Of a DNA stretch of 64,000 bases, positions 1 through 64,000 are shown piece after piece. Below the pieces are notes generated by a model. It made no database searches and was not told the origin of the DNA. It worked only from the letters and a program-made list of their open reading frames with translations. The stretch's first letter is position 1. Each line of letters begins with the position of its first letter. The position numbers were made by a program, and so were the translations under genes. Origin of the DNA: Candidatus Aenigmatarchaeota archaeon (GTDB lineage: Archaea > Aenigmatarchaeota > Aenigmatarchaeia > QMZP01); NCBI GenBank assembly GCA_016198585.1, contig JACQII010000001.1, forward strand, positions 1 through 64,000, read 5' to 3'.

Positions 1-330
1 GCCACGAGCGCCAACGCAACCCACCACTTCCTCACCCTCAACCAGAACCTCAGCAACTCCCAAGTCTTCCTGGTCTTCACCAAGGGCGACCAGGCCACCG
101 TCGCCAACCGGATCCCCCTCATCGAGGCCGGCACCTTCCTCCGGGAGATCTCTCCCTCCTTCGCCTACCCGCTTGGGGGGCCTTCCCCGATCATGCTCCT
201 GCTCCGGTATCCGGACATCGATCTGCGAGGCAACCTGGCCTTCCGCCAGGGAACCCACGAGATCACCCTGACCAGCAACAGCACCGGCGGATCGAAAATC
301 GTGCTGGTGAACGAGACGGTGGCGGCATGA
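1..330 (+). CDS. C-terminal part of an unknown, possibly exported protein (5' end outside window)
   Basis: The frame is open from base 1 to a TGA at 328-330, giving the last 109 residues of a protein whose start lies outside the window. The visible part is rich in Thr, Asn, Leu and Phe and has several N-x-S/T sequons (near NAT, NLS, NST and NET), which fits a beta-rich extracellular domain. No catalytic motif is recognised. Its stop overlaps the start of ribL in an ATGA arrangement, so the two are probably co-transcribed. No family is assigned. Confidence 0.6.
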   Translation, partial: ATSANATHHFLTLNQNLSNSQVFLVFTKGDQATVANRIPLIEAGTFLREISPSFAYPLGGPSPIMLLLRYPDIDLRGNLAFRQGTHEITLTSNSTGGSKIVLVNETVAA

Positions 331-716
331 AAGTCCTCGTGGGCGGCAAGTTCAACGTCATCCACCCCGGTCACGTGTTCTTCCTCCGGAAGGCCCGGTC
401 CCGGGGAGACACGCTCACCGTAGTCCTGGCACATGACCGCACTCCGGGCATCGTCGTGCCAGCCCGCGAGCGGAAGAAGGTCCTGGCATCGCTGCGCTGC
501 GTGGACAAGGTCGTGATCGGCTATCCGATCACGGGCGAGGCCGGCTACCTGCGGGTGATCCGCGACGAACGGCCGGGCATCATCGCGCTCGGGTATGACC
601 AGCACGTCGACATCCACGCGCTGGAAGAAAGAATCAAGAAGCTCGGGCTGCGGGTCCGGATCGTCCGGATACCCGAGCTGAAAGGGTACGCGACCCGCAC
701 CCTCATAAAAAAATAA
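327..716 (+). CDS. ribL: RibL-type FAD synthase / cytidylyltransferase-fold nucleotidyltransferase
   Basis: The 129-residue protein is a small nucleotidyltransferase of the GlyCTase/RibL fold. The N-terminal GGKFNVIHPGH segment carries the HxGH nucleotide-binding motif at about residues 14-17, and the C-terminal YATRTLIKK occupies the place of the family's second (T/S-rich) signature. Archaeal RibL adenylates FMN to FAD; related enzymes make CDP-glycerol, so the substrate is inferred from length and from the riboflavin genes elsewhere in this window (ribE, ribH, ribK). It overlaps the preceding reading frame by 4 nt and is probably translationally coupled to it. Confidence 0.75.
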   Translation: MKVLVGGKFNVIHPGHVFFLRKARSRGDTLTVVLAHDRTPGIVVPARERKKVLASLRCVDKVVIGYPITGEAGYLRVIRDERPGIIALGYDQHVDIHALEERIKKLGLRVRIVRIPELKGYATRTLIKK

Positions 717-749
717 ATTAAAGAACAACGATTTTCGGCGCGACAACCG

Positions 750-806
750 CTATTCGTCCTCGTCCCAGCCGTCGTCCTCGTCGTCATCGTCTTGAAGCCA
801 GAACAT
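750..806 (-). CDS. Candidate 18-residue acidic microprotein
   Basis: On the minus strand an ATG at 804-806 opens a short frame that ends in TAG at 750-752. The peptide begins MFWLQ and is then almost entirely Asp and Glu with a single Gly-Trp. It has a good Shine-Dalgarno (AGGAGGTG, about 6 nt upstream) and a TATA-like element about 35-40 bp upstream, and the next gene on this strand lies downstream, so this promoter has no other obvious target. Such acidic tails can be real microproteins, but the frame is very short and composition alone proves nothing. Confidence 0.4.
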   Translation of the reverse strand: MFWLQDDDDEDDGWDEDE

Positions 807-837
807 CGGGACACCTCCTTGCCTATACCATGGCCCT

Positions 838-850
838 AGGTATATAAATA
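838..850 (-). promoter_or_regulatory. TATA-box promoter for the acidic microprotein
   Basis: Read on the minus strand the sequence is CTATTTATATA. Transcription about 25 bp downstream would start just before the AGGAGGTG site of the small frame at 750-806. No larger minus-strand gene starts nearby. Confidence 0.5.
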
Positions 851-888
851 GCTATGGTGATCTCACGCGTGAGCAGCGTGTTGCGCGT

Positions 889-1725
889 TCACGGTCCGGT
901 CAGGGGGATGCACCCGCAGAACTGGTTGGTGAGGGCGTGGCACAGCCGGCCGTCAGCCGTCGTGGCAAGGAAATACTCCGCTCCCTGGTAGGTCGTCTGC
1001 TTCATGAGCGGGATCGCGGTCCCTGAACCCGCTTCGAGGGTGGCCCGTGCAGTTGGGTTGGTGGAGGTCGGCAACGCATTTAGGTCGAAATTGACCGGCT
1101 GCAGGACAGTGATCGCCGAGGCGCATCCAGCCGGCAGGTCAGCCCCGGTGAAAGTTTCAAGTGTCGAACTCAAGTCGGACAGCTCTTCCTGGCTGATCCC
1201 GAACGAGGTGAAGAGCCGGCCGCTGATGCTGGGAAATCCGCTGAAACCGATCAGGGAAAAGGCGACGACCACAACGATGACTGCCAGGCCGGCGATCTTC
1301 ACGGGATCGCGCATGGTCAGCTTCTCGGGCGGCAGATGTTTTGCCTGGTTTTTCCTCTTCTCCAACTTGGCGATCCGGTCCTCGAGCGCCTTCACGTTGA
1401 TGAGATGGTGGGAAAACAGGTAGAGGCCGATCGCGAGCAGCACCGAGGTGATCAGCGATCCCACGAGGATGTCCGCGTTGAAGAGGAGGTAGACTCCCTG
1501 GCCGAGGCTGGGGAAGAACCCGCTCATCGCCAGTCCGCCGAGGATCGAGACGACGCCCATGACGATGCGGAGCCCGAGGTGTGGCAGCCAGCCGAGGACG
1601 CCACGGAACCCGCGGACAGCGATCGAACCGAAGAACAGGACGCTGAAGACGTAGAAGACCACGTCGAAGACGTAGAGGTTGTCCAGAAGCTGGCTGATGA
1701 TCGCTGGCGCGTCTTCGAAGGCCAT
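889..1725 (-). CDS. Membrane protein of unknown function
   Basis: The 278-residue protein starts MAFEDAP. It has about four hydrophobic segments in the first 120 residues, a charged stretch (LEDRIAKLEKRKNQAKH) that should be cytoplasmic, another membrane segment (VKIAGLAVIVVVVAFSLIGF) and a C-terminal extracytoplasmic domain of about 110 residues with a Cys-rich end (a CHALTNQFCGC stretch). The domain is not recognised. A much longer frame extends upstream in the same phase, but it runs antisense through threonine synthase; the chosen ATG sits 26 bp from a TATA-like element and fits a leaderless message. Confidence 0.7.
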   Translation of the reverse strand: MAFEDAPAIISQLLDNLYVFDVVFYVFSVLFFGSIAVRGFRGVLGWLPHLGLRIVMGVVSILGGLAMSGFFPSLGQGVYLLFNADILVGSLITSVLLAIGLYLFSHHLINVKALEDRIAKLEKRKNQAKHLPPEKLTMRDPVKIAGLAVIVVVVAFSLIGFSGFPSISGRLFTSFGISQEELSDLSSTLETFTGADLPAGCASAITVLQPVNFDLNALPTSTNPTARATLEAGSGTAIPLMKQTTYQGAEYFLATTADGRLCHALTNQFCGCIPLTGP

Positions 1726-1754
1726 GATATAATAACGGGCACCATTATTAATAT
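1726..1754. promoter_or_regulatory. Nested divergent promoters between the membrane protein and thrC
   Basis: The two start codons (1725 minus, 1753 plus) are only 27 bp apart. ATATAATAA at 1727-1735 lies about 22-26 bp before the thrC start, and ATATTAAT (minus strand, about 1747-1754) lies about the same distance before the membrane-protein start. Each TATA-like box therefore touches the opposite gene's start codon. Confidence 0.5.
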
Positions 1755-2841
1755 GCGCATCCGCTGTGTTGTCTGCCGCGCCCCGGCCAGGAGCGACCGG
1801 CCCGTGTTCCGCTGCCGGTGCGGCGGCACGCTGGAAGTGGTGTCCGCTCCCCCCAATGTCCGCCTGGGTTCCGGACCGCTGTCGCAGGTCCGCTACCTCC
1901 CGTTCTATCCTGTTCAGGAACTGGTCTCCCTCGGGGAAGGAGGCACGCCGCTCCTTCCCAGCGTCCGCATCGGGGCGCGCCTGGGCATCGACCTGCACTT
2001 CAAGAATGAAGCCGTGAACCCGACCGGCTCCTTCAAGGACCGCGGCAGCAGCGTCGAAGTGGCTAAGGCACGCGATTTCGGCGCGACCACGGCCGTCTGC
2101 GCCTCCACGGGGAACATGGGCGCGTCGGTCGCCGCCTACACGGCCGTCGCAGGCATCCGGTGCACGGTCGTCGTGCCGGCCGATGCAGCGGAGACGAAGA
2201 TCGCCCAGATCCGCGCCTATGGCGCCCGGGTCGTCCGAGTCCGCGGCAGCTACAACGACGCCGCCAACCTCGCCGAGCGGCGCGCCGCTCACGGGGCGTT
2301 CCTCCTCGGCGACTACCTCTACCGCCGGGAGGGGACCAAATCGCTCGGCTTCGAGCTTGCCGAGCAGGTCCAGGCAGATGCCATCCTGGTACCCATCGGC
2401 AACGGCGTCTTGATGGCCGCGATAGGGAAGGCCTACCGCGAGTTCGCGACCCTTGGCCTCGTGAAGAAAACCCCCCGCCTCATCGGCGTCCAGGCTGCGG
2501 GCAGCTCTACAGTCTCCGAAGCCCTCCTGCGCGGTCACCCCCTCCACTGTATCGACCACCCCCACACGGTCGCCTCTGCGATCGAGGTGGGATGCCCCCT
2601 TGACGGGAAGCTGGCCACCGAGGCGATCCGGGAATCGCGCGGCTTCGCCTGCACAGTCACCGACAGGGAGATTCTCGCGGCACAGCGGCTGCTCGCCAGG
2701 GAGGAAGGGCTCTCTGCCGAACCGGGCGGCGCGGCTTCCCTTGCCGGGCTCCTGAAGGTCCATTCCCAGCTCAGGCCAGGATCAACCGTCGTCTGCCTTG
2801 TGACTGGCCACGGCCTCAAGGGCCCGCCCCCCGCGCGGTAG
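1753..2841 (+). CDS. thrC: Threonine synthase (PLP-dependent)
   Basis: The 362-residue enzyme converts O-phosphohomoserine to threonine. The N-terminal zinc-ribbon-like segment (CVVCRAP...CRCGG) is typical of archaeal ThrC. The PLP lysine lies in NPTGSFKDRG at about residues 88-97, followed by the phosphate-cradle motif ASTGNMGASVAAY and a Gly-rich IPIGNG-like motif (here VPIGNGVLMAA). A longer in-frame extension upstream is the antisense of the neighbouring membrane protein, so the ATG at 1753 is preferred; it suits leaderless translation. Related threonine dehydratases share the fold, but the N-terminal Cys cluster favours synthase. Confidence 0.88.
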   Translation: MRIRCVVCRAPARSDRPVFRCRCGGTLEVVSAPPNVRLGSGPLSQVRYLPFYPVQELVSLGEGGTPLLPSVRIGARLGIDLHFKNEAVNPTGSFKDRGSSVEVAKARDFGATTAVCASTGNMGASVAAYTAVAGIRCTVVVPADAAETKIAQIRAYGARVVRVRGSYNDAANLAERRAAHGAFLLGDYLYRREGTKSLGFELAEQVQADAILVPIGNGVLMAAIGKAYREFATLGLVKKTPRLIGVQAAGSSTVSEALLRGHPLHCIDHPHTVASAIEVGCPLDGKLATEAIRESRGFACTVTDREILAAQRLLAREEGLSAEPGGAASLAGLLKVHSQLRPGSTVVCLVTGHGLKGPPPAR

Positions 2842-2874
2842 CGGGGCGCGCCTCGCCCGACCGCGTCATCCAAC

Positions 2875-2883
2875 GTTTAAATA
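2875..2883 (+). promoter_or_regulatory. TATA box of the uS15 gene
   Basis: TTTAAATAC lies about 25 bp before the uS15 ATG at 2905, the spacing expected for a leaderless or nearly leaderless archaeal transcript. Confidence 0.6.
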
Positions 2884-2904
2884 CTCGCCGCCCAATTACC
2901 AGCT

Positions 2905-3354
2905 ATGTCGCGGATGTATTCCCGCCGCAAGGGAAAATCGGGCAGCACCAAGCCCGCCCAGTTGAAAGCTCCCTGGGTCAAGCACAAGCCGGAGGAAGTC
3001 GAAGAACTGGTTGTCAAGGCCGCGAAAAAAGGCCAGCAGGCGGCTGCCATCGGATTGCTGCTGCGCGACCAATACGGCATTCCCACGGTGAAGATCAACA
3101 AGGTGAAGCTTTCCCACATCCTGCAGAAGAACAAGCTCCTCCCTGAGATCCCCGACGACATGTTCAACCTCCTCAAGAAGGCGGTGGACCTCAGCGCCCA
3201 CCTCGAGCGTAACCACACCGATTACACCTCAAAGCGCGGCCTCGAGCTCACGGAGTCGAAAATCCGCCGCCTGGCCAAGTTCCACATCCGCAACAAAGGC
3301 CTGCCCGTGGGCTGGACCTACGATCTCGAGAAGGCCAAGCTGCTCGTGAAGTAA
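2905..3354 (+). CDS. rps15: Small ribosomal subunit protein uS15
   Basis: The 149-residue protein has the archaeal/eukaryotic uS15 layout: a basic N-terminus (MSRMYSRRKGKSGS), the family-specific helical extension, and the conserved 16S-binding region ending HLERNHTDYTSKRGLELTES and the RRLAKFHIRNKGLPVGWTY tail. The length matches archaeal homologues (about 150 aa). It binds the central domain of 16S rRNA. Confidence 0.95.
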   Translation: MSRMYSRRKGKSGSTKPAQLKAPWVKHKPEEVEELVVKAAKKGQQAAAIGLLLRDQYGIPTVKINKVKLSHILQKNKLLPEIPDDMFNLLKKAVDLSAHLERNHTDYTSKRGLELTESKIRRLAKFHIRNKGLPVGWTYDLEKAKLLVK

Positions 3355-3397
3355 CCCCGTGGTCGTCGGCGCAACCGCAGGTGCGGAGTCTGACCGT

Positions 3398-3823
3398 ATG
3401 AACATCCTGATCTGTGGGAGTATTGCGTTCTCGAAGGAGATGCAGGAAGCCAAGGCCGTCCTCGAGATGGCCGGTCACGCCGCGGTTCTGCCCCGCTCCG
3501 CTGAACTTGGCCAGGGAAAGGATTTCTCCAGTACGTTGCGCGCGACCGACCTCGACGCGTTCTTCCGCCTCAAGGCCGAGCGTATGCGGGAACATTTCGC
3601 GAAGATCCGGTCCGCAGACGCGATCCTAGTCCTGAACTACGACAAACCCGGGAAGCCGGCGTACATCGGCCCGAACACGTTTCTCGAGATGGGAGTCGCC
3701 TTCGACCTCGGAAAGAGGATCTTCGTTCTCCACACCCTCCCCGAACAGGACAACGCCTACGAGGAGCTCCTTGCGATGGATCCTGTCGTGCTTGACGGCG
3801 ATCTCTCCAGAATCAGCGAATGA
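3398..3823 (+). CDS. Nucleoside 2-deoxyribosyltransferase-like protein
   Basis: The 141-residue protein resembles the nucleoside 2-deoxyribosyltransferase-like Rossmannoid family. The N-terminus is a short beta strand with CGSIAFSKEM, and the C-terminal half has the family hallmark DAILVLNYDKPG...YIGPNTFLEMGVAFDLGKRIF, where the Asn-Asp-rich loop and Glu would contact the nucleoside. Catalysis is not proved; many relatives are uncharacterised. A GTG 39 nt upstream is an alternative start, but the ATG at 3398 begins directly at the first beta strand. Confidence 0.65.
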   Translation: MNILICGSIAFSKEMQEAKAVLEMAGHAAVLPRSAELGQGKDFSSTLRATDLDAFFRLKAERMREHFAKIRSADAILVLNYDKPGKPAYIGPNTFLEMGVAFDLGKRIFVLHTLPEQDNAYEELLAMDPVVLDGDLSRISE

Positions 3824-3844
3824 AGGCCAGCGTCAAGAAACAGT

Positions 3845-5629
3845 TCAGACCATGACGCGGAGACTCTGGCTCGCAATCCCGCGCAGGACTTTCTTCCCGA
3901 CCGGCGACTTCTTCCGGATCTTGATCTGGCCTTTGTGGCCGACGTGGACGGTCAGCGCATACTCGTCCCCGCTGTAGATGTCGACCTGCTCGCCGGCGAG
4001 GCCGGCTTCGACGTAGAGGAGGATGTTGCTCCCGCGTTCCTCGTACTGCCACGCCGCTTGCTGCTTGAGAGTCTCCTCCACCGGCTCGACCGAAATGTGC
4101 ATCCCCAGCTTGCGTTCGAGCTGCTCGATGTTGGCCCCCTTCTTCCCGATCAGGCGGGCGATGATGTCGTTCTTCACCCGCGCGATGATCCGGCCCCCGG
4201 CCACGTCGATCTTCACATTCGGGTCGTATTTCTGCAGTTCCTGGGAAATTCGCTCGAGGGCGAGCTCCTTCAGGGGCGACCGTTCCTCCTTGATCGGGAT
4301 GATCACGTTCTCGTCACCGTAGGAGTAGATCTCATATTCCAGAATCTTGGTGGCGAAGTCCCGGATCTCCACCACCGGACGGGCAAGATCAGCCTCTGTC
4401 ATGCCCGTCGGCACCTTGACGACAAGGGAAACCTCCAGAACCTTCGCGATGCGTCCGGCCTCCACGTAGACGACCGTGTCGATGACGTGGGGAATGATAC
4501 CCAGTTCGAGGCGGCCGATGAACCGTTGGATCGCCGCGACCGGCGACGTGGCGTGGACGACCCCGATCATCCCCACCCCAGAAAGCCGCATGTCGCCGAA
4601 GACCTTGAAGTCGTAGGTCTTCCGCACCTCATCAAAGATCGTGTAGTCAGGCCGCACCAGGAGCAAGATCTCCGAGGTCTTGACCCAGTCGCCCTCCAGC
4701 GGAGCGTATTGCGTGATCTCGGGCCCAACCTGCAGGTCGCGCGGCTGCTCGAACGTCTTCACGATCTTTCCCTTCGACGCCAGGAACTCGGCAATGGCCG
4801 CGGCGAAGCTGGTCTTGCCCGCTCCCGGGGGGCCGGCGATCAGCATACCCTCCGACCTCTCGGTCAGCCGCTCCTCCAAGTCCTTGTGCAGCTTGTAATC
4901 AGCGAGGCTGACCTTCGCGATCGGCCGGACCGCCGTCAGCTCGAGGCCGTCGCTGAAAGGCGGTTTCGCGATCGCGATCCGGTAATTGCCCAGTTGAACG
5001 ACGAGCGCCCCTTGTCGCGCGAACTCGATGAACGATCCATCCTCCCGCCGGGCCTTGGTCACGACGTCGTCGATGATGTTCCTCAGTTCATCTTCCTCCA
5101 TGAGCTTCTTTCCGAGCTTCACCAACTGAACCTCCCCCGGTCGGCCTTTCTTTGCCATGGGAACGACACCCACCTTTAGGTGGACGGACTGGGTCTGGTC
5201 GTCGAAGAATCCTTCCAGCTTCGTGACCTTGCTCACCTGGCGGGGAATGTGCTCGACTGACAAGCCTTCGACCTCACCGACCAGGGCCTGGACGTAGTCG
5301 CCGGTCAGCAATGTCGCGCCTTCCTTCCGCGCCACGTCGCGGATGATCGCGTCGATCCGGCCTTTCTTCGCGAGCTGGATTTCCTCCAGGGTCGGCCGGT
5401 CTCCGCGGAGTTCGACCGTGATGCTGTGGGTCTTCGCGAGCTCGCGGAGGCGCTTGATCTCCTCCAAGCCGCGGAAGCCGATGTCCTTGCCGGTCGATGC
5501 CTGCGCCTGCAGTTCGTCAAGGACAGCCCGCGGGATGATGAGGGTCGCCTCGGTGAGTTTCCCTTCCCTGATCAGCTCGGAGAGCTTCTCCTGGATCAGG
5601 ATGCTGGTGTCGGGGACGATGAGTTTCAT
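3845..5629 (-). CDS. PIN-domain, KH-domain P-loop ATPase (PINA family)
   Basis: The 594-residue protein has three parts. Residues 1 to about 150 are a PIN nuclease fold (VPDTSIL start, then conserved Asp/Glu such as AIIRD and LTGDY). A type IV secretion-like ATPase follows, with Walker A GPPGAGKTSF near residue 263 and a DEVRKTYDFK stretch. A KH domain (RLIGKKGANIEQLE) sits near residue 500. This architecture matches the archaeal PINA family, shown in Sulfolobus to be a hexameric ATPase that promotes Holliday-junction branch migration. A minus-strand CTTTTTAAG box and a GGGAGGT ribosome site precede the ATG at 5629. It converges with the preceding gene. Confidence 0.85.
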   Translation of the reverse strand: MKLIVPDTSILIQEKLSELIREGKLTEATLIIPRAVLDELQAQASTGKDIGFRGLEEIKRLRELAKTHSITVELRGDRPTLEEIQLAKKGRIDAIIRDVARKEGATLLTGDYVQALVGEVEGLSVEHIPRQVSKVTKLEGFFDDQTQSVHLKVGVVPMAKKGRPGEVQLVKLGKKLMEEDELRNIIDDVVTKARREDGSFIEFARQGALVVQLGNYRIAIAKPPFSDGLELTAVRPIAKVSLADYKLHKDLEERLTERSEGMLIAGPPGAGKTSFAAAIAEFLASKGKIVKTFEQPRDLQVGPEITQYAPLEGDWVKTSEILLLVRPDYTIFDEVRKTYDFKVFGDMRLSGVGMIGVVHATSPVAAIQRFIGRLELGIIPHVIDTVVYVEAGRIAKVLEVSLVVKVPTGMTEADLARPVVEIRDFATKILEYEIYSYGDENVIIPIKEERSPLKELALERISQELQKYDPNVKIDVAGGRIIARVKNDIIARLIGKKGANIEQLERKLGMHISVEPVEETLKQQAAWQYEERGSNILLYVEAGLAGEQVDIYSGDEYALTVHVGHKGQIKIRKKSPVGKKVLRGIASQSLRVMV

Positions 5630-5733
5630 ACCTCCCGTTTGCCAGCCTTCCTTAAAAAGCCCCCTCCGGGAAGAAAGCGCGCGCGGTCGCACCGATTACC
5701 TGGACCCGGCCGCCGGAAAACGCCGGAGGGCAT

Positions 5734-5742
5734 TTATAAGAT
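5734..5742 (+). promoter_or_regulatory. TATA box of the TBP gene
   Basis: ATTTATAAG lies about 24 bp before the tbp ATG at 5762, which suits a leaderless transcript. Confidence 0.55.
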
Positions 5743-5761
5743 TCCCCAACTAATCGGTTGT

Positions 5762-6319
5762 ATGGAGCATTTTCGCGTCAAAGTCGAAAACGTTGTTTCT
5801 TTTGCTTCCCTCGGAAAACCCATCCCCCTTGACAAGCTCGTGAAGGCAGTCGAGAACGCCGAGTACGAACCCGGCCGCTTTCCCGGCCTGCTGTACCGCG
5901 TTGACAATCCGCGCGCCGCCGCATTGATCTTCTCCTCCGGGAAGATCGTCTGCACCGGCACCAAGAGCATCGAGGATTCCAAGACCGTGATCCACAAGGT
6001 CGTCGAGCAGATAAGGAAGAGCGGCATCCCCATGCCCAAGAAGTACGACATCCGCGTCGAAAACATCGTCGCCGCGTCCCAGATCCAGGCCAAGCTCAAC
6101 CTCGAGGAAATCACGTTTGCGCTCGACAACGCGGAATACGAGCCGGAGCAATTCCCCGGTCTCGTGTACCGCATCCCGGAGTTGCGGGTGGCCTTCCTGC
6201 TCTTCAGCTCGGGGAAGATCGTGTGCACGGGCGCGCAGGCAGTCGATGACATCCACGCGGCCCTCGGCAAGCTCAAGGTCCGGCTTGAGGAGATCGGCAT
6301 CAAAGTCGTCCCGTCATGA
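5762..6319 (+). CDS. tbp: TATA-box-binding protein
   Basis: The 185-residue protein is a clean two-repeat TBP. Each repeat has the pattern VENVV(S/A)...L..AL..AEYEP..FPGL(L/V)YR, then LIFSSGKIVCTG in repeat 1 and LLFSSGKIVCTG in repeat 2. It binds promoter TATA boxes with TFB and recruits RNA polymerase. There is no long acidic tail, unlike some euryarchaeal TBPs. A candidate 24-codon frame overlaps its stop codon. Confidence 0.97.
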   Translation: MEHFRVKVENVVSFASLGKPIPLDKLVKAVENAEYEPGRFPGLLYRVDNPRAAALIFSSGKIVCTGTKSIEDSKTVIHKVVEQIRKSGIPMPKKYDIRVENIVAASQIQAKLNLEEITFALDNAEYEPEQFPGLVYRIPELRVAFLLFSSGKIVCTGAQAVDDIHAALGKLKVRLEEIGIKVVPS

Positions 6320-6390
6320 AGGTCACTCTGCTGTTCGTTCAAGGATCTCACCTGGCAGAGGACGCATCTGCTGTCACGCAGCGTTCCTAG
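6316..6390 (+). CDS. Possible 24-codon frame coupled to tbp
   Basis: An ATGA overlap with the tbp stop opens a 24-residue frame (MKVTLLFVQG start) ending in TAG at 6388. Real genes in this window often overlap this way, but the peptide has no recognised feature. The rest of the stretch to 6436 shows nothing I can identify. Confidence 0.2.
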   Translation: MKVTLLFVQGSHLAEDASAVTQRS

Positions 6391-6436
6391 TTTCCTAGAC
6401 GATGCGTGCTATAGAAATGAAGGTCGACCAGGATGC

Positions 6437-6622
6437 TTACTTCGTCCGGTCACGCTGGACTGTCTTCCATTGCCAGGCGTACGCGCGGATCTTTCGCGAC
6501 CTGCCGAAGCCGCACGCGGCGCAAATCTTGTGCCGGATGTGGTAGGCGTGCCTGCCGCACCGCCTGCAGGCGATGTGGGTCTTCCGGTTGCGCTTCCCCA
6601 TGGAAGGCGTTCCCTTGGCCAT
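6437..6622 (-). CDS. rpl37e: Large ribosomal subunit protein eL37
   Basis: The 61-residue protein is [11 protein letters not shown], then [16 protein letters not shown] and [10 protein letters not shown], giving the two CxxC pairs of the eL37 zinc ribbon, then the basic [13 protein letters not shown] tail. Length and order match archaeal eL37. It follows the Sm-like gene, the usual archaeal pair, but a TATA-like element (CTATTTATACCC, minus strand, about 6644-6655) lies between them. Confidence 0.95.
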
Positions 6623-6737
6623 AGTCTCCACTTGCGGGGGAGGGTATAAATAGCTTGCGGCGCGCTAGTGATGGCGGCCGCCAGAGTCCGGCTGCGGCGC
6701 CGCTGCCGGGACAGGGTGCCTGAGCCCGCAGAGCGGC

Positions 6738-6953
6738 CTACTTGGCGGGCGAGATGTAGACGATCGAGTCGCCCCGCAGGAGGACTTTGCCGAGCTTCAG
6801 CTCCTTGTCCCCCTGGATGATGGCGTCGTCGAGCCAGATGTTGATGTGGGAGTCGAAGGCCTTCAAGACGCCGCTAATGCTGTCGCCGTTCTTGACCTTC
6901 ACGATGACGGTTTTCTCGACAGAAGAACCGAGGACGTCCAATGGTCGCTGCAT
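6738..6953 (-). CDS. Sm-like archaeal protein (SmAP/LSm)
   Basis: The 71-residue protein has the Sm1 motif (KVKNGDSISGVLKAFDSHINIWLDDA, residues about 20-45) and the Sm2 motif (GKVLLRGDSIVYISP). Such proteins form hepta- or hexameric rings that bind U-rich RNA. The neighbouring eL37 gene is the classic archaeal partner. The start at 6953 is divergent from eS8. Confidence 0.93.
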   Translation of the reverse strand: MQRPLDVLGSSVEKTVIVKVKNGDSISGVLKAFDSHINIWLDDAIIQGDKELKLGKVLLRGDSIVYISPAK

Positions 6954-6967
6954 AGGGTCTCACGAAT

Positions 6968-6999
6968 GGTCTTAATTATCTAGCCAAGGTTTAAATACT
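6968..6999. promoter_or_regulatory. Divergent promoters of the Sm-like and eS8 genes
   Basis: On the plus strand TTTAAATAC at 6990-6998 sits about 25 bp before eS8. On the minus strand ATAATTAAG at about 6970-6980 sits about 22 bp before the Sm-like start. Confidence 0.5.
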
Positions 7000-7018
7000 T
7001 GCGGGAGACAGTTGTTGT

Positions 7019-7405
7019 ATGGCACGTTGGCACATCCGCTCGCAGCGGTCTCCGACCGGCCGCTTGATGCACCGCATCCGGAAAAAGCGGCGTCGCGATC
7101 GCGGTTTGGAGTTCGTGGAGACCCGGGTTCAGGAGAGGACAGTCAAGCAGCAGCGCGCTCTCGGCGGCTCGATCAAGGTCAAGCTGCTCGCCGAGCAGAC
7201 GGCGAACGTCGTGAACCCGAAGACCAAGAAGGTCGTCCGGTCCAAGATTCTCACGGTACAGGGCAACCCGGCCAACCCGCACTACATCCGGCGGAACATC
7301 ATCACGAAGGGTGCGGTCATCAAGACCGAGGCCGGCCTCGCCCGAGTGACTTCCCGACCGGGCCAGCATGGGGTCGTGAACGCTGTCCTCCTCGAGAAGT
7401 CCTAA
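7019..7405 (+). CDS. rps8e: Small ribosomal subunit protein eS8
   Basis: The 128-residue protein has the basic N-terminus (RSQRSPTGRLMHRIRKKRRR) and the diagnostic archaeal eS8 C-terminus (NPANPHYIRRNIITKGAVI followed by ARVTSRPGQHGVVNAVLLE). It is close to the usual 125-130 residues. Confidence 0.93.
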   Translation: MARWHIRSQRSPTGRLMHRIRKKRRRDRGLEFVETRVQERTVKQQRALGGSIKVKLLAEQTANVVNPKTKKVVRSKILTVQGNPANPHYIRRNIITKGAVIKTEAGLARVTSRPGQHGVVNAVLLEKS

Positions 7406-7411
7406 GTCCGG

Positions 7412-7867
7412 TCAGTCGAACAGTCGCAACACGTCCCGGTGGTGGGTCGCGACATCCACCTTCTCGTAGACTTTCTGCACGCGGCCTTCGGGACTGATGA
7501 TGAACGTCGTGCGCACGATTCCCCAGAATTCCCTGCCGTACAGCTTCTTCTTCTGGTAGACGCCGTAGCGTGTCGAGACCTTCGCATCCGGGTCGCTCAA
7601 CAGCAAGTGTGGCAGACCATACTTCGTCGCGAACTTCTTGTGCGAGTCTGCGGAATCGAGGCTGACGCCGATCACGGCCACGTTCTTGTCGCCGAAGTAG
7701 CTGGCGTAGTCCCGGAATCCGCAGGCTTCCTTCGTGCATCCGGGAGTCATGTCCTTCGGGTAGAAGTACAACACCACCGGCTGCCCCCGGAAGTCGGACA
7801 GCTTGACGATCTTGCCCTCGGCGTCGGTGAGTGCAAAGTCCGGAGCGGCCTCGCCTGCCTTGATCAT
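7412..7867 (-). CDS. bcp: Peroxiredoxin, BCP/PrxQ type
   Basis: The 151-residue thiol peroxidase has the thioredoxin-fold start (APDFALTDAEG), the peroxidatic motif PKDMTPGCTKEAC with Cys44 and the resolving Cys49 five residues later, and the typical FWGIVRTTFIISPEG region. It would reduce peroxides with electrons from thioredoxin. It converges with eS8 (6 bp between stops). Confidence 0.92.
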   Translation of the reverse strand: MIKAGEAAPDFALTDAEGKIVKLSDFRGQPVVLYFYPKDMTPGCTKEACGFRDYASYFGDKNVAVIGVSLDSADSHKKFATKYGLPHLLLSDPDAKVSTRYGVYQKKKLYGREFWGIVRTTFIISPEGRVQKVYEKVDVATHHRDVLRLFD

Positions 7868-7929
7868 GCATGATATTGGTTATGTGGCCTTAAATCCCCG
7901 ATACGGAAGCACAGAGTAGCCACGCTATT

Positions 7930-9051
7930 TCAAGGTCCACAAGTCGTGCATTTGGCCAACACGCGCTCACGGGCGATCTGCATCGCCGCTTCGCGGGGCG
8001 TCTGACCGCCCATCCTCTTGAGGACGAGCGCGGTGTTCTTCCTGATTTTCTTCTTGACGAGGGCGAACATGTCCTCCGGGTTCTTGCCCCGATATTCGGC
8101 GTAGCTGGAGATGACCCCGCCGGCGTTCGCCACGAAGTCCGGGATCACCAGAATCTGCCGTCGGTGGAGCGTCGCCTCGAGCTCGGAGGTGGTCGGGATG
8201 TTGCTTCCCTCGATGACCAGCCTGGCCTTCACCTGGTCGACGTTCCGTGCCGTGATGAGGTCCGGGACCGCGGCCGTGATCAGCACGTCGGCTTCGACGC
8301 CCACGATGTCCGCCGCCGGGAGGATCGTGCCTGGCCTGCAGGACGTCACGGTCCCGCTCTTCTTTTTCGCTTCAACGGCGGCCGCGTAATCGATGCCCTC
8401 CTTGTTGTAGAGGACTCCCTTGCTGTCCGAGAGCGCGACCAGCCGGGCCCCGGCCTCGGAGAAGTATTTCGCGGCGAAGCTGCCGACGTTTCCCAGGCCC
8501 TCGATCGCTACGGTCACGTCTGTGATGTCCTTACCCAAGTGCTCGAGAGCGACCATGCCGGCATGATACACCCCGAAACCCGTCGACCCGTACTCGTGGG
8601 GAATGCCGCATTTCTCACCTGGCCGGACGCACATCGTCGCCGGCTTGCCGGTTGCCGATTTGTAGCTGCCGTTCGCCTCGACGAACACGCGCATCTCCTC
8701 CTCGCCCATGTTCATGTCTGGAGCGGCAATGTAGTACTTCGGGCAGACCGGCTTCAGCGCCTCGGCGAACGCCCTGATGAGGTCTTTCTTCTTCTCCGGC
8801 GTCAGCTGCCGGTCGTCCGCAACGATCCCGCTTTTCGCCCCGCCGAAGGGGAGGTCAGCGAGAGCACACTTCCAGGTCATCGTGCGGGCGAGCTTGGCAA
8901 CTTCGTCAATCGTGACCGTGGGGGTCATCCGGATGCCCCCTTTCCCCGGACCAAGGGCGGTGTTGTCCACCACGACGAATCCGTGCATCCCCACCTTGGG
9001 ATTTGAGACCTCGAGGATCTTCTCAGGTCCGAACCGGTCAAAACTCACCAT
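7930..9051 (-). CDS. Glu/Leu/Phe/Val dehydrogenase family enzyme, probably glutamate dehydrogenase
   Basis: The 373-residue protein contains the substrate-binding segment LGPGKGGIRMTP, the catalytic-lysine region MTWKCALADLPFGGAKSGI, the APDMNMGEEEM loop, and an NAD(P) Rossmann motif (VAIEGLGNVGSFAAKYF). It is about 45 residues shorter than typical archaeal GdhA at the N-terminus, with no obvious lost start codon, and ends in CTTCGP, a small CxxC tail. Glutamate is the likely substrate from WKCALADLPFGGAKSGI, but leucine dehydrogenases are similar in length. The longer in-frame upstream extension is antisense of the next gene and is rejected. Confidence 0.82.
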   Translation of the reverse strand: MVSFDRFGPEKILEVSNPKVGMHGFVVVDNTALGPGKGGIRMTPTVTIDEVAKLARTMTWKCALADLPFGGAKSGIVADDRQLTPEKKKDLIRAFAEALKPVCPKYYIAAPDMNMGEEEMRVFVEANGSYKSATGKPATMCVRPGEKCGIPHEYGSTGFGVYHAGMVALEHLGKDITDVTVAIEGLGNVGSFAAKYFSEAGARLVALSDSKGVLYNKEGIDYAAAVEAKKKSGTVTSCRPGTILPAADIVGVEADVLITAAVPDLITARNVDQVKARLVIEGSNIPTTSELEATLHRRQILVIPDFVANAGGVISSYAEYRGKNPEDMFALVKKKIRKNTALVLKRMGGQTPREAAMQIARERVLAKCTTCGP

Positions 9052-9112
9052 ACGCTTATTATCGGCACCGCCCTTTAAAACCCTTTTTATGGCATCGCAT
9101 GCAAGGGAAGTC

Positions 9113-10150
9113 ATGACCATCAGCCTCTGCATGATCCTGCGGAAGGAGGACCTCCCGTTCCTGAACACCTGCCTCATGAACACCGCTCCAGGGGTTGATG
9201 AGATCATCATCGTGATCGACAAGCCGGACCAGGACATAGCCGCCGTGGCCGACCAGTACAAAGCCAGGCTCATTACGCAGCCGTTTCCTGAGAGTTTCGC
9301 CGAGCAGCGCAACCGGTCGATCGCCGAGGCACAGATGGACTGGATTCTCGTCCTGGACGCGGACGAGATCCTTGCCGCAGGCGACCTTGACCGGCTCAAG
9401 GCAGCGGCAAAGGGGGCGGTTGTCGCCTGTTCCCTCGTGCAGCTGACCTATACGAACGACACGGCCCAGGAACGGTTCGTTCCTGCAAAGAACGAGCTCA
9501 CCCAGCAGTTCGGCTTCGCGGGCTACTTCCCGGTAGAGATGATCCGCTTCTTCCGCAACCACCAAGGGATCTCCTTCACGCGGCGCGTCCATGAAATGGT
9601 GGACGAGATCATCGAGCAGAAAGGCCTCGCACAACAGGTGGTGAGAACCGACATCCCTATCCACCACCTCAAGATGCTGCGCCCTTCGCTCCGTGAGGAC
9701 GAACTCCGCTACCTGCAACTGCTCCAGCTCGAGGTCAAGGAGCATCCCGACTCGGCAAAGGCATGGTTCGACATCGGCACGATCCAGTTCTTCACCCTCC
9801 GCAACCCTTTCGCAGCCGCCGCGAGCCTCGAGCGGGCTCTCACCCTGCGCCCTTCGTTCACCGAGGCGGGCATGAACCTCGCCTTTGTCTATGGCCATCT
9901 CAAGCGGTATAAGGAAGCCCTTGCCGTCTATCGGCGTCTCCCCGCTGATGCTGCAGTACTCAGCGGGATGGGAACCTGCCTCTTCCACCTCGGCCGCCAT
10001 GCGAAAGCCATATCCTGTTATCGGCAGGCTGCCGCATTGCAGCCGGAGAAGAAGGAGGAGATCGAGAAGAAAATCGCCCTCATCCGTGCCGCGCGCCCTG
10101 TTCCCGGAAAGGGCCGGAAGCGGGGGAGCCGCGCGCAAAGCCAGGAGTGA
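9113..10150 (+). CDS. Family 2 glycosyltransferase with C-terminal TPR repeats
   Basis: The 345-residue protein starts MTISLCMILRKED, the hallmark of the SunS/WaaE-like GT2 group, and has VLDADEILAAGDL (DxD-type metal site) near residue 83. After about residue 195 it has helical TPR-like units (WFDIGTIQFF, AGMNLAFVYGHLKRYKEALAVY, LFHLGRHAKAISCY). A CTTTAAAA box at 9073 lies about 35 bp upstream. An alternative ATG at 9089 would add eight residues but leaves little room for a transcript leader. Confidence 0.8.
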   Translation: MTISLCMILRKEDLPFLNTCLMNTAPGVDEIIIVIDKPDQDIAAVADQYKARLITQPFPESFAEQRNRSIAEAQMDWILVLDADEILAAGDLDRLKAAAKGAVVACSLVQLTYTNDTAQERFVPAKNELTQQFGFAGYFPVEMIRFFRNHQGISFTRRVHEMVDEIIEQKGLAQQVVRTDIPIHHLKMLRPSLREDELRYLQLLQLEVKEHPDSAKAWFDIGTIQFFTLRNPFAAAASLERALTLRPSFTEAGMNLAFVYGHLKRYKEALAVYRRLPADAAVLSGMGTCLFHLGRHAKAISCYRQAAALQPEKKEEIEKKIALIRAARPVPGKGRKRGSRAQSQE

Positions 10151-10153
10151 CCG

Positions 10154-10606
10154 CTACGATTTCAGCAGTTTCTTGAGCTCTTTCTGGAATGACCGGACGT
10201 CGGCGAACTCCCGGTAGACAGACGCGAACCGGATATAAGCGACTTTGTCGAGCCTCTTCAGCCGGCGCATGACGAGGTTGCCGATCATGGTGCTCTTGAC
10301 CTCGGAGGATCCCAGCTTGCGGATGTCGTTCTCGATGAGGTCGACCACCTGCTCGATCTGGTCGAGGGTCACCGGCCGCTTTTCGCACGCCTTGAGCACC
10401 CCGGTTCGGATCTTGCTGCGGTCGAACATCTCGCGCTTGCCGTCTTTCTTGATGACGACCAGATCAGCCGCTTCGACGCGTTCGTAGGTAGTGAAGCGTT
10501 TCTTGCAGGAGAGGCACTCGCGCCGCCGGCGCGTGGCCTTCTCGTCGGGGGACTCACGCTTGTCGAGGACCTTGCTCTCCAGCGAACCGCAGAATGGGCA
10601 CTTCAT
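10154..10606 (-). CDS. nrdR: Transcriptional repressor NrdR
   Basis: The 150-residue protein has the N-terminal zinc ribbon (MKCPFCGS and CLSCKKRF) followed by an ATP-cone domain (VVIKKDGKREMFDRSKIRTGVLKACEKRPV). NrdR senses ATP/dATP and represses ribonucleotide reductase genes. It is the last gene of the nrdJ operon, and NrdR-box-like palindromes lie before nrdJ. NrdR is mainly bacterial, though known in some archaea. Confidence 0.93.
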   Translation of the reverse strand: MKCPFCGSLESKVLDKRESPDEKATRRRRECLSCKKRFTTYERVEAADLVVIKKDGKREMFDRSKIRTGVLKACEKRPVTLDQIEQVVDLIENDIRKLGSSEVKSTMIGNLVMRRLKRLDKVAYIRFASVYREFADVRSFQKELKKLLKS

Positions 10607-10608
10607 CC

Positions 10609-11034
10609 CTATTCCCCTCCGTTCAGGATAACTCCCCTGGAAATCAGCTCTTTCACGTAGATATCCAACGCATCCAGTTGCTTCATTTGCCCAGCCGTGA
10701 ACCACTGGCATTCTTCGCTCTCCTCATTGACCTGTGGCGTTCCGGTGATCTCTCCGACATAGGTCAGGCGGACCACATGCCTCCCAGGAACGCGAAGGAT
10801 ATCCTGGGCTGCCACGAGCGTAGGATCTTTGTTCAGGGTGAGGTTGACCTCTTCCTTGATTTCCCGGCGCAAATTCTCGAGGAGCGGACTCCCTGGATTG
10901 ATCCGGCCACCAACGATATCCCATTTCGCCCCCACTTCGGGATAGGCTTTCGGGGAACGCCGCACCAGGAGGTATTTTCCTTCTGGATTCCTCAGGAGAG
11001 CTTTCACCCCGACCTGGAGTTGCAGCTCGGTCAT
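10609..11034 (-). CDS. Nudix hydrolase
   Basis: The 141-residue protein has a Nudix box in GGRINPGSPLLENLRREIKE followed by EVNL: the catalytic REIKEE core is intact, while the first Glu of the consensus is Ser and the final Gly is Asn. The substrate is not predictable. An ATGA overlap with the adenosyltransferase stop fixes the start at 11034 and shows it is in the operon. A role in trimming unwanted nucleotides is only inferred from the neighbours nrdJ and nrdR. Confidence 0.8.
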   Translation of the reverse strand: MTELQLQVGVKALLRNPEGKYLLVRRSPKAYPEVGAKWDIVGGRINPGSPLLENLRREIKEEVNLTLNKDPTLVAAQDILRVPGRHVVRLTYVGEITGTPQVNEESEECQWFTAGQMKQLDALDIYVKELISRGVILNGGE

Positions 11035-11597
11035 TTCCACACCTCTTCCTTCCCGCCTTCGCGCTTGTTGACCACGCGGGCCAGGTAAAAAAGGAAATCG
11101 GAGAGCCGGTTGAAATACTTCAGCACTTCCAGGTTGACATGCTCGTCCTTGGCCGCGACGATCCGGCGCTCGACCCGCCGGGCCACGGCCCGCGCGACAT
11201 GAAGGGTTGCGGCTCCGCGCGTGCCTGAAGGTAGGATGAAGTTCTTGAGGGGCGGGAGCTCCTTCTCGAACTTCTGGATCAGCCGTTCCATCCCCCGGAC
11301 TTCCTTCTCGGTGAGGGCGATGATCCGGGAAGGCAGGGTGGACGCCTGCGGGTCGAGAGGCTGCAGCTTCTTCGAAGGGTTGGCAAGGTCCGCGCCGATG
11401 GTGAGGAGGTCCATCTGGATTCCCCGGATGATGTCCCGGGCCTCCCGGTCGGCGATCTCTGCGGCCGCGAGGCCGAGCAGTGAGTTCAGTTCGTCCACTT
11501 CCCCGAACGCTTCCACCAGCGGGGAGGCCTTGCTTACGGACTTCCCGCTGAAGATGTAGGTGTTGCCGGAGTCGAAATGGTGGGTGTAATCCTTCAT
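11031..11597 (-). CDS. Cob(I)alamin adenosyltransferase, PduO type
   Basis: The 188-residue protein transfers adenosine from ATP to cob(I)alamin. It has the N-terminal signature (SGKSVSKASPLVEAFGEVDELNSLLGL) and the ATP-binding region VARAVARRVERRIVAA. It would supply the adenosylcobalamin that the class II reductase three genes upstream in this operon needs. A CTTTTAAGG element about 22 bp before the start could give it an extra promoter. Confidence 0.9.
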   Translation of the reverse strand: MKDYTHHFDSGNTYIFSGKSVSKASPLVEAFGEVDELNSLLGLAAAEIADREARDIIRGIQMDLLTIGADLANPSKKLQPLDPQASTLPSRIIALTEKEVRGMERLIQKFEKELPPLKNFILPSGTRGAATLHVARAVARRVERRIVAAKDEHVNLEVLKYFNRLSDFLFYLARVVNKREGGKEEVWK

Positions 11598-11628
11598 AGG
11601 CCTCTGTTGGCGACGTTCCTTAAAAGCG

Positions 11629-12237
11629 CTACACGTTGATCGGCTTCCCGTCCAGTCCTTGCAGCGGAGCCTCGGGCCATACGCGACGGACGAATCCGCG
11701 CGCGAAGTCCAAGTAGTCAGGAAAACCGTCGTGGATAGGAATGATCATGTGAGGTCGCATCTGCCGAGCCCAGTCCAGCACCTCCTTCATGCTCGCCCAT
11801 GGTGCGACGATGGGTAAGGCCAGTATCTCAGAGTGGATATCCTCACCCGGCCAGAGCGAGTCGCCAGGGTGGAAGAGCTTCCCGATGACGAAGCCGGTGT
11901 TCTGGGGAGTGGGGAGAGGATCAGGAAGCGTTCCATGTCTGCATTCGATCATCCTCACTCCTGTGGTGCGGGACATCCAGGGAATCCTGTTCGCGTCCAA
12001 GACCGTGCCCACCCCGGCATTGCACACGACCTTCGGGCTGTTGTTCTTGACGATGACCTTGAGCGCCTCCGGGAAGGTATGGTCTGCGTGTTCATGCGTG
12101 AGCAGCACGATGTCGATATCGCGGAACTGCTCAGGCCTGACGCTGCCATCCATAAAGACGAAGTTCCCGGGGTCGATGAGGATGCGCTTCTTATCCTCGA
12201 CGAGCAGGCAGGAGTGACCGATCTTGGTGATCTGCAT
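11629..12237 (-). CDS. Metallo-beta-lactamase-fold hydrolase
   Basis: The 202-residue protein has the fold start ITKIGHSCLLVEDKKRILIDPG, the zinc-binding motif THEHADHTF near residue 50 and later His/Asp residues (LFHPGDSLW, IIPIHDG). It looks like the short UPF0173/YqjP-like group of MBL hydrolases. Substrate unknown. Gap of 12 bp to nrdJ, so same operon. Confidence 0.8.
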   Translation of the reverse strand: MQITKIGHSCLLVEDKKRILIDPGNFVFMDGSVRPEQFRDIDIVLLTHEHADHTFPEALKVIVKNNSPKVVCNAGVGTVLDANRIPWMSRTTGVRMIECRHGTLPDPLPTPQNTGFVIGKLFHPGDSLWPGEDIHSEILALPIVAPWASMKEVLDWARQMRPHMIIPIHDGFPDYLDFARGFVRRVWPEAPLQGLDGKPINV

Positions 12238-12249
12238 AGGACGCTCGGA

Positions 12250-14541
12250 TCAGCTGGGTGCTGCTCCGCCCTCGGGGATGAATTCGCAGACGCCGCCGAC
12301 GCACGCCGCTTCCTTCGCGCCTATCGTCGCGTCTTCCTTCTCGTAGATCACGATGTTGGCGAAATCGATCGGCGGCGACTTCGCGGCAAGCTCCGCGTAC
12401 TGCGCCTCGGTGATTTCCTCGTAAGGAGCGAGCTGGTACACATGGGACGACCTGGGCAGGAAGGCGAGGCCGCCGATGATGTTCCAGTTCTTGTAGAGCC
12501 AGTTGGCAGTCCCGAGCCATTCGTCGTCACTGACGGAGATCGTAACCGATGGGTTGTGCTCACAGTAGTTCTCCTTGACCATCTTCCAGTGTTCCAGCTG
12601 GTCGCGCGCGGTCAAGTCATCCCGGAACACCGCGTTCTCGGGGGCCTTTACCGGGAACTCCAGCACGTAGGTAGAGGCAGTGCCGTCGGCCTGGCCAACC
12701 TCGGGATGGAAGGGGAACTTCTGCTCCTTCAGCATGAGGAAAAGCGGGTCGTGCGCCGCGATCCGGATCCGGCGGATGTAGTATTTCGCGTGGCGGGCAT
12801 GCATGCCAGACGCCGCATCGACCAGTTGCGAGACCGTCCCGGAAGGCTTGACGCAAGTGATGCAGGTCGAGGCGTTGATGCCGAAGCGGGCGGCGTACGT
12901 CTTGTTCACCTCGTACGCGTGCTCCCGCAGCTTGCGGAGGGTCTCCGGGTTCCGGACAGCCGGGCAGTCCCATTGGCCGGTGAGCGAGACCCCAAGGAGC
13001 CGCTCCTCGTCGCAGTTCCTCTTCCAGTCAGGGGAAAGATAGGGGAAGGCCGTCAGCGTCGACTGGTAGGTCCCCAGGATCGTGGCGATGCGCATCTTCT
13101 CGAGCAGCGTCTCCTCCGTGTCATCATCGCGGCAAACCACCTCGGTGAGATTGCAGAACTGCTTGCTTCTCAGGATGATCTCACCACATGGGTTCGTGCC
13201 GGTCATCTCCGCATGGTCGCCAAGCCGCTCCCACCGACGGAGCGGGAGCTGGTGGCGGAGGCCGTCACGGTTGAAGATCCCGCGCTCACCTGTCCCACTC
13301 TTCGCCAAGGAGAGCCACTCTTCGAGGAACTGCGTCGCGCTGGGTTTCTGCAGGTAGACCGCCGAGTTGTTGGCCATCGCGCGCTGAGGTTCTGCCAGGT
13401 AGAACTGGCCGGTTTTCGCGTTGCGCATCTGCTCGTCGTCGAGGTCGGAGAGGGAGATGAGCGCCGTGCGGCGCACCCCGCCCATAACGACGACTTCGCC
13501 GATCTTGCAGACGATGTCATGGACGTCGATGTTGCTCAGGCGCCTACCCTGCGAGGCGAGGATCTTCTGGCGGGCAAACTGTAGGAGGTTCCGGAGCGGC
13601 TCCGGCCCCGAGCTGCGGCCTCCCATGGTCCGGAGGCGCGAGCCGGCCGGGCGCACGTGGGAATAATCGAATTCGATGTCCTTCCCGCTGAACCAGGTCA
13701 TCAGGCCGAGAGTGAGGGCGTCGCACCACCCTTCCTTGCTGTCCAGGATGACGTGCGCAGGCAGGTATTCGCCGGTCTGGCGCCTGATCAGGGGGAGTTG
13801 CTGGACCGCTTGGCTCTCCACGGAGAAGCCGACGCCGCAGCCGCACATCGAGAGGTACATGATCTCGGCGAAATCCGTGAGCTTCGTGGGCGCGATGTAC
13901 GAGCAATTGTAAGCGCAGACGTTGGAGGTCCGTGCAGCCTCGCCCGCGCTCCAGAGCAGCCGCATCGACGGCATCGCGCGCTGGCTGAGGATGAACTCGC
14001 GAATTTCCTGGTACTCGCCTGCTGTGAGCTTCTCGCCAAGATTTTCCCGCATGAATCCCATGTATCGGTCGACACTCTCGATCCAGGTCTCGCGCCGGCC
14101 TTCCTCCTCGATCCAGCGGGAATACGTCCGGTAGTAGACAAATTCAGCGAGCGGGTTGCGGAAGTATTGCCTGGATTCGCGCACCAATTGCCGGACCCGA
14201 TCGGGGACGTGGCGGGTTTTTTCCCGGATCTTGGCACGCTCGTTCCGGTAGAGGATGTATGCCTTGGCGGTCCTCGCATAGCCCGCCTCGATGAGGACCT
14301 TCTCCACGATGTCCTGGATGCCTTCCACGGTCGGGATGGTGTTCTTCGGAGTCTGCTGCTCGAGGACCATGATGACGTCGTCGGCCAGCTTCTCGGCGAT
14401 CAATCGGTCGCTGCCGCCGACGGATTGGGCGGCCTTGAAGATGGCGTTCACGACCTTCTCGCGGTCGAACGAGGCAATGGAATCGTCCCGTTTCTTGATT
14501 TTTGTGATCCGCGGCATCACCAAGGTCGTGGGGGTGTCCAT
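12250..14541 (-). CDS. nrdJ: Adenosylcobalamin-dependent (class II) ribonucleotide reductase
   Basis: The 763-residue enzyme begins with an ATP-cone (about residues 10-100) and continues with the 10-stranded reductase barrel. Visible active-site parts are SNVCAYNCSYI near residue 209, MTGTNPCGEIILRSKQFCNL near 446-463 with the thiyl-radical Cys, and the redox pair CVGGVC near the C-terminus. There is no glycyl-radical or diferric-site signature, so B12 dependence is inferred from family resemblance and from the adenosyltransferase in the operon. The start at 14541 is 25-28 bp from AAAATATAG, a leaderless spacing; MPRITK eight codons later is the alternative. Confidence 0.92.
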   Translation of the reverse strand: MDTPTTLVMPRITKIKKRDDSIASFDREKVVNAIFKAAQSVGGSDRLIAEKLADDVIMVLEQQTPKNTIPTVEGIQDIVEKVLIEAGYARTAKAYILYRNERAKIREKTRHVPDRVRQLVRESRQYFRNPLAEFVYYRTYSRWIEEEGRRETWIESVDRYMGFMRENLGEKLTAGEYQEIREFILSQRAMPSMRLLWSAGEAARTSNVCAYNCSYIAPTKLTDFAEIMYLSMCGCGVGFSVESQAVQQLPLIRRQTGEYLPAHVILDSKEGWCDALTLGLMTWFSGKDIEFDYSHVRPAGSRLRTMGGRSSGPEPLRNLLQFARQKILASQGRRLSNIDVHDIVCKIGEVVVMGGVRRTALISLSDLDDEQMRNAKTGQFYLAEPQRAMANNSAVYLQKPSATQFLEEWLSLAKSGTGERGIFNRDGLRHQLPLRRWERLGDHAEMTGTNPCGEIILRSKQFCNLTEVVCRDDDTEETLLEKMRIATILGTYQSTLTAFPYLSPDWKRNCDEERLLGVSLTGQWDCPAVRNPETLRKLREHAYEVNKTYAARFGINASTCITCVKPSGTVSQLVDAASGMHARHAKYYIRRIRIAAHDPLFLMLKEQKFPFHPEVGQADGTASTYVLEFPVKAPENAVFRDDLTARDQLEHWKMVKENYCEHNPSVTISVSDDEWLGTANWLYKNWNIIGGLAFLPRSSHVYQLAPYEEITEAQYAELAAKSPPIDFANIVIYEKEDATIGAKEAACVGGVCEFIPEGGAAPS

Positions 14542-14560
14542 AGTATCGAAGCGGCACGGA

Positions 14561-14576
14561 GCACTATATTTTGTGT
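14561..14576 (-). promoter_or_regulatory. NrdR box 1, overlapping the nrdJ TATA box
   Basis: GCACTATATTTTGTGT (plus-strand reading) agrees with the bacterial NrdR-box consensus acaCwAtATaTwGtgt at about 14 of 16 positions. It contains the TATA-like core AAAATATAG of the nrdJ promoter, so repressor binding would compete with TBP. Confidence 0.7.
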
Positions 14577-14592
14577 TGCCCAAGATCATGGG

Positions 14593-14608
14593 ACACAATC
14601 TATTGTGG
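14593..14608 (-). promoter_or_regulatory. NrdR box 2, tandem partner
   Basis: ACACAATCTATTGTGG matches the NrdR-box consensus at about 14 of 16 positions. It starts 32 bp from box 1 (16 bp between the boxes), about three helical turns, the spacing known for bacterial tandem NrdR boxes. A second TATA-like CTTTATAAGG at about 14634-14643 (minus strand) would start transcription close to this box. Confidence 0.7.
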
Positions 14609-14736
14609 TCCGCACCCTCCTATTGGGAGGCCACCCTTATAAAGATGTATGATCGGCGGGCATATACTTTGCAACCTCGCGGTCAGGATACAAGTTTCTT
14701 TGCACTGTTATGGGACGAGAGAGGCGGCGAAAGCGG

Positions 14737-15681
14737 TCACGTGGCATATCCGGAGAGGGTCGCGATTCGTTTTACCATGTTTGGGTGGGTACTGAACAGT
14801 TCAAGGAGTCGGTCACTTCCGGTCAGGCGGAGTCGCCGGTCGCGGAGCGCAGAGAGCTCAGCGGGGTCAATCGTGCCGCTGAGATCAGCGTCCAGTGATC
14901 GCAACTCGCTGAACTCCCGCGCAGCCCGGGACGGATTGCTCGCGAAGAATGCCTTCACCCCTTCGGCGTGCTTGAGTTCTGCTTTGGGGAGTCGGGCACT
15001 GCCATAGGTGAGCTTGTAGAGGGCCGAGGCCAGGTGGTGGGGTTTCTCGCCCAGCCGCACGCTGCCGCGGTCTGCATAATACTCCCGGATCCGGGAAGCG
15101 TAGAGAACGAGCAGATTGGTCAGGAAGTAGATGCCGAAGGCGGCCATGCCGACTGCGGCCGATCCGCTTCGGTTGTCCCGCGAGAACAGCGAGCCGTAGG
15201 CGATGTACCAGGCGATGGTGGGAATGACGCTGATGGTGGTGATGATCGCGACATCCCGGTGCCTGATGTGCGAAAGCTCATGCCCGAGGACCGCCCGGAG
15301 TTCATCGGGACTGAGGAGGTCGCGGATGCCCTTGGTGACGCAGACGCGGCCGTCTGACTGCCAGCGGCCGAAGGCGAAGGCGTTGGGGATAGGCGACGGG
15401 GAGATGCCCACGCGCGGGAGTGGGAGTTTCGCCCGCTTCGCGAGGTCGGTCACCATCCGGTAGAGATCGGGCTCTTCCTTGGCGGAGACATACCGGACGT
15501 GCATGGTCCATTCCACGATTTTCGGGCCGATCAGGAACTGGACGGCCATGAGGCCGATCGCGAGCAGGCCATACACCAGGAAGCTGCCCACGCCGAGCAG
15601 CGAGCCGACGATCACGATGAGTGCATAGAGGACGGCGAACAGTGCCGCGACGAGGAGGGACATGCGTGCGAGGAGTAACAT
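14737..15681 (-). CDS. htpX: HtpX-family membrane zinc metalloprotease with an EF-hand loop
   Basis: The 314-residue protein has two N-terminal membrane segments (residues about 5-55), the M48 zinc motif HELSHIRHRD near residue 133 with the later Glu in REYYADRGSVRLG, and two more hydrophobic segments. HtpX degrades misfolded membrane proteins. Unusually, near residue 264 it carries DADLSGTIDPAE, which fits the 12-residue EF-hand loop at every ligand position. The stretch 14609-14736 downstream contains no gene I can support. Confidence 0.88.
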   Translation of the reverse strand: MLLLARMSLLVAALFAVLYALIVIVGSLLGVGSFLVYGLLAIGLMAVQFLIGPKIVEWTMHVRYVSAKEEPDLYRMVTDLAKRAKLPLPRVGISPSPIPNAFAFGRWQSDGRVCVTKGIRDLLSPDELRAVLGHELSHIRHRDVAIITTISVIPTIAWYIAYGSLFSRDNRSGSAAVGMAAFGIYFLTNLLVLYASRIREYYADRGSVRLGEKPHHLASALYKLTYGSARLPKAELKHAEGVKAFFASNPSRAAREFSELRSLDADLSGTIDPAELSALRDRRLRLTGSDRLLELFSTHPNMVKRIATLSGYAT

Positions 15682-15747
15682 ACGATCACACCTTCTCTTC
15701 GGCGACGGCCTTAAATGCCTTCGTCCCAGTCGTCGGGGCAGCGCTGG

Positions 15748-16542
15748 CTACTGCCCAGGGGAAGGTGGCTGCCACTGGTAGCCAACTGGCGTCGCACGCG
15801 CCTTCTTCCGGTGGCGCCTGAACAGGAGAACCCCAGCGATCACGGCGACGCCAACGGCCATGGCCGCTGGAGCAGGGGAATCAGCCAAGATACGCGCGGT
15901 GATCTCCGGTCCCTGAGGCAGGAGCGGCAGCCGATCCTCGATCTCCGCGGAGACGCAGATTCCGCTCTCGCACCCGTCCGGACAGGACTCTGCGACTTGC
16001 CACTGCCCGCCGACGCAGGCAATGACCACGGTTCCGTTGCACTGCCGGGAACCGGCCGTGCAGGCAGTTTCAGGAGAAGGAGCAGCAGCGGCGACTGAGG
16101 TGTTGACGGTTCCCGTCCCTCCGGCTGGTCCGCTGCCTCCGCCGCCGGCCGCGGCGACCGTGGCCACGGGCGAGGAGTCGGGCGATGTCGTGACGCCCCC
16201 CGCGATGTCGCCGTCACTGTCGATCGCCTTCCAGAACCCGGTGATCGCCCCCGGAGTTGGCGCGTTCACCGTGTAGGTGATCGTGCCGCTGCTGATGCCC
16301 GCCTTCCCGATCAGGATCCACTTGACATCAGTGCTGTTTTCCTTGTCCGCTGCTGGGTTGGCGGTGAGCAGTGCCCAGCCTGCAGGCAGCGCCTCGGAAA
16401 TGATCAGGCCTTCCAGAGTCTCTGAGACCGTGTACGAAAGAGTCACTGAAGATCCGGAGACGGCGCGGGTGACCGTGACCTGGGCTGCGGCCGAAGGAAG
16501 CAGCAGGAAGGCGATGGCCACTACGAGGAGGTGCTTGCCCAT
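15748..16542 (-). CDS. Secreted, membrane-anchored protein with a Cys-rich module
   Basis: The 264-residue protein has a signal peptide (MGKHLLVVAIAFLLLPSAAAQ), a beta-rich domain of about 90 residues, a Gly/Ala linker, a Cys-rich module (TACTAGSRQCNGTVVIAC and a second CPDGCESGIC part) and a C-terminal membrane anchor (AMAVGVAVIAGVLLF) with a basic tail. The beta domain resembles one in the upstream gene. The start at 16542 overlaps that gene by 22 nt. Function unknown; a cell-surface role is inferred. Confidence 0.75.
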   Translation of the reverse strand: MGKHLLVVAIAFLLLPSAAAQVTVTRAVSGSSVTLSYTVSETLEGLIISEALPAGWALLTANPAADKENSTDVKWILIGKAGISSGTITYTVNAPTPGAITGFWKAIDSDGDIAGGVTTSPDSSPVATVAAAGGGGSGPAGGTGTVNTSVAAAAPSPETACTAGSRQCNGTVVIACVGGQWQVAESCPDGCESGICVSAEIEDRLPLLPQGPEITARILADSPAPAAMAVGVAVIAGVLLFRRHRKKARATPVGYQWQPPSPGQ

Positions 16543-17756
16543 TGGTGCACCACCTGGAGGATCTTGTCGTCGTCGAGGATGTCGGTCGCCCACCGGAAAA
16601 CCGCGGTCAGCATTTGGCTGTCGCCGACCTGCAGCGGTGTCAGGCCATCGTTGCCCGCGAAGTTGAAGGTGCCGAGCGCGATGTCCGCGGTCGCGTTCTC
16701 GGGGAGGTACGCATCCTTCGAGGCGCTGATGGGTTGCAGTCCAGTGGTTCCCACTTGGAGACTGTACGTGCCATTTCCATCTGTGGTTGCCGAGGACCCG
16801 GCCAGTTCCACTGTCGCGCCTCCGAGAGGCGCTCCAAAGACGTCCTCGACCACGCCCGAGAATCCCAGGCCGACCGTAAAAGTCGACGTGCCCGACTGCC
16901 CCGTGGAGAGGAGGCCGCTGCCATCAATCGCCTCCCAGCTGCCTGCGATCGCATACGTTCCCGGCGTTGCGGGCGCGGCGAAGGCATAGCTGATGGATCC
17001 GTCAGGCAACACGGTCTTGCTCTTCAGCAGCCACTTCACCGTCGTCCCGTTCACGTCGGCAGACGGCGTCGTGTAGAGCAACGGAGTAGGCGGCTGCTCC
17101 TTCAGGATGAGGCCGAGATGCGGCTCCGTAAAGGCATAGGCGAGCGTCACCGTGACTAGAGCGCCTGGCGCATAGAACACGAGCAGCGATCGGCTTACCT
17201 GTGTTGGCGGGGACTCGCTGACGCTGCTGTCCTGCGGCTCGGGAACGCTCCGGTCCAGGAAGTCGGCGTTGTTGTTGTTGGTGTCCTGGCCATTGCCCGC
17301 CAGCGGGCTCAGGAAGCCAGGCCGCCGCTCGAGGCTGTGGCCTTCCGCCACGTCCGGCGCGGGTTGGCCTTCGAAGAGGGGAAAGGTCAGGGAACCGTAA
17401 CCGATGAGGTCGGCGACCGTCCCACCGCTCTCAACCAGGCGGACAGCATCGGGTGCGTTCTGCAAGATGATGCTCTTCTTGACGTCGCCGTCCGCCGCGA
17501 TCAGGAAGAAGCCGTAGGGCTGCACGATCCCGATGAGGGTGGTCTGGAGAGACCAGGAACCGTCCGCCCCGTTGCCCGATTCCAGTCGCCACCCTGCTAG
17601 ATCGACCGGTTGCCCGGTCGGGTTGTACAGCTCGACGAACTCCTTTCCGGTATCATCGCCGACGGCGTCGTAGAAGACCTCGCTGATGACCATGGCGGAG
17701 GCGGGAGGCAGGAGGAAGAGGGAGGCGACGATGATCCCCACCAGGGCGAGCCGCAT
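16521..17756 (-). CDS. Secreted lamin-tail-domain protein
   Basis: The 411-residue protein has a signal peptide (MRLALVGIIVASLFLLPPASA), then a lamin-tail-like domain (VISEVFYDAVGDDTGKEFVE with LYNPTGQPVDLAGWRLE), the beta domain shared with the downstream protein (around LAYAFTEPHLGLIL to IAGSWEAIDGSG), a carboxypeptidase-regulatory-like segment (GVVEDVFGAPLGGATVEL) and a C-terminal helical stretch (DILDDDKILQVVHQWA) that recalls dockerin-like ends. No catalytic residues are seen. A surface-binding or scaffold role is inferred. A GCTTTATTAGG box lies about 25 bp before the ATG. Confidence 0.78.
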   Translation of the reverse strand: MRLALVGIIVASLFLLPPASAMVISEVFYDAVGDDTGKEFVELYNPTGQPVDLAGWRLESGNGADGSWSLQTTLIGIVQPYGFFLIAADGDVKKSIILQNAPDAVRLVESGGTVADLIGYGSLTFPLFEGQPAPDVAEGHSLERRPGFLSPLAGNGQDTNNNNADFLDRSVPEPQDSSVSESPPTQVSRSLLVFYAPGALVTVTLAYAFTEPHLGLILKEQPPTPLLYTTPSADVNGTTVKWLLKSKTVLPDGSISYAFAAPATPGTYAIAGSWEAIDGSGLLSTGQSGTSTFTVGLGFSGVVEDVFGAPLGGATVELAGSSATTDGNGTYSLQVGTTGLQPISASKDAYLPENATADIALGTFNFAGNDGLTPLQVGDSQMLTAVFRWATDILDDDKILQVVHQWASTSS

Positions 17757-17804
17757 AGCGTCTTCTTGACGGGAGGCCTAATAAAGCCTGCGCCCGCAGG
17801 CGGC

Positions 17805-19262
17805 TCAGGCGATGCGGGTGAACAGATGGTCTCCCTTTGCCGGTTTCCCCATGAACGGTCGGAATCGGCAGTCCTTCAGCGTCCCGGGCCGGGTGCCCAG
17901 CTGCTGATGTAGTCGGTCTGCCGTCTCGGGCAGGAAGGGTGAGGTCAGGATGGCGGTGATCCGCAGGGCCTCAAGCAGGTTGTACATCACGTGCGCGAGT
18001 TCCTTGCCCTCCAGCTTCCACGGTTGCTTGTCGTTGATGTACTTGTTGCACGCCCGGATGAACGTGAAGACTTCGTCCAGGGCGTGGTGCAGCTCAAGCG
18101 CGTCCATCCGTTCCGTGATCGCGGCGAGGTCGAGCATCTCGTCGAGCTCTGGCTGGCCCTCCGGCACGACTCCTTTGGACGCCAGCGCCAGCACGCGCGA
18201 GGCCAGGTTCCCGAGGTCGGCGGCGAGTTCGCCGTTGATGCGCTTCTTGAGCGCGGCCTCGGTGAAGTCGCCGTCATCCCCGAAGGGGACCTCCCGCAGG
18301 AGGAAGTACCGGATCGCGTCACTCCGCGCCGGGTAGTTGCCGAGCACGGTCAGCGGATCGATCACATTGCCCAGCGACTTGCTCATCTTCTTGCCCTGGT
18401 GGGTGATGTAGCCGTGGACCACGACCTGCTTCGGCAAGGGCAGGCCTGCAGCGAGAAGGATAGCGGGCCAGATGACAGCATGGAACCAGGTGATCCCCTT
18501 CCCCACGAGGTGGATGTCGGCCGGCCAGAACGTCTTGTAGTGCCCGCCCGGATAGTCCAGGCCGGAGATGTAGCTGAGCAGCGCATCGAACCAGACGTAG
18601 ATGCGGTGCGTGCGGTCAAACGGGACCGGGATACCCCAGTCTACGTTGCAGCGGCTCACGCTGATATCCCGCAGCGGCTCCTTCAGCCGCTCAAGGATCT
18701 CATTGCGGACCGTGGCCGGGTGGATGAACTCCGGATGGGCCTGGAGGTGCTTCAGGATCCGGTCCTGGTAGTCGCTCAGCCGGAAAAAATAGTTCTCCTC
18801 CTCCACCCACTGGGGCCGGGTCTCGTGCTCCGGGCACTTCCCTTGGACGAGGTCTTTCTCGAGGTAGAATGCCTCGCAGCCTTGGCAGTAGAGGCCAGCG
18901 TACTTGCCTTTGTAGATCTGTTTCGCCTGGAAGAGCCGTTCGAACACCTCCTGCGCGACCTTGCCATGGCCGTGCTCGGTCGTGCGGATGAACCGGTCGT
19001 GGGAAACCCCGTACATCGCGCATAGCTCCTGGAACCGGAGGGCCATCGCGTCGACGAACTCCTTTGTCCCGACGTGGGCCTCCCGGGCGGCCTGGACATT
19101 CTTTTGGGCGTTCTCGTCCGTCCCCGTGAGGAAGAAGACCCGGTCGCCGCAGAGCCTCCGCCAGCGGGCGATGACGTCAGCGCACACCTTCTCGTACACG
19201 TGCCCGAGGTGGGGCGCCGCATTCACGTAGTCAATGGCCGTCGTGATGTAGAAGGGAGGCAT
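17805..19262 (-). CDS. metG: Methionyl-tRNA synthetase, bacterial-type short form
   Basis: The 485-residue class I enzyme has the HIGH motif (NAAPHLGHVYEKV), the KMSKS motif (GKKMSKSLGNVI), the CP-domain zinc site in YCQGCEAFYLEKDLVQGKCP and the YVWFDALLSYISGLDYPGG region. The wording is bacterial rather than archaeal (one zinc knuckle instead of two), and there is no C-terminal tRNA-binding domain. The start MPPFYITT is used; a GTG 15 nt upstream is an alternative. TATA-like TCTTTAAG at about 19285-19293 is 25 bp away. Confidence 0.93.
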   Translation of the reverse strand: MPPFYITTAIDYVNAAPHLGHVYEKVCADVIARWRRLCGDRVFFLTGTDENAQKNVQAAREAHVGTKEFVDAMALRFQELCAMYGVSHDRFIRTTEHGHGKVAQEVFERLFQAKQIYKGKYAGLYCQGCEAFYLEKDLVQGKCPEHETRPQWVEEENYFFRLSDYQDRILKHLQAHPEFIHPATVRNEILERLKEPLRDISVSRCNVDWGIPVPFDRTHRIYVWFDALLSYISGLDYPGGHYKTFWPADIHLVGKGITWFHAVIWPAILLAAGLPLPKQVVVHGYITHQGKKMSKSLGNVIDPLTVLGNYPARSDAIRYFLLREVPFGDDGDFTEAALKKRINGELAADLGNLASRVLALASKGVVPEGQPELDEMLDLAAITERMDALELHHALDEVFTFIRACNKYINDKQPWKLEGKELAHVMYNLLEALRITAILTSPFLPETADRLHQQLGTRPGTLKDCRFRPFMGKPAKGDHLFTRIA

Positions 19263-19334
19263 ATCCTGCTCCTGCACGGTCTCACTTAAAGATACGGTCT
19301 GCGGGATTTAAAGCCCCTTTTCCCGGGAGCGTGG

Positions 19335-20570
19335 TCAGGAAATGAACGTCCCCTTGCCTTTGGAAGCAAAGAACGACAGCACGCCGCCCACCATGAAGAC
19401 CGACATCACCAGGGTGTAGGGGAAGAAGAAGAACACCGCGAGGAGGCTCCGCCAGCCGACGGCCCCGTAGCGCCGCAGCGAGAAGAGGTAGAAGGCCGAG
19501 GAGAGCAACCCGGCCAGCACGCCGAAGATGTAGACCCAGTTCACCCCCCAGGAGGGCATCATGTAGAGCATGTACGCCACGCCCGCCAGGGAGAACCAGC
19601 GGAACAGGTACCACCCGAGATCAAGGAAGGTGGCCGAGTTCGCCGGCAGCCAGTAGGCAATGTGGAAGAGCATCAGCGGCAGGGCGAAGAAGGAGTAGAC
19701 GAACCAGAAGATCTGGCCAGCGAGGATGTAGTTCATCGGCAACCGCTTCTTTGCGAACACGTCCCGGTGGGCGAGCACGCACTGCATGGACCCTTTCAGC
19801 CAGCGGGTCCGCTGGCGGAACAGCCCCCCGAGCGAAGCAGGAACGACGGTCGTGGCGATCGCCCGCCGGGCGGTGTCGATCGTGTAGCCTGCCTTGGCGA
19901 TGTGGAAGGAGATGTCGAAGTCTTCCAGGACCGTGTCTTTCCGGAAACCGCCGGCCTTGACCAAGGCAGCCTTCCGGTACGCGGTCAGGGCGCCGCAGAT
20001 CCCGGGCGCGACCTTGAAGAGCGAAGAGAAGACTTCCCGCAGCCAGGAGATGTACGGGTATTCCACGGCCTGGAAGGCCCCGAGCAGGCTGTGGTTGTTG
20101 TGGACGTTGGCGATCCCGCTCACCGCTCCCACAGTCGGGTCGGCGAGCGGCTTCACGATCTCGCGGATGGTGTCTTTCCGCAGGAAGGTGTCCGCATCGA
20201 TCGTCAGCACGATGTCGTGCCGGGCGCGGGCAATCCCCGCGTTCAGGGCGGCGACCTTGCCCTCATGGTTCTGCCGGAGGACGGTGACGGGATAGCGGCC
20301 CGCGACCTCACGCGTCTGGTCGGTGGAGCCGTCGTCCACGACGATCACCTCCAGCTGCGGGTAGCCCGAGGCGAAGACGCTCTCGAGGCAGGTCCCGATA
20401 CGGCTGCCCTCGTTGTAGGCGGGAATGACCACGCTCACCGGCGGTGTCCAATTCCTTTGCGGACGCGGCCGCCGGAGCAGGAAGACCCCGGACAGGACTG
20501 TGGTCGCGGCCAGGAGCAGGAACATCCCGAGGAAGAAACCCATCGACATGGCGAAAACAACGTCAAGCAT
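19335..20570 (-). CDS. Membrane-bound family 2 glycosyltransferase (processive type)
   Basis: The 411-residue protein has an N-terminal membrane segment, the GT2 start SVVIPAYNEGSRIGTCL, the D,DxD residues in VVDDGSTDQTRE and IDADTFLRKD, the LEDFDISFHIAKAG region (ED motif), the FRQRTRWLKG Q/RxxRW motif and about four C-terminal membrane segments. This is the chitin/hyaluronan/PNAG-synthase layout. The product is unknown. It is divergent from a second such enzyme, so the two may build one surface polymer. The start at 20570 is preceded by GGGGGTG. Confidence 0.83.
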   Translation of the reverse strand: MLDVVFAMSMGFFLGMFLLLAATTVLSGVFLLRRPRPQRNWTPPVSVVIPAYNEGSRIGTCLESVFASGYPQLEVIVVDDGSTDQTREVAGRYPVTVLRQNHEGKVAALNAGIARARHDIVLTIDADTFLRKDTIREIVKPLADPTVGAVSGIANVHNNHSLLGAFQAVEYPYISWLREVFSSLFKVAPGICGALTAYRKAALVKAGGFRKDTVLEDFDISFHIAKAGYTIDTARRAIATTVVPASLGGLFRQRTRWLKGSMQCVLAHRDVFAKKRLPMNYILAGQIFWFVYSFFALPLMLFHIAYWLPANSATFLDLGWYLFRWFSLAGVAYMLYMMPSWGVNWVYIFGVLAGLLSSAFYLFSLRRYGAVGWRSLLAVFFFFPYTLVMSVFMVGGVLSFFASKGKGTFIS

Positions 20571-20604
20571 AACGCACCCCCGTACTAATATGTACCTTCC
20601 ATGC

Positions 20605-20614
20605 CCTTTTAAAA
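20605..20614. promoter_or_regulatory. Symmetrical TATA element between two divergent glycosyltransferase genes
   Basis: CTTTTAAAAG reads the same on both strands and is flanked by CC/GG, so it could act for either gene. It lies about 35 bp from the minus gene and 45-55 bp from the plus gene; the plus gene also has ATAAAAACC at about 20626. Confidence 0.4.
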
Positions 20615-20659
20615 GGAAGGTTGCCATAAAAACCATGAGGAGTAGCGAAAGAGGCACCT

Positions 20660-21922
20660 ATGGACCTGTTCTTTCATGAAGCAAGTTTGTTACTGTTCAA
20701 TTCGGTTCTCATCCCGGTCGCCCTGTTCTCCGCGGCCTTCTACCTCCTGGCCGTCTTGGGCATCCGCCATCGGACCCCTGCCCGCTACCAGGGCGTCGCC
20801 GTGAAGCAGTGGCCTTCGGTGACCATCCAGATCCCGACCAAGAACGAGCAGGTCGCCATCCGTTGCGCGGAGCACTGCCTCCGGTTCGACTATCCGGGCC
20901 GCTTCCAGATCATCATCGGCGACGACTCGACCGATTCCGAGGTCTCCCGGGCCATCGACGCCTTCGCCCGGCAGCACCCGAACGTCACCGTCACGAGGCG
21001 CGGCAGCACCTTCGGCTACAAACCAGGGAATCTCAATCACATGCTCCAGTTCAGCAAAGGTGAAATCATCGCTATCTTCGACTCGGACTTCCTCCCCCCC
21101 ACAGACTTCCTCACCCGGATCGTGAAGCCCTTCGTCGCCGACGAGAAGGTGGCATGCGTCCAGGCCAAGTGGGACTACCTCAACATCGGCCAGACCCGGG
21201 TGTCGCGCTTCGCATCGTCGATCCTCATGGTTTACCACCACCTCCTGGCGCCGATCAACGAGCGGCTCGGAGTCTCGCTGCTGTTCGGCTCTGCCGAGGC
21301 CGTACGGGCATCGGCGCTGCGCGAGCTCGGCGGCTGGAAGGACTGGAGCATGACCGAGGACGTGGAGTTCACCCTGCGCGCCCTCCGGGCAGGGTACAAG
21401 AGCGTCTACCTCAGCGACCTCTCGGTCCCGGGAGAGGTCCCGTTCAACCTCCGCGGCCTTTCCAAGCAGCAGAAGCGCTGGGCCTACGGGAACGCGAAAG
21501 CCTTCTTCGATAACAGCCGCTGGATCCTGTTCGGCGGCCGCTTCTCCCTGCTCCAGAAGGCGGCCCTCCTCTTCACCCTCGTCGGGTACATCTCGGCGCC
21601 CTTCCTCGTGGTCTTCATGCTGTTGGGCATCGTGACCTGGTTCACGGGGACCCCGGGCGTGATCGACGTGGCGAAGTTCTCGCTCACGACCGGCCAGATC
21701 TTCCTGATCAACTCCGGCTTCCTGGCTGCTGCTCTCGTCGCGCTGCACCGGGAGAAGCGCGCGCGCATGATCATCTCTGTCGTTGGAGCGTCGCTCACCT
21801 ACGGCATCTGGGTCTCGATCAGCGTCTTCGACGGCCTGATGAAGGCCCTGGCCCGCAAGAAGATGCAGTGGTACATGATCCGCAAGGCGGGCAACGAATC
21901 ACTGACCCTTCCGTCGGCGTGA
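20660..21922 (+). CDS. Family 2 glycosyltransferase, cellulose-synthase superfamily
   Basis: The 420-residue protein has a membrane segment at residues 8-35, SVTIQIPTKNEQVAI, GDDSTDSEVSRAI (first Asp), FDSDFLPPTD (DxD), WSMTEDVEFTLRAL (TED) and LSKQQKRWAYG (QxxRW), then about three membrane segments. This set marks a processive beta-glycosyltransferase that polymerises and exports sugar chains. The polymer is not predictable. The start has a purine-rich region but no strong Shine-Dalgarno. Confidence 0.85.
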   Translation: MDLFFHEASLLLFNSVLIPVALFSAAFYLLAVLGIRHRTPARYQGVAVKQWPSVTIQIPTKNEQVAIRCAEHCLRFDYPGRFQIIIGDDSTDSEVSRAIDAFARQHPNVTVTRRGSTFGYKPGNLNHMLQFSKGEIIAIFDSDFLPPTDFLTRIVKPFVADEKVACVQAKWDYLNIGQTRVSRFASSILMVYHHLLAPINERLGVSLLFGSAEAVRASALRELGGWKDWSMTEDVEFTLRALRAGYKSVYLSDLSVPGEVPFNLRGLSKQQKRWAYGNAKAFFDNSRWILFGGRFSLLQKAALLFTLVGYISAPFLVVFMLLGIVTWFTGTPGVIDVAKFSLTTGQIFLINSGFLAAALVALHREKRARMIISVVGASLTYGIWVSISVFDGLMKALARKKMQWYMIRKAGNESLTLPSA

Positions 21923-21931
21923 ATGGCCTGC

Positions 21932-22528
21932 TTAGAGGGGGACCAGAACAGTCCAGAGCAGCCCGGGGTCCGCACCTTCTGCGGCCACCAGCACGACCCC
22001 GAGGCCCACCAGGAACGCGGCCACCAGGGCGGCAGTCAGGCCGCCGCCGAGGAGGGAGGCCTTGGCATTGGTCTGGAGGCTGGCGCGGTTGCCGACCCGC
22101 AGCCCCATCGCGATCAAGTAGAACGACCACAGCAGCAGCATCACGCCGAGAACCGGGATCCAGAGCGTGAGGACCGATGGCGTCAGGCCGTAGGCGGCCG
22201 TCGCAAGCACCTGCCGGAACGGCGTGGCCGTCTTCCATCGCCGCAGGATTCTGGAGACCGCGAGGGCATAGACAGCGAGGAAGGCGAACCCGACGAGGAA
22301 GTAGATGGCCGGGATCGCGTAAGCAAGGTCGGAGGTGCCGAGGATCTTCTCGAAGGGGATCAGGCCGGCGGGCGTGATCCCTGCCCAGAGGAGTGACCAG
22401 TTGATGGCGAGCGCGATCACCGAGATCCCGGCGAAGTAGGCTACTGCTCCTGGAACCGATGCGGGTCGGCTGAAGAAGTCCTCCGTGTCCAGCAGGACGT
22501 CGACGAGGGCGCGGGTGAACGCGGGCAT
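21932..22528 (-). CDS. Yip1-like integral membrane protein
   Basis: The 198-residue protein has about five membrane segments (AYFAGISVIALAINWSLLW, AIPAIYFLVGFAFLAVYAL, YGLTPSVLTLWIPVLGVMLL, and two at the C-terminus). The pattern with a Gly/Pro-rich YGLTPSVL in the middle is typical of the prokaryotic Yip1/DUF1282 group. Function unknown. It converges with the glycosyltransferase and diverges tightly from the next gene. Confidence 0.65.
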   Translation of the reverse strand: MPAFTRALVDVLLDTEDFFSRPASVPGAVAYFAGISVIALAINWSLLWAGITPAGLIPFEKILGTSDLAYAIPAIYFLVGFAFLAVYALAVSRILRRWKTATPFRQVLATAAYGLTPSVLTLWIPVLGVMLLLWSFYLIAMGLRVGNRASLQTNAKASLLGGGLTAALVAAFLVGLGVVLVAAEGADPGLLWTVLVPL

Positions 22529-22556
22529 ACTAATACTCTCCTGCCATCCTATATTA
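22529..22556. promoter_or_regulatory. Nested divergent promoters, Yip1-like and GT39-like genes
   Basis: The start codons at 22528 (minus) and 22557 (plus) leave 28 bp. ACTAATACT at 22529-22537 is about 23-27 bp before the plus ATG, and ATTAATATA (minus strand, about 22549-22557) is the same distance before the minus ATG, as at 1726-1754. Confidence 0.45.
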
Positions 22557-23951
22557 ATGATGCGGCGACCACGGCAGGCGTGGCAGGCCCTGCGCCGTCT
22601 TCAGGTCGAGGAGCAGGCCATCGCGGCGGTCATCGTCCTGGCCGTCGTGGCCCAACTCCTCGTCCAGGGCCCGGGCATCTGGTGGGACGAGGCCGTCTAC
22701 CTCGGGCTGGCCGACGGCCTGCGAGCAGGGGTCTACTCCCTCGACGCTGCGCAGCCCGTGGAAAGCTTCCGGCCGCCGCTGCTGCCGGCCCTGCTCGCGG
22801 CCGTTCCCTTCCCTGCCGCTCTCCCGTTCGCGCTCTCCCTCCTTGCCATCGTCGCCACGTTCGTCCTCGCCCGCCCCTTTGGCAGGCCGGCGGCGCTCCT
22901 CGCCACGCTCTTCCTCGCCACGAACACCTTGTTCGCCTTCTTCTTCACCAAGCTGCTCACCGAGTCGCTCTTCATCGTCCTGCTGTCGCTCTCGCTGCTG
23001 GTGTTCCTGCGCGACACCCGTCGGGGGCTTGCGGTCGCCGGCCTCTTCGCAGGCATGGCGTTCCTCAGCCGCTACCTTGCCACGGTCCTGATCCTCTCGT
23101 TCCTGCTGGTCCTGATCGCCCGCCGGCAAGGCCGCGGCCTGGTCTTCTTCCTGATCCCGCTCGTGGCTGTCCTCGTTCCCTGGGTCGTGCTGAACATGGC
23201 GACGTACGGCAGCCCGTTCGCCGGCTACTTCGTGAACGCCGGCGTCTACGCCGCCTCGGTCCCCCAATCGCTCGCCGCCGGCGTCGTGGACATCCTCAAT
23301 GCGTGGACCTACCTGGTCCTGCTGCTGGTCGCCTTCTTTACCATCGCTCGGCGCGAAGCCCTCGGACGATTTCTGCCCGTTACCGTCCTCGCGGTGATGA
23401 GCATCATCGTCTACCTGGCGCTGCCGCACAAGGAGCCGCGCTACCTCTTGTCCTTCTTCCCTGCGTACGCCGTGCTGGCAGCGGTCGGCGCCCAACGGCT
23501 GGGAATCCGCCGCGTGGTCGCACCGATCCTGGTCGTGTCGCTACTGACCCTCGGCCTGGGCATCAACCAGGCCCAGCACGATGTGCAGGCAGCTGCGGTC
23601 GTGGACGCTGCTGCTTACCTCAAGACGGTCTCCGCCCCCGGCGACCGCATCCTCACCCAATCCTATCCGTTCGTCTACGCGCTCGCCGACCGGACGGCGG
23701 TGCCGTACTGTCCGTTCCCGCAGGATGCCTTCGACGCCTGTCAGCAGCAAATCCTGAATGACGAGTTCCCCCTTGCCACGCTCAAAGAGACCATCGATCG
23801 GGAACATCCGGCGTTTGCCCTCTCCTACGCCTACGAACCTGCGAATCCGCCCGCTGCCAGGGAGTACCTGGACGCGCACTTCGAGCGCATCCAGACGTTC
23901 GCGCAGTGGGGCGATCCGGAGGCCGTCGTCGTCTACCAGAAGAAAGAATGA
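22557..23951 (+). CDS. Dolichyl-phosphate-sugar glycosyltransferase family (PMT/ArnT-like) membrane protein
   Basis: The 464-residue protein has about ten membrane segments and, after the first, the loop GPGIWWDEAVYLGLADGL with the Asp-Glu pair that is catalytic in GT39/GT83 enzymes. A late stretch (LPHKEPRYLLSFFPAY) is typical of the ArnT-like group, and a small soluble C-terminal domain follows. It probably transfers a sugar from a polyprenyl-phosphate donor. Acceptor unknown. It continues the glycan cluster. Confidence 0.75.
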   Translation: MMRRPRQAWQALRRLQVEEQAIAAVIVLAVVAQLLVQGPGIWWDEAVYLGLADGLRAGVYSLDAAQPVESFRPPLLPALLAAVPFPAALPFALSLLAIVATFVLARPFGRPAALLATLFLATNTLFAFFFTKLLTESLFIVLLSLSLLVFLRDTRRGLAVAGLFAGMAFLSRYLATVLILSFLLVLIARRQGRGLVFFLIPLVAVLVPWVVLNMATYGSPFAGYFVNAGVYAASVPQSLAAGVVDILNAWTYLVLLLVAFFTIARREALGRFLPVTVLAVMSIIVYLALPHKEPRYLLSFFPAYAVLAAVGAQRLGIRRVVAPILVVSLLTLGLGINQAQHDVQAAAVVDAAAYLKTVSAPGDRILTQSYPFVYALADRTAVPYCPFPQDAFDACQQQILNDEFPLATLKETIDREHPAFALSYAYEPANPPAAREYLDAHFERIQTFAQWGDPEAVVVYQKKE

Positions 23952-23962
23952 GTGCTGGACAC

Positions 23963-24586
23963 TCACTTTGGTGCGGCCGCCGCGTCCTTGATGCGCTTCA
24001 TCCGGAAGGTGGACTCGCGCTCCATCTCCTCGAGGCGCATGCTCACGAAGGCGGCCTGCGAGCGCAGGCGCGGGATCACCACGAACTCGAGCGCATTCAC
24101 GCGCCGCTTGGTCCGCTCGATCTCCCGCAAGATCTTTCGCAAAGCAGTCTCAGTCTCGGCCGTGTTCACCACGATCTCCACGAGGGCAGCGTACGACTCA
24201 GCGACCCCCTCGACGCGCAGGCTCAGGCTCATTGGAGCCCGCTCAGCGAAGACCTTCCGGACGTGGAGGGGATCGATCTTCGGCACCGTGACGCCCATGA
24301 TGTTCCTAACCTGCATGGCGAGCGCGGGCTGCTCGGCGATGAGCGTGGCCGCGTTCTTGATCGCCAGGAAACCTTCGAGGGCCGCGGTCTGCCGCATCCG
24401 CTCCTCGGCGGCTTTGTAGGCCTCGTGCATTTCCTTCCGCTGGTCCCGCGCTTTCTTGAGGACGGCGAAGAACTCGATCACCAGGCCGTCGCGCTTCTTC
24501 TTCAGCAGCCGGTGGCCGGACTGGGCGAGCTTGATCTTCCTCTTCAGGGAAATCAGTTCTGACCGGGTGGGTTTGACCTCGGGCAT
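23963..24586 (-). CDS. atpD: A-type ATP synthase subunit D
   Basis: The 207-residue protein starts VKPTRSELISLKRKIKLAQSGH and ends in a long coiled coil (ILREIERTKRRVNALEF, then VIPRLRSQAAFVSMRLEEME), the two halves of the central rotor stalk. It is last in the order H-I-K-E-C-F-A-B-D. Its start overlaps the B stop by one base. Confidence 0.95.
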   Translation of the reverse strand: MPEVKPTRSELISLKRKIKLAQSGHRLLKKKRDGLVIEFFAVLKKARDQRKEMHEAYKAAEERMRQTAALEGFLAIKNAATLIAEQPALAMQVRNIMGVTVPKIDPLHVRKVFAERAPMSLSLRVEGVAESYAALVEIVVNTAETETALRKILREIERTKRRVNALEFVVIPRLRSQAAFVSMRLEEMERESTFRMKRIKDAAAAPK

Positions 24587-25992
24587 TAGGCCCCCTGCTT
24601 CTTGAGGTACTTCGCACGGAAGTCCTTGCTGATGCGGGTGAGACCTTCCTCCGGCAGCGCGGAGAGCAGCTTCCAGGAGAGTTCCAGGGAGTCGGTGATG
24701 GCGCGGTTCTCCTGCGAGGTTTGGCGCACGAACTGCTTCTCGAATGCTTCGGCAAAGGCCAGGAGCTTGCGGTCAGCCGGCGAGAGAGACTCCTCGCCGA
24801 CGATCGCGACCAGCCCGCGCAGGTCCCGTCCCTCAGCGTACGCGGCATACAACTGGTCGGACACCTGCTTGTGGTCTTCCCGGGTCTTCTCCTTCCCGAT
24901 GCCCTGGTTCATGAGCCTGGAGAGGCTGGGAAGCACGTCCACCGGCGGGAAGACACCCTTGCGGTGGAGTTCGCGGGAGAGCACGACCTGGCCCTCGGTG
25001 ATGTAGCCCGTGAGGTCGGGGATCGGATGGGTGATGTCGTCGCCGACCATGGTCAGGATCGGGATCTGCGTGACTGACCCTTTCTTTCCCTTGATCATGC
25101 CGGCCCGTTCATAGAGCGTAGCGAGGTCGGTGTACATGTAGCCCGGGTAGCCCCGCCGGCCGGGGATTTCCTCCCGGGCAGACGCGATCTGCCGGAGCGA
25201 CTCGCAGTAATTGGTCATGTCCGTCAGGATCACCAGCACGTGCATGTCGTGCTTGAACGCCAGATATTCGGCCGCCGTCAGGGCCATGCGCGGCGTGATG
25301 AGCCGCTCGACCGCCGGGTCGTTCGCGAGGTTGAGGAAGGCCACCACGCGCTCGATCGCGCCGGTCTCCTCGAAGTTGGTCATGAACTTCTTCGACTCCT
25401 CGTAGGTGATCCCCATCGCGGCGAACACCACCGCGAAGTTCTCTGACGCGGAGAGGACTTTCGCCTGGCGGGCGATCTGGAGCGCGATGTCGTTGTGCGG
25501 CAGGCCAGAACCGGAGAAGATGGGCAGTTTCTGGCCCCGGACGAGGGTGTTCATGACGTCGATGGTGGAGATGCCGGTCTGGATGAAGTCCCGCGGCGGC
25601 CCGCGCGAGTAGGGGTTGATCGAGGCCCCCGTGATGTCCAGCTCGTCCTCCGGGATGATCGCCGGACCGCCGTCGATCGGGTCGCCGCGGCCGTTGAGCA
25701 CCCGACCCAGCATGTCCTTACTCACCTTCAGCCGGATCACGTCGCCGAGGAACCGTGCAGTCGCTTGGTTGTCGATCCCTGAGGTCCCTTCGAACACCTG
25801 GACGACCACGGAATCAGTCGCGGTGTCCAGGACTTGGCCGAGTCGCATCTCCCCGGAGGCCAGGCGGATCTTCACGATCTCGTTGTAGCCGATGGGGTGG
25901 GTCTTCGTGACGAAGACCAGCGGCCCTTCCACCCGGTTGATCGTCCGGTACTCCTTGACGTTCAATCCCTGCATCGGTTGCGCGTCGCTCAT
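24586..25992 (-). CDS. atpB: A-type ATP synthase subunit B
   Basis: The 468-residue regulatory subunit has the family segments [28 protein letters not shown], the degenerate nucleotide site around [20 protein letters not shown], and [36 protein letters not shown]. No Walker A Lys is present at the usual GKT position, as expected for the noncatalytic B subunit. ATGA overlap with atpA. Confidence 0.96.
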
Positions 25993-27710
25993 AGCTTCTC
26001 CAGCTCCTGTTGCATCTCCCGGCCGGCTTTCTCCAGGACTTTCACGTGGTCTTTCTCGAACTTGGCATCCGCGATGCCGTTGCGGGCCTTGGTCGCGAGG
26101 ATCGCCCCGACTGGCGTCCCTGTCGCGAGCTTCTGGACGGCCTGGGTGTGGAAGCCGAGGATCGTTTTCAGCATGAGGAAGCTCTTTCCAAGGTCGGAAT
26201 ACGTGTCGACATCATGGTAGGCGTTCTGCTGCAGGAAGAATTCGCGGATCATCCGCGCAGTCTCGAGGGTCAGCTTCTCCTTATCGGGCAGGGCGTCACT
26301 GCCCACCAGCTGCACGATCTCCTGCAGCTTCTCCTCCTCCTGGAGGATCGCCATCGCCCGGCCGACAACGTCCGCCCATTCCGGCGCGACGTGCTGGGCA
26401 TACCAGCCGGCCAACGTCTCCGTGTAGAGGCTGTAGGAGTTGAGCCAGTTGATGGACGGGAAGTGCCGGCGCTGCGCGAGCTTCGCGTCCAGCGACCAGA
26501 AAGTCTTCACCACCCGCAGCGTGGCCTGGGTGACCGGTTCGCTCAGGTCGCCGCCAGGCGGCGACACGGCGCCGATGATGCTGATCGACCCCTCGTCCCC
26601 GCCCAGGGAGATGACGCGTCCGGCCCGCTCATAGAACTCAGCGAGCCGCGTCGACAGGTACGCGGGATAGCCCTCCTCCCCGGGCATCTCCTCGAGGCGG
26701 GAGCTGATCTCACGCATGGCCTCAGCCCAGCGGCTGGTCGAATCGGCCATCAGGGCGATGTGGTACCCCATGTCGCGGTAGTACTCGGCGATCGTGATGC
26801 CGGTGTAGATGCTCGCTTCCCGGGCAGCCACGGGCATGTTGGACGTGTTCGCGATCAGGACGGTCCGCTCCATGAGCGGGTTGCCGGTCTTCGGGTCCTT
26901 CAGCTCGGGGAACTCGGTCAGGACCTCGGTCATCTCATTCCCCCGTTCGCCGCAGCCGATGTAGACCACAACGTCCGTATCAGCCCACTTCGCCAGCTGC
27001 TGCTGGATCACCGTTTTTCCCGCGCCGAATGGCCCAGGAGCGGCAGCAGTCCCGCCCTTCGCGATCGGGAAGAGCGCGTCCAGCACGCGCTGGCCGGTAA
27101 TGAGCGGCGCGTCCGGTACCATCCGCTTCCCGACCCGGCGGGGGATGCGGATCGGCCACTCCTGCATCATGTGGATCTTCCGGCCGTTGTCGAGCGTGGC
27201 CACGGTGTCCACGACGGTGAACTGGCCGGTCTTGATGTCCTGGATCGTGCCCGAGAGCCCGGGCGGAACCATGACTTTGTGCTGGACGGTCTTCGTCTCT
27301 TGGACAACGCCGATGACCTGGCCTTCGCGGACGGCGTCGCCCTTCTTGACCAGGGGCTTGAACGCCCACTTCTTGGTCTTGTCCAGCCGTTGCGGGAATG
27401 CCCCTCGAGCGATGAAGTCACCCATCTCCTTCTGGAGGTCGGGCAGCGGTCGCTGGATCCCGTCGTAGATCGACTTCAGCAGCCCGGGACCGAGCTCCAC
27501 GGTCAGGGGCTGGCCGGTGTTCTCGACCGGTTCGCCCGGCCGGATGCCGGAGGTGTCCTCGTAGACCTGGACGGTGTGGTATGCGGGGGAGATCTGGATC
27601 ACTTCTCCGATGAGCTTTTCCCGGCCGACGCGGACGACGTCGAACATCTTCGCCTGCAGCTTCTCGATCATGACGACCGGTCCCGCGACCCGGTAGATGG
27701 TGCCGGTCAT
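25989..27710 (-). CDS. atpA: A-type ATP synthase catalytic subunit A
   Basis: The 573-residue catalytic subunit has the Walker A loop [20 protein letters not shown], the archaeal non-homologous insertion around residues 110-190, [13 protein letters not shown], and [21 protein letters not shown]. No intein is present at the P-loop, where some archaea have one. The ATG at 27710 overlaps the F stop as ATGA; an ATG four codons upstream (27722) is the alternative. Confidence 0.97.
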
Positions 27711-28018
27711 GCGGACCCCCATACGTCGATGCCTAGCGCGCGCACGATCATCATCCGCAGGCTCTCCTCTGCTGAGATGTCGTGGGAGAGTAGGATCACG
27801 GTTGGCTGGACCTGTGTCATCGCCCGCTCGCGCGACTTCTCGTCTAGGGAGGCGAAGTCCCGGGAATGCATGATCAGCAGTCCGATGTCCCTGTCCTCGG
27901 CCGCCCGTCGGAAAGCGTCAGTCACGCTCTTCCCTCCCGCAGGGATGAACGTCTTCCTGATGCCGGCGAGCCTGAAGCCGGCCACGAAGTGCTCGTCCCC
28001 CACAACCCCAATATCCAT
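27707..28018 (-). CDS. atpF: A-type ATP synthase subunit F
   Basis: The 103-residue central-stalk subunit starts [20 protein letters not shown], the typical F signature, with the later [17 protein letters not shown] stretch. The start used leaves one base after the C stop. An upstream in-frame extension is antisense and is rejected. Confidence 0.92.
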
Positions 28019-28019
28019 G

Positions 28020-28994
28020 TTACACCACAAGATGTGCGTCCATAAATGCTTTGTCCAGTCCGGCAGCCTTCGCGTGGACGAGCAGGCGAAGGTTTCGGAT
28101 CTCAATCTCCTTGCGCAGCAGGTAGCCGAAGACCGTCGATGCCGAGAGCGGCTGGCGGTGGAGCAGCCGAGGAGCGTGCTGGAAGAGCGAAACATCGGCG
28201 GCAGTCTCGAGGTCGGTCAGGCTGCGGACGCCGGCCAAGCCGTGGTAGGGCGTCTCCCCGAGGGCGGCGAACGCCTCATCAACCGTTCGCGCCGCCGCCA
28301 CCGCGGCGAGGCCGTCGCTGGCAACCGCAGGAGCAGGCTTGCCGGCGGCCTTCATCCGCATGATGGCGCGGAGATCGACCAAGGCGATGATGTCCAGCAG
28401 GAAGCGGCGCAGCGGGTCCTTGGCCCCCAGTGCAAGGGCGGTCTCCCGCAGCTTGCGATAGTACGCGGCGTCGATCGCATCCTCGAGGGCGATGACGTCC
28501 TTCTTCTCGATCAGACCAGTCAGCCGCTTGGCGTCAGCGGGGACAAGGGAGCAGACCTCGCGCACCACCGCGGCCAGGTCGTCGCGCAGCAGCTCCTCCC
28601 GCCGGCCGGCAGTGAGCGGCGCGACCGGGATGGCGAGCTGGTCGGCCTCGTCCTTGGTGACGAAGCCCATCTTGACCTTGAGGACGAGCTTGAGGCTGGT
28701 GAGGACCCACTTGAGGGCATAGGTCTCGATCAGCGACCGGACCTCCTTCTTATTCGCAATCGTCTGGAGCTTTTCGACCGTGCGGGCAAGGCTGGTGCTG
28801 AGCGCGCGCTCGATCAGCTCGACGCCTGCCGCCTTCCCGGCCGCGGCCAGGATATCCTCCTGGTAGGACCCTTCTTCCAGGTTGCGCGCGATCTCGCTGT
28901 ACCCCATGCCTGCCAGCTTCTCGTAGTCCTCGCGGGACAGCAGGTCAGAGGTCATGACCTTGACGCGCGTGGCGGTGTACGGGTAGCGTTTCAT
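28020..28994 (-). CDS. atpC: A-type ATP synthase subunit C
   Basis: The 324-residue subunit sits on the membrane ring and links the rotor to the stalk. It has RYPYTATRVKVMTSDLLSRE, repeated hydrophobic helices (ALKWVLTSLKLVLKVKMGF) and the conserved AYYRKLRETAL segment. Typical archaeal C subunits are about 350-380 residues, so it is slightly short. Confidence 0.9.
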   Translation of the reverse strand: MKRYPYTATRVKVMTSDLLSREDYEKLAGMGYSEIARNLEEGSYQEDILAAAGKAAGVELIERALSTSLARTVEKLQTIANKKEVRSLIETYALKWVLTSLKLVLKVKMGFVTKDEADQLAIPVAPLTAGRREELLRDDLAAVVREVCSLVPADAKRLTGLIEKKDVIALEDAIDAAYYRKLRETALALGAKDPLRRFLLDIIALVDLRAIMRMKAAGKPAPAVASDGLAAVAAARTVDEAFAALGETPYHGLAGVRSLTDLETAADVSLFQHAPRLLHRQPLSASTVFGYLLRKEIEIRNLRLLVHAKAAGLDKAFMDAHLVV

Positions 28995-29536
28995 CCGAAC
29001 AGCTCCTTCGAGACCTGGCGGATAGTGCGTTCCCGGAAGGTCTCGAGAATCGTGTCAAAGCTGCAGTCGACCAACTGGTCGCCGGCCTCGAGGATGAAGC
29101 CGCCGGTCATCGGTCGCGTGGCCACCTTCAGGCCCTTGAACAGGGACGGGGCAAGCTTGGCATCTGCGGGATTCACGTAGACCTGCGTAGCTTCAACATC
29201 CTTCCTCACCTTGTCGTACAGGTCTTTCATGATCTCCTTCTTCTGCTCCTCAAGGCGCTCCGCGAACCGGCCGTACACTTCGTCAACGAGGCGTTTCTTC
29301 TCCAGGAGGATGGCCTGCTTCGCCTGCATGTTTGCGCGGGTCTTCTGGAGGAGATGGATGTGCTCGACCTCCGCTGCGGTCTGCTCGGTGATGGCTTTCT
29401 TCCGCTCGCCAACCCGTTTCCGCGCTTCCGCCTTCAGGGCCCGGGCCTGCTCCTCCGCTTCCTCGATGAGGTGCTCGGCGCGTTTCTGGGCGTCACGGAG
29501 GATGCCCTGCTCCAGTCTTTCGAGCGACATACTCAC
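28991..29536 (-). CDS. atpE: A-type ATP synthase subunit E
   Basis: The 181-residue stator subunit has a long N-terminal coiled coil (RAEHLIEEAEEQARALKAEA, then KRVGERKKAITE) and a globular end with the GGFILEAGDQLVDCSFDTIL signature. The start at 29536 is GTG in a GTGA overlap with the proteolipid stop; an ATG two codons later (29530) is equally possible. Confidence 0.9.
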   Translation of the reverse strand: MSMSLERLEQGILRDAQKRAEHLIEEAEEQARALKAEARKRVGERKKAITEQTAAEVEHIHLLQKTRANMQAKQAILLEKKRLVDEVYGRFAERLEEQKKEIMKDLYDKVRKDVEATQVYVNPADAKLAPSLFKGLKVATRPMTGGFILEAGDQLVDCSFDTILETFRERTIRQVSKELFG

Positions 29537-29754
29537 GCAGCCGCCAAACCGACGATCTGGAGGGCCACAACAAGCGCGAAAATGATAATGGTCTCCGGAA
29601 TGACGGTCAAGATGAGCCCCTTACTGAACAGCTCCTGTTTCTCCGCCATCGCCCCGATTGCTGCAGATCCGATCTCCTTTTCTGCCCATGCCGTTGCCAG
29701 TGCGCCCATGCCGATGGCCGCCGCGGCGGCGAGTGGGACGAGTTCTGATGCCAT
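29533..29754 (-). CDS. atpK: A-type ATP synthase proteolipid subunit K (c ring)
   Basis: The 73-residue protein is a single helical hairpin: LVPLAAAAAIGMGALATAWA, a polar loop, then GLILTVIPETIIIFALVVALQI with the ion-binding Glu in the middle of the second helix. It is the two-helix form, not a fused or duplicated one. Confidence 0.95.
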   Translation of the reverse strand: MASELVPLAAAAAIGMGALATAWAEKEIGSAAIGAMAEKQELFSKGLILTVIPETIIIFALVVALQIVGLAAA

Positions 29755-29775
29755 GTCTTCACCTCCTGTCGTGTA

Positions 29776-31566
29776 TTATCTCCCGAAAGGGTTATAAGGT
29801 TTTCCATTTCCCCCGTAAAACTTGGTGAACATCTCGACATAGTGCAGCCGGAGCGACTGCAGGAAGGCGTCGATCAAGCCGATCATGATGTTGATCGCGT
29901 GGCCCATCACGAGCACGAGGACGCCGATCGCCAGGAAGGCCCCTCCCGCGGCGAACAGGTCGTCTGCCATGGTGTTCACGACGATCGCCAGCGAGGCCGA
30001 GGCCAGCCCCACGGCAGCGAGCCGCAGGTAGGACAGCACGCTGCTAATCAGGCCGGGGATCTCGATGAGTCCGATGACCCCTTCCCCCAGGAAGAGCATG
30101 ATGACCGAGAGCAGGACCACGCCGAACCCGATCGTCCGGTCGATGAACGCCATCCCGAAGAAGAAATCCACGATCAGCAGGATGCCCGCCGCCTCGAGCA
30201 GCATCCAGCTGCCCTTGGCCAGGATGGCCTTCCGCAGGCCGTGGGTGCGCAGCTCGTTCACGAAGCCGAAGACGAAACCGAGGTTGACGTGGACCAGGCC
30301 GAACACGAGCGAGACGAGCATCAGCTCATTGACGTCATGGGTCCGGTGGATGAACGGGACCAGCGGGATGCCGAGGACCTCCTCCGCCCCGAAGAACTCC
30401 CCGAAGACGTAGCCGAAGACCACGGTGAAGATCGAGGAAAGCAGGAAGATGTCGAATAGGCCGCGGTATTTCGGCATCCGCCATCGCAGGACCGAGAAGA
30501 GCGCGTAGAGGGCGAGCCCGTAGCCGATGTCGCCGAGCATCATCCCGTAGAAGATCGGGAACGACAGGAAGACCAGGAAGGTCGGGTCGATCTCACGGAG
30601 CTTCGGGAGCGAGTAGAGGTTGAGGAAGAACTCGAACGACCGGACGGCGCGCGGGTTCGCGAGCTTAGTCGGGCCATCCAGGGCATCTTCGACCGCGAGA
30701 TAGGAAGAAGGCAGGCCGCCGAGCTGCTTCTGGACCGCTGCGGTCTGGGCGGTCGGGACCCAGCCGGCGATCAGGAACGAGTGCTCGCCCACGGCGAAGC
30801 GGAGCGGCGCCTCTGCTTTCCGGATCCGTTCCCGGAGCAGCCGCCTGCAGCCGGCGAGCTCCTTGCCGTGGGCCTTGCGCAACTCGGCCAGCCGCGCGTC
30901 AAGCGCCTTGCGGCGGGCCGCCACCGCGTCAAGCGCCTTCTCATGGACTCCGGGATTCTGGTCAACATGGTCGAACGCGTAAGGGATCCAGGCCTCAGCG
31001 AGGGCGGCTTTCACCTTGTCCCCCTCCTCCGCCTGCGACACCACCACCATCGGGTAGCCGTCTTTCCGCTTCTCCTCAGAAAAGACTTCCACGTCCAGGC
31101 TCCGGAGGGCGGTGAGGACCCGGCGCGGCGCGGTGGCGATGCCTGCCATCACCGTGAGCCGGCGGGATCCTGCCAGGAGTGACGGGTCCCGCAGGCCGGT
31201 TGCGCGGAGGAACGCGATGTCCTTGACCCGCTTCTCGAGCGTTGCCGATTGCTGGTCCAGCGCCTCCCGCTCAGCCACGATGGCGGCCACCTGGGCCTTG
31301 AGCGTGGCGACCAGCCGCTCAGCTTCCCGGAGATCCATCGCCTTGGCCTCCGCGGCCGGCGGCAGATGGGAAGTGACGAATCCGAGGTCCAGCGACAGCC
31401 GGGAGAGCGCCTCCGCATCCGGGAGCGGCGTGCCGATCGGGAGGTCCTGGCCCCGGTGGGGATCGATATGCAGGAGCTTCAGGTCATAGAGGACCTCGAT
31501 GGCCTTCTCGAGGTTGTTCTTCGGCGACGCCAGGGTGACGAACGACATTTTCTCCGGAGTAAACAT
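29776..31566 (-). CDS. atpI: A-type ATP synthase subunit I (a)
   Basis: The 596-residue subunit has a cytoplasmic N-terminal part of about 300 residues with coiled coils and a C-terminal part with about seven membrane segments, including DPTFLVFLSFPIFYGMMLGD, GYGLALYALFSVLRWR and the functional-Arg region LSYLRLAAVGLASASLAIV, then LRLHYVEMFTKFYGGNGKPY. It provides the proton or sodium half-channels. Confidence 0.95.
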   Translation of the reverse strand: MFTPEKMSFVTLASPKNNLEKAIEVLYDLKLLHIDPHRGQDLPIGTPLPDAEALSRLSLDLGFVTSHLPPAAEAKAMDLREAERLVATLKAQVAAIVAEREALDQQSATLEKRVKDIAFLRATGLRDPSLLAGSRRLTVMAGIATAPRRVLTALRSLDVEVFSEEKRKDGYPMVVVSQAEEGDKVKAALAEAWIPYAFDHVDQNPGVHEKALDAVAARRKALDARLAELRKAHGKELAGCRRLLRERIRKAEAPLRFAVGEHSFLIAGWVPTAQTAAVQKQLGGLPSSYLAVEDALDGPTKLANPRAVRSFEFFLNLYSLPKLREIDPTFLVFLSFPIFYGMMLGDIGYGLALYALFSVLRWRMPKYRGLFDIFLLSSIFTVVFGYVFGEFFGAEEVLGIPLVPFIHRTHDVNELMLVSLVFGLVHVNLGFVFGFVNELRTHGLRKAILAKGSWMLLEAAGILLIVDFFFGMAFIDRTIGFGVVLLSVIMLFLGEGVIGLIEIPGLISSVLSYLRLAAVGLASASLAIVVNTMADDLFAAGGAFLAIGVLVLVMGHAINIMIGLIDAFLQSLRLHYVEMFTKFYGGNGKPYNPFGR

Positions 31567-31572
31567 GCGCCC

Positions 31573-31869
31573 TCACGACTCGAATGCCTTCCAGACGAGG
31601 TCAACAGCCGTGTCTGTCCGGGCCTTGAGGCGGGCGGGCTTCGGGGCTTTGGGAGCGGCCTGCCGGGCCTCCTCGAGGGTTGCCTGCTGCTCGGCAACCA
31701 CCTTCTGCAGCTCGTCGCGCTCGTAGGCGACGGCCTGGTCTTGGGCCTTCTTGATGATGGCCTCCTTCCGCGCGAGCGCTTCTTCGACGACCTCTTTCGC
31801 CTTCTGCTCCGCATCCCGGATCTTCAGAAGTGCCTCTTCCCTGCCCTTCGGGCCAGGCGTGCCGCTCAT
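31573..31869 (-). CDS. atpH: A-type ATP synthase subunit H
   Basis: The 98-residue peripheral-stalk protein is an almost continuous coiled coil (LLKIRDAEQKAKEVVEEALA start) that pairs with subunit E. It is first in the operon. A CTTTAAATTA box (minus strand, about 31893-31903) about 25-30 bp upstream is the likely operon promoter. Confidence 0.85.
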   Translation of the reverse strand: MSGTPGPKGREEALLKIRDAEQKAKEVVEEALARKEAIIKKAQDQAVAYERDELQKVVAEQQATLEEARQAAPKAPKPARLKARTDTAVDLVWKAFES

Positions 31870-31943
31870 ACCTGGATATTAGTCTCAGGGGAGTAATTTA
31901 AAGGTGCCGGTTTCCTTCGCGTCGCTCTGCATCTCCGGGTCGG

Positions 31944-32324
31944 TCAGCGTCCGATCTTCTCGATGAGGCGCGACATGGTCTCCAGCGCGATCAGCACCCG
32001 GGTGTTGCGGTCGTCGATGTGCCGGCGGATCTCCTCCAGCCGTTTCTGCAGTTCCTCGCGCGTCACCGCCTGCTTGTCGTCGCGGGCCCTCTGCAGCTCG
32101 CGGAGGGTGGCTTGTACGTCCGCAAGTTCCGCTCCGAGGCCGGCGAGCCTCTTGGCAGCCTCGTCCTGACGTTTCTCGAGCCCGCCGACGCGCTGCTCGG
32201 TCTCGGGCTTGCGGGAGAATGAGAGGAACGGCCGCTTCGCCGGCGCCGGCGGGAGCGGCAGCTTCGCGGGCTCTGGCCGTGCAATGGGCGCGCGCTTCGC
32301 GGCCGGCTTTGCCGTGCGGGGCAT
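31944..32324 (-). CDS. Unknown coiled-coil protein
   Basis: The 126-residue protein has a Pro/Lys/Ala-rich N-terminus (residues 1-40) and then a long heptad-repeat helix (EQRVGGLEKRQDEAAKRLAG and on to the end). No domain is recognised. It sits between the A-ATPase operon and the secretion ATPase, on the ATPase strand, and has its own TATA-like AATATTAAG box. Confidence 0.55.
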   Translation of the reverse strand: MPRTAKPAAKRAPIARPEPAKLPLPPAPAKRPFLSFSRKPETEQRVGGLEKRQDEAAKRLAGLGAELADVQATLRELQRARDDKQAVTREELQKRLEEIRRHIDDRNTRVLIALETMSRLIEKIGR

Positions 32325-32359
32325 ACCAGAAGTTGGCAGGCGGCTTAATATTACTTTGC

Positions 32360-34630
32360 TCAGGCGACCTTGCGCGCCTTGAGCGGCTTTCCCAGGGAGG
32401 CAGCATCAATCCAGAGCTTCCAGGCGTCCCAGACCTGGCGCGCGTCCGCCGCTCCGGCTTCCTGGCGGGCCCTCTCCTGCAGGAGGTGGAACTCCTGGTT
32501 GGCGCGGATCACCCAGGCCGCCTCGATCAGGTCGGGATTCTTCAGTTTCTCCGCGAGGCCGACCAGATATTCCTTCATCTTGGCGCGGAGGGTGATGTTG
32601 TCCCAGACGGCGGCCCAGTTGCCGGACCAGTCGCGCACGTACGATGCAATCCGGTTGAGGACCTGGCTCTCCCCGTTCAGCAGGACGTCCGTGGGCTTGA
32701 GCATGTCCTCCTTGCCTGAATACTCCATGAGGTTGACGAATCCGCCCTCCTTCACCGGGTCAGTTGACCATTCCTTCCGGACCTCGGTGATCTCGGTCAT
32801 GCGCCGGAAGCGGTGCAGTCCATCCGAAGAGCGGAGCATCTTGCAGATCGGAATGATGTCCGTCGCCTTGAAGCTCGTGGGCGGCACGTTCAGGTCGTTG
32901 ACCACGCGGTCGAAGACCCCGTAGGCTGACTCCCCGTGGATCGTGCCCGCGACCACGTTGCTCAGCGCGCCGATCCGCATCGCCTCGTACAGGGCGCGAG
33001 CTTCGACGGAGCGGACCTCACCGAGAATCAGGGCAGAGTCCCCCAACCGGAGGGCCGTCCGCAGGGCCTCGTCCGCGGGCATTTCAGTTTCGACGTGCGT
33101 CACGACCGACCGGGATTTCAGCGGCTGGATGTTGTAGTCGAACCCGCGCATGGTCTCGACCGGCAGCTCCAGCGTGTCCTCGATCGTGAGGATGCGGACC
33201 TTCGGGAGGATCTCCAGCAGCATGGCGCCCAGCATCGACGTCTTCCCGGAGGACCGGCCGCCCGCGATCAGCATGCTGACCGACCCCTCGATCAGGAACG
33301 AGAGCAGGCCGGCCGCGAGCGGCGTGAGCATGCCGTTCTTGATGAAAAGCGGCAGCGTCCAGGGCTTCTCACGGTGGCGGCGGATCGCGAAACCCAGGCC
33401 GGCCGGGGAGAGGCTCTTGGTGATGACCGCGAACCGCGCCTTCCCGCCAGGCACGGTGATGTCGAAGTCCAGAACCGGGTTGGACTCGTCGAGCGGGCGC
33501 CCGGACTCGATCCGGAGCCGGGTCGTCCAGGCTTCCGCGTCTTCCAGGGTCGGGATCAGGTTGGTCTTGCACTCCTCGAAGTCCTGGTGGAAGATCATGA
33601 TCGGTTGCGTCTCGACCGGCGCGTTGATGTAGAGGTCCTGGACCTTCTCATCCGCGAGCAGGATCTCGAGGACCCCCAGGCCGGCTGTGTAGCGGGTCAG
33701 GATCACGGCCAGCTGCTCGCTTTCCTTGGACGTCAGCGGGACCCCCATCCTATCCGCGGTCTCGCGGATCATGTCCTTGCCGATGTTGTAGAAGATGTCG
33801 CGCATCCGCTCGGACTTCACGAACTCAGGCGCCCGCGGCCGGTTCGCAGCCATAAACTTCCGCGCGGCGTCCAGGACGGCGTAGGTCTCGTCGCCGAGCC
33901 GAAATTCAGGTGGGACGATGTGGTAGATCGCTCGCGTCTCCCCGGGCACGCGGAAGATCTCCACCTGCGCGTCGCCCACCATGTACCGGTCCAGGGAATG
34001 GCCGTCCTTCGGCGGCATGATCACGTAGCGGGTGAGCATGAAGTTGGGCCGGATCGTCGGGGAGAAGAGCGACCGGTACAGGTCGCGCTTGCCGACGTGG
34101 TAGGCGGCGAGCCGGTCCTGAACTGCCCGGATCAACTGGGTGTCCGCGAGCAGCCGCTCGATCGGCTCGAGGCCCTCCCGGACGAGGTGGGTGTAGCAGG
34201 CCAGCTCCGCGGGCGACGCGGCGTGCTCCATGTGGACCCGCACCTCGCGGAGAGCCCGGCGGACCATGACATAAGCCCCGATGGGATCCTTCTTCAGGGC
34301 GTCGAAGACGATGTACTGGATCTTCCGGGACCAGTAACCGAGGAGACGGCTGCAGCCGGCCGAGAAGATCCGCGGGTTCTGGTGGATGCCCGCCTTGAGG
34401 ATGGTCTCGATGACCTGCGCGATCTCCACGAGCATCGCGGCCTGCACGCCGTCATACTCGTACTCCCGCTCCTTGATGAGGACAATGCTCCGGACCTGCT
34501 TGACTTCCAGGAGGATGTCGATGACCCGGGCCATCGCCTCCTCGAAGTCCTCGACCGAGGCACCATACAGCGCGCCCAGACAGTTCACCCGCAGTTTGAG
34601 GCTGTTCTCATCGAACTCGTAGTCGGCCAT
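32360..34630 (-). CDS. Type II/IV secretion-family ATPase (archaellum/pilus motor type)
   Basis: The 756-residue protein has a large N-terminal region (about 400 residues) found in archaeal FlaI/TadA-like proteins and a C-terminal motor. The Walker A is GGRSSGKTSMLGAM near residue 455, then LTIEDTLELPVETMRGFDYN, DSALILGEVRSVEARALYEAM near 530 and AGTIHGESAYGVFDRVV (His box). It would power assembly of type IV pili or archaella, or secretion. The membrane partner (PilC/FlaJ) is not in the window. The start at 34630 is preceded by a shared AAGCTTTTTAT element. Confidence 0.85.
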   Translation of the reverse strand: MADYEFDENSLKLRVNCLGALYGASVEDFEEAMARVIDILLEVKQVRSIVLIKEREYEYDGVQAAMLVEIAQVIETILKAGIHQNPRIFSAGCSRLLGYWSRKIQYIVFDALKKDPIGAYVMVRRALREVRVHMEHAASPAELACYTHLVREGLEPIERLLADTQLIRAVQDRLAAYHVGKRDLYRSLFSPTIRPNFMLTRYVIMPPKDGHSLDRYMVGDAQVEIFRVPGETRAIYHIVPPEFRLGDETYAVLDAARKFMAANRPRAPEFVKSERMRDIFYNIGKDMIRETADRMGVPLTSKESEQLAVILTRYTAGLGVLEILLADEKVQDLYINAPVETQPIMIFHQDFEECKTNLIPTLEDAEAWTTRLRIESGRPLDESNPVLDFDITVPGGKARFAVITKSLSPAGLGFAIRRHREKPWTLPLFIKNGMLTPLAAGLLSFLIEGSVSMLIAGGRSSGKTSMLGAMLLEILPKVRILTIEDTLELPVETMRGFDYNIQPLKSRSVVTHVETEMPADEALRTALRLGDSALILGEVRSVEARALYEAMRIGALSNVVAGTIHGESAYGVFDRVVNDLNVPPTSFKATDIIPICKMLRSSDGLHRFRRMTEITEVRKEWSTDPVKEGGFVNLMEYSGKEDMLKPTDVLLNGESQVLNRIASYVRDWSGNWAAVWDNITLRAKMKEYLVGLAEKLKNPDLIEAAWVIRANQEFHLLQERARQEAGAADARQVWDAWKLWIDAASLGKPLKARKVA

Positions 34631-34692
34631 CTCAGTATGTATTGTCTTTCCGCGTTTGATAAGCTTTTTATGGACCCCGGCCAAGGACTCTC

Positions 34693-35082
34693 ATGCCCGA
34701 GCGGAAGACGGTGGGCGCGGTCCTGAACAAGTTGATCGAGCGGGTCAACAGCGATATCCGCCGGTTGCGCGTTCTTGAGCAGGAATCCTCGCTCCTGAAG
34801 ACGAGGCTCGCCGCCGCGGAGGACGAGATCCTCACCCACCGCCGGCAGCTCGAATCCGCCCTCGGGGAGGCGAACGCCCGCCAGGCCAAAGCCGAGGAGC
34901 GCGTCGCCGCGGTCGAATCCACGACAAAAGAGATCATCGCCCAGCTGAAGAAGGTCACCACGACCACCAAGATCAAGGAACTTGAGCAGCTGATCGACAT
35001 CTACAACCCGATCAAGTCCCAGTTCGCCACCCGGGAGGAAGTCCGGGAAATGATCAACGAGCGCCTCCGCACGCGTGGCTGA
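34693..35082 (+). CDS. Coiled-coil protein, possible motor accessory
   Basis: The 129-residue protein is mainly one long coiled coil (residues 15-90) followed by KIKELEQLIDIYNPIKSQFATREEVREM. The Tyr-Asn-Pro segment faintly recalls the C-terminal signature of FlaC/D archaellum proteins, but I do not regard this as established. It is divergent from the secretion ATPase with a shared TATA-like AAGCTTTTTAT (34661-34671). After it, 35083-35178 is GC-rich with a CTTAATTAAAG box before the next gene. Confidence 0.5.
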   Translation: MPERKTVGAVLNKLIERVNSDIRRLRVLEQESSLLKTRLAAAEDEILTHRRQLESALGEANARQAKAEERVAAVESTTKEIIAQLKKVTTTTKIKELEQLIDIYNPIKSQFATREEVREMINERLRTRG

Positions 35083-35178
35083 CCCCGCTCGCTCGCCCGG
35101 CCGGGCGCCAGGCCCGCGGCCCAAAAGCCGCCGCCGGCACGCCCGACACCTTAATTAAAGAGGGACCCCAATAATAGG

Positions 35179-35931
35179 ATGATGTTCAAGCTTGGCAAGA
35201 AGGGCGCTCCCCGGGCGCCGGCGGCGGACCGGGTCGCTGACCTCTCCCGCCAGGGGTACGCGGACATGGAAATCATCCGCTCCCTCCGCAAGGAGGGCTA
35301 CTCACCCGGCGAGGCCGACGCTGCCATGCGCCAGGCCGTCCGGACGGCGGCCGTCCCCTCGCCGCCCCGCCCAGAGCGCCAGGAGTACGACCAGGAGTTC
35401 TCCCGCATGCCGCGACCAGAGCCGGTCCCTGATTTCCCGGAACTCCCAGGCATTCCCGCTCCTGAGCGGTCCTTTCCCGGCGACCGCCTCTCGAGCGAGC
35501 GCCTGCCCCCTGAACCACCCACACGACCTCCGCGCGACGCCCAGGAAGAAGATCTCGGCTTCGAGGAGGAGTTCATCCCCCAGGTCGGCAAGAAGCCCGC
35601 GGGGCGCGGCGACCTGGAAGAAACCGTAGAAGGCGTGGTCGAGGAGAAGTGGACCGCCTTCCAGCACGAGATCGAGGAGATCAACGAGCGGTTTGAGAAG
35701 GTCAACCAGCGGATCACCGCGATCGAGGCCAGCCTCGCCCAGTTCCGCGGCGTCAAGAAGGACGATGTCGAACACATCCGCGGGGCGATCGACTCCTACA
35801 AGGAGAGCATGGACGAGGTCTCGTCCCGGATGGAGGCCATGGAGCGCGCGGTCAAGGACAGCATGACCCCCATGATGCAGTCGCTCCGGTCGCTGTCAGA
35901 CACCCTGCAGTCGATGAAGCGCGGAAGCTAA
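35179..35931 (+). CDS. UBA-like plus coiled-coil protein, possible motor accessory
   Basis: The 250-residue protein starts with a short helical motif (DLSRQGYADMEIIRSLRKEG) that looks like a UBA/CUE-type three-helix unit, then a Pro/Glu-rich linker (residues about 55-130) and a C-terminal coiled coil of about 100 residues (EIEEINERFEKVNQRITAIE start). Similar linker-plus-coiled-coil proteins accompany archaellum and pilus operons, but the function is inferred from neighbours only. Confidence 0.5.
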   Translation: MMFKLGKKGAPRAPAADRVADLSRQGYADMEIIRSLRKEGYSPGEADAAMRQAVRTAAVPSPPRPERQEYDQEFSRMPRPEPVPDFPELPGIPAPERSFPGDRLSSERLPPEPPTRPPRDAQEEDLGFEEEFIPQVGKKPAGRGDLEETVEGVVEEKWTAFQHEIEEINERFEKVNQRITAIEASLAQFRGVKKDDVEHIRGAIDSYKESMDEVSSRMEAMERAVKDSMTPMMQSLRSLSDTLQSMKRGS

Positions 35932-35992
35932 AGGATTATTTTCGCTCAGTTCTGGATGTCCCCTGGTATGGCGCAGTCGCAGGATCAGGGAC

Positions 35993-36562
35993 TTAGTGCG
36001 TGCCAGGAGCAGCCGCCGGCTTGGCGCCACCGCCGCTGCCCTCGTCACGGAGGAAGAACATCACGACCGCGAGGATCACGATGAAGAAGATGATCGTCCA
36101 CCAGTCCGAACTGATCGACGCCGAGGGGAGCAGGAAGCCTGCGCCAGCTCCAAAGAAGATCAGCAACGCTGCAGCGACGATGAACAGCACGAAGATCCAC
36201 TTCCAGCCCGAGGGCGCGAAGATGGTCTCGGTCTTGAACCCCAGCAGCCCGAGCAGGATGATCAGGAACAGGATGCCCGTGCCGGCCACGAGGCCCGCGC
36301 CGGAGATATTCTGCAGGAATGACACGATCCCGGGGTTGACCGAGGCGAAGAGCATCACGAAGAACGCCAGGATCAGCGAGACCAACCCAGCAGCGGACTT
36401 GGGCAGGCGGTCGCCGGCGGCGAACTTGATGACCCCGTAGAAGATCGCCAGCGCCAGGAGGAAGGGAAAGAGGAACTGGAAGAATCCGAGGCTCACCATG
36501 TTCGACAGCATTTGCTGGAAGCCGCCGAAGCCAACCCCGATTTGGAACAGTACGGGCAGCAT
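35993..36562 (-). CDS. Polytopic membrane protein of unknown function
   Basis: The 189-residue protein has about five membrane segments (including FLFPFLLALAIFYGVIKFAA and GTGILFLIILLGLLGFK) and a short Gly/Ala/Pro C-terminus. It is not a recognised pilus or archaellum membrane protein, although it lies beside the secretion-ATPase genes. TTTATAAAG (minus strand, about 36590) is 25-30 bp before its ATG. Confidence 0.55.
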   Translation of the reverse strand: MLPVLFQIGVGFGGFQQMLSNMVSLGFFQFLFPFLLALAIFYGVIKFAAGDRLPKSAAGLVSLILAFFVMLFASVNPGIVSFLQNISGAGLVAGTGILFLIILLGLLGFKTETIFAPSGWKWIFVLFIVAAALLIFFGAGAGFLLPSASISSDWWTIIFFIVILAVVMFFLRDEGSGGGAKPAAAPGTH

Positions 36563-36646
36563 AGATACGACTGTATTGGGGCCGTAACTTTATAAACCTT
36601 CGTCAGCAGCGTTCGCGCCTGCGTGAAACAGTCGCCGTCCAGGCCG

Positions 36647-37147
36647 TCAGCGTAGGCCGCGGCCCTTCCTGCCCGCGGAGGTGCGCCCACGATAGGTGCG
36701 CCCGCGGTGGGAAGCGTAGCGCATGAGCTGCCGGTCCGCCCGGATGACCGGATGGTCGGGATCGATCAGGATGACCTCGAACCACTTCGTGACGCCGTCC
36801 TCCCCGACCCAGTAGCTGTTCACGATCTCCAGGTTGGGGAACTTGCGCGCGGCCCGCTGCTCGGCGATGCGCTGCTTGGACACTCCCGGAGCGAAGTAGT
36901 GGCCGAACGCCGCCGGCCGCCTGCCGCCGGCGGGGTGGGGACGCTTCCGCTTGCCGCGGACGACGCGGACGCGCGCGACCACGAAGCCCTGCTTCGCCTG
37001 GTAGCCGAGGGCGCGCGCGCGGGCGATCTTGGTCGGTTTCTCGACGCGCACGATGGACGGCTCCTTGCGGAAGGCGATGAGCCTCTGCTTGTAGAGCCCG
37101 CCGAGCGACGCTTTCGGTTTCTTCCACATCTCCGCTGCGTGGTCCAT
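36647..37147 (-). CDS. rpl15e: Large ribosomal subunit protein eL15
   Basis: The 166-residue protein has [17 protein letters not shown], the conserved [20 protein letters not shown], and the C-terminal [20 protein letters not shown] and [20 protein letters not shown], all diagnostic of eL15. It is somewhat shorter than the usual 190-195 residues, mostly by a reduced middle loop. ATTTAAATA lies 22-28 bp before the ATG at 37147. Confidence 0.94.
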
Positions 37148-37204
37148 ATGCACAGTACTCGCGAAAGTATTTAAATCTGCCACCATAATAGCAGGGAGAG
37201 AGCT

Positions 37205-37486
37205 ATGCACGCAGCAGTCAAAGTCATCGCCGGCCTCATCGTGTTGGTGATCGGTCTTGCCCTGCTCGTGGACTCGGTCATCCCGCTGTCGGGACGCCAG
37301 GGAACCACGATCGGCGGCATCACCATCAACTGGTTCGACAACTTCGCCATCGTCGTGACCGGCGTCATCCCGATCCTCCTGATCCTGGTCGGGCTCTTCG
37401 TCGTCTGGCTCGAGGCTGATGAGCTGAAGGCGAGGAAAGAGATCGCCGAGCCTGAGCCGGCCAAGAAGGACGAGAAGAAGAAGTAG
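37205..37486 (+). CDS. Small two-helix membrane protein of unknown function
   Basis: The 93-residue protein has two membrane helices ([20 protein letters not shown] and [20 protein letters not shown]) and a charged Lys/Glu C-terminal tail. The loop ([17 protein letters not shown]) is not recognised. GGGAGAGAG precedes the ATG. The TTTAAAT element at about 37171 is shared with the divergent eL15 gene. Confidence 0.6.
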
Positions 37487-37515
37487 TTTTTTGTTTTCTC
37501 TTTTTCCCTTTTCAT
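37487..37515 (+). terminator. T-rich terminator
   Basis: Just after the stop codon the plus strand reads TTTTTTGTTTTCTC and TTTTTCCCTTTT. Oligo-T runs without a hairpin are the typical archaeal terminators. Confidence 0.5.
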
Positions 37516-37577
37516 GCGGTCCCAGCCCAAGGACGGTCGCATCGTCTCGCCTGTTGTCTGGGTGTCCTGAAAAGGGA

Positions 37578-38366
37578 CTATTTGGCGTCTTTCCAGACCT
37601 GGGAGAACAGCGGCGCGGCCATCGACTGGACGGCGTGTTCAGAGGTCGTCCAGAGGGCCATGTCCTGGCTCTCGTGGACCGTGTCTTCGGTCAGCGCCAT
37701 CAGCAGGTGCTTCCCGTCGACGACCGCCACGCGGCCGACCGGGGCTCGGATGTTGCGCACGTCGGCCACTTCGGACAGCTGCTTCACGACCTTGTGATCC
37801 TTGAACGGCCCGGCGATCTTGATCTTGATGCCCCGCTTGGCGAGCTTCTTCAGGGTCCGGAAGTGGTTGCTATGGATGTCCGCCATGCCCTTTTCGGTCG
37901 TCAGAATCTCGACCTGGGCTGTCGCCTTCTTGAGCATGGACTGGAGCTGCATGGTGATCAGCCGCGAGCCCTTCAGCGTCCCGGTCATATCCGTTGGTTG
38001 GATGAAGCTCAGGCCTTCGGTGTGGATCTTCTCGAGCTCGGTCAGGATCGTGGACTCGCTGACCCGGTCGATCCGGGAAAGGATCTCTTCGTGCTTCTTG
38101 GTGAGGACGTCCTTGGTGCGCTCCATGGCCTCCGACGGCTTCAGCGCGACGTACTTGATCGGCTTGGAGTGCTGCACGATGACGAAACCCTTCTCGGCCA
38201 GCGACTCGAGGACATCATAGCTGCGGCTACGGGGGACGGCCGCGATCTCCGAGACCTCGGCTGCCGTGGCCACGCCTTTCGCCAGGAGCGCGACGTAGAT
38301 GTTGCGCTCGTACAGGTTGAGTCCGATGGACTTGAGTGCGTCCAGGACCTCTGTTTTTGCTACCAT
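37578..38366 (-). CDS. TrmB-family transcriptional regulator
   Basis: The 262-residue protein has an N-terminal winged helix ([39 protein letters not shown]), a coiled-coil dimerisation helix and a C-terminal domain with phospholipase D-like fold features ([20 protein letters not shown]). Archaeal TrmB proteins usually control sugar uptake or central metabolism by binding palindromes. No transporter or sugar operon adjoins it, so its regulon is unknown. Confidence 0.82.
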
Positions 38367-38426
38367 ATCGTCACCATTTACTTTGCTGGCAGATGCTTAA
38401 ATCCTTGCCGGCGTATGGAATTGACC

Positions 38427-38446
38427 GAAAGCTTTATAAAGCTTTC
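38427..38446. promoter_or_regulatory. Perfect 20-bp palindrome around a TATA box, upstream of the TrmB gene
   Basis: GAAAGCTTTATAAAGCTTTC is identical on both strands and includes BRE-like GAAA on both sides of CTTTATAAAG. It lies about 60-80 bp before the TrmB start; a second TATA-like element (GGATTTAAGC, about 38394-38404) lies closer. The core promoter ACCGAAAGCTTTATAA is repeated before the 69-residue gene near 54270. It may be a strong symmetrical promoter, an operator, or both. Confidence 0.5.
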
Positions 38447-38458
38447 ACTACGGCCTAG

Positions 38459-40387
38459 TTACACATGAGGGCCCTTGGTGGCGATCCCGGCCGGGGAGGC
38501 CTGGCGCGCCTGCAGGCTGTAGAGCCGCCGGACCCGTTCGAGGTCGTCGGCCTCCTGCGGGCCTTTGTCCGGGCGGAGCCGCACCACGCGGGGGAACCGC
38601 AGGGCGAAACCTGAGGAGTAGGTCGGCGACCGCTGGATCTCCTCATACCCGACTTCCACCACCACGTGCGGCCGGATCGTCACCTGGTTGCCGCGCTCGG
38701 CGGTGACGAGCGGCTTGAGCAGCGCGGTCAGCTCCTCGAACGTCACACCCTTGCCCTTCTCCTTGATGCCGGTCCCGATCATGCCACACTCCCGGAACGT
38801 CTCGCCGTCGCGGCACCCCAGGACGAGGGAGCCGAACCAGCCCGTCCGCTTGCCGGTCCCCCACACGCCGCCGATGATCGCGAGGTCGAGGTTCTCCATG
38901 GTCGGCTTCACCTTGAGCCAGTAGCCGACGCGCCGGCCGGGCTGGTAGGCTGCATCCTGGTTCTTCACCATGAGCCCTTCCTGGGCGGCGGCCAGGGCCT
39001 CGCGGTAGAAGGCCGCAGCCTGCTGGGCGTCAGTGGTCTCCAGGTGCCGGGCGAACTGGAGCTTCCCCGGGATCGGCTTCACGACCCGTTGCAGGAGCGC
39101 CCACCGCTCGCGTTGCGGCATCCGGAACAGGCTCGCGCCGTCCAGGGAGACGATGTCGAAGAGGTTCACCTGGACCGGAATCTCCTTCGCGATCTGCTCG
39201 ATGTCATATTTCCTCTTGATCCGCTGGGAGAGGAACTGGAACGGCATCGGCTTGCCCTGGCGGAAGCCGAGCATCTCGCCTTCCACGATCGCCTCCTTCG
39301 CGGCGATTGCCTGCTTCGTCCAGGCCGCCACTTCGGGGAACTGGGCCGTGACGTCCTCGAGCCGGCGCGTGAAGAGCCAGACCCGGTCGCCCTGCTTGTG
39401 GATCGAGAGCCGCGCGCCATCGTACTTCCACTCGAGAGCTGCATTCGGGTATGCAGCCAGAGCAGCCTCCAGGCTCGGCGCCTTCTCGGAGAGCAGGACG
39501 TGATAGGGCTTGCCGGGCTCGAGGCCGATGGACTCCAGGCCGCGCAGGCCGCGCTCCTTCGCGATCCGGGCGATCTCACCATAGTCCGACCGGAGGTACC
39601 AGGCCATCTCGATCGCGTCGGTGACCGCCGCCTTCAGCCGGGCGCCCAGGGTGTCGTCCTTCACGATGACCAGGTCGGTCTTCCCCGCAGGCTTCCAGAG
39701 GTCGAGCTTCCCGATCTCTCCTGCCGGTCGAGTGACGACGCGATTGCGCTCCCGCAGCCGGCGGTCGAGCGCCATGCCGTCCTCGGCGATGATGCGCAGG
39801 CCCTCTGCCTCGACCGCGGCGGCCCGCGGCCCCCACACCACGTCGGCGAAGAACGCCCGGGCGATCGCGTCCCGGATCACGCCTTCCGCGACGCCGACCC
39901 GCAGCGTTCCCAGCGTGGTGCGCACGATGTACTTGGCTTCCGCGGGCGTGGCGAACGACAGCAGTTCAGTGACGAGGGAAAGTTTCCGGTCGACTGCGCC
40001 CTTGCCCTCCACGGCGGCGACGGCCTGCAGGTTCTCGACCACCTTCTCGACGGTGAGCCGCCTGCTGGCGAGGGTGCGCTGCCGCTTCCGGCTGGTGAGG
40101 TCGTCGATGACCTTCCCCAGGTCGCCCGAGGCGGTGAAGCGCGCGACGACGTCCTGCTCGCTGAACCCGGTCGCGAGGGCGATGGCCTTGATCATGAGCT
40201 GGTTGGCGATGCCGATCTCGCGGTCGCTCCAGGCAGGGAAGACGGTCCCCTGCAGGAGCAGTACGACCCGTTGCAGAAGCGGCGCGGGTGTGTCTTCCAG
40301 CAGGGAGGCGATCGCCCCGACCTTCTTCAGCCTGCCCGACGTCCGTCCAAGGAGCTCGTACGTGTCCACCAGCCGGGCATACTCCAT
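38459..40387 (-). CDS. lig: ATP-dependent DNA ligase
   Basis: The 642-residue enzyme has an N-terminal alpha-helical DNA-binding domain, the adenylation site with motif I EWKYDGARLSIHK, motif III-like ANLFDIVSLDGA region (here VNLFDIVSLDGASLFRMP), motif IV EGLMVKNQDAAY and motif V GYWLKVKPTM. It seals nicks in replication and repair. It is longer than the usual archaeal 560-600 residues because of about 60 extra residues (GLRIIAEDGMALDRR to about DLVIVKDDTLGARL) before the YLRSDYGEIA segment. CTTTTTAAC lies about 25 bp before the ATG. Confidence 0.93.
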   Translation of the reverse strand: MEYARLVDTYELLGRTSGRLKKVGAIASLLEDTPAPLLQRVVLLLQGTVFPAWSDREIGIANQLMIKAIALATGFSEQDVVARFTASGDLGKVIDDLTSRKRQRTLASRRLTVEKVVENLQAVAAVEGKGAVDRKLSLVTELLSFATPAEAKYIVRTTLGTLRVGVAEGVIRDAIARAFFADVVWGPRAAAVEAEGLRIIAEDGMALDRRLRERNRVVTRPAGEIGKLDLWKPAGKTDLVIVKDDTLGARLKAAVTDAIEMAWYLRSDYGEIARIAKERGLRGLESIGLEPGKPYHVLLSEKAPSLEAALAAYPNAALEWKYDGARLSIHKQGDRVWLFTRRLEDVTAQFPEVAAWTKQAIAAKEAIVEGEMLGFRQGKPMPFQFLSQRIKRKYDIEQIAKEIPVQVNLFDIVSLDGASLFRMPQRERWALLQRVVKPIPGKLQFARHLETTDAQQAAAFYREALAAAQEGLMVKNQDAAYQPGRRVGYWLKVKPTMENLDLAIIGGVWGTGKRTGWFGSLVLGCRDGETFRECGMIGTGIKEKGKGVTFEELTALLKPLVTAERGNQVTIRPHVVVEVGYEEIQRSPTYSSGFALRFPRVVRLRPDKGPQEADDLERVRRLYSLQARQASPAGIATKGPHV

Positions 40388-40472
40388 GAGCTAAGTGTGG
40401 TCGGCCGTCGTTAAAAAGGGACACCGGCAGGCGGTTGCGGTGCTGCCGATGGGGCGAGGGCGGGAGTTCGCA

Positions 40473-40598
40473 CTAGATCATGTGCGAACAGGTCTTGCAC
40501 ACCCACGAGCCCTCGATGAGGATGAGTTCCTCCGTATACTCGCCACAGTCATCGCATACGCCGAACTCCTCTTTGTTGGCGCTCGTCATCCGTACCAT
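40473..40598 (-). CDS. 41-residue zinc-finger microprotein
   Basis: An ATG at 40596-40598 opens a 41-codon frame ending in TAG at 40473-40475, preceded by GGAGGTGAT. It contains FGVCDDCGEYTEEL and GSWVCKTCSHM, a C-x2-C...C-x2-C zinc ribbon. It copies the last third of the upstream 140-residue protein (GICDECGEYTEDL ... GEWLCRDCA) and lies 28 bp behind it, so it is very likely a real gene of the same operon and a partial paralogue. Too short for automated gene finders. Confidence 0.75.
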   Translation of the reverse strand: MVRMTSANKEEFGVCDDCGEYTEELILIEGSWVCKTCSHMI

Positions 40599-40626
40599 CG
40601 CATCACCTCCGGAATCATCATGTCCT

Positions 40627-41049
40627 TCACTCTTCCTCGTAGACCGCGCAGTCCCTGCAGAGCCACTCGCCGTGGGTCGAGACCAGGTCTTCGGTGTACT
40701 CGCCGCACTCGTCGCAGATGCCGACGTCCTCTTCCCGCGGCAGCTCCTCCTCGACGACGTCGAGGACCCTGGTCAGCCGCTTCGCCAGCCTGCCGTCCTT
40801 ATCCTCCAACCACCGGGAGGCTTCTCCGGTGTAGCACGAGGGGCAGATCGGCTCCTCTCCCGCCGAGCCGCATTTCGCGCAGTGAACCTCGCCGCTGCCG
40901 CTGAAGTGCGAGATCAGGGAGTTGTGGAACTTCCGGAATCCCTTCTCCAGGCGGGCCGGGATCATGTCCTGGATGTCCTGCGCCATGCAGTCCATGCAGA
41001 CGAACGCAGCCGCAGGCTCCTTGCACATGTTGCACGCTAAGGCTTCCAT
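40627..41049 (-). CDS. Treble-CxxC zinc-ribbon protein of unknown function (paralogue 1)
   Basis: The 140-residue protein has three zinc-binding modules: CNMCKEP with FVCMDC, CAKCGSAG with CPSCYTG, and CDECGEY with CRDCAV. Between the first two lies a helical stretch (IPARLEKGFRKFHNSLISHF). The family is not recognised. It shares the first two modules and the helix with the 137-residue protein before the asparaginase. A GGAGGTCTCGT site precedes the ATG and CTTATATAG is the likely TATA. It is divergent from the Lrp gene. Confidence 0.75.
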   Translation of the reverse strand: MEALACNMCKEPAAAFVCMDCMAQDIQDMIPARLEKGFRKFHNSLISHFSGSGEVHCAKCGSAGEEPICPSCYTGEASRWLEDKDGRLAKRLTRVLDVVEEELPREEDVGICDECGEYTEDLVSTHGEWLCRDCAVYEEE

Positions 41050-41290
41050 ACGAGACCTCCTTGCTTCCCCTTGGAGGCCGTCTATATAAGCTGATGGGTG
41101 AAAAAGTGGGAAAATATCCCGCTAAAAGGTAAAAAAAGAGGAAAAAGGCATATTTAGCGGAATTTTATTCTTAAAAAGATAAAAAAGAAGGCTTTTCATT
41201 CCAAAAGGAGAGACGAATATCATGCCGAAAAAGACCTGAAAAGGACAAAAAAGTCCGAAAACTTTTAAATACATGGGATATCATTCATCC
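41050..41290. promoter_or_regulatory. AT-rich divergent promoter region with phased A-tracts
   Basis: This intergenic stretch is strikingly A-rich compared with its surroundings. Runs of 4-7 A lie at about 41101, 41111, 41124, 41131, 41142, then 41173, 41181, 41203, and 41228, 41239, 41247, 41258, mostly 8-13 bp apart. Such phasing makes DNA curve. The region serves the zinc-protein gene (minus, TATA near 41082-41091) and Lrp (plus, CTTTTAAATA at 41262). Confidence 0.55.
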
Positions 41291-41746
41291 ATGAACGCGC
41301 TGGACGAGAAGGACCGGAAGATCCTCGAGCTGCTTCGGCAGAACGCGAAGCTGACCACGCAGCAGATCTCGAAGAAGACCCTGATCCCCATCACGACGGT
41401 CCACAACCGGATCAAGAAGATGGAGTCCACGGGCATCATCAAAGGCTACACCGTCCTGGTCGACCACAAGAAGCTCGGCAAGGACGTGCTGGCCTTCATC
41501 CTCCTGGCGGTGAGCTACGTCCTCCCCTCCGGGAAGAAGATCTCACAGGCCGACCTGGCGAAGGCCATTGGCCGGATGCCCGAGGTTGAAGAAGTGCACA
41601 TCGTGACCGGGGGGACAGACATCATCATCAAGATCCGCGTCAAGGATATGGACGAGCTCAACACCTTCGTCATCACCCGCCTCCGCAACCTCGAGGGCGT
41701 CGAGAACACGCAGACGATCATCGCGCTTTCCACGCCGAACGTCTGA
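41291..41746 (+). CDS. Lrp/AsnC-family transcriptional regulator
   Basis: The 151-residue protein has an N-terminal helix-turn-helix (DEKDRKILELLRQNAKLTTQ, IPITTVHNRIKKMESTGIIK) and a C-terminal RAM ligand domain (VEEVHIVTGGTDIIIKIRVK). Members sense amino acids such as leucine or asparagine. It is convergent with the asparaginase gene and divergent from the zinc-protein operon. The ATG at 41291 lies 20-27 bp from the TATA box and fits a leaderless message; ATG 41273 is the alternative. Confidence 0.88.
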   Translation: MNALDEKDRKILELLRQNAKLTTQQISKKTLIPITTVHNRIKKMESTGIIKGYTVLVDHKKLGKDVLAFILLAVSYVLPSGKKISQADLAKAIGRMPEVEEVHIVTGGTDIIIKIRVKDMDELNTFVITRLRNLEGVENTQTIIALSTPNV

Positions 41747-41801
41747 GTGCCGTTGTTGATGATAGCGAGGCCGAAGCCGTCGCTGCCTGAGACCTCGCGG
41801 G

Positions 41802-42995
41802 TCAGCTCGGCTGCGAATTCTTGATCTTCGAGAAGATATTCCCCATGACCTCCATCAGCTGGGTGTTGCTCTCGTACAGCCGTCGGGTCAGCTCATGGTA
41901 GCGCGCCATCTCGCCCATCACGTCCAGGGTCTTCGGCCCGCCGTTGGCGTGGCCGTTCGGGCCAAGCTGCCAGATCTCGCCGGCGACGTTGGTCCACATG
42001 AGCTTGCGCACGGATTCAATGTCACCCTTGTGCCCGAGCGCCCACATCATCTTGGTGTACGCCGATTCCTGGGTCATGTCCAGGGTGGGGATGACGCCCA
42101 TGTCCATGAACCGCTTGCCGGTCTCGTACCTGGACAGGTCGGTCTCGTAACAGGCCTGGGACGTCACGGCGACGATCTTGCCTTCCGCCAGCCACTCCTT
42201 GACCTTGGGGACCAGGGTGTCCCTCCCGTTGATCGGCATGTCCCCGAGGCCGTAGGCCTGGATGATCACCGCACGGGTCTTCTCCTTGATGCTGTCCATG
42301 AGGTCGGTGTTGAAGCCCGGCGCCAGCATGAGCATGAAGACCCGCGTGTCGAGTTGCGTGTCGAGGATGGGCTCCTGGTCCTTGTAGCCGTTCTTGTACG
42401 AGATCTGCAGGATCGGGTTCATCAGGATGTGCTTGTCCTTGACCAGGCCGACGAGCGGGTAGTTGATCGTGTCGAACGCGTCCAATTCCGACCGCTCGAG
42501 GAACTTGGACTTCTTGGCGCGGCAGCCCCGGATGATCTTGCCGTGGAAGACGATGTGGACGCCGCGGATGTCGTTCTCGACCCCGAACGCGGCCACCCGC
42601 ACGGCGTCGAGCAGGTTGCGCTTCGCATCCGTCTGCGCCTCGTTCCAGGGCCGCTGCGACCCGGTGACGATGATGGGCTTGCTCGCCCGCTGGATCATGA
42701 AGCTCAGCATCGAGGACGTGTAGGCCATCGTGTCGGTCCCGTGGGTGACGACGATCCCGTCGACATACTGGAGCTCCTTGTAGACGGCGACAGCGATCCG
42801 CGTCCAGTCCTCCGGTGTCATGTCAGAAGAATCCTTGTTCATCAGTTGGACCGGCCGGATCACGGCGATCTCCTGCAGCTCCTCGAGCTCGTTGAGCATC
42901 TCGTTCAGCATGTACGATGGCTTGAGCCCTTTCTCGGAGTCGCTGCACGCGATCGTGCCGCCGGTCGCGATGATGGCAATGGTCTTTCGGCTCAT
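41802..42995 (-). CDS. L-asparaginase, type I, with extended C-terminus
   Basis: The 397-residue protein has both active-site motifs: ATGGTIACSDSEKG (first Thr) and VVTHGTDTMAYTSSML (second Thr), then IVTGSQRPWNEAQTDAKRNL. It hydrolyses asparagine to aspartate and ammonia. It lacks the N-terminal domain of archaeal GatD, so it is more probably a free asparaginase than the tRNA amidotransferase subunit. About 50 C-terminal residues (from GPNGHANGG) are extra and helical. The start overlaps the stop of the zinc protein as ATGA. Confidence 0.85.
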   Translation of the reverse strand: MSRKTIAIIATGGTIACSDSEKGLKPSYMLNEMLNELEELQEIAVIRPVQLMNKDSSDMTPEDWTRIAVAVYKELQYVDGIVVTHGTDTMAYTSSMLSFMIQRASKPIIVTGSQRPWNEAQTDAKRNLLDAVRVAAFGVENDIRGVHIVFHGKIIRGCRAKKSKFLERSELDAFDTINYPLVGLVKDKHILMNPILQISYKNGYKDQEPILDTQLDTRVFMLMLAPGFNTDLMDSIKEKTRAVIIQAYGLGDMPINGRDTLVPKVKEWLAEGKIVAVTSQACYETDLSRYETGKRFMDMGVIPTLDMTQESAYTKMMWALGHKGDIESVRKLMWTNVAGEIWQLGPNGHANGGPKTLDVMGEMARYHELTRRLYESNTQLMEVMGNIFSKIKNSQPS

Positions 42996-43405
42996 GGGAG
43001 CACCTGAACATCCTTCCCCGCGGGGTTTATATAATCACATCTCTGGTGGTGGCCGCCAGCAGTGGCGCCGCAGCGCGGGCAGGTGTCATCCTTGCCGAAC
43101 GCGAACTCCCGGGAAAACCGGGCGGCGAGCGGTCGGTCGACGCTGCGCATCCATGCGGAGACGTGTTCGAGGTAGCAGCCCGAGCAGAGCAGAGTCGTGG
43201 CCGCATCCCGGCACGACCCGCATCGGACCGGTTCCGACGTGTAGGCGTCGAAGTAGAAGAGGAGCACGTTGTGGAAGCGCGAGAACTTCGGGGCCAGCCG
43301 GGAAGGCAGCCAGTCGCGGACTCGCTCCGCTAGGCAGTCGGGACAGACGAAGTTTCCAATCGCGTCCCGACACGTCTGGCATGCGCGGCTATCAGTATCA
43401 CCCAT
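42992..43405 (-). CDS. Treble-CxxC zinc-ribbon protein of unknown function (paralogue 2)
   Basis: The 137-residue protein has CQTCRDA with FVCPDC, then a helix (LPSRLAPKFSRFHNVLLFYF), CGSCRDA with CSGCYLE, and CPRCGATAGGHH. Pattern and helix align with the 140-residue paralogue at 40627-41049; conserved positions include FVCxDC, PxRLxxxFxxFHNxL and CxxCY. The third module differs. It lies directly before the asparaginase with an ATGA overlap. No known function; a metal- or redox-sensing partner is possible. Confidence 0.75.
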   Translation of the reverse strand: MGDTDSRACQTCRDAIGNFVCPDCLAERVRDWLPSRLAPKFSRFHNVLLFYFDAYTSEPVRCGSCRDAATTLLCSGCYLEHVSAWMRSVDRPLAARFSREFAFGKDDTCPRCGATAGGHHQRCDYINPAGKDVQVLP

Positions 43406-43414
43406 ACAGCAATC

Positions 43415-43512
43415 CTACCCGGTAAGAGGGGACAGCGCAGGCAGGCTGACCCCGCCTGCGCCGTTAGACCTGAACAGGAATGCCGTCCAGGTCTCCCAGG
43501 GTATGAGGGTAG
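43415..43512 (-). ncRNA. Predicted folded 5' leader of the zinc-protein/asparaginase operon
   Basis: Read on the minus strand, two hairpins lie inside a closing stem. P2 (43466-43494) has arms AGACCTGGACGG and CCTGTTCAGGTCT minus its first base: 12 pairs, two of them G-U, with loop CATTC. P3 (43435-43461) has GCGCAGGCGGG and CCTGCCTGCGC: 11 pairs, one G-U, loop GTCAG. CTACCC (43507-43512) can pair with GGGTAG (43415-43420) to close the junction. The three G-U pairs become A-C mismatches on the other strand, so the RNA must be the minus strand. A TTCTTAAATCA box at about 43528-43538 would start the RNA near its 5' end. Ligand unknown. Confidence 0.55.
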
Positions 43513-43682
43513 AGGCAGTTGGAAACGTGATTTAAGAACCGCTCCTAAAATCGGAGAGACAATAGTGGAGCAGGGTGTCGCGGCCGTTGAGCGTGGTCCT
43601 TGTGAGAATATGTTCAGACTATTATGAAAAGTTTAGTAAAAGCTTAAAAAGCTATCGCAAAGGCTTATAAACCATTTTTCCA
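43513..43682. promoter_or_regulatory. Divergent promoter region before the winged-helix/S-layer-like regulator
   Basis: The plus strand holds GGCTTATAAACC with TATA at about 43664-43671, and two related AGCTT-rich motifs (AAAAGCTTAAAAAGCT and AAGGCTTATAA). The minus-strand promoter TTCTTAAATCA lies near 43533. I see no gene in this stretch. Confidence 0.4.
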
Positions 43683-43700
43683 ATGCTTGTTTCCCTGGGG

Positions 43701-44627
43701 ATGGGTATGAAGTCGATACTGGTCGAAGAACATGAAAGCGGCAAGCGGGCCTATGAGTCGGTCCTGGTAGACCCGAAGGGCTTGTCCATCCTCAACAATG
43801 ACCTCGCCTTGAAGATCATCGGCGAGCTCGTCAAGCAGCCGGCGTGCGCCCTAGACATCGCGCGCAGTCTGGGGATCCACGAACAGAAAGTCTACTACCA
43901 CATCCGCAAGCTCGATGCCGCGGGCATCATTCAGCCGGCCAGGACAGAGAAGCGGTTCGGGATGACGGCGAAGATCTATGAGGCCGTCTCGCCGGTCGTG
44001 GCGACGAAGCTCTTTGACGAAGGCTATCCGCTCAAGGACAGGACGGGGGGCGATCTGCGGCTTATGAAATTCCTCTCGCCCTTTATCGAGAAAGGCAAGC
44101 TTAACGCGACCGTCGTGATCGGCAATCCCTATCCGCATGGTAAGTTCGATGCGGGCGGGCTGGACGGATGCTATGTCGCTGACCTCAGCATCACCTTGGG
44201 AAGCTTCCTGCATTCGGTGACATTCCCTTCTTACAAGCTTGACATTCGGGTCACGGACGACTTCATGAAGCACAACAACCTGATCGTTATCGGTCACCCC
44301 ATGGGCAACACGGTAGCCTACAAGCTCAACAAACTCCTTCCCTTGTACTTCGATGAGCACGACGGTTGGGCCATCGTCTCCAAGAAGACCGGGAAGCGCT
44401 ATGCAGACGATCAGGCAGGCGTGGTGATACGCTGCAAGAACCCTTTCAACAAGGACAAACACATCCTCTATTTCGCAGGCCGGCGGACCCGGGGAACCGA
44501 GACCGCGATCATGGCATTCACCAGATATGCATCGCAAATCATCGGCACGGGGGACGTCGCTCGTGTCGTGCATGGTATTGATGAAGATGGTGATGCCATC
44601 ATCGATTCAGTAAAGGTGCTGGAGTGA
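43701..44627 (+). CDS. Winged-helix protein with an S-layer-like C-terminal domain
   Basis: The 308-residue protein has an ArsR-like winged helix at about residues 25-90 (CALDIARSLGIHEQKVYYHI, KLDAAGIIQP) and a C-terminal part of about 190 residues. The latter contains NLIVIGHPMGNTVAYKL and HILYFAGRRTRGTETAIMAF, which resemble the archaeal S-layer C-domain motif NLIlvGGPxVN; I infer an S-layer-like fold used here as a sensor. Start choice: ATG 43683 is only about 18 bp from the TATA box, so 43701 or 43707 is preferred. It heads an operon that runs to fibrillarin. Confidence 0.6.
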   Translation: MGMKSILVEEHESGKRAYESVLVDPKGLSILNNDLALKIIGELVKQPACALDIARSLGIHEQKVYYHIRKLDAAGIIQPARTEKRFGMTAKIYEAVSPVVATKLFDEGYPLKDRTGGDLRLMKFLSPFIEKGKLNATVVIGNPYPHGKFDAGGLDGCYVADLSITLGSFLHSVTFPSYKLDIRVTDDFMKHNNLIVIGHPMGNTVAYKLNKLLPLYFDEHDGWAIVSKKTGKRYADDQAGVVIRCKNPFNKDKHILYFAGRRTRGTETAIMAFTRYASQIIGTGDVARVVHGIDEDGDAIIDSVKVLE

Positions 44628-44633
44628 TGCCAT

Positions 44634-45287
44634 ATGGCCAACAGGGAATTGGACACCGAAGGATTTGCAGACATAGTCCGCAGCATTATCGCAAGGACTG
44701 GCCAGGGAGGCGTCCTCTATCTGCCCACCATGTCGGCAGGCGAGGACGTCGGCCGGTATCTCGAGCGCGAATTCCAGGTCCAGCGAGTTCCGTATGCTAA
44801 GCTTCCCGCGGTCGTGAAGAAGAGTCCAGGTCGCGTCCTCTATCCTTCGCTTTCCGAATTCGAGGAGCTGGACGGTCGGATGGCCGCGGAGTTTGGGCCC
44901 GGCTACACCAGGCTCATCTGGGACGAGGCCATTGCCCAAGGGACCACCGCGCTCATCCTCTACGACTTCCTGCTCGAGGCAGGAGTGTCCGATCGCTCTA
45001 TTCTCATCGCGTCCTACCTGGACCGTGCCGGAATCACCGAGGGCCTGACGGTGACGAAGGGATATGAAAGGACGATCAGCCGGGGCAGAAAGCGCGCAGC
45101 CCTCAAACGTGATGGAGTCATCACGGCCTCACACGCCCCTTCCCTTTTTTCCAAAATGTTCGGAAAGGATAACGGTGAGGTTGAGCGAGCGAAGGAGCTT
45201 TATGCGCTCCACTTGCGGCCGACAGGGGAGCCTTCGCCGGCCGAGCGGGCTGGACAGGCAGTGATAGAAATGCTGGAGGAACTGTAA
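44634..45287 (+). CDS. Phosphoribosyltransferase-like protein of unknown substrate
   Basis: The 217-residue protein has GGVLYLPTMSAGEDVGRYLE near residue 25 and YTRLIWDEAIAQGTTALILY near residue 90, where the acidic pair and G-T-T recall the PRPP-binding loop of type I phosphoribosyltransferases (VDDVxxTGxT). Two loop positions deviate, so catalysis is unsure. A basic C-terminal helix (TISRGRKRAALKR) and a long tail follow. It lies 6 bp after the regulator. Confidence 0.45.
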   Translation: MANRELDTEGFADIVRSIIARTGQGGVLYLPTMSAGEDVGRYLEREFQVQRVPYAKLPAVVKKSPGRVLYPSLSEFEELDGRMAAEFGPGYTRLIWDEAIAQGTTALILYDFLLEAGVSDRSILIASYLDRAGITEGLTVTKGYERTISRGRKRAALKRDGVITASHAPSLFSKMFGKDNGEVERAKELYALHLRPTGEPSPAERAGQAVIEMLEEL

Positions 45288-45288
45288 C

Positions 45289-46101
45289 ATGAGCGTGTTC
45301 CACGGTCCTTATGGTGAAAATAGGAAGAACCTCCTCAAACAGTTCGCACGCGATGCGACGAAATATGCCCTCCCTATCCCTGGCGGTGATACCGATGTCT
45401 GTGTCTATGGTGACGGACGAAACCTGTATGCCACCGAGCTCACGCTTCTTTTCCAGGCCGACGGCAAGGACGCACGGTTCCGTGAACTTACCGTGGGACC
45501 CCATACCGTCAAGGGCTACAATTCCATTATCGGTGATCGGCATGTGTTTGTCGTGAGCGAGACGCATAGCGAAGCGGATCGTCCCTATCGCCTGGTGCGA
45601 GAGGCCAGGCGAGTGGAGAGGCAGACGAACAGAGTCCCACGCTCGCTCACCCATGTCATGGCTTATCCTTTCAAGAGCGTTGAAGGGGACATGCTCTACC
45701 TGTACAAATTCTTTGATCTTCGAGAACGGGGGAACCTCAGGGACAACGACGATCTCATGATTACCGACTTGGGGTGTGACGCACCTGAGTTCGCGGAGTT
45801 TGCCGCGGACGACCTGCGGGAGACCGTTCGCGGGGAAGATGTCATCGTCATATCCCCAGGCAACGTGCTGGCCGGGCTCGCAGCGACCCTCTCCCTCTAT
45901 GAAAGAGGCGTCGAGCCAGGGATTGCTTATGTCTCTAACAAGAGCGACGTGGGGCAGAAGCGATCCCTCCTTTCGAACCGCAGGGCACTGGTCCTGGGCT
46001 CTTCCCAGATTAGCGATGCCCTTCGGGAGCGGCAAGCCGAATGGCGAATCCCCGAGGTCCAGGATATCGACTGGCAGAGCTACCTCAAGAGGCCAGAATG
46101 A
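45289..46101 (+). CDS. Unknown protein, operon partner of the regulator and PRTase-like gene
   Basis: The 270-residue protein is not recognised. It has a Gly/Asp-rich N-terminal half (LPIPGGDTDVCVYGDGRNLYATE), an Arg-rich stretch near residue 105 (VREARRVERQTNRVPRSL) and a C-terminal Rossmann-like pattern (GEDVIVISPGNVLAGLAATL, ALVLGSSQISDAL). A GGAGGAACTGT ribosome site precedes the ATG, and its stop overlaps the fibrillarin start as ATGA, so the two are coupled. Confidence 0.5.
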   Translation: MSVFHGPYGENRKNLLKQFARDATKYALPIPGGDTDVCVYGDGRNLYATELTLLFQADGKDARFRELTVGPHTVKGYNSIIGDRHVFVVSETHSEADRPYRLVREARRVERQTNRVPRSLTHVMAYPFKSVEGDMLYLYKFFDLRERGNLRDNDDLMITDLGCDAPEFAEFAADDLRETVRGEDVIVISPGNVLAGLAATLSLYERGVEPGIAYVSNKSDVGQKRSLLSNRRALVLGSSQISDALRERQAEWRIPEVQDIDWQSYLKRPE

Positions 46102-46754
46102 ACCAGGTCTTTCCCGGCGTCTTCCGGCACACAGGAAGTTTCTTGACCCGCAACCTCGTCCCCGGCACCCGTTCGCATACAGAGGAGCTGGTCTCCGTGG
46201 AGGGCGTGGAATACCGGGTCTGGGACCCTTCGCACTCCAAGCCGGCTGCCGCCTTGGTGAAGGGGCTCAAACACTTCCCCATCGCCCCGGGCGCGAAGGT
46301 CCTCTACCTGGGGGCCGCGAACGGCAACACGGTCAGCTTCATCTCGGACATCGTCGGCCAGGACGGTCTGGTCTATGCGGTCGAAATCTCCCCCCGCAGC
46401 CTCCAGGACCTCCGGCCGCTTGCCGCCGCGCGCAAGAACATCGTGCCCATCCTCGCGAACGCCAAGCTCCCCCAGACCTACAGCTGGGTGGAGAAGGTCG
46501 ACATCATCGTCCAGGACGTCGCCACCAGCGACCAGAGCGAAATCCTCATCAAGAACGCCGCGGCCTTCCTGAAGCCCAGCGGCTGGGCGCTGCTGGCGAT
46601 TAAGTCGCGAAGCATCGACGTCACCCGGCGGCCGGCAGCGATCTACCGCGAAGAGCTCGGCAAGCTCGAGAAGCACTTCACCGTCCTGCAGACCCTCCGC
46701 CTCGACCCCTTCGAGAAAGATCATCTCTTCGTCGTGCTTCAGGCGAAGGTGTAA
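46098..46754 (+). CDS. flpA: Fibrillarin-like rRNA/tRNA 2'-O-methyltransferase
   Basis: The 218-residue SAM methyltransferase acts in C/D-box sRNPs. It has YRVWDPSHSKPAAALVKGLK, the SAM motif VLYLGAANGNTVSFISDIVG, VYAVEISPRSLQDL, IIVQDVATSDQSEILIKNAA and FLKPSGWALLAIKSRSIDVT, all fibrillarin-typical. In archaea the usual partner is Nop5; here no nop5 is in the window, and the upstream genes are unknowns. Confidence 0.95.
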   Translation: MNQVFPGVFRHTGSFLTRNLVPGTRSHTEELVSVEGVEYRVWDPSHSKPAAALVKGLKHFPIAPGAKVLYLGAANGNTVSFISDIVGQDGLVYAVEISPRSLQDLRPLAAARKNIVPILANAKLPQTYSWVEKVDIIVQDVATSDQSEILIKNAAAFLKPSGWALLAIKSRSIDVTRRPAAIYREELGKLEKHFTVLQTLRLDPFEKDHLFVVLQAKV

Positions 46755-46830
46755 TCCCGACATGCATCCATGACACTTTTGCAGCATGCCGGTTATTCAG
46801 GCTTAAGAAACTATTTGCGAGAGAGGTAGC

Positions 46831-47667
46831 ATGCCAGAGGACGCCGTCCTGTACACGAACGAGAGGCTTGTGGCGGCGGCTGCAGCAAACCCTTCGTTCT
46901 TGCAGTTGAAATCCCCCCGGGATCCGCTCGTGTTGGACGCGATGAGGAGGGTCGACAGGCGAGACTTCTTGAGCGATGAGATGTTCCCGCTCCATGATCC
47001 CTCAGATGAGACGATGGATGCGATACGTGTCGCGAGGGAGAAGCTTGTGGGGAGAATGCCCCGCCTGCCAGAGGAGGACAATAGAAAGCTTATGTTCATT
47101 GCCGCGAACGCCGCGTTCTCCCTGATGGGAAGCCTGGAGACATTCAATGTCTCGCCTCGCGCTCTCGCATACAATGACATAACGCTCCCTATTGGGTATG
47201 ATCAGCGATGCTCAAAGCCGTCTCTCGTTGCCTTCATGAACGACATCCTCGATCTCCACGACGGCCATACCGTGCTGGAAATCGGGGCTGGATGCGGATA
47301 CCACGCTGCGGTTACGCGCGAACTGATCGGTGCCAGCGGCAGGCTCACAACGGTAGAGATCGTACCAGAGCTTGCGAAAAAGGCGGCCGGGAACCTGAAA
47401 GGATACAGAAACCTGGACGTGGTAGAGGGAAGCGGATCTTCGGGCTATGCGAAAGCCGCGCCGTATGACCGGATCTATCTCACAGCCGGGGTTAAAATAT
47501 ATGGGTTTGATGAAAGGGTTTTTCTGGACCAGATGAACACGGATGATGGGGCCTTCCTATATCCCGATCCGACGGCGTTCAATCTTGCGAGATACGAAAA
47601 AGGGACACTCAGAAGGAAGCGCCTTCAGATCGGGCTCAGCTTCGTGCCGCTCGTTGATGCTCGGTGA
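46831..47667 (+). CDS. Protein-L-isoaspartate O-methyltransferase-like protein
   Basis: The 278-residue protein has the PCMT N-terminal pattern (DAMRRVDRRDFLSDEMFPLH), an IGYDQRCSKPSLVAFMNDIL segment corresponding to the usual substrate loop, and the SAM motif HTVLEIGAGCGYHAAVTREL. Between the first two lies an extra helical stretch of about 65 residues (DAIRVAREKLVGRMPRLPEE start). It would repair isoaspartyl residues, but the insertion and altered loop leave the substrate open. Codon choice looks a little less GC-rich than in neighbours. Near-leaderless: TATA-like GGCTTAAGAAAC is about 25 bp away. Confidence 0.65.
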   Translation: MPEDAVLYTNERLVAAAAANPSFLQLKSPRDPLVLDAMRRVDRRDFLSDEMFPLHDPSDETMDAIRVAREKLVGRMPRLPEEDNRKLMFIAANAAFSLMGSLETFNVSPRALAYNDITLPIGYDQRCSKPSLVAFMNDILDLHDGHTVLEIGAGCGYHAAVTRELIGASGRLTTVEIVPELAKKAAGNLKGYRNLDVVEGSGSSGYAKAAPYDRIYLTAGVKIYGFDERVFLDQMNTDDGAFLYPDPTAFNLARYEKGTLRRKRLQIGLSFVPLVDAR

Positions 47668-47677
47668 AATGTCCTCA

Positions 47678-48715
47678 TCACACCTGCGGCAACGCCTTCA
47701 GGAGCCGCGCGCGGAACGTCTCCCAGTCCGTCACGAACGCTGCCGCCGCGCGCTCATGGCCGCCGCCGCGGCCGATGCCCTGGGAGGCCTCCCGGGCGAG
47801 GTCGCCGAGGTTGACGCGGCCGGACTGGTTGCGGAGCGAGACCTTCGTCCCGGCCGCCTCTTTCCGCGTGACCACCAGGATGAGGTCGGGATGCGTGGTT
47901 GAGATCAGGGTCGAGACCGTGGAGCCGATCGGGAGAGCGGTCTTCAGCTCCAGGATCGAGAGCTTCTTGGCCGGGTGGTGCTCGCGTTCCTGCTCGAACG
48001 ACGCCACGACTTTCTCGACCTCCCGGTCGACGAGGCGTTTCCACTTCTGAAGCTCAGGATCTTTGGAGAACGAGGCGAAACTCGCGGCCTTCACCAGGCT
48101 GCGGTAGGCCTTCCGCGCCCCGCGCTCACCCGCCGCGATGATCGCGGAATTGATGAGCTTGCTGCCTTCCGCGAGCGGGCCGGCAAACGGCTCCGCGCCG
48201 ACCAGCGTCTTGGGGAGCAGGTCGAGCACGTCCTTGCCCTCGCGGAACGCGTAGTCGCCGATGATGCCGACACCGGCGATCCAAGCGTGCTTCTGGACAG
48301 GCTTGCCCATGGCATGGAGGAGGTGGAAAACTACATAGGAGGCGGACAGGTAGGCGCTCTTCTTCTCGAGGCGCGGGTTGATGTAAAGCGTCCGCGCCGA
48401 TGCGAGGTCGTGGTCGAAAAGGTGGTGGTCGATCACCGCGATCGGCGCGGCCTTCTCGAGCTCACGGATCTTCTGGGCTTCCTGGTCGATCGCCAGGTCG
48501 AGGAAGACGATCGTGTCCGGGTGGGCGGCCGCGATGGCGCGCATCGCTTCTTGGTCGAGGCTCGGCGAGGTCAGGGAGAGGCACTCGAGCGGGAAGAACT
48601 TCGCGAGCAATGCGGCCGAGGTCGTGCCGTCGGTGTCGCGGTGGTAGACGGCGAGGACCCGTTCCCGGCGCAGCAACTTGGCAAGGGCCGCGGCCTGGCT
48701 AGTGAAGGCGTGCAT
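47678..48715 (-). CDS. DHH-family phosphoesterase (RecJ/GAN-like)
   Basis: The 345-residue protein has motif I AVYHRDTDGTTSAALLAKF, motif II VFLDLAIDQE, motif III AVIDHHLFDHD with the DHH box, later Asp (GIIGDYAF), and the DHHA1 end GIGRGGGHERAAAAFV. It resembles archaeal RecJ-like exonucleases, which act with GINS/Cdc45-type complexes or on short oligonucleotides. Which of these applies cannot be told. A GCTTTTAAGG box lies before the ATG. Confidence 0.83.
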   Translation of the reverse strand: MHAFTSQAAALAKLLRRERVLAVYHRDTDGTTSAALLAKFFPLECLSLTSPSLDQEAMRAIAAAHPDTIVFLDLAIDQEAQKIRELEKAAPIAVIDHHLFDHDLASARTLYINPRLEKKSAYLSASYVVFHLLHAMGKPVQKHAWIAGVGIIGDYAFREGKDVLDLLPKTLVGAEPFAGPLAEGSKLINSAIIAAGERGARKAYRSLVKAASFASFSKDPELQKWKRLVDREVEKVVASFEQEREHHPAKKLSILELKTALPIGSTVSTLISTTHPDLILVVTRKEAAGTKVSLRNQSGRVNLGDLAREASQGIGRGGGHERAAAAFVTDWETFRARLLKALPQV

Positions 48716-48751
48716 GGAGATTGTTGTGCACGCTCCTTAAAAGCGCCGCCA

Positions 48752-49201
48752 TCAGCGCATGAACGACCGTTTGCAGTAGACACATTCCAGCGACAACGGT
48801 TGCCGCTGCTGCACGCGGAACGTGGGTGGCGCTTCCTCGTGGGTGATGCAGTTCGCATTCGGGCACTCGATGAGCCTGCTGGTCACGAGCGGCGCTAGGC
48901 ATTCCCAGGCCTTTTTCTTCCGGAGCACTTGGCCATGGTCGATCCAGCTCACCGTCGCCTCTGGCGAGAGCAGCGCAATCTCGTTCATCGCGCCTGTCCC
49001 TTCCGCGAGGTGCAGGCCGTCGAGTTTCGCGACGTCCTTCCGGCCTTTGGACTTGCTCGGAAAGCTGCCCACCATGATCGGGTAAAAGCCGTCGATCCAC
49101 GCATACTTGCTGAGAACGTCAAAGACCCGGCCGCCGGTGGCGAAGGTCAGGTGGTCGAAAACCATGCCGTGCTCGATGAGCTCGATCTTCCTATTGTCCA
49201 T
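48752..49201 (-). CDS. pyrI: Aspartate carbamoyltransferase regulatory subunit
   Basis: The 149-residue protein has the allosteric domain (IELIEHGMVFDHLTFATGGR) and a C-terminal zinc domain (LIECPNANCITHEE, LECVYCKR). It binds CTP and ATP and joins the catalytic trimers. The ATG at 49201 overlaps pyrB by 11 nt; a GTG two codons upstream is an alternative. Confidence 0.93.
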   Translation of the reverse strand: MDNRKIELIEHGMVFDHLTFATGGRVFDVLSKYAWIDGFYPIMVGSFPSKSKGRKDVAKLDGLHLAEGTGAMNEIALLSPEATVSWIDHGQVLRKKKAWECLAPLVTSRLIECPNANCITHEEAPPTFRVQQRQPLSLECVYCKRSFMR

Positions 49202-50150
49202 GGGCACCTCCGAGCGTCAGGAGCAGCATGGCCTGGCGGACCGGGATGCCGTTCCCGGCCTGGTGGTTCCAGTAGGCCACGGGCAGGGAATCGACGTCGC
49301 GGGCAATGCATGGAAAATCCTTGTCCATAGGCAGGGGATGCATGACGACCAGGTCTTTCTTGGCCGGTAGGAGCGAGGCGCGGAGCACGACGGATCCGCG
49401 CACGTGCTTAAGCGTCTCCCTTCCCTCGGCAGTCTGGGGGAACCGCTCTTCCTGTGTGCGGGACCCGTAGGCCACATGAGACGCGGCCAGGAAACGGGGG
49501 AAGTCCGCAGGATCGAACGATTCCTCCCACGTGCAGCTGCGCGCGTCCAGCAGGGACTTGAACTGCTCGGGCAGGCCAACCGCCGGGTGGGAAAGGAAGA
49601 AGAACCGGTTTCCGGGATAGAGGGAGAGGTGGGCGAGGATGCGGGTCGCCCGGCCGAACTTCAGGTCGTTGAAGAAGAGGAAGATCAGGTGGTCGAGCCT
49701 GCCGAAGCGCTCGTGGATGGTGAAGAGATCGAGCAGGTTCTGGGTCGGATGCTCATTGTAGCCGTCGCCGCCGTTGATCACCGGCAGGTCAGTCACCTCT
49801 GCGGCGTATGCAGCAGCGCCGTCGCGTGGGTGCCGGATGACGATGCCGTCCGACCCGTACTCCTTCGCCATCGCCAGCGTGGACGCGACACTTTCGCGCT
49901 TCTCGAGCGACGTTCCTTTCGGTTCCCGGAATTCCATGGACACGCCGCCGCCCAGCCGGGTCATGGCGTTCCTGAAGGACGTGTACGTGCGGGTGCTGGG
50001 TTCGAAAAAGAGCAAGGCAAGATAGCGGTTGCGCATATGCTGCTGATACGCGCCTGGCGACGCTTTCACCGTACGAGCAAGATCGAGCAGGTGGGTCACG
50101 TCCGCGGGAGAGAAGTCGGCAATCGAGAGGATGCTCCGCGGCCAGCTCAT
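49191..50150 (-). CDS. pyrB: Aspartate carbamoyltransferase catalytic subunit
   Basis: The 319-residue enzyme has the carbamoyl-phosphate motif FEPSTRTYTSF, HPTQNLLDLFTIHERFG, and VVMHPLPMDKDF, the standard ATCase sites. It makes carbamoyl-aspartate for pyrimidines. Gene order pyrB-pyrI is usual. CTTTTTAAAAC (minus strand, about 50171) lies about 25 bp before the ATG. It is slightly longer and more divergent than typical. Confidence 0.93.
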   Translation of the reverse strand: MSWPRSILSIADFSPADVTHLLDLARTVKASPGAYQQHMRNRYLALLFFEPSTRTYTSFRNAMTRLGGGVSMEFREPKGTSLEKRESVASTLAMAKEYGSDGIVIRHPRDGAAAYAAEVTDLPVINGGDGYNEHPTQNLLDLFTIHERFGRLDHLIFLFFNDLKFGRATRILAHLSLYPGNRFFFLSHPAVGLPEQFKSLLDARSCTWEESFDPADFPRFLAASHVAYGSRTQEERFPQTAEGRETLKHVRGSVVLRASLLPAKKDLVVMHPLPMDKDFPCIARDVDSLPVAYWNHQAGNGIPVRQAMLLLTLGGAHGQ

Positions 50151-50194
50151 GGGAAGGTATATGCCGCATGTTTTAAAAAGACGGCCCGCTCTCT

Positions 50195-50222
50195 CCCGCT
50201 TGGGCAAGGCTATTTAAGCGGG
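50195..50222 (+). promoter_or_regulatory. ribE promoter with an inverted repeat
   Basis: GCTATTTAAGC (50209-50219) is the likely TATA box, about 24 bp before the ribE ATG (leaderless spacing). CCCGCTT (50195-50201) and AAGCGGG (50216-50222) form perfect 7-bp arms that end on the TATA box, a possible operator. Confidence 0.4.
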
Positions 50223-50237
50223 TGGAGAAGCATACTC

Positions 50238-50849
50238 ATGTTCGCGGGAATTGTCTCCTCGGGGAAGGTGGTAGCCGCCGAGAGGCGTCGCGGACTCCGC
50301 CTCGCCGTCGACTTAGGACCCCAGGCCCGGCACGTGCAGGTCGGCGACTCGGTCGCCGTCAACGGGATCTGCCTGACCGCGATCAAGCGGCGCGGGAAGG
50401 ACGTCGCGTTCGAAGTCATGCCCGAGACCCTCAGCCGGACGACCGTCGGCTCGGCAAAGCGGGGGGACCGGGTGAACGTGGAGCTTTCCCTCCGGCTCGC
50501 GGACCGCATCGGCGGCCACCTCGTCATGGGCCACATCGACGGCGTGGGGACTGTCCAGCGCATCGAGCGGGACGGGAAATATCTCAAACTCTGGATCGCC
50601 GCTCCTCGCAGCCTGACGAGTCTCATGGTGGCCAAAGGAGCGGTCGCCCTCGACGGTGTCAGCATGACCGTGGTGGATGTTCTCCCGAGGTCGTTCTCCG
50701 TCTGCCTGATCCCGGCGACGCGCACCATCACCACCCTCGGCCAGAAGCAGGTGGGCGATCAGGTGAACATCGAGGCCGACCTGATGGGCAAGTACGTCCA
50801 GGCCGCCCTCGCCGCGGCTGCGCCCCGCCGCGCGCCTAAAAGAGCTTGA
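50238..50849 (+). CDS. ribE: Riboflavin synthase, bacterial lumazine-binding type
   Basis: The 203-residue protein has two lumazine-binding repeats, the first starting MFAGIVSSGKVVAAERR with VGDSVAVNGICLTAIKR, the second with GHLVMGHIDGVGTV, KGAVALDGVSMTVVD and a MGKYVQ end. It makes riboflavin from two dimethyl-ribityllumazines. Most archaea use an unrelated RibC of lumazine-synthase descent, so this bacterial form suggests transfer or an early alternative. Its 3' end overlaps radB by 14 bp tail to tail. Confidence 0.93.
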   Translation: MFAGIVSSGKVVAAERRRGLRLAVDLGPQARHVQVGDSVAVNGICLTAIKRRGKDVAFEVMPETLSRTTVGSAKRGDRVNVELSLRLADRIGGHLVMGHIDGVGTVQRIERDGKYLKLWIAAPRSLTSLMVAKGAVALDGVSMTVVDVLPRSFSVCLIPATRTITTLGQKQVGDQVNIEADLMGKYVQAALAAAAPRRAPKRA

Positions 50850-51549
50850 AGCCGCCAGGCTTGATGCCGTCCTGGGTGATCACGAACTTGACCGAACCGC
50901 CCTCGGGCAGCGAGCGGTGCTTGATGATCGTGGCCTTGCGCTCTCCCTGCCGGCCTGTCTTCTCGAGCAGGATGACGGTCTTCGACCAGTAGCGGACTGC
51001 GTCGCCGCCGACCATCTCTGGGTTGCCCGTGTCCCAGTGGCGGAAAGTGTGGTTGGTGACCAGGACAGGGACCTTGTGCTGGCGGGCAAAGAGCGACAGG
51101 ACGGAGAGCTGCTTGGACAGCTCGCGGTTGGCTTCGAGGACGCCGTTCGAGGCGAACCGGTGGTGGTTGTCCGGGGAGGGCTTGGCGTCGCCAGAGAACT
51201 CGAGCCGGTACAGGGATGAGAGAGAATCTACCACCACGAGGTCAGTCTTCTTGAGCTCGCGGAGGATCGTTCCTTGCTCGCGGAAATCCTTGGGCTCGAG
51301 GAGGTTGATGCGCGGGAGCAGTCCCCGGTAGTCGGGTTTCAGCTGTTCCAGCCGGTCGAAGGAGAACCCGCCCTCGGTGTCGATATACGTGACCGTTCCC
51401 CCGGACTCCACGCAATGCAGCATCGCGAGCAGGCAGAGGTTAGTCTTGCCGGCCCCCGGTTCGCCGAAGAGGTTCGTCACCGCGCCGGCCTCGATCTCCC
51501 GCATGAACGTGGGGAACGGGTCGGGGAAGAATACCTGCCTTCCGCCCAT
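50836..51549 (-). CDS. radB: DNA repair and recombination protein RadB
   Basis: The 237-residue RecA-fold ATPase has Walker A NLFGEPGAGKTNLCLLAML and Walker B LVVVDSLSSLYR, without the N-terminal domain of RadA. The region VLVTNHTFRHWDTGN is typical of RadB. It is a RadA paralogue that assists recombination. The ATG at 51549 is preceded by ATTTAAAT, about 25 bp away. Confidence 0.93.
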   Translation of the reverse strand: MGGRQVFFPDPFPTFMREIEAGAVTNLFGEPGAGKTNLCLLAMLHCVESGGTVTYIDTEGGFSFDRLEQLKPDYRGLLPRINLLEPKDFREQGTILRELKKTDLVVVDSLSSLYRLEFSGDAKPSPDNHHRFASNGVLEANRELSKQLSVLSLFARQHKVPVLVTNHTFRHWDTGNPEMVGGDAVRYWSKTVILLEKTGRQGERKATIIKHRSLPEGGSVKFVITQDGIKPGGFKLF

Positions 51550-51615
51550 GAGCACTCTTCCCTGCCGGATTTAAATTGCCCACGCCGGCGGGCAGTGCGC
51601 CGTTTTCCGTACGCC

Positions 51616-51749
51616 TGCTTTATAAATTCCGGCGATGAATCAGGTGCATGGACTCCCGACCAGCGAGAAACGCAGCTGTTTCTGGTAGGGGACTCTCCTT
51701 TTCGTATTTCTGGTAGTGCTGCGTTCGTACACCGAGCCACAGGTTTCGT
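51616..51749 (+). promoter_or_regulatory. Promoter and about 100-nt leader of the winged-helix gene
   Basis: GCTTTATAAATTC (51618-51630) is a good TATA box, but the next start codon is at 51750, leaving a leader of about 100 nt. The leader holds a direct repeat TTTCTGGTAG (51679-51688 and 51707-51716) and an inverted repeat AACGCAGC/GCTGCGTT (51669-51676, 51718-51725), which could fold into one hairpin. Confidence 0.4.
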
Positions 51750-52046
51750 ATGGACGACCTCTCATGCTCCCTGGTGAAAGAAGATAGTCTTGTACTGGCT
51801 CTGGCGCGAGTCGTGCGGGACACGTTGACCGATAAACAGCTCCGCATACTCACCGTGCTGCAAAAAGAACCAGCGACGGCCTCGTCGCTGGTTCGCCGCC
51901 TGTCCATCGAGCTCGCCTGCTCTCGGTCGTCGCTGTGGGCGAGTCTGGGGGGATTGCGCGAGGCGGGGATGATCGAGGGAAATCGCGGTGATGTTCTCTC
52001 GTTGACCGCGCTCGGCAAGATCATTCTGGAGGTGCAGCATGCCTGA
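51750..52046 (+). CDS. Small winged-helix DNA-binding protein
   Basis: The 98-residue protein has the fold of a MarR/PadR-type winged helix: LTDKQLRILTVLQKEPATAS, then VRRLSIELACSRSSLWASL and LREAGMIEGNRGDVLSLTA (wing). It overlaps the next gene by 8 nt. Its targets are unknown; the repeats in its own leader suggest self-control. Confidence 0.6.
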   Translation: MDDLSCSLVKEDSLVLALARVVRDTLTDKQLRILTVLQKEPATASSLVRRLSIELACSRSSLWASLGGLREAGMIEGNRGDVLSLTALGKIILEVQHA

Positions 52047-52347
52047 ACTACCTGGACTGCCCCACATAAGGGAATTCAGCGAGAAGCTCCTGATGGTATA
52101 TTTCGAGGATGCTGTCCGAGAGCTGGAAGGCCTCTACCGCCACGGAACGGCAGCAGAAGTGACCGACGCGGTGAGTGCCGAGTGGGGACGCTGCCTTGGA
52201 AGGATTGCCCTTGCTGAGCCGCGACTGAGTTCGTTGGTCTACCAACCATTGGCCTGGGAGATGCAGGGGAAAGGCATCCTCGCGGAACGGGAAAGGGAGT
52301 ATGCGGATGCGCTCGTGCAGGAGGCGCAGCGGCGCTACAAGTCTTAA
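52039..52347 (+). CDS. Unknown partner protein of the winged-helix gene
   Basis: The 102-residue protein is mostly helical (FSEKLLMVYFEDAVRELEGL start, EREREYADALVQEAQ end) and matches nothing I recognise. It overlaps the winged-helix gene by 8 nt, so the pair is co-expressed. A 25-bp gap with GGGAGGT leads to tyrS. Confidence 0.5.
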   Translation: MPELPGLPHIREFSEKLLMVYFEDAVRELEGLYRHGTAAEVTDAVSAEWGRCLGRIALAEPRLSSLVYQPLAWEMQGKGILAEREREYADALVQEAQRRYKS

Positions 52348-52372
52348 GAAGGCGGGAGGTCATTAAAGGTAT

Positions 52373-53467
52373 ATGGACATTGAGTCGCGCCTCGCGCTGG
52401 TCCGGGGCGTCGCCGAGGAGATCATCACCGACCCTGAGCTGCGGACGTTGCTCGAACAGAACGCCCATCCGACCGCGTACGACGGCTTCGAGCCCAGTGG
52501 GCTCGCGCACTTGCCCTTCGGTCTCTACCGGCCGCTGCTGCTGAATGACCTGCTGAAGGCAGGGGTCCGCTTCACGCTCCTGCTCGCCGACTGGCACGGC
52601 TGGATCAACAACAAGATGGGCGGCGACCTGGACGCCATCCGGCGGGTCGGGGACTACTTCCTGGAAGTCTGGAGTGCTGCGGGCGTCGACCTGGACAAGG
52701 TCAAGGCGGTCTGGGCTAGTGATCTGGTCGACTCCTCGGACTACTGGAAGCGCGTGGTCACCGTCGCCAAGCACACCACGGTCCAGCGCGCCACGCGCTG
52801 CCTCAGCATCATGGGCCGGAAGGAAGGCGAGCTCCTGGAGAGCGCCCAGTACTTCTACCCGGCCATGCAGGTCGCGGACATCTTCGAGCTCGGCGTCGAC
52901 ATCTGCCAGCTCGGCCTCGACCAGCGCCGGGCGAACATCCTCTCGCGGGAGATCGCCGACAAGCTCAAGTGGAAGAAGCCCGTCCTCGTCCACCACCACA
53001 TGCTCGCCGGCCTCCAGGGTCAGGTCGAGCTGGACCAGGCCCAGACCTACGACGAGCAGCGGGACCGAGACGTGAAGATCGCCTCGAAGATGAGCAAGTC
53101 CAAGCCCGCGAGCGCGATCTTCGTGCACGATTCCCCTGAGCAGATCAGGAAGAAACTCCACGAGGCCTTCTGCGAGACCAAGAACGTCGGGAACAACCCC
53201 GTCCTCGACTACTGCAAGGAGATCATCTTCCGCGCGCAGAAGGAGTTCAAGATCGAGCGGGACCGCAAGTTCGGCGGCGACCTCTTCTTCTACAGCTACG
53301 AGGACCTGGAAGAGGCTTTCCTCAAGGGACTCCATCCCCTGGACCTCAAGAACGCGACTGCTGCTGCTCTCGACCACCTGATCGCGCCGGTGCGCACGCA
53401 TTTCGAGAAGAACAAGAAGGCCAAGGACCTGCTCCAGTTCGTGCGAGGCCAGGACGTGACGCGGTAA
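52373..53467 (+). CDS. tyrS: Tyrosyl-tRNA synthetase, archaeal type
   Basis: The 364-residue enzyme has DGFEPSGLAHLPFGLYRPL, LLLADWHGWINNKMGGDL, AQYFYPAMQVADIFELGVDI and SKMSKSKPASAIFVHD (KMSKS). The HIGH position reads HLPFG rather than HLGH, a variant of the crenarchaeal H-L-x-x-G form. Length and lack of a C-terminal S4 domain fit archaeal TyrRS. GGGAGGTCATTAAAGGT precedes the ATG; the gene may be in the operon of the winged-helix pair. Confidence 0.93.
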   Translation: MDIESRLALVRGVAEEIITDPELRTLLEQNAHPTAYDGFEPSGLAHLPFGLYRPLLLNDLLKAGVRFTLLLADWHGWINNKMGGDLDAIRRVGDYFLEVWSAAGVDLDKVKAVWASDLVDSSDYWKRVVTVAKHTTVQRATRCLSIMGRKEGELLESAQYFYPAMQVADIFELGVDICQLGLDQRRANILSREIADKLKWKKPVLVHHHMLAGLQGQVELDQAQTYDEQRDRDVKIASKMSKSKPASAIFVHDSPEQIRKKLHEAFCETKNVGNNPVLDYCKEIIFRAQKEFKIERDRKFGGDLFFYSYEDLEEAFLKGLHPLDLKNATAAALDHLIAPVRTHFEKNKKAKDLLQFVRGQDVTR

Positions 53468-53478
53468 GAAGAGAGCCG

Positions 53479-53886
53479 TCACTTCCGCAGCTCGCGGATC
53501 ATCTGCACGCAGGCCTCGACGATGTCGCCTGCGCGCGGAATCCTGGCCACGGCCTGGTCATAGGTCTGCCGCGGGCCGGTGATGCCGAGGGCGACGGGCT
53601 TGCCGTACTCGAGCGCGAGCGCGGCGAGCTTCTCGGCGGCGACGAAGGCGATCACCTGGTCGTGGTCCGTCTCCCCCGTGACGAGGGTTCCGAGCGTCGC
53701 GACGCCGTCCACGCCAGCGTCGAGGAGCTTCTTCACGAAGAGCGGGATGTCGAAGCTGCCCGGGCAGCGGTAGACCTGCGCCACCTCAACATCGAGCTTC
53801 TCAGCGCGCTCGAGGGCCTCCTCCAGCATCTTCTCCATGACCTCTTCATGGAACGTGGCCGCGACGATTCCGATCGTGATGGTCAT
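53479..53886 (-). CDS. ribH: 6,7-dimethyl-8-ribityllumazine synthase
   Basis: The 135-residue protein has IGIVAATFHEEVMEKMLEEA, the GSFDIPLFVKKLLDAGVDGV region, GTLVTGETDHDQVIAFVAAE (catalytic His) and GITGPRQT. It makes the ribE substrate. The start overlaps the ribK stop as ATGA, so the two form an operon. Confidence 0.94.
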   Translation of the reverse strand: MTITIGIVAATFHEEVMEKMLEEALERAEKLDVEVAQVYRCPGSFDIPLFVKKLLDAGVDGVATLGTLVTGETDHDQVIAFVAAEKLAALALEYGKPVALGITGPRQTYDQAVARIPRAGDIVEACVQMIRELRK

Positions 53887-54221
53887 ACGCTCACCATGAC
53901 CTGGTCGCCGTCCCGCAAGTCCAGGGTCTCTCTCAGGTTGACCGGAGCGAGGATCTCCAGGATCTGCTTCCCATGGGCAGTTTTCCGCGGCCGCACGACA
54001 GCGCCATCGACGCGGCGGTTCACCTTGGCCAGCCTGCAGTCCACCGGATGCAGCCCTGGAGGCGCGGGAATCGTGATCGGGAAGGAGAGGTCAGGCGCCA
54101 GAGCGACGTGGAGGTTGAGCGTCCCGGGATAGGGCGCGAAGCCGAGCGGCCGCCAGTCGTATTTCCGCACGTACGCGGCCCCTTCGCCGAGCCCCTGCAC
54201 CACGGTTCCCGTGAGGTCCAT
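53883..54221 (-). CDS. ribK: CTP-dependent riboflavin kinase
   Basis: The 112-residue protein has GTVVQGLGEGAAYVRKYDWR, FAPYPGTLNLHVALAPDL, and the NRRVDGAVVRPRKTAHGKQI region typical of the archaeal cradle-loop kinase, which phosphorylates riboflavin to FMN with CTP. CATATAAAG (minus strand, about 54245-54254) lies about 25-30 bp upstream. Confidence 0.93.
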   Translation of the reverse strand: MDLTGTVVQGLGEGAAYVRKYDWRPLGFAPYPGTLNLHVALAPDLSFPITIPAPPGLHPVDCRLAKVNRRVDGAVVRPRKTAHGKQILEILAPVNLRETLDLRDGDQVMVSV

Positions 54222-54276
54222 ACCACCCCCTTCGGCTGCGGCTTTATATGGCTGCTCTCCTGGGGAGGACCGAAAG

Positions 54277-54318
54277 CTTTATAAGTATAGTTGTTACTAT
54301 TTGATAGTAACAAGGAGG
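54277..54318 (+). promoter_or_regulatory. Promoter with a 19-bp inverted-repeat operator
   Basis: ACCGAAAGCTTTATAAG (BRE and TATA, TATA at 54277-54285) is followed by GTTACTAT-TTG-ATAGTAAC at 54293-54311, a perfect inverted repeat with 8-bp arms sitting over the expected start of transcription, and AAGGAGG at 54312-54318. A repressor bound there would block initiation. Confidence 0.65.
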
Positions 54319-54321
54319 ACT

Positions 54322-54531
54322 ATGAGCCAGACCACATACCCGACCGGCGACGAGGCGCAGGACCAGACCCCCTACCGACCGTCCGAACTCGCCCGCCAGG
54401 CAGACCAGCTCCTGCGTGCCGCAGGGCTCGATATCTTCGGGCGGCAGCGGAGCGAAGACGGCTACCTACAAGCCCGCTTCGAGTACGGCATGCCTCGAAA
54501 CGGGTTCCGCGGTGCTTCGCGGCGTGCGTAG
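54322..54531 (+). CDS. 69-residue protein of unknown function behind an operator
   Basis: The ATG at 54322 has AAGGAGG 4 nt upstream. The protein starts MSQTTYPTGDEAQDQTPYRP and has a helix (ELARQADQLLRAAGLDIFGR) and a Gly/Arg-rich end (FEYGMPRNGFRGASRRA). No family is recognised. The operator shows it is regulated. It converges with the JAMM gene. A longer in-frame extension through the promoter is rejected. Confidence 0.6.
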   Translation: MSQTTYPTGDEAQDQTPYRPSELARQADQLLRAAGLDIFGRQRSEDGYLQARFEYGMPRNGFRGASRRA

Positions 54532-54540
54532 AACCGGGAG

Positions 54541-55095
54541 TTACGCGACGGTCGGCTTCCAGGAGGTCCAGAGCGTGGCCTCCTGGGCGTTTCCGGCCTT
54601 GCGGACCCAGTAGCCGGAAAGGGTCAGGGCGAAGCTCTCCACAGACGACGTCGCCACGGTGAGCCCGATCTTGCGGGCGAGGGGCCGGACCCGGATGCCA
54701 GGTCTCCGAGCTCCTTGGTCGCGCTTCTTGACCGACACCACCAGCTCCAGCCAGGCGTCCAGGGCATGGTCGTCGAGCTTCTCGCGGATGAACTTGAGGT
54801 CGGAGCGGCTGAGCCGGTTGGGGCCGTCGGGGTGGCTGTGGAAGCCGCCCACCAGGTTCAGCGGTTTGAGCAGGCCATCGACGCGCCCGACCGCAGACAG
54901 GTTCCCATGCACGACGGAGGAGGGCTTCTTGATGTCCGACTGCATGGGGTAGGCCGAGAGGATCCGGAGCCTGCTCGCCCGGTGGCCGTTGGCGCCGATC
55001 AAGTACCCAGAGACTTCCTTGTGGTACTCTTCCAGTGCGGCAGGAACCAGCGCGGTCAGCAGGCACCGCGGGTCAATGTAGACGTTCGCGCGCAT
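54541..55095 (-). CDS. JAMM/MPN-domain metalloprotease
   Basis: The 184-residue protein has the complete JAMM set: Glu27 in HKEVSGYLIGANG, then GFHSHPDGPNRLSRSD with His86, His88, Ser96 and Asp99 (H-x-H-x7-S-x2-D). Archaeal JAMMs can remove small ubiquitin-like modifiers (SAMPs) from targets. No SAMP gene is in the window. A minus-strand CTTTATAAATCC (about 55124-55133) lies about 30 bp before the ATG. Confidence 0.83.
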   Translation of the reverse strand: MRANVYIDPRCLLTALVPAALEEYHKEVSGYLIGANGHRASRLRILSAYPMQSDIKKPSSVVHGNLSAVGRVDGLLKPLNLVGGFHSHPDGPNRLSRSDLKFIREKLDDHALDAWLELVVSVKKRDQGARRPGIRVRPLARKIGLTVATSSVESFALTLSGYWVRKAGNAQEATLWTSWKPTVA

Positions 55096-55145
55096 GGGGA
55101 TCAGCTATCTCTCCCAGCGCGGATTTATAAAGGTTCTCTTCGAGA

Positions 55146-55179
55146 CTCCAATAGATGTTTTAGAACAGAGCTATTGGAG
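55146..55179 (+). promoter_or_regulatory. Inverted repeat 1 upstream of trpS
   Basis: CTCCAATAG (55146-55154) and CTATTGGAG (55171-55179) are perfect 9-bp inverted arms with a 16-nt spacer. It lies between the JAMM promoter and inverted repeat 2; purpose unknown. Confidence 0.45.
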
Positions 55180-55184
55180 AAGAG

Positions 55185-55211
55185 AGATGTATATAACGGT
55201 GTTATACATCT
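55185..55211 (+). promoter_or_regulatory. Inverted repeat 2 over the trpS TATA box
   Basis: AGATGTATA (55185-55193) and TATACATCT (55203-55211) are perfect 9-bp inverted arms, with TAACGGTGT between. The left arm carries GTATATAAC, the likely TATA box of trpS, so a dimeric regulator here would compete with TBP. The motif recalls the TGTAcA-type boxes of tryptophan-gene regulators in methanogens, only loosely. Confidence 0.55.
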
Positions 55212-55253
55212 TCCCAGCGGCAACCTTATCTACCTTCCGTGCGAAAAGAAGGT

Positions 55254-56387
55254 ATGGCCTTCACCGTCACGCCCTGGGACGTCCAGGGGAAGGTGGACTA
55301 CGACCGCCTGATCAAAGAGTTCGGCACCAGGAAGATCGACGACCCGCTCCTGGGCCGGATGAAGAAGCACGTCAAGCAGCTCCATGTCATGCTGCGGCGG
55401 GGCTTCTTCTTCTCGCACCGGGACCTCGACCTCGTGCTCGACGACGTCGACCGCGGGAAAGGCTTCTTCCTCTACACCGGCCGCGGGCCCTCCGGGGCGA
55501 TGCACATCGGCCACCTCACCCCCTTCCTGTTCAACAAGTGGCTCCAGGACGTCTTCAAGGTGAACCTGTACATCGAGATCACCGACGACGAGAAGTTCGT
55601 CCAGAAGGCCGACCGTGAGTGGGAGCAGGTCAGGGACCAGGCCGCCCAGGACATCCTCGACATCGCCGCGCTCGGTTTCGACCCGGACCGGACGTTCATC
55701 TTCCGGGACGCGGAGTATGTCAAGAACGTCTATCCGCTCATGCTCAAGGCCGCGCGGAAGATCACCTTCTCCACCGCCAAGGCAGTCTTCGGCTTCACCA
55801 ACGAGACCAACATCGGGATGATCTTCTACCCGTCGTACCAGGTGATCCCGACCTTCTTCGAGCAGAAGCGCTGCCTCATCCCGGCAGCCATCGACCAGGA
55901 CCCGTACTGGAGGATCCAGCGGGACATCGCCGAAGGCCTGGGGTTCCACAAGACCGCCGCGATCCACAACAAGCTCCTCCCCCCGCTGCAGGGCATGGAA
56001 GGGAAGATGAGCTCCAGCCGCCAGGAGAGCGCCATCTACCTGGCCGACTCGCCCGAGACGGTCCGCACGAAGATCATGAAGTATGCCTTCTCCGGCGGCG
56101 CAGGGAACCTCAAGGATCACCGGGAGAAGGGGGGGAACCCGGACGTGGACGTGGCCTTCCAGTGGCTGCACGCCCTCTTCGAGGAGGACGACAAGAAGAT
56201 CCGCGACCTGGAGGCCGGTTACCGCAGCGGCCAGGTGACGACCGGCGAGATGAAAGACCACCTCATCGGGAACCTGACCGGTTTCCTGGAGACCCACCAG
56301 AAGCAGAAGAAGCACGCTGCGGCAGCCGCGAAGAAGATGCAGTACGACGGCAAGCTCGCCAAGCAGATGTGGGAGACCGTCTTCTGA
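55254..56387 (+). CDS. trpS: Tryptophanyl-tRNA synthetase, archaeal type
   Basis: The 377-residue enzyme has FFLYTGRGPSGAMHIGHLTP (HIGH), IEITDDEKFVQKADRE, IDQDPYWRIQRDIAEGLG and GKMSSSRQESAIYLAD (KMSKS variant). Length and the archaeal GRGPSG-type start fit. A GTG 15 nt upstream is an alternative start. AGAAGGT is the ribosome site. Confidence 0.94.
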   Translation: MAFTVTPWDVQGKVDYDRLIKEFGTRKIDDPLLGRMKKHVKQLHVMLRRGFFFSHRDLDLVLDDVDRGKGFFLYTGRGPSGAMHIGHLTPFLFNKWLQDVFKVNLYIEITDDEKFVQKADREWEQVRDQAAQDILDIAALGFDPDRTFIFRDAEYVKNVYPLMLKAARKITFSTAKAVFGFTNETNIGMIFYPSYQVIPTFFEQKRCLIPAAIDQDPYWRIQRDIAEGLGFHKTAAIHNKLLPPLQGMEGKMSSSRQESAIYLADSPETVRTKIMKYAFSGGAGNLKDHREKGGNPDVDVAFQWLHALFEEDDKKIRDLEAGYRSGQVTTGEMKDHLIGNLTGFLETHQKQKKHAAAAAKKMQYDGKLAKQMWETVF

Positions 56388-56393
56388 GGTCGT

Positions 56394-56810
56394 ATGATCG
56401 AGAAATCCGCTGGCATCATCCTCTTCCGCGGGTCGCCGCCGCAGTTCCTGCTCCTCCATTACCCGGCTGGCCACTGGGACTTCGCCAAGGGCAAGCTCGA
56501 GCCAGGGGAGACCGAGTTGCAGGCTGCGCTGCGCGAGCTCCAGGAAGAGACGGGCATCACCCACGTCCAGGTCCTCCCAGACTTCAAGGAGACCATCCAG
56601 TACTACTTCCGGAAGGAGGGCGAGACCGTGCGCAAGACCGTGGTCGACTTCCTCGCCGAGACCGCCGAGAAGGACGTCCAGATCTCCGCCGAGCATATCG
56701 GCTACGTCTGGCTGCCCTACAAGGCCGCCCTCGAGAGGCTGACCTTCAAGAACGCGAAACAGGAGCTTGAGAAGGCCAAGCAGTTCCTGCGCGCGCAGCG
56801 CCGCGCCTGA
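56394..56810 (+). CDS. Nudix hydrolase, Ap4A-hydrolase-like
   Basis: The 138-residue protein has the start MIEKSAGIILFRGSPPQFLL and a perfect Nudix box GKLEPGETELQAALRELQEE followed by TGI. The layout matches diadenosine tetraphosphate hydrolases. It lies 6 bp after trpS; removal of Ap4A made by synthetases is a sensible reason for the pairing but is inferred. Confidence 0.85.
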   Translation: MIEKSAGIILFRGSPPQFLLLHYPAGHWDFAKGKLEPGETELQAALRELQEETGITHVQVLPDFKETIQYYFRKEGETVRKTVVDFLAETAEKDVQISAEHIGYVWLPYKAALERLTFKNAKQELEKAKQFLRAQRRA

Positions 56811-56843
56811 ACGCCTTTTTAATCCCACGCGGGAACTTCAGGC

Positions 56844-57416
56844 ATGAAAGGCCTCTTGCTCCTCTCCGGGGGGATTGACTCGCCGGTTGCCGGCTCGCTC
56901 CTGCAGAAGGACATGGACCTCGAGGCGGTCCATTTCTCGTTCGCGCCGCTGACGAATGACGAGCCAGAAGAGAAGTGCCGCGCCCTCGCAGGGAAGCTCG
57001 GCATCCGTCTCCATGTGATCAACATCGCGTCCGACCTCCAGCGCATCGCCCAGCTCTGCGACCGCAAGTACTATTTTGTCCTGATGAAGCGGCTCATGCT
57101 CCGGCGGGCCGAGGCCCTCGCCAAGAAGCAGGGATGCGACGTCCTGGTCACGGGCGAGAGCCTGGGGCAGGTCTCCTCCCAGACCGTCGACAACCTGCGC
57201 GCGATCGACGCCGCGACCGGCATGACCGTCCTGCGGCCGCTGATCGCGATGGACAAGGAGGAGATCATCAAGATCGCCGAGCGGATCGGCACGTTCGCGG
57301 TCAGTTGCGGGAAGGAGATGTGCGACGTCCTGGGGCCCGACCATCCGGAAACCCGCGCCCGGCTGGCGGACGTGGAGCGGCAGGAGCAGCAGCTTGCTGC
57401 TGCGCAGGACAAATGA
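56844..57416 (+). CDS. ThiI-like PP-loop ATPase, stand-alone catalytic domain
   Basis: The 190-residue protein has LLLLSGGIDSPVAGSLLQ (PP-loop) and LVTGESLGQVSSQTVDNLRA, the ThiI signatures, but lacks the NFLD and THUMP domains and the rhodanese tail. ThiI makes 4-thiouridine in tRNA. Archaea sometimes carry such cut-down versions beside THUMP proteins; none is here. CTTTTTAATCC lies 25 bp before the ATG. It ends next to the FKBP stop. Confidence 0.78.
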   Translation: MKGLLLLSGGIDSPVAGSLLQKDMDLEAVHFSFAPLTNDEPEEKCRALAGKLGIRLHVINIASDLQRIAQLCDRKYYFVLMKRLMLRRAEALAKKQGCDVLVTGESLGQVSSQTVDNLRAIDAATGMTVLRPLIAMDKEEIIKIAERIGTFAVSCGKEMCDVLGPDHPETRARLADVERQEQQLAAAQDK

Positions 57417-58358
57417 TTACGCTTGAGGCTTGATGGTCACGAGTTGGATCTCGAACGTCATGGTCTTGCCTGCGAGGAAGTGGTTGAGGTCGATGGTGAA
57501 GTTCTCCTCATCCACGGCGACGATCGTGCCCTGCCCGACCGGCGTGGTAATGGTCGACCCGACCGTCGGGTTGATAGTGATGATGATCTTGTCCGCGGTC
57601 ACGGCGACGCTCGCGTTCCCGTAGGCCGTCGTAACGGTGTCGGTCTGGGGAGTGTACTTCACGAACGCCTTCTCTGAAGTGACGTTCACGATCTCCGCGG
57701 TCCAGCCCACGCCGGACAGGTTGTAGGTGTGGCCCACCTGCGCCAGCAGGGTCGTCTCGACAGAGTCGTTGGTGATCGCGCTGACCTTGTACTGGAGCGA
57801 GGTCGTGGGCGGGGTGAACACGTCACCGACCTTCTTGACGCCGAAGTTGGCGATGAAGATCTCGAGCGGGACCTCGACGACCACGTCGATCTCTTCGGTC
57901 CTGTTCAGTTCCTGGGAGCGCGGCATCTCCTGGATCGCGAGCGGGTTGCTCGGTCCGTAGCCCTTCTCGGGCGGGATCGTGACCGTCTTGCGCTCGCCGA
58001 CGCGCATCCCGACCAGGGCCTCGTCGAAGCCGGCGATCACCTGCTGGTTCCCGACGGTGAAGGTGAGGACTTCGAACGTGGGCCGTTGGATGTTGTTCGC
58101 AATCGCCACGGCCTGGATGTTGGTGTCGAACACCTTGCCGTCTGCGGATCCGGTGTAGTAGACCGAGACCGTGTCGCCCGCCTTGGCGACCGGTGCGAGC
58201 AGCATGCCGGTCAGCGGGTTCATGCCCGCCGCAGTCACGAACGCGACGACGCCGAGCACGATGATGACGCCGGCGTAGGCCAGCGGCCTCCGCTTCCGTT
58301 TCTGGCCGGGCTGGGTCGCGCCGGGCTGGGCGGGATTGAATTCGTAAGCTTCATCCAT
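57417..58358 (-). CDS. Membrane-anchored FKBP-type peptidyl-prolyl isomerase
   Basis: The 313-residue protein has a cytoplasmic N-terminus, one membrane helix (AYAGVIIVLGVVAFVTAAGM) and two extracytoplasmic halves. The first is a clear FKBP (GDTVSVYYTGSADGKVFDTN, IAGFDEALVGMRVGERKTV, IPPEKGYGPSNPLAIQEMPR); the second has SlyD-like QGTIVAVDEENFTIDLNHFL. It should fold exported proteins. ATTTAAAT (minus strand, about 58380) is the promoter. Confidence 0.85.
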   Translation of the reverse strand: MDEAYEFNPAQPGATQPGQKRKRRPLAYAGVIIVLGVVAFVTAAGMNPLTGMLLAPVAKAGDTVSVYYTGSADGKVFDTNIQAVAIANNIQRPTFEVLTFTVGNQQVIAGFDEALVGMRVGERKTVTIPPEKGYGPSNPLAIQEMPRSQELNRTEEIDVVVEVPLEIFIANFGVKKVGDVFTPPTTSLQYKVSAITNDSVETTLLAQVGHTYNLSGVGWTAEIVNVTSEKAFVKYTPQTDTVTTAYGNASVAVTADKIIITINPTVGSTITTPVGQGTIVAVDEENFTIDLNHFLAGKTMTFEIQLVTIKPQA

Positions 58359-58398
58359 GCGAGTCGATTGGGGAGGATGATTTAAATAGGTGCGCGTG

Positions 58399-59055
58399 CT
58401 ACTGCCAGCGGTCGAGGAGTCCGGGCAGGGTCCGCAGCGACCGGAGATCGCCCCCGCCGTCCCGCTGCAGGAACAGGGCGCGCCATCCCAGCCGCCGGGC
58501 AGGGACGATGTCCGAGTCCTGTGAATCCCCCACCATCACCGCCTCCTGGGGCGAACATCCCAGCCGCTCCAAGATCATGCGGAAGATCCGGGGATCCGGC
58601 TTGCGGATCCCGACCTGGAACGAGAACGTCGCGGCGTCGACAAACCGGGCGAGGCCCGTCTCCTCGAGGATGGTGCGGTCATGCTGCTGGACGTTCGTCA
58701 AGACGCCAACCTTGAGGTGCCGTTCGCGCAGGGCGGCGAGCGCGCGCGGGACGTCGCGATAGACCACCGGGTCGAACCGGGCATTGACCTCCCGCAGCAC
58801 GCGGATAAAGTCTGGCCGGAAGCGGGGAGGGATCTGCAATCGCCGCGCGAGCTCAGCGTAGCCCGCTCCAGGTGGGTGCCACTCCCGCGTATTCAGGACG
58901 TCGGAGAAGACAGGCATGAACGTCCGGTAGTCGTACGGCAGGCCCATGCGCGCGTAGCACGCGCCGATCAGCCGGTCGCTGAACTCATACCGCACGGTCT
59001 CGCCGCGCGGATGCACGAGCGTGTACCAGAGGTCGAAGACGACCGCTTTTATCAT
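58399..59055 (-). CDS. HAD-superfamily hydrolase
   Basis: The 218-residue protein has motif I VVFDLWYTLVHP, motif II VGVLTNVQQHD, motif III VGIRKPDPRIF and motif IV AVMVGDSQDSDIVPARRLGW. The second Asp of the DxD pair is Trp, as in several archaeal haloacid-dehalogenase-like enzymes, so phosphatase activity is not certain. The cap is helical, so it belongs to subfamily I. GTTTAATATG lies 25-30 bp upstream. Confidence 0.82.
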   Translation of the reverse strand: MIKAVVFDLWYTLVHPRGETVRYEFSDRLIGACYARMGLPYDYRTFMPVFSDVLNTREWHPPGAGYAELARRLQIPPRFRPDFIRVLREVNARFDPVVYRDVPRALAALRERHLKVGVLTNVQQHDRTILEETGLARFVDAATFSFQVGIRKPDPRIFRMILERLGCSPQEAVMVGDSQDSDIVPARRLGWRALFLQRDGGGDLRSLRTLPGLLDRWQ

Positions 59056-59103
59056 ACCCCCATTTTCTTCCCTGGCATATTAAACGGCTCCTCCAGGTCT
59101 GCA

Positions 59104-59122
59104 CCGGCCTTTTAAAGGCCGG
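59104..59122 (+). promoter_or_regulatory. TATA box inside a perfect 19-bp palindrome
   Basis: CCGGCCTTT and AAAGGCCGG are perfect 9-bp arms with a single central T. The centre CTTTTAAAG is the TATA box of the next gene (about 25 bp before ATG 59139). Confidence 0.6.
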
Positions 59123-59138
59123 CAGCGTAGTCTGATGC

Positions 59139-59810
59139 ATGTTCAAGGAGCTCCTCACCAGCCCGCATGGCCACGATCAGCACAACTTCATCTACGTCGT
59201 GCATGCCATCAACCCCCTGTATCAGGGGCCCGTCGACGCCCGGCTCGTCCAGAGGAAGCTGCGGCGGATGCGGCGTAGAGGAGCCTTCTACTGCGGCTCG
59301 CTGGTGGGATGCCTGGATACCGATAGGGCCCAAGCGATGTTCCCGCGGTACCGGGTGAATGCGCCCATCTCGCAGACGGGAACCGACGGTTCATACGGGT
59401 TCATCCTCGATATCCCGTCCGACGACGTTGTCGCCATCTCCTCGCGGGCCGACCTGCACACCCCCAAGGGGCAGGCGAAGCTCAGGGGCTTCGTCTCCGG
59501 CTATCGTGCCCAACCGGATGATCCCCTGATGCTCTTGGCCATGAGCGAAGGCAGCGAACTCGCGCTCCCTTACAACGAGCTCATCCTGAAGGGCGACCGC
59601 GCGACCGGTATTGTCGGTGTGTTCTATCAGGATGATGAAGGATGCTCGCGAAACAGGCAGAATGGAGAGGTGCTCGCGGCGGCTGTCCAGGCGGTGGGTG
59701 AGGCAGGCGTTCCGCTCATCCCCATCGTTCACCCGGAGGAATCCCTGGGCGTGCTGATCGGTCAGACATCCCCCGACGACGTTATCCGCGCCCTCCGGGT
59801 ACGCGAGTAG
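59139..59810 (+). CDS. Unknown 223-residue protein
   Basis: I do not recognise this protein. It starts MFKELLTSPHGHDQHNFIYV, has an Arg-rich stretch (RKLRRMRRRGAFYCG) near residue 45, GTDGSYGFILDIPSDDVVAI, a GELILK-like YNELILKGDRATGIVGVFYQ segment and a C-terminal IPIVHPEESLGVLIGQ. It looks like a soluble alpha/beta protein. Its stop is 2 bp from the convergent NicO stop. Confidence 0.5.
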   Translation: MFKELLTSPHGHDQHNFIYVVHAINPLYQGPVDARLVQRKLRRMRRRGAFYCGSLVGCLDTDRAQAMFPRYRVNAPISQTGTDGSYGFILDIPSDDVVAISSRADLHTPKGQAKLRGFVSGYRAQPDDPLMLLAMSEGSELALPYNELILKGDRATGIVGVFYQDDEGCSRNRQNGEVLAAAVQAVGEAGVPLIPIVHPEESLGVLIGQTSPDDVIRALRVRE

Positions 59811-59812
59811 CC

Positions 59813-60427
59813 CTAGAGCAGCCCGAAGAGCACAAGGGCGCCGTAGACGATGCTCAGGCCTGCGCTCCCCGCGACGAGCGGTGTCCGGAAACGGGCAGCG
59901 GCCGTGCGCATGAGGCCGCTGAAGAGCAGCATCCCCCCGAGGACGCCGGCGCCGAACACCGCGATCCCCGCGACCAGGCCGAGCACGGAGGAGAGCCCGA
60001 TCGACACCAGGACCAGGAGCTCGTCGTTACTCGCCAGCCCCTGCACCACACCCATCCCCAGCAGGTGGCGGTGATCGTGGGTCTCGCCAGCATGCTTGTG
60101 CGGATGCGAATGGACGAGCCTGCCATGGTGGTGTGGATGGGCATGCAACCCTTTGAGTGTTACGATCCCCACCCCGATCAACATAATAGCGACCACGGCT
60201 TCCATCTGTCCAAGGAAGCGCGAGAGCACCGCGTCCTTGAAGACCAAGAGGAGGATGGTAACCGCGACCGCAGTCAGCATATGTCCGGCCGCCCAGGACG
60301 ATCCCGAGGCCAATGCTCCGCGCAACGTCTGCGCGCGGGCCGCAGACGTCGAGACGGCCAGCAGGTGGTCGGCGTCCAGGCTGTGGCGGAGGCCAAGCAG
60401 GAACGCAACGAGCAGCGCGATCTCCAT
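59813..60427 (-). CDS. Nickel/cobalt transporter (NicO/UreH-like)
   Basis: The 204-residue protein has about six membrane helices and the signature LGLRHSLDADHLLAVSTSAA (H-x4-D-H). A His-rich loop (HAHPHHHGRLVHSHPHKHAG with THDHRH) follows the third helix. The family imports or exports nickel or cobalt. Beside sodN and sodX it most likely supplies nickel, though cobalt for the B12 reductase is possible. TTTTAAAT lies about 20-25 bp before the start. Confidence 0.82.
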   Translation of the reverse strand: MEIALLVAFLLGLRHSLDADHLLAVSTSAARAQTLRGALASGSSWAAGHMLTAVAVTILLLVFKDAVLSRFLGQMEAVVAIMLIGVGIVTLKGLHAHPHHHGRLVHSHPHKHAGETHDHRHLLGMGVVQGLASNDELLVLVSIGLSSVLGLVAGIAVFGAGVLGGMLLFSGLMRTAAARFRTPLVAGSAGLSIVYGALVLFGLL

Positions 60428-60457
60428 GCTTGCACTTGATGAGCGGATTTAAAACAG

Positions 60458-60718
60458 CTATTTCTTGGCGTGCAGCCAGACCTTGCCTACGATGGCCTCG
60501 CGCGGGACCGGGCCCACGCGGCCGCTCGCGGTCGCGTTGTCGCCCGCCACGAAGTACATCCCGTCGTCCGCCAGGTAGACGCGCTTGATGATGTGCTCGC
60601 CCTTCCAGCGCAGGACGACGACGTCGCCCTCATGCGGCGTTCCCGGCCTCACCAGGACGTAATCACCCTCGTGGAACGCCGGCAACATGCTCTCGTCTTC
60701 GACACGGAAACGCATCAT
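60458..60718 (-). CDS. sodX: SodX-like S26 signal-peptidase-family maturation protease
   Basis: The 86-residue protein has VEDESMLPAFHEGDYVLV (Ser10 in SMxP, the catalytic Ser), EHIIKRVYL (Lys45, dyad Lys) and AGDNATASGRVGPVPREAIV. It lacks a membrane anchor, as the short NiSOD-processing proteases do. The start overlaps the sodN stop as ATGA. It should remove the SodN propeptide. Confidence 0.85.
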   Translation of the reverse strand: MMRFRVEDESMLPAFHEGDYVLVRPGTPHEGDVVVLRWKGEHIIKRVYLADDGMYFVAGDNATASGRVGPVPREAIVGKVWLHAKK

Positions 60719-61221
60719 AGTTTCGGATACACCGTCTCGCGCGCGGTCGGATAGGGGGCCTTCACGCGGACCGTCTTGATTCCCTTGGTCTCCCAGAAGA
60801 TCTCGGCGATCTTGTTGACCGTCTCGAGCAACTCCTCGGCCGCCTGGAGGTTCGCCTCCTGGCGGGCTTTCGAACCAAGCTTCATAGCCTTCCACACCAG
60901 CTCGTGCAGCTGCGGGTGCTTCTGGAGGTGCTCGGGCTTGAAGTAGTCCCCCCAGAGGATCCGGACCTCGTGCTTGCAGACCTCAGCATGCTCTTCCTTG
61001 GTGGCGATGTACCGGATCATGCTGTTGCGGAAGTCAGCGTCGTGCTGCTCGTGTTTCTGCTCGAGTTCCTGGGCGAGGGTGACCATGCGGACCACCGTGT
61101 GGGCGGCCATCAGCGCCCGGTGCGGGTCATAGATCCCGCAGGGGATGTCGCAGTGGGCGCGCGCGACTGGTGCGGGAGCGATCGTGTCGAGCATCCGGAA
61201 GAGCGCGTGCAGAAAGGACAT
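60715..61221 (-). CDS. sodN: Nickel superoxide dismutase
   Basis: The 168-residue protein has the nickel-hook motif HCDIPCGIYDP at residues 23-33, preceded by a 22-residue leader (ending PVARA). After cleavage His23 becomes the N-terminal ligand and Cys24 and Cys28 bind nickel. The rest is a helical bundle (EHAEVCKHEVRILWGDYFKP, NLQAAEELLETVNKIAEIFW). It converts superoxide to peroxide and oxygen. Peptidase sodX follows at once. GTTTAAAAATC lies 20-25 bp upstream. Confidence 0.93.
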   Translation of the reverse strand: MSFLHALFRMLDTIAPAPVARAHCDIPCGIYDPHRALMAAHTVVRMVTLAQELEQKHEQHDADFRNSMIRYIATKEEHAEVCKHEVRILWGDYFKPEHLQKHPQLHELVWKAMKLGSKARQEANLQAAEELLETVNKIAEIFWETKGIKTVRVKAPYPTARETVYPKL

Positions 61222-61286
61222 GCAGAGTATTGGCGGTGTGATTTTTAAACGTTGTTGTCGGAAAAATTTGCCATTCTACTGGGAAA

Positions 61287-61727
61287 TCACCTTCTTGGTG
61301 AAGCATCGACGAGCGGTTTCACCCTGCCCAGGAAATCTCTTGCGAAAGAAAGGCAAGCGCGTGCATCTTCCGGTACGATGTCCACGGCTTTATAGATGGA
61401 ATCGTGCCTCAACTGCCTGAACCGGTCGAATTGTGCGATGACCGTCTCCGGGAACTGGGGACCATAATATTCCCGTAAAAAGCTGAGCGTTGCCTCGTGG
61501 GAATACGGCTTGAATCCTGCGAGTGACATCAAGGACTGCGCGGCTTCCCGTGCGGTTTCGTACGCATCTTCAAGGACAAAGGCAGCGGTCTCGGTGGTCG
61601 CCGCTCTTGTCGTGACGTACTGCAGCCGCTTTTCTGCCTTCTGAAGCAGCGAGCGGGATTCTTCCGGGTCCGGAGTCTTTCTCTTCGCCTTTCCCATCTT
61701 CAGGTACCTCTCAAACGAGTTTATCAT
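61287..61727 (-). CDS. HEPN-domain protein (toxin-type)
   Basis: The 146-residue helical protein has FDRFRQLRHDSIYK near residue 105, with the R-x4-H HEPN motif (RQLRHD), and the usual preceding helix (LEDAYETAREAAQSLMSL). HEPN proteins paired with MNT nucleotidyltransferases are RNase-like toxins. The ATG overlaps the MNT stop by one base. The first 22 residues are an extra basic stretch, so MGKAKRK could be the start. Confidence 0.78.
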   Translation of the reverse strand: MINSFERYLKMGKAKRKTPDPEESRSLLQKAEKRLQYVTTRAATTETAAFVLEDAYETAREAAQSLMSLAGFKPYSHEATLSFLREYYGPQFPETVIAQFDRFRQLRHDSIYKAVDIVPEDARACLSFARDFLGRVKPLVDASPRR

Positions 61728-62311
61728 CAGACCACCTTTACATACCCATGCAACACGACGCCATTCGCCACCGCGTTCTTGAATTCTGCCGGGCTATGGT
61801 CAAGCGAGGGGAGGACGTGCAGGTCTATCTTTCTGGAAAACGCTACCTCATATGGACGGAGCACATCCCCCGCGTCAGAACGCTTGCGGTTGGTGATCAC
61901 CAGGAGGTCGATATCGCTTTCCTCGATATCCTCCCCCTTCGCAAAGGAACCAAAGACGACGATCGCCTCCGGCGTATACAAGTCCCGAAGCACATCAACG
62001 AAGCCGCGGCTGAGTTGATAGAGGTTGAACACCCTCTTGTAGTCCGTATACTTCTGTGACTCAGTATTCGCGGTGATATCTTTTGCAAGGGGGTTGTCAA
62101 CAATCCGCACAATCCCGTACGTCTTTAACTCCTCTATGCATGCGCTCACCGCGGTCGTTGAAAAGCCGGTCTTATGCGCAAGCTCCCGCAGATGAAATGT
62201 TTTGTTAGGGAATGCAAAGAAAACCCTGGCGACACCGAACCCTACCCGTGTCCCGAAGGGGATCGCCGTCGGGCCAGCCCGAACGGCAGGAATGTTTTTT
62301 TTCCGTGTCAT
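61727..62311 (-). CDS. MNT nucleotidyltransferase with an N-terminal winged helix
   Basis: The 194-residue protein has a helix-turn-helix (TFHLRELAHKTGFSTTAVSA) and a C-terminal nucleotidyltransferase with VVFGSFAKGEDIEESDIDLL (G-S-x10-D-x-D) and a final Asp in KIDLHVLPSL. It pairs with HEPN; MNT enzymes AMPylate the HEPN toxin. The HTH suggests self-repression. The gene looks less GC-rich than its surroundings, a hint of transfer. Confidence 0.8.
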   Translation of the reverse strand: MTRKKNIPAVRAGPTAIPFGTRVGFGVARVFFAFPNKTFHLRELAHKTGFSTTAVSACIEELKTYGIVRIVDNPLAKDITANTESQKYTDYKRVFNLYQLSRGFVDVLRDLYTPEAIVVFGSFAKGEDIEESDIDLLVITNRKRSDAGDVLRPYEVAFSRKIDLHVLPSLDHSPAEFKNAVANGVVLHGYVKVV

Positions 62312-62320
62312 ATGTCATAT
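62307..62320 (-). promoter_or_regulatory. Tandem repeat at the HEPN/MNT start
   Basis: GTCATATGTCATAT is a 7-bp unit (GTCATAT) in tandem over the MNT start codon. CTTTAAATAAC (minus strand, about 62335-62346) is the TATA box about 25-30 bp upstream. The repeat could be the operator for the HTH part of the MNT protein. Confidence 0.45.
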
Positions 62321-62367
62321 TATAGAAACAGCTGTTATTTAAAGTTTTCTGTCCGCTTTGGAACCGT

Positions 62368-64000
62368 CTACACCTGCGCGATCCGGGTGGCGCCGCCTGC
62401 GTCCTTGTCGCGCTCCAGGCGGTACACGTGCTCGAGCCCTTCGGACAGCGCAGGGTCGTGGGTGATCAGGAAGACCTGCTCCGCGAACCGCGGCATCTGC
62501 TCGCGCAAGATCTCGGCGAACGTCGCGATCGCCGCCGCGTCGAGGTTGTGGGTCGGCTCGTCCAGGATGAGCCACTTCAGCGTCGGCAGGAAGGCCAGCG
62601 AGAAGGCGATCCGCAGGGCCAGCGTGGCCAGGCTCCGCTCGCCGCCTGACGCGGTGTCGGCGTCGATCCACTCCCGGGCCCGCAGCTGCAGGACGTAGTC
62701 ACCCTCCGCGACCCCCAGCCGGACCGAAGTGAAGTCGCCGTAGGGATAGAGGTCGCGCCAGATCGTCTCAAGGATCAGGTTCACGTTGCCGAGGAATCCG
62801 GTGCGCAAGTCCTCTTGGGTCAACTTCACCGCGAGCCCAAATCCTTCGAGGGCAACGGCGACTGCGCCGTCCCGCGCCAGCGACGCACGGTACGTGGCGA
62901 GCATGTTCTCCCGCCGGGCGAGCTCCTGCAGCGACGCCTGCTTGTCCGCCAGCCGCACTCGCAGGCCGCGCAGTTCAGCCTCGATCTCGCGCTCACGGAC
63001 CAGCTGCTCCTGGAAGACCTCCCGCAGGCCCCGCACATCCCGGCCCTGCGCGCCCTTCTGAAGGCCGGCGATCGCGGTCTCGTACTCCCGCTTGACGCGC
63101 AGGATGTCCTGGAGCTTGGCCTCCAGCTCGCGGATCTCCTGGAAGGCCTGGGCGACCCGGTCGCGTTCGAGCCGCCGCTCCGCCAGGGTCTTCTCCAGGG
63201 TGGTAATCTCCTCGGCCATCACCCCCGCGACCCGGTGCTTCTGCTCCTTCTCCTGGCCGAGCCCGGTCACTTCGGCAGCCTTCCGCCGCATCAGGTCAGT
63301 CTTCCGTTCTCCCGCAACGGGGTTCTCGCAGAGCGGACAGACACCGTCGATCCCGCTGATCTGTGCCAGGTTGTCGGCCGTGAGCTTCTCCCGGGTAGCA
63401 GCGGCATGGATCTCGCCCATCAGCCGTTCCAGCGACTCGCGCTTCTGCGCGACGACGTTCTCCATCCGCTCGATCTCCATGTCCATCCGGCCGATGTCCT
63501 TGCCCCGGACCACCTTCCGGTTCCTGCCCTCGCGCAGCTCAATCTCCAGCAGGCCTCCCTTCAGGCCTTCCAACATCCGCACGGTCCGATCCAGCTCGGC
63601 CTGCCGCTGTTCAACGCCCGCCAGGTCCTGGGAGGCCCGCTGCCGTGCCTCGGCGGCCGACGACCGGTCCCCTTCCTTCTGGACAACCACCGCGTAGAGG
63701 TCGCGGATCTCCTGGCCGAGGGCGGCGGCCTTCTCCTCGACGCCGTCCTTCTCGAGGTCGGCCACGATCCGGGTCTTCTCCTCCCGGCCGACGCGCACCC
63801 GTCCCTCCAGGGCGACCGCCTCGGTCCGCACGGCCTCGAAGCGGTCGAGTCGCAGCATCCGGTCGATGTGCTGCCGCCGCTGGCCGGTGGGGATCTTCAG
63901 GAAGAGGTCGAGGCCGTTCTGCTCGGCGTAGACGGCCTTCGCGAAGATGTCATAGTCCATCCCGAGGGCCCGCTCGACCTCGCGGGTGACGCCACGCGGG
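62368..64000 (-). CDS. rad50: DNA double-strand break repair ATPase Rad50 (N-terminal part missing)
   Basis: Residues run from the window edge to the C-terminus; about 120-140 residues with Walker A are outside. Visible are the EV..ALGMDYDIFAKAVYAEQN Q-loop region, long coiled coils, the zinc hook CPLC (near 63330) and the C-terminal lobe ASGGERSLATLALRIAFSLA (signature) and KWLILDEPTHNLDAAAIATF (Walker B). It works with Mre11, which is not in the window. Confidence 0.94.
   Translation of the reverse strand, partial: PRGVTREVERALGMDYDIFAKAVYAEQNGLDLFLKIPTGQRRQHIDRMLRLDRFEAVRTEAVALEGRVRVGREEKTRIVADLEKDGVEEKAAALGQEIRDLYAVVVQKEGDRSSAAEARQRASQDLAGVEQRQAELDRTVRMLEGLKGGLLEIELREGRNRKVVRGKDIGRMDMEIERMENVVAQKRESLERLMGEIHAAATREKLTADNLAQISGIDGVCPLCENPVAGERKTDLMRRKAAEVTGLGQEKEQKHRVAGVMAEEITTLEKTLAERRLERDRVAQAFQEIRELEAKLQDILRVKREYETAIAGLQKGAQGRDVRGLREVFQEQLVREREIEAELRGLRVRLADKQASLQELARRENMLATYRASLARDGAVAVALEGFGLAVKLTQEDLRTGFLGNVNLILETIWRDLYPYGDFTSVRLGVAEGDYVLQLRAREWIDADTASGGERSLATLALRIAFSLAFLPTLKWLILDEPTHNLDAAAIATFAEILREQMPRFAEQVFLITHDPALSEGLEHVYRLERDKDAGGATRIAQV

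Follow-up and report, generated by a model that had tools for sequence, protein, structure and literature searches.

Gene organization and paired boxes

The window, the whole 64-kb stretch of DNA that was analysed, belongs to a 0.94-Mb assembly (genome G000) of Ca. Aenigmatarchaeota that is 76% complete. It contains five minus-strand genes packed with overlaps of up to 10 bp and gaps of at most 31 bp, headed by two 16-bp boxes and a predicted TATA box. In the direction of transcription the features are:

14636..14643, minus strand: predicted TATA box TTTATAAG, preceded by CATACATC; 10.5 bits in a BRE-TATA model
14593..14608, minus strand: putative gene-distal NrdR box, forward letters ACACAATCTATTGTGG, minus strand CCACAATAGATTGTGT; 14/16 matches to the consensus
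14577..14592: spacer of 16 bp between the boxes, which are three helical turns apart centre to centre
14561..14576, minus strand: putative gene-proximal NrdR box, forward letters GCACTATATTTTGTGT, minus strand ACACAAAATATAGTGC; 15/16 matches to the consensus
12250..14517, minus strand: nrdJ, probable adenosylcobalamin-dependent (class II) ribonucleotide reductase (RNR) with an N-terminal ATP-cone; TIGR02505 (RTPR) 293 bits, PF03477 75.7 bits
11629..12237, minus strand: metallo-beta-lactamase-fold (MBL) hydrolase gene; PF13483 57 bits
11031..11597, minus strand: cob(I)yrinic acid a,c-diamide adenosyltransferase gene, PduO type; TIGR00636 179.5 bits
10609..11040, minus strand: NUDIX hydrolase gene; PF00293 65 bits
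10154..10606, minus strand: nrdR, predicted Zn-ribbon and ATP-cone repressor, last gene of the operon; TIGR00244 201.5 bits (cut-off 124.65)

Protein family scores bore out the first-pass annotation of NrdR and a cofactor-making enzyme, encoded together with a reductase that is probably of the B12 type. RTPR was the best family for the reductase, though its 293 bits fall under the 340-bit cut-off, and the operon carries an adenosyltransferase; we regard the enzyme as class II-like. Its gene probably starts at ATG 14517, which aligns with the gene of the relative G002, or at ATG 14541. The PduO-type adenosyltransferase is the maker of the reductase's cofactor. The nrdR product is full length, with a Zn-ribbon (PF22811, 68 bits) followed by an ATP-cone (PF03477, 88 bits), and 147 of its residues align with the E. 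coli NrdR structure 9gex (E = 5e-44). Both CxxC motifs are present, as are K12, D15, R17 and RRRR26-29; in Streptomyces coelicolor NrdR, D15, R17 and the arginines contact DNA (PMC9110341). The third ATP-cone of genome G000 forms a short stand-alone frame (L203, G000:C7:40008-40238), with genes for a membrane protein and a NUDIX-like protein nearby.

Boxes were scored against ACACWAWATWTWGTGT, the NrdR-box consensus. E. coli upstream regions scored on the same scale served as a control for this consensus and gave 24/32 (nrdHIEF) and 26/32 (nrdD). Across the 64-kb window the proximal and distal boxes were the top two single sites and, at 29/32, the top pair. Among 60 simulated windows of the same dinucleotide content, searched at the same spacing, 58 had no pair of at least 22 and two reached exactly 22. 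A strict pair pattern matched once in the whole assembly, at 14561-14608. The first-pass annotation had given each box about 14 matches, with starts 32 bp apart; the coordinates and offset were right, and the gene-proximal box matches slightly better. The paired boxes are a confirmed observation. An NrdR operator calls for two consensus-matching boxes with a spacer of 14-17 bp, as found here; the commonest bacterial spacer is 15-16 bp (PMC12051234). This agreement in sequence supports reading 14561-14608 as NrdR boxes of an archaeon, placed before a class II-like RNR operon.

Conservation of the boxes in relatives

Pairs were sought within 350 bp upstream of genes in the 30 genomes of the order that have an NrdR Zn-ribbon. 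A pair of at least 24/32 preceded nrdR or a reductase gene in 26 of the 30, and one of at least 22 in 29; shuffled sequences reached 24 in 0.27% and 22 in 6.7% of cases. The pair was absent from G009, where the Zn-ribbon is present, and weak (22-23) in G013, G036 and G038. Of the two boxes the proximal one is better conserved among relatives. When 156 genomes of the phylum were scanned without bias for the strict pair pattern, 19 sites emerged, one per genome, and 17 of these precede nrdR, fused nrdD or nrdJ. The reversed pattern matched in five of the same 156 genomes. Two strict pairs lay away from RNR genes and were set aside as chance matches, one near ribosomal-protein-like genes (G053) and one within the gene for a GTPase resembling a translation elongation factor (G118).

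Box pairs also track NrdR itself. None was found before nrdD in any of seven archaeal genomes that gave no hit to the NrdR Zn-ribbon (best scores 19-22). No pair was found before nrdD at L131 and L136, where NrdR is carried. Three operons with nrdJ in first place were read in the family (G000, G004 and G002); each has a pair, scoring 29-30/32, and combines nrdJ, an adenosyltransferase-like gene and nrdR. The adenosyltransferase-like frames of G004 and G002 were recognized by sequence similarity and a NUDIX-like frame in the G004 operon by eye. The G004 operon also has a 146-aa open frame between nrdJ and the adenosyltransferase gene (L201:1854-2291) that matched nothing in Pfam or NCBIfam. In the majority of the remaining genomes of the order, the gene right next to the box pair is nrdR or a fused gene, and the reductase comes after it. 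The sole genome of the same genus, G001, is too incomplete for the closest comparison, its nrdR being cut by a contig end and nrdJ not found. The boxes thus lie at RNR promoters and are kept where NrdR is kept, both in the order (26/30) and across the phylum (17/19), and relatives that retain nrdR have not lost them as a rule.

The same results bear on whether the boxes are chance AT-rich palindromes. Their core is AT-rich, and AT-rich promoters often contain short palindromes. Shuffled, simulated, reversed-pattern and whole-genome tests nevertheless all contradict a chance origin, and conservation refutes it, leaving this explanation with a negligible probability.

The window reductase (12250-14517) has an ATP-cone ~48-61% identical to those of relatives. 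Its catalytic part shares only ~25% identity with the enzymes of G004, G002 and G009 and is closer to the RTPR-like enzyme of G031 (27-30% over most of the length). From these alignments the enzyme looks chimeric, with a cone near those of relatives and an RTPR-like core. The catalytic core may have been exchanged while the regulatory parts (boxes, cone and nrdR) stayed.

Promoter architecture

A combined BRE and TATA model was built on 23 promoters of the order and phylum, with nrdJ promoters left out. In the window, TTTATAAG at 14636-14643 ranked 13 of 127,966 positions. This TATA-like element sits 27 bp upstream of the distal box, and G004 and G002 share the layout, with TATA upstream of the boxes. 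Among 27 promoters from the order and phylum, 19 carry TATA octamers ahead of the distal box, compared to a shuffle mean of 4.8 and a maximum of 10. Their distance from the distal box varies, mostly between 10 and 36 bp, and one common block point is not assured. The usual archaeal distance from TATA box to start site is 25-27 bp. At this spacing the window transcript is predicted to begin at ~14612-14616, with the boxes at about +5 to +53. Because the likely TATA box lies 27 bp upstream of them, the boxes would span the predicted start site and the first stretch of transcribed DNA.

The first-pass annotation had instead placed the TATA box within the proximal box, where NrdR would exclude TBP; on this reading the transcript would be leaderless. 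Its reading of the letters stands, in that the box core at 14565-14572 is AAAATATA. A start 25-27 bp downstream of this core would fall close to ATG 14541, and the distance from the in-box core to the ATG is similar in G004. As a promoter, however, the core scores only 0.4 bits against 10.5 bits for the upstream element, and in-box and upstream scores differ alike in G004 (0.0 and 9.2 bits) and G002 (2.7 and 6.2 bits); we rejected it as the likely promoter on these scores. An AT-rich core is moreover common to every NrdR box. A Shine-Dalgarno-like GGAGG between the proximal box and the ATG of G002 counts against a leaderless in-box promoter and fits a start site upstream of the GGAGG. In relatives with nrdR-nrdD genes, too, the TATA box precedes the distal box, for the most part by 10-36 bp. 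A working TATA box inside the proximal box is unlikely on this evidence.

The boxes might also be a passive relic of a bacteria-derived operon, unbound or bound by another factor. NrdR is best known from bacteria, and in haloarchaea its gene moved together with bacterial class I RNR genes (PMC3019208). Boxes retained in divergent genomes, behind archaeal TATA elements, are hard to reconcile with a mere relic. They occur before both class II and class III genes and with separate as well as fused NrdR, and no pairs were found where NrdR was absent. We consider this explanation highly improbable.

Proposed mechanism of repression

We consider it very probable that the two boxes are an operator for the NrdR whose gene closes the operon, and this NrdR would clamp the DNA over the start site. 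In the presence of dATP and ATP, bacterial NrdR forms a tetramer in which two Zn-ribbon pairs grip two boxes spaced by three turns and put a sharp kink in each box (PMC9110341). Since D15, R17 and RRRR are kept in the window NrdR, the same nucleotide-controlled clamp is expected of it. The nrdR gene would then lie within the operon that its product represses, together with the gene for the cofactor-making enzyme. A clamp on the paired boxes would occupy the start site and the initial turns of transcribed DNA, where it would stop recruitment of RNA polymerase, promoter opening or escape, and not TBP binding. Archaeal repressors are known that exclude TBP/TFB or prevent RNA polymerase recruitment (PMC5569661). 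For the present promoter, a block of polymerase recruitment, opening or escape is probably a better reading than TBP exclusion. The earlier proposal that NrdR blocks TBP found no support, the likely TATA box lying outside the boxes.

NrdR-NrdD fusions in relatives

The 30 Zn-ribbon genomes of the order have exactly one Zn-ribbon above cut-off apiece. It belonged to a separate NrdR in 20 genomes and was fused to the ATP-cone of NrdD or an NrdD-like protein in nine; in the remaining genome, G011, a whole NrdR is in frame with NrdD. Fused and separate NrdR occurred together in no genome of the order, an absence that is a statement about assemblies, as the genomes are incomplete MAGs. The G005 fusion illustrates the short form, with PF22811 (1-40), PF03477 (49-138) and PF13597 (NRDD, 167-728) in one open frame, all above their cut-offs. 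Its gap between Zn-ribbon and cone is about equal to that of a separate NrdR.

Short fusions, with the Zn-ribbon directly before the NrdD ATP-cone, were found at L196 (G005), L029 (G007), L028 (G016), L031 (G006), L032 (G020), L093 (G024), L097, L223 and L227. They usually have a box pair in their own promoter, and no separate NrdR was found in the genome. Full-length NrdR is in one frame with NrdD at L198 (G011), L193 (G057), L195 (G061), L192 (G051), L224-L226, L228 and L229, possibly as an intermediate between neighbouring genes and the short fusion. Fused genes mostly retain box pairs, with none at G009 and a weak one at G013. Beyond the order, fusions of either length were seen in the Woesearchaeota-containing phylum (L223-L229; no pair at L226 and L229), in other Aenigmatarchaeota (G051, G057 and G061) and in one Nanohaloarchaeota genome (L097). 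The NrdD tree requires at least three changes for each fusion type. Intein-like insertions were seen in nrdD at L031, L032, L197 and L200. At L194 (G085), NrdR is in frame with a DHH-phosphoesterase-like domain, recognized by eye, and not with a reductase.

The predicted structure of the fused Zn-ribbon and cone of L093 (pLDDT 76.5, pTM 0.51) retrieved NrdR chains first from the PDB, but with a TM of about 0.5 and an rmsd near 8 Å, as the model leaves uncertain how the two domains are placed relative to each other. The model may be taken as support for domain identity only. Taken together, the fusion, the box pairs upstream and the lack of a separate NrdR predict a reductase that represses its own gene. 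We lean, with some reserve, towards the reading that in several DPANN the class III reductase acts as its own transcription repressor through the fused Zn-ribbon. In the short fusions the single ATP-cone would sense dATP for shutdown of both enzyme and gene, and a dATP-bound tetramer would present Zn-ribbons to the two boxes. The NrdD of Prevotella copri assembles into tetramers with ordered cones when dATP is bound (PMC11226230), and by analogy this geometry could present the Zn-ribbons of the fused forms.

Distribution and comparison with known systems

Published accounts call NrdR abundant among bacteria and rare among archaea (PMC9110341, PMC12176259). We detected its Zn-ribbon in 76 of 156 Aenigmatarchaeota genomes, in 272 of the 371 genomes sampled from the Woesearchaeota-containing phylum and, over cut-off, in 19 of the 116 Thermoplasmatota genomes sampled; many of the promoters that we read have box pairs. 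The counts for the last two groups, the phyla of G157 and G161, are at odds with rarity in archaea. Our literature search found no report of archaeal NrdR boxes or NrdR-NrdD fusions, which does not prove their absence elsewhere. One small repressor appears to serve both sigma-type and TBP/TFB-type promoters, making the blocked step of initiation directly testable. The fused forms further suggest an enzyme that turns off its own gene with the same sensor that turns off catalysis.

The closest parallels are the bacterial NrdR systems of E. coli, S. coelicolor and Listeria monocytogenes, which share the Zn-ribbon and ATP-cone repressor (PMC9110341, PMC12051234), the two 16-bp boxes with a 15-16 bp spacer before RNR operons, and the DNA-contact residues; in S. 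coelicolor nrdRJ, as here, nrdR lies inside the RNR operon. Unlike these systems, the window has a predicted TBP/TFB-type promoter with TATA upstream of the boxes, and its operon adds genes for a cobalamin adenosyltransferase, an MBL-fold protein and a NUDIX protein. P. copri NrdD resembles the fused relatives in its ATP-cone and NrdD architecture but differs in that its cone regulates catalysis and no DNA-binding Zn-ribbon is described (PMC11226230). Haloarchaeal nrdR-nrdB-nrdA operons likewise set an archaeal NrdR beside RNR genes; they encode class I RNR, some on plasmids or a second chromosome, and the available portion of that report describes no boxes (PMC3019208). The present set instead comprises class II and class III RNR, in DPANN and Thermoplasmatota. 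Like Mdr1, LrpA and TrmB (PMC5569661), NrdR would repress an archaeal gene by sitting on its core promoter or start site, but it is a Zn-ribbon/ATP-cone protein and would use a paired-box clamp controlled by dATP and ATP.
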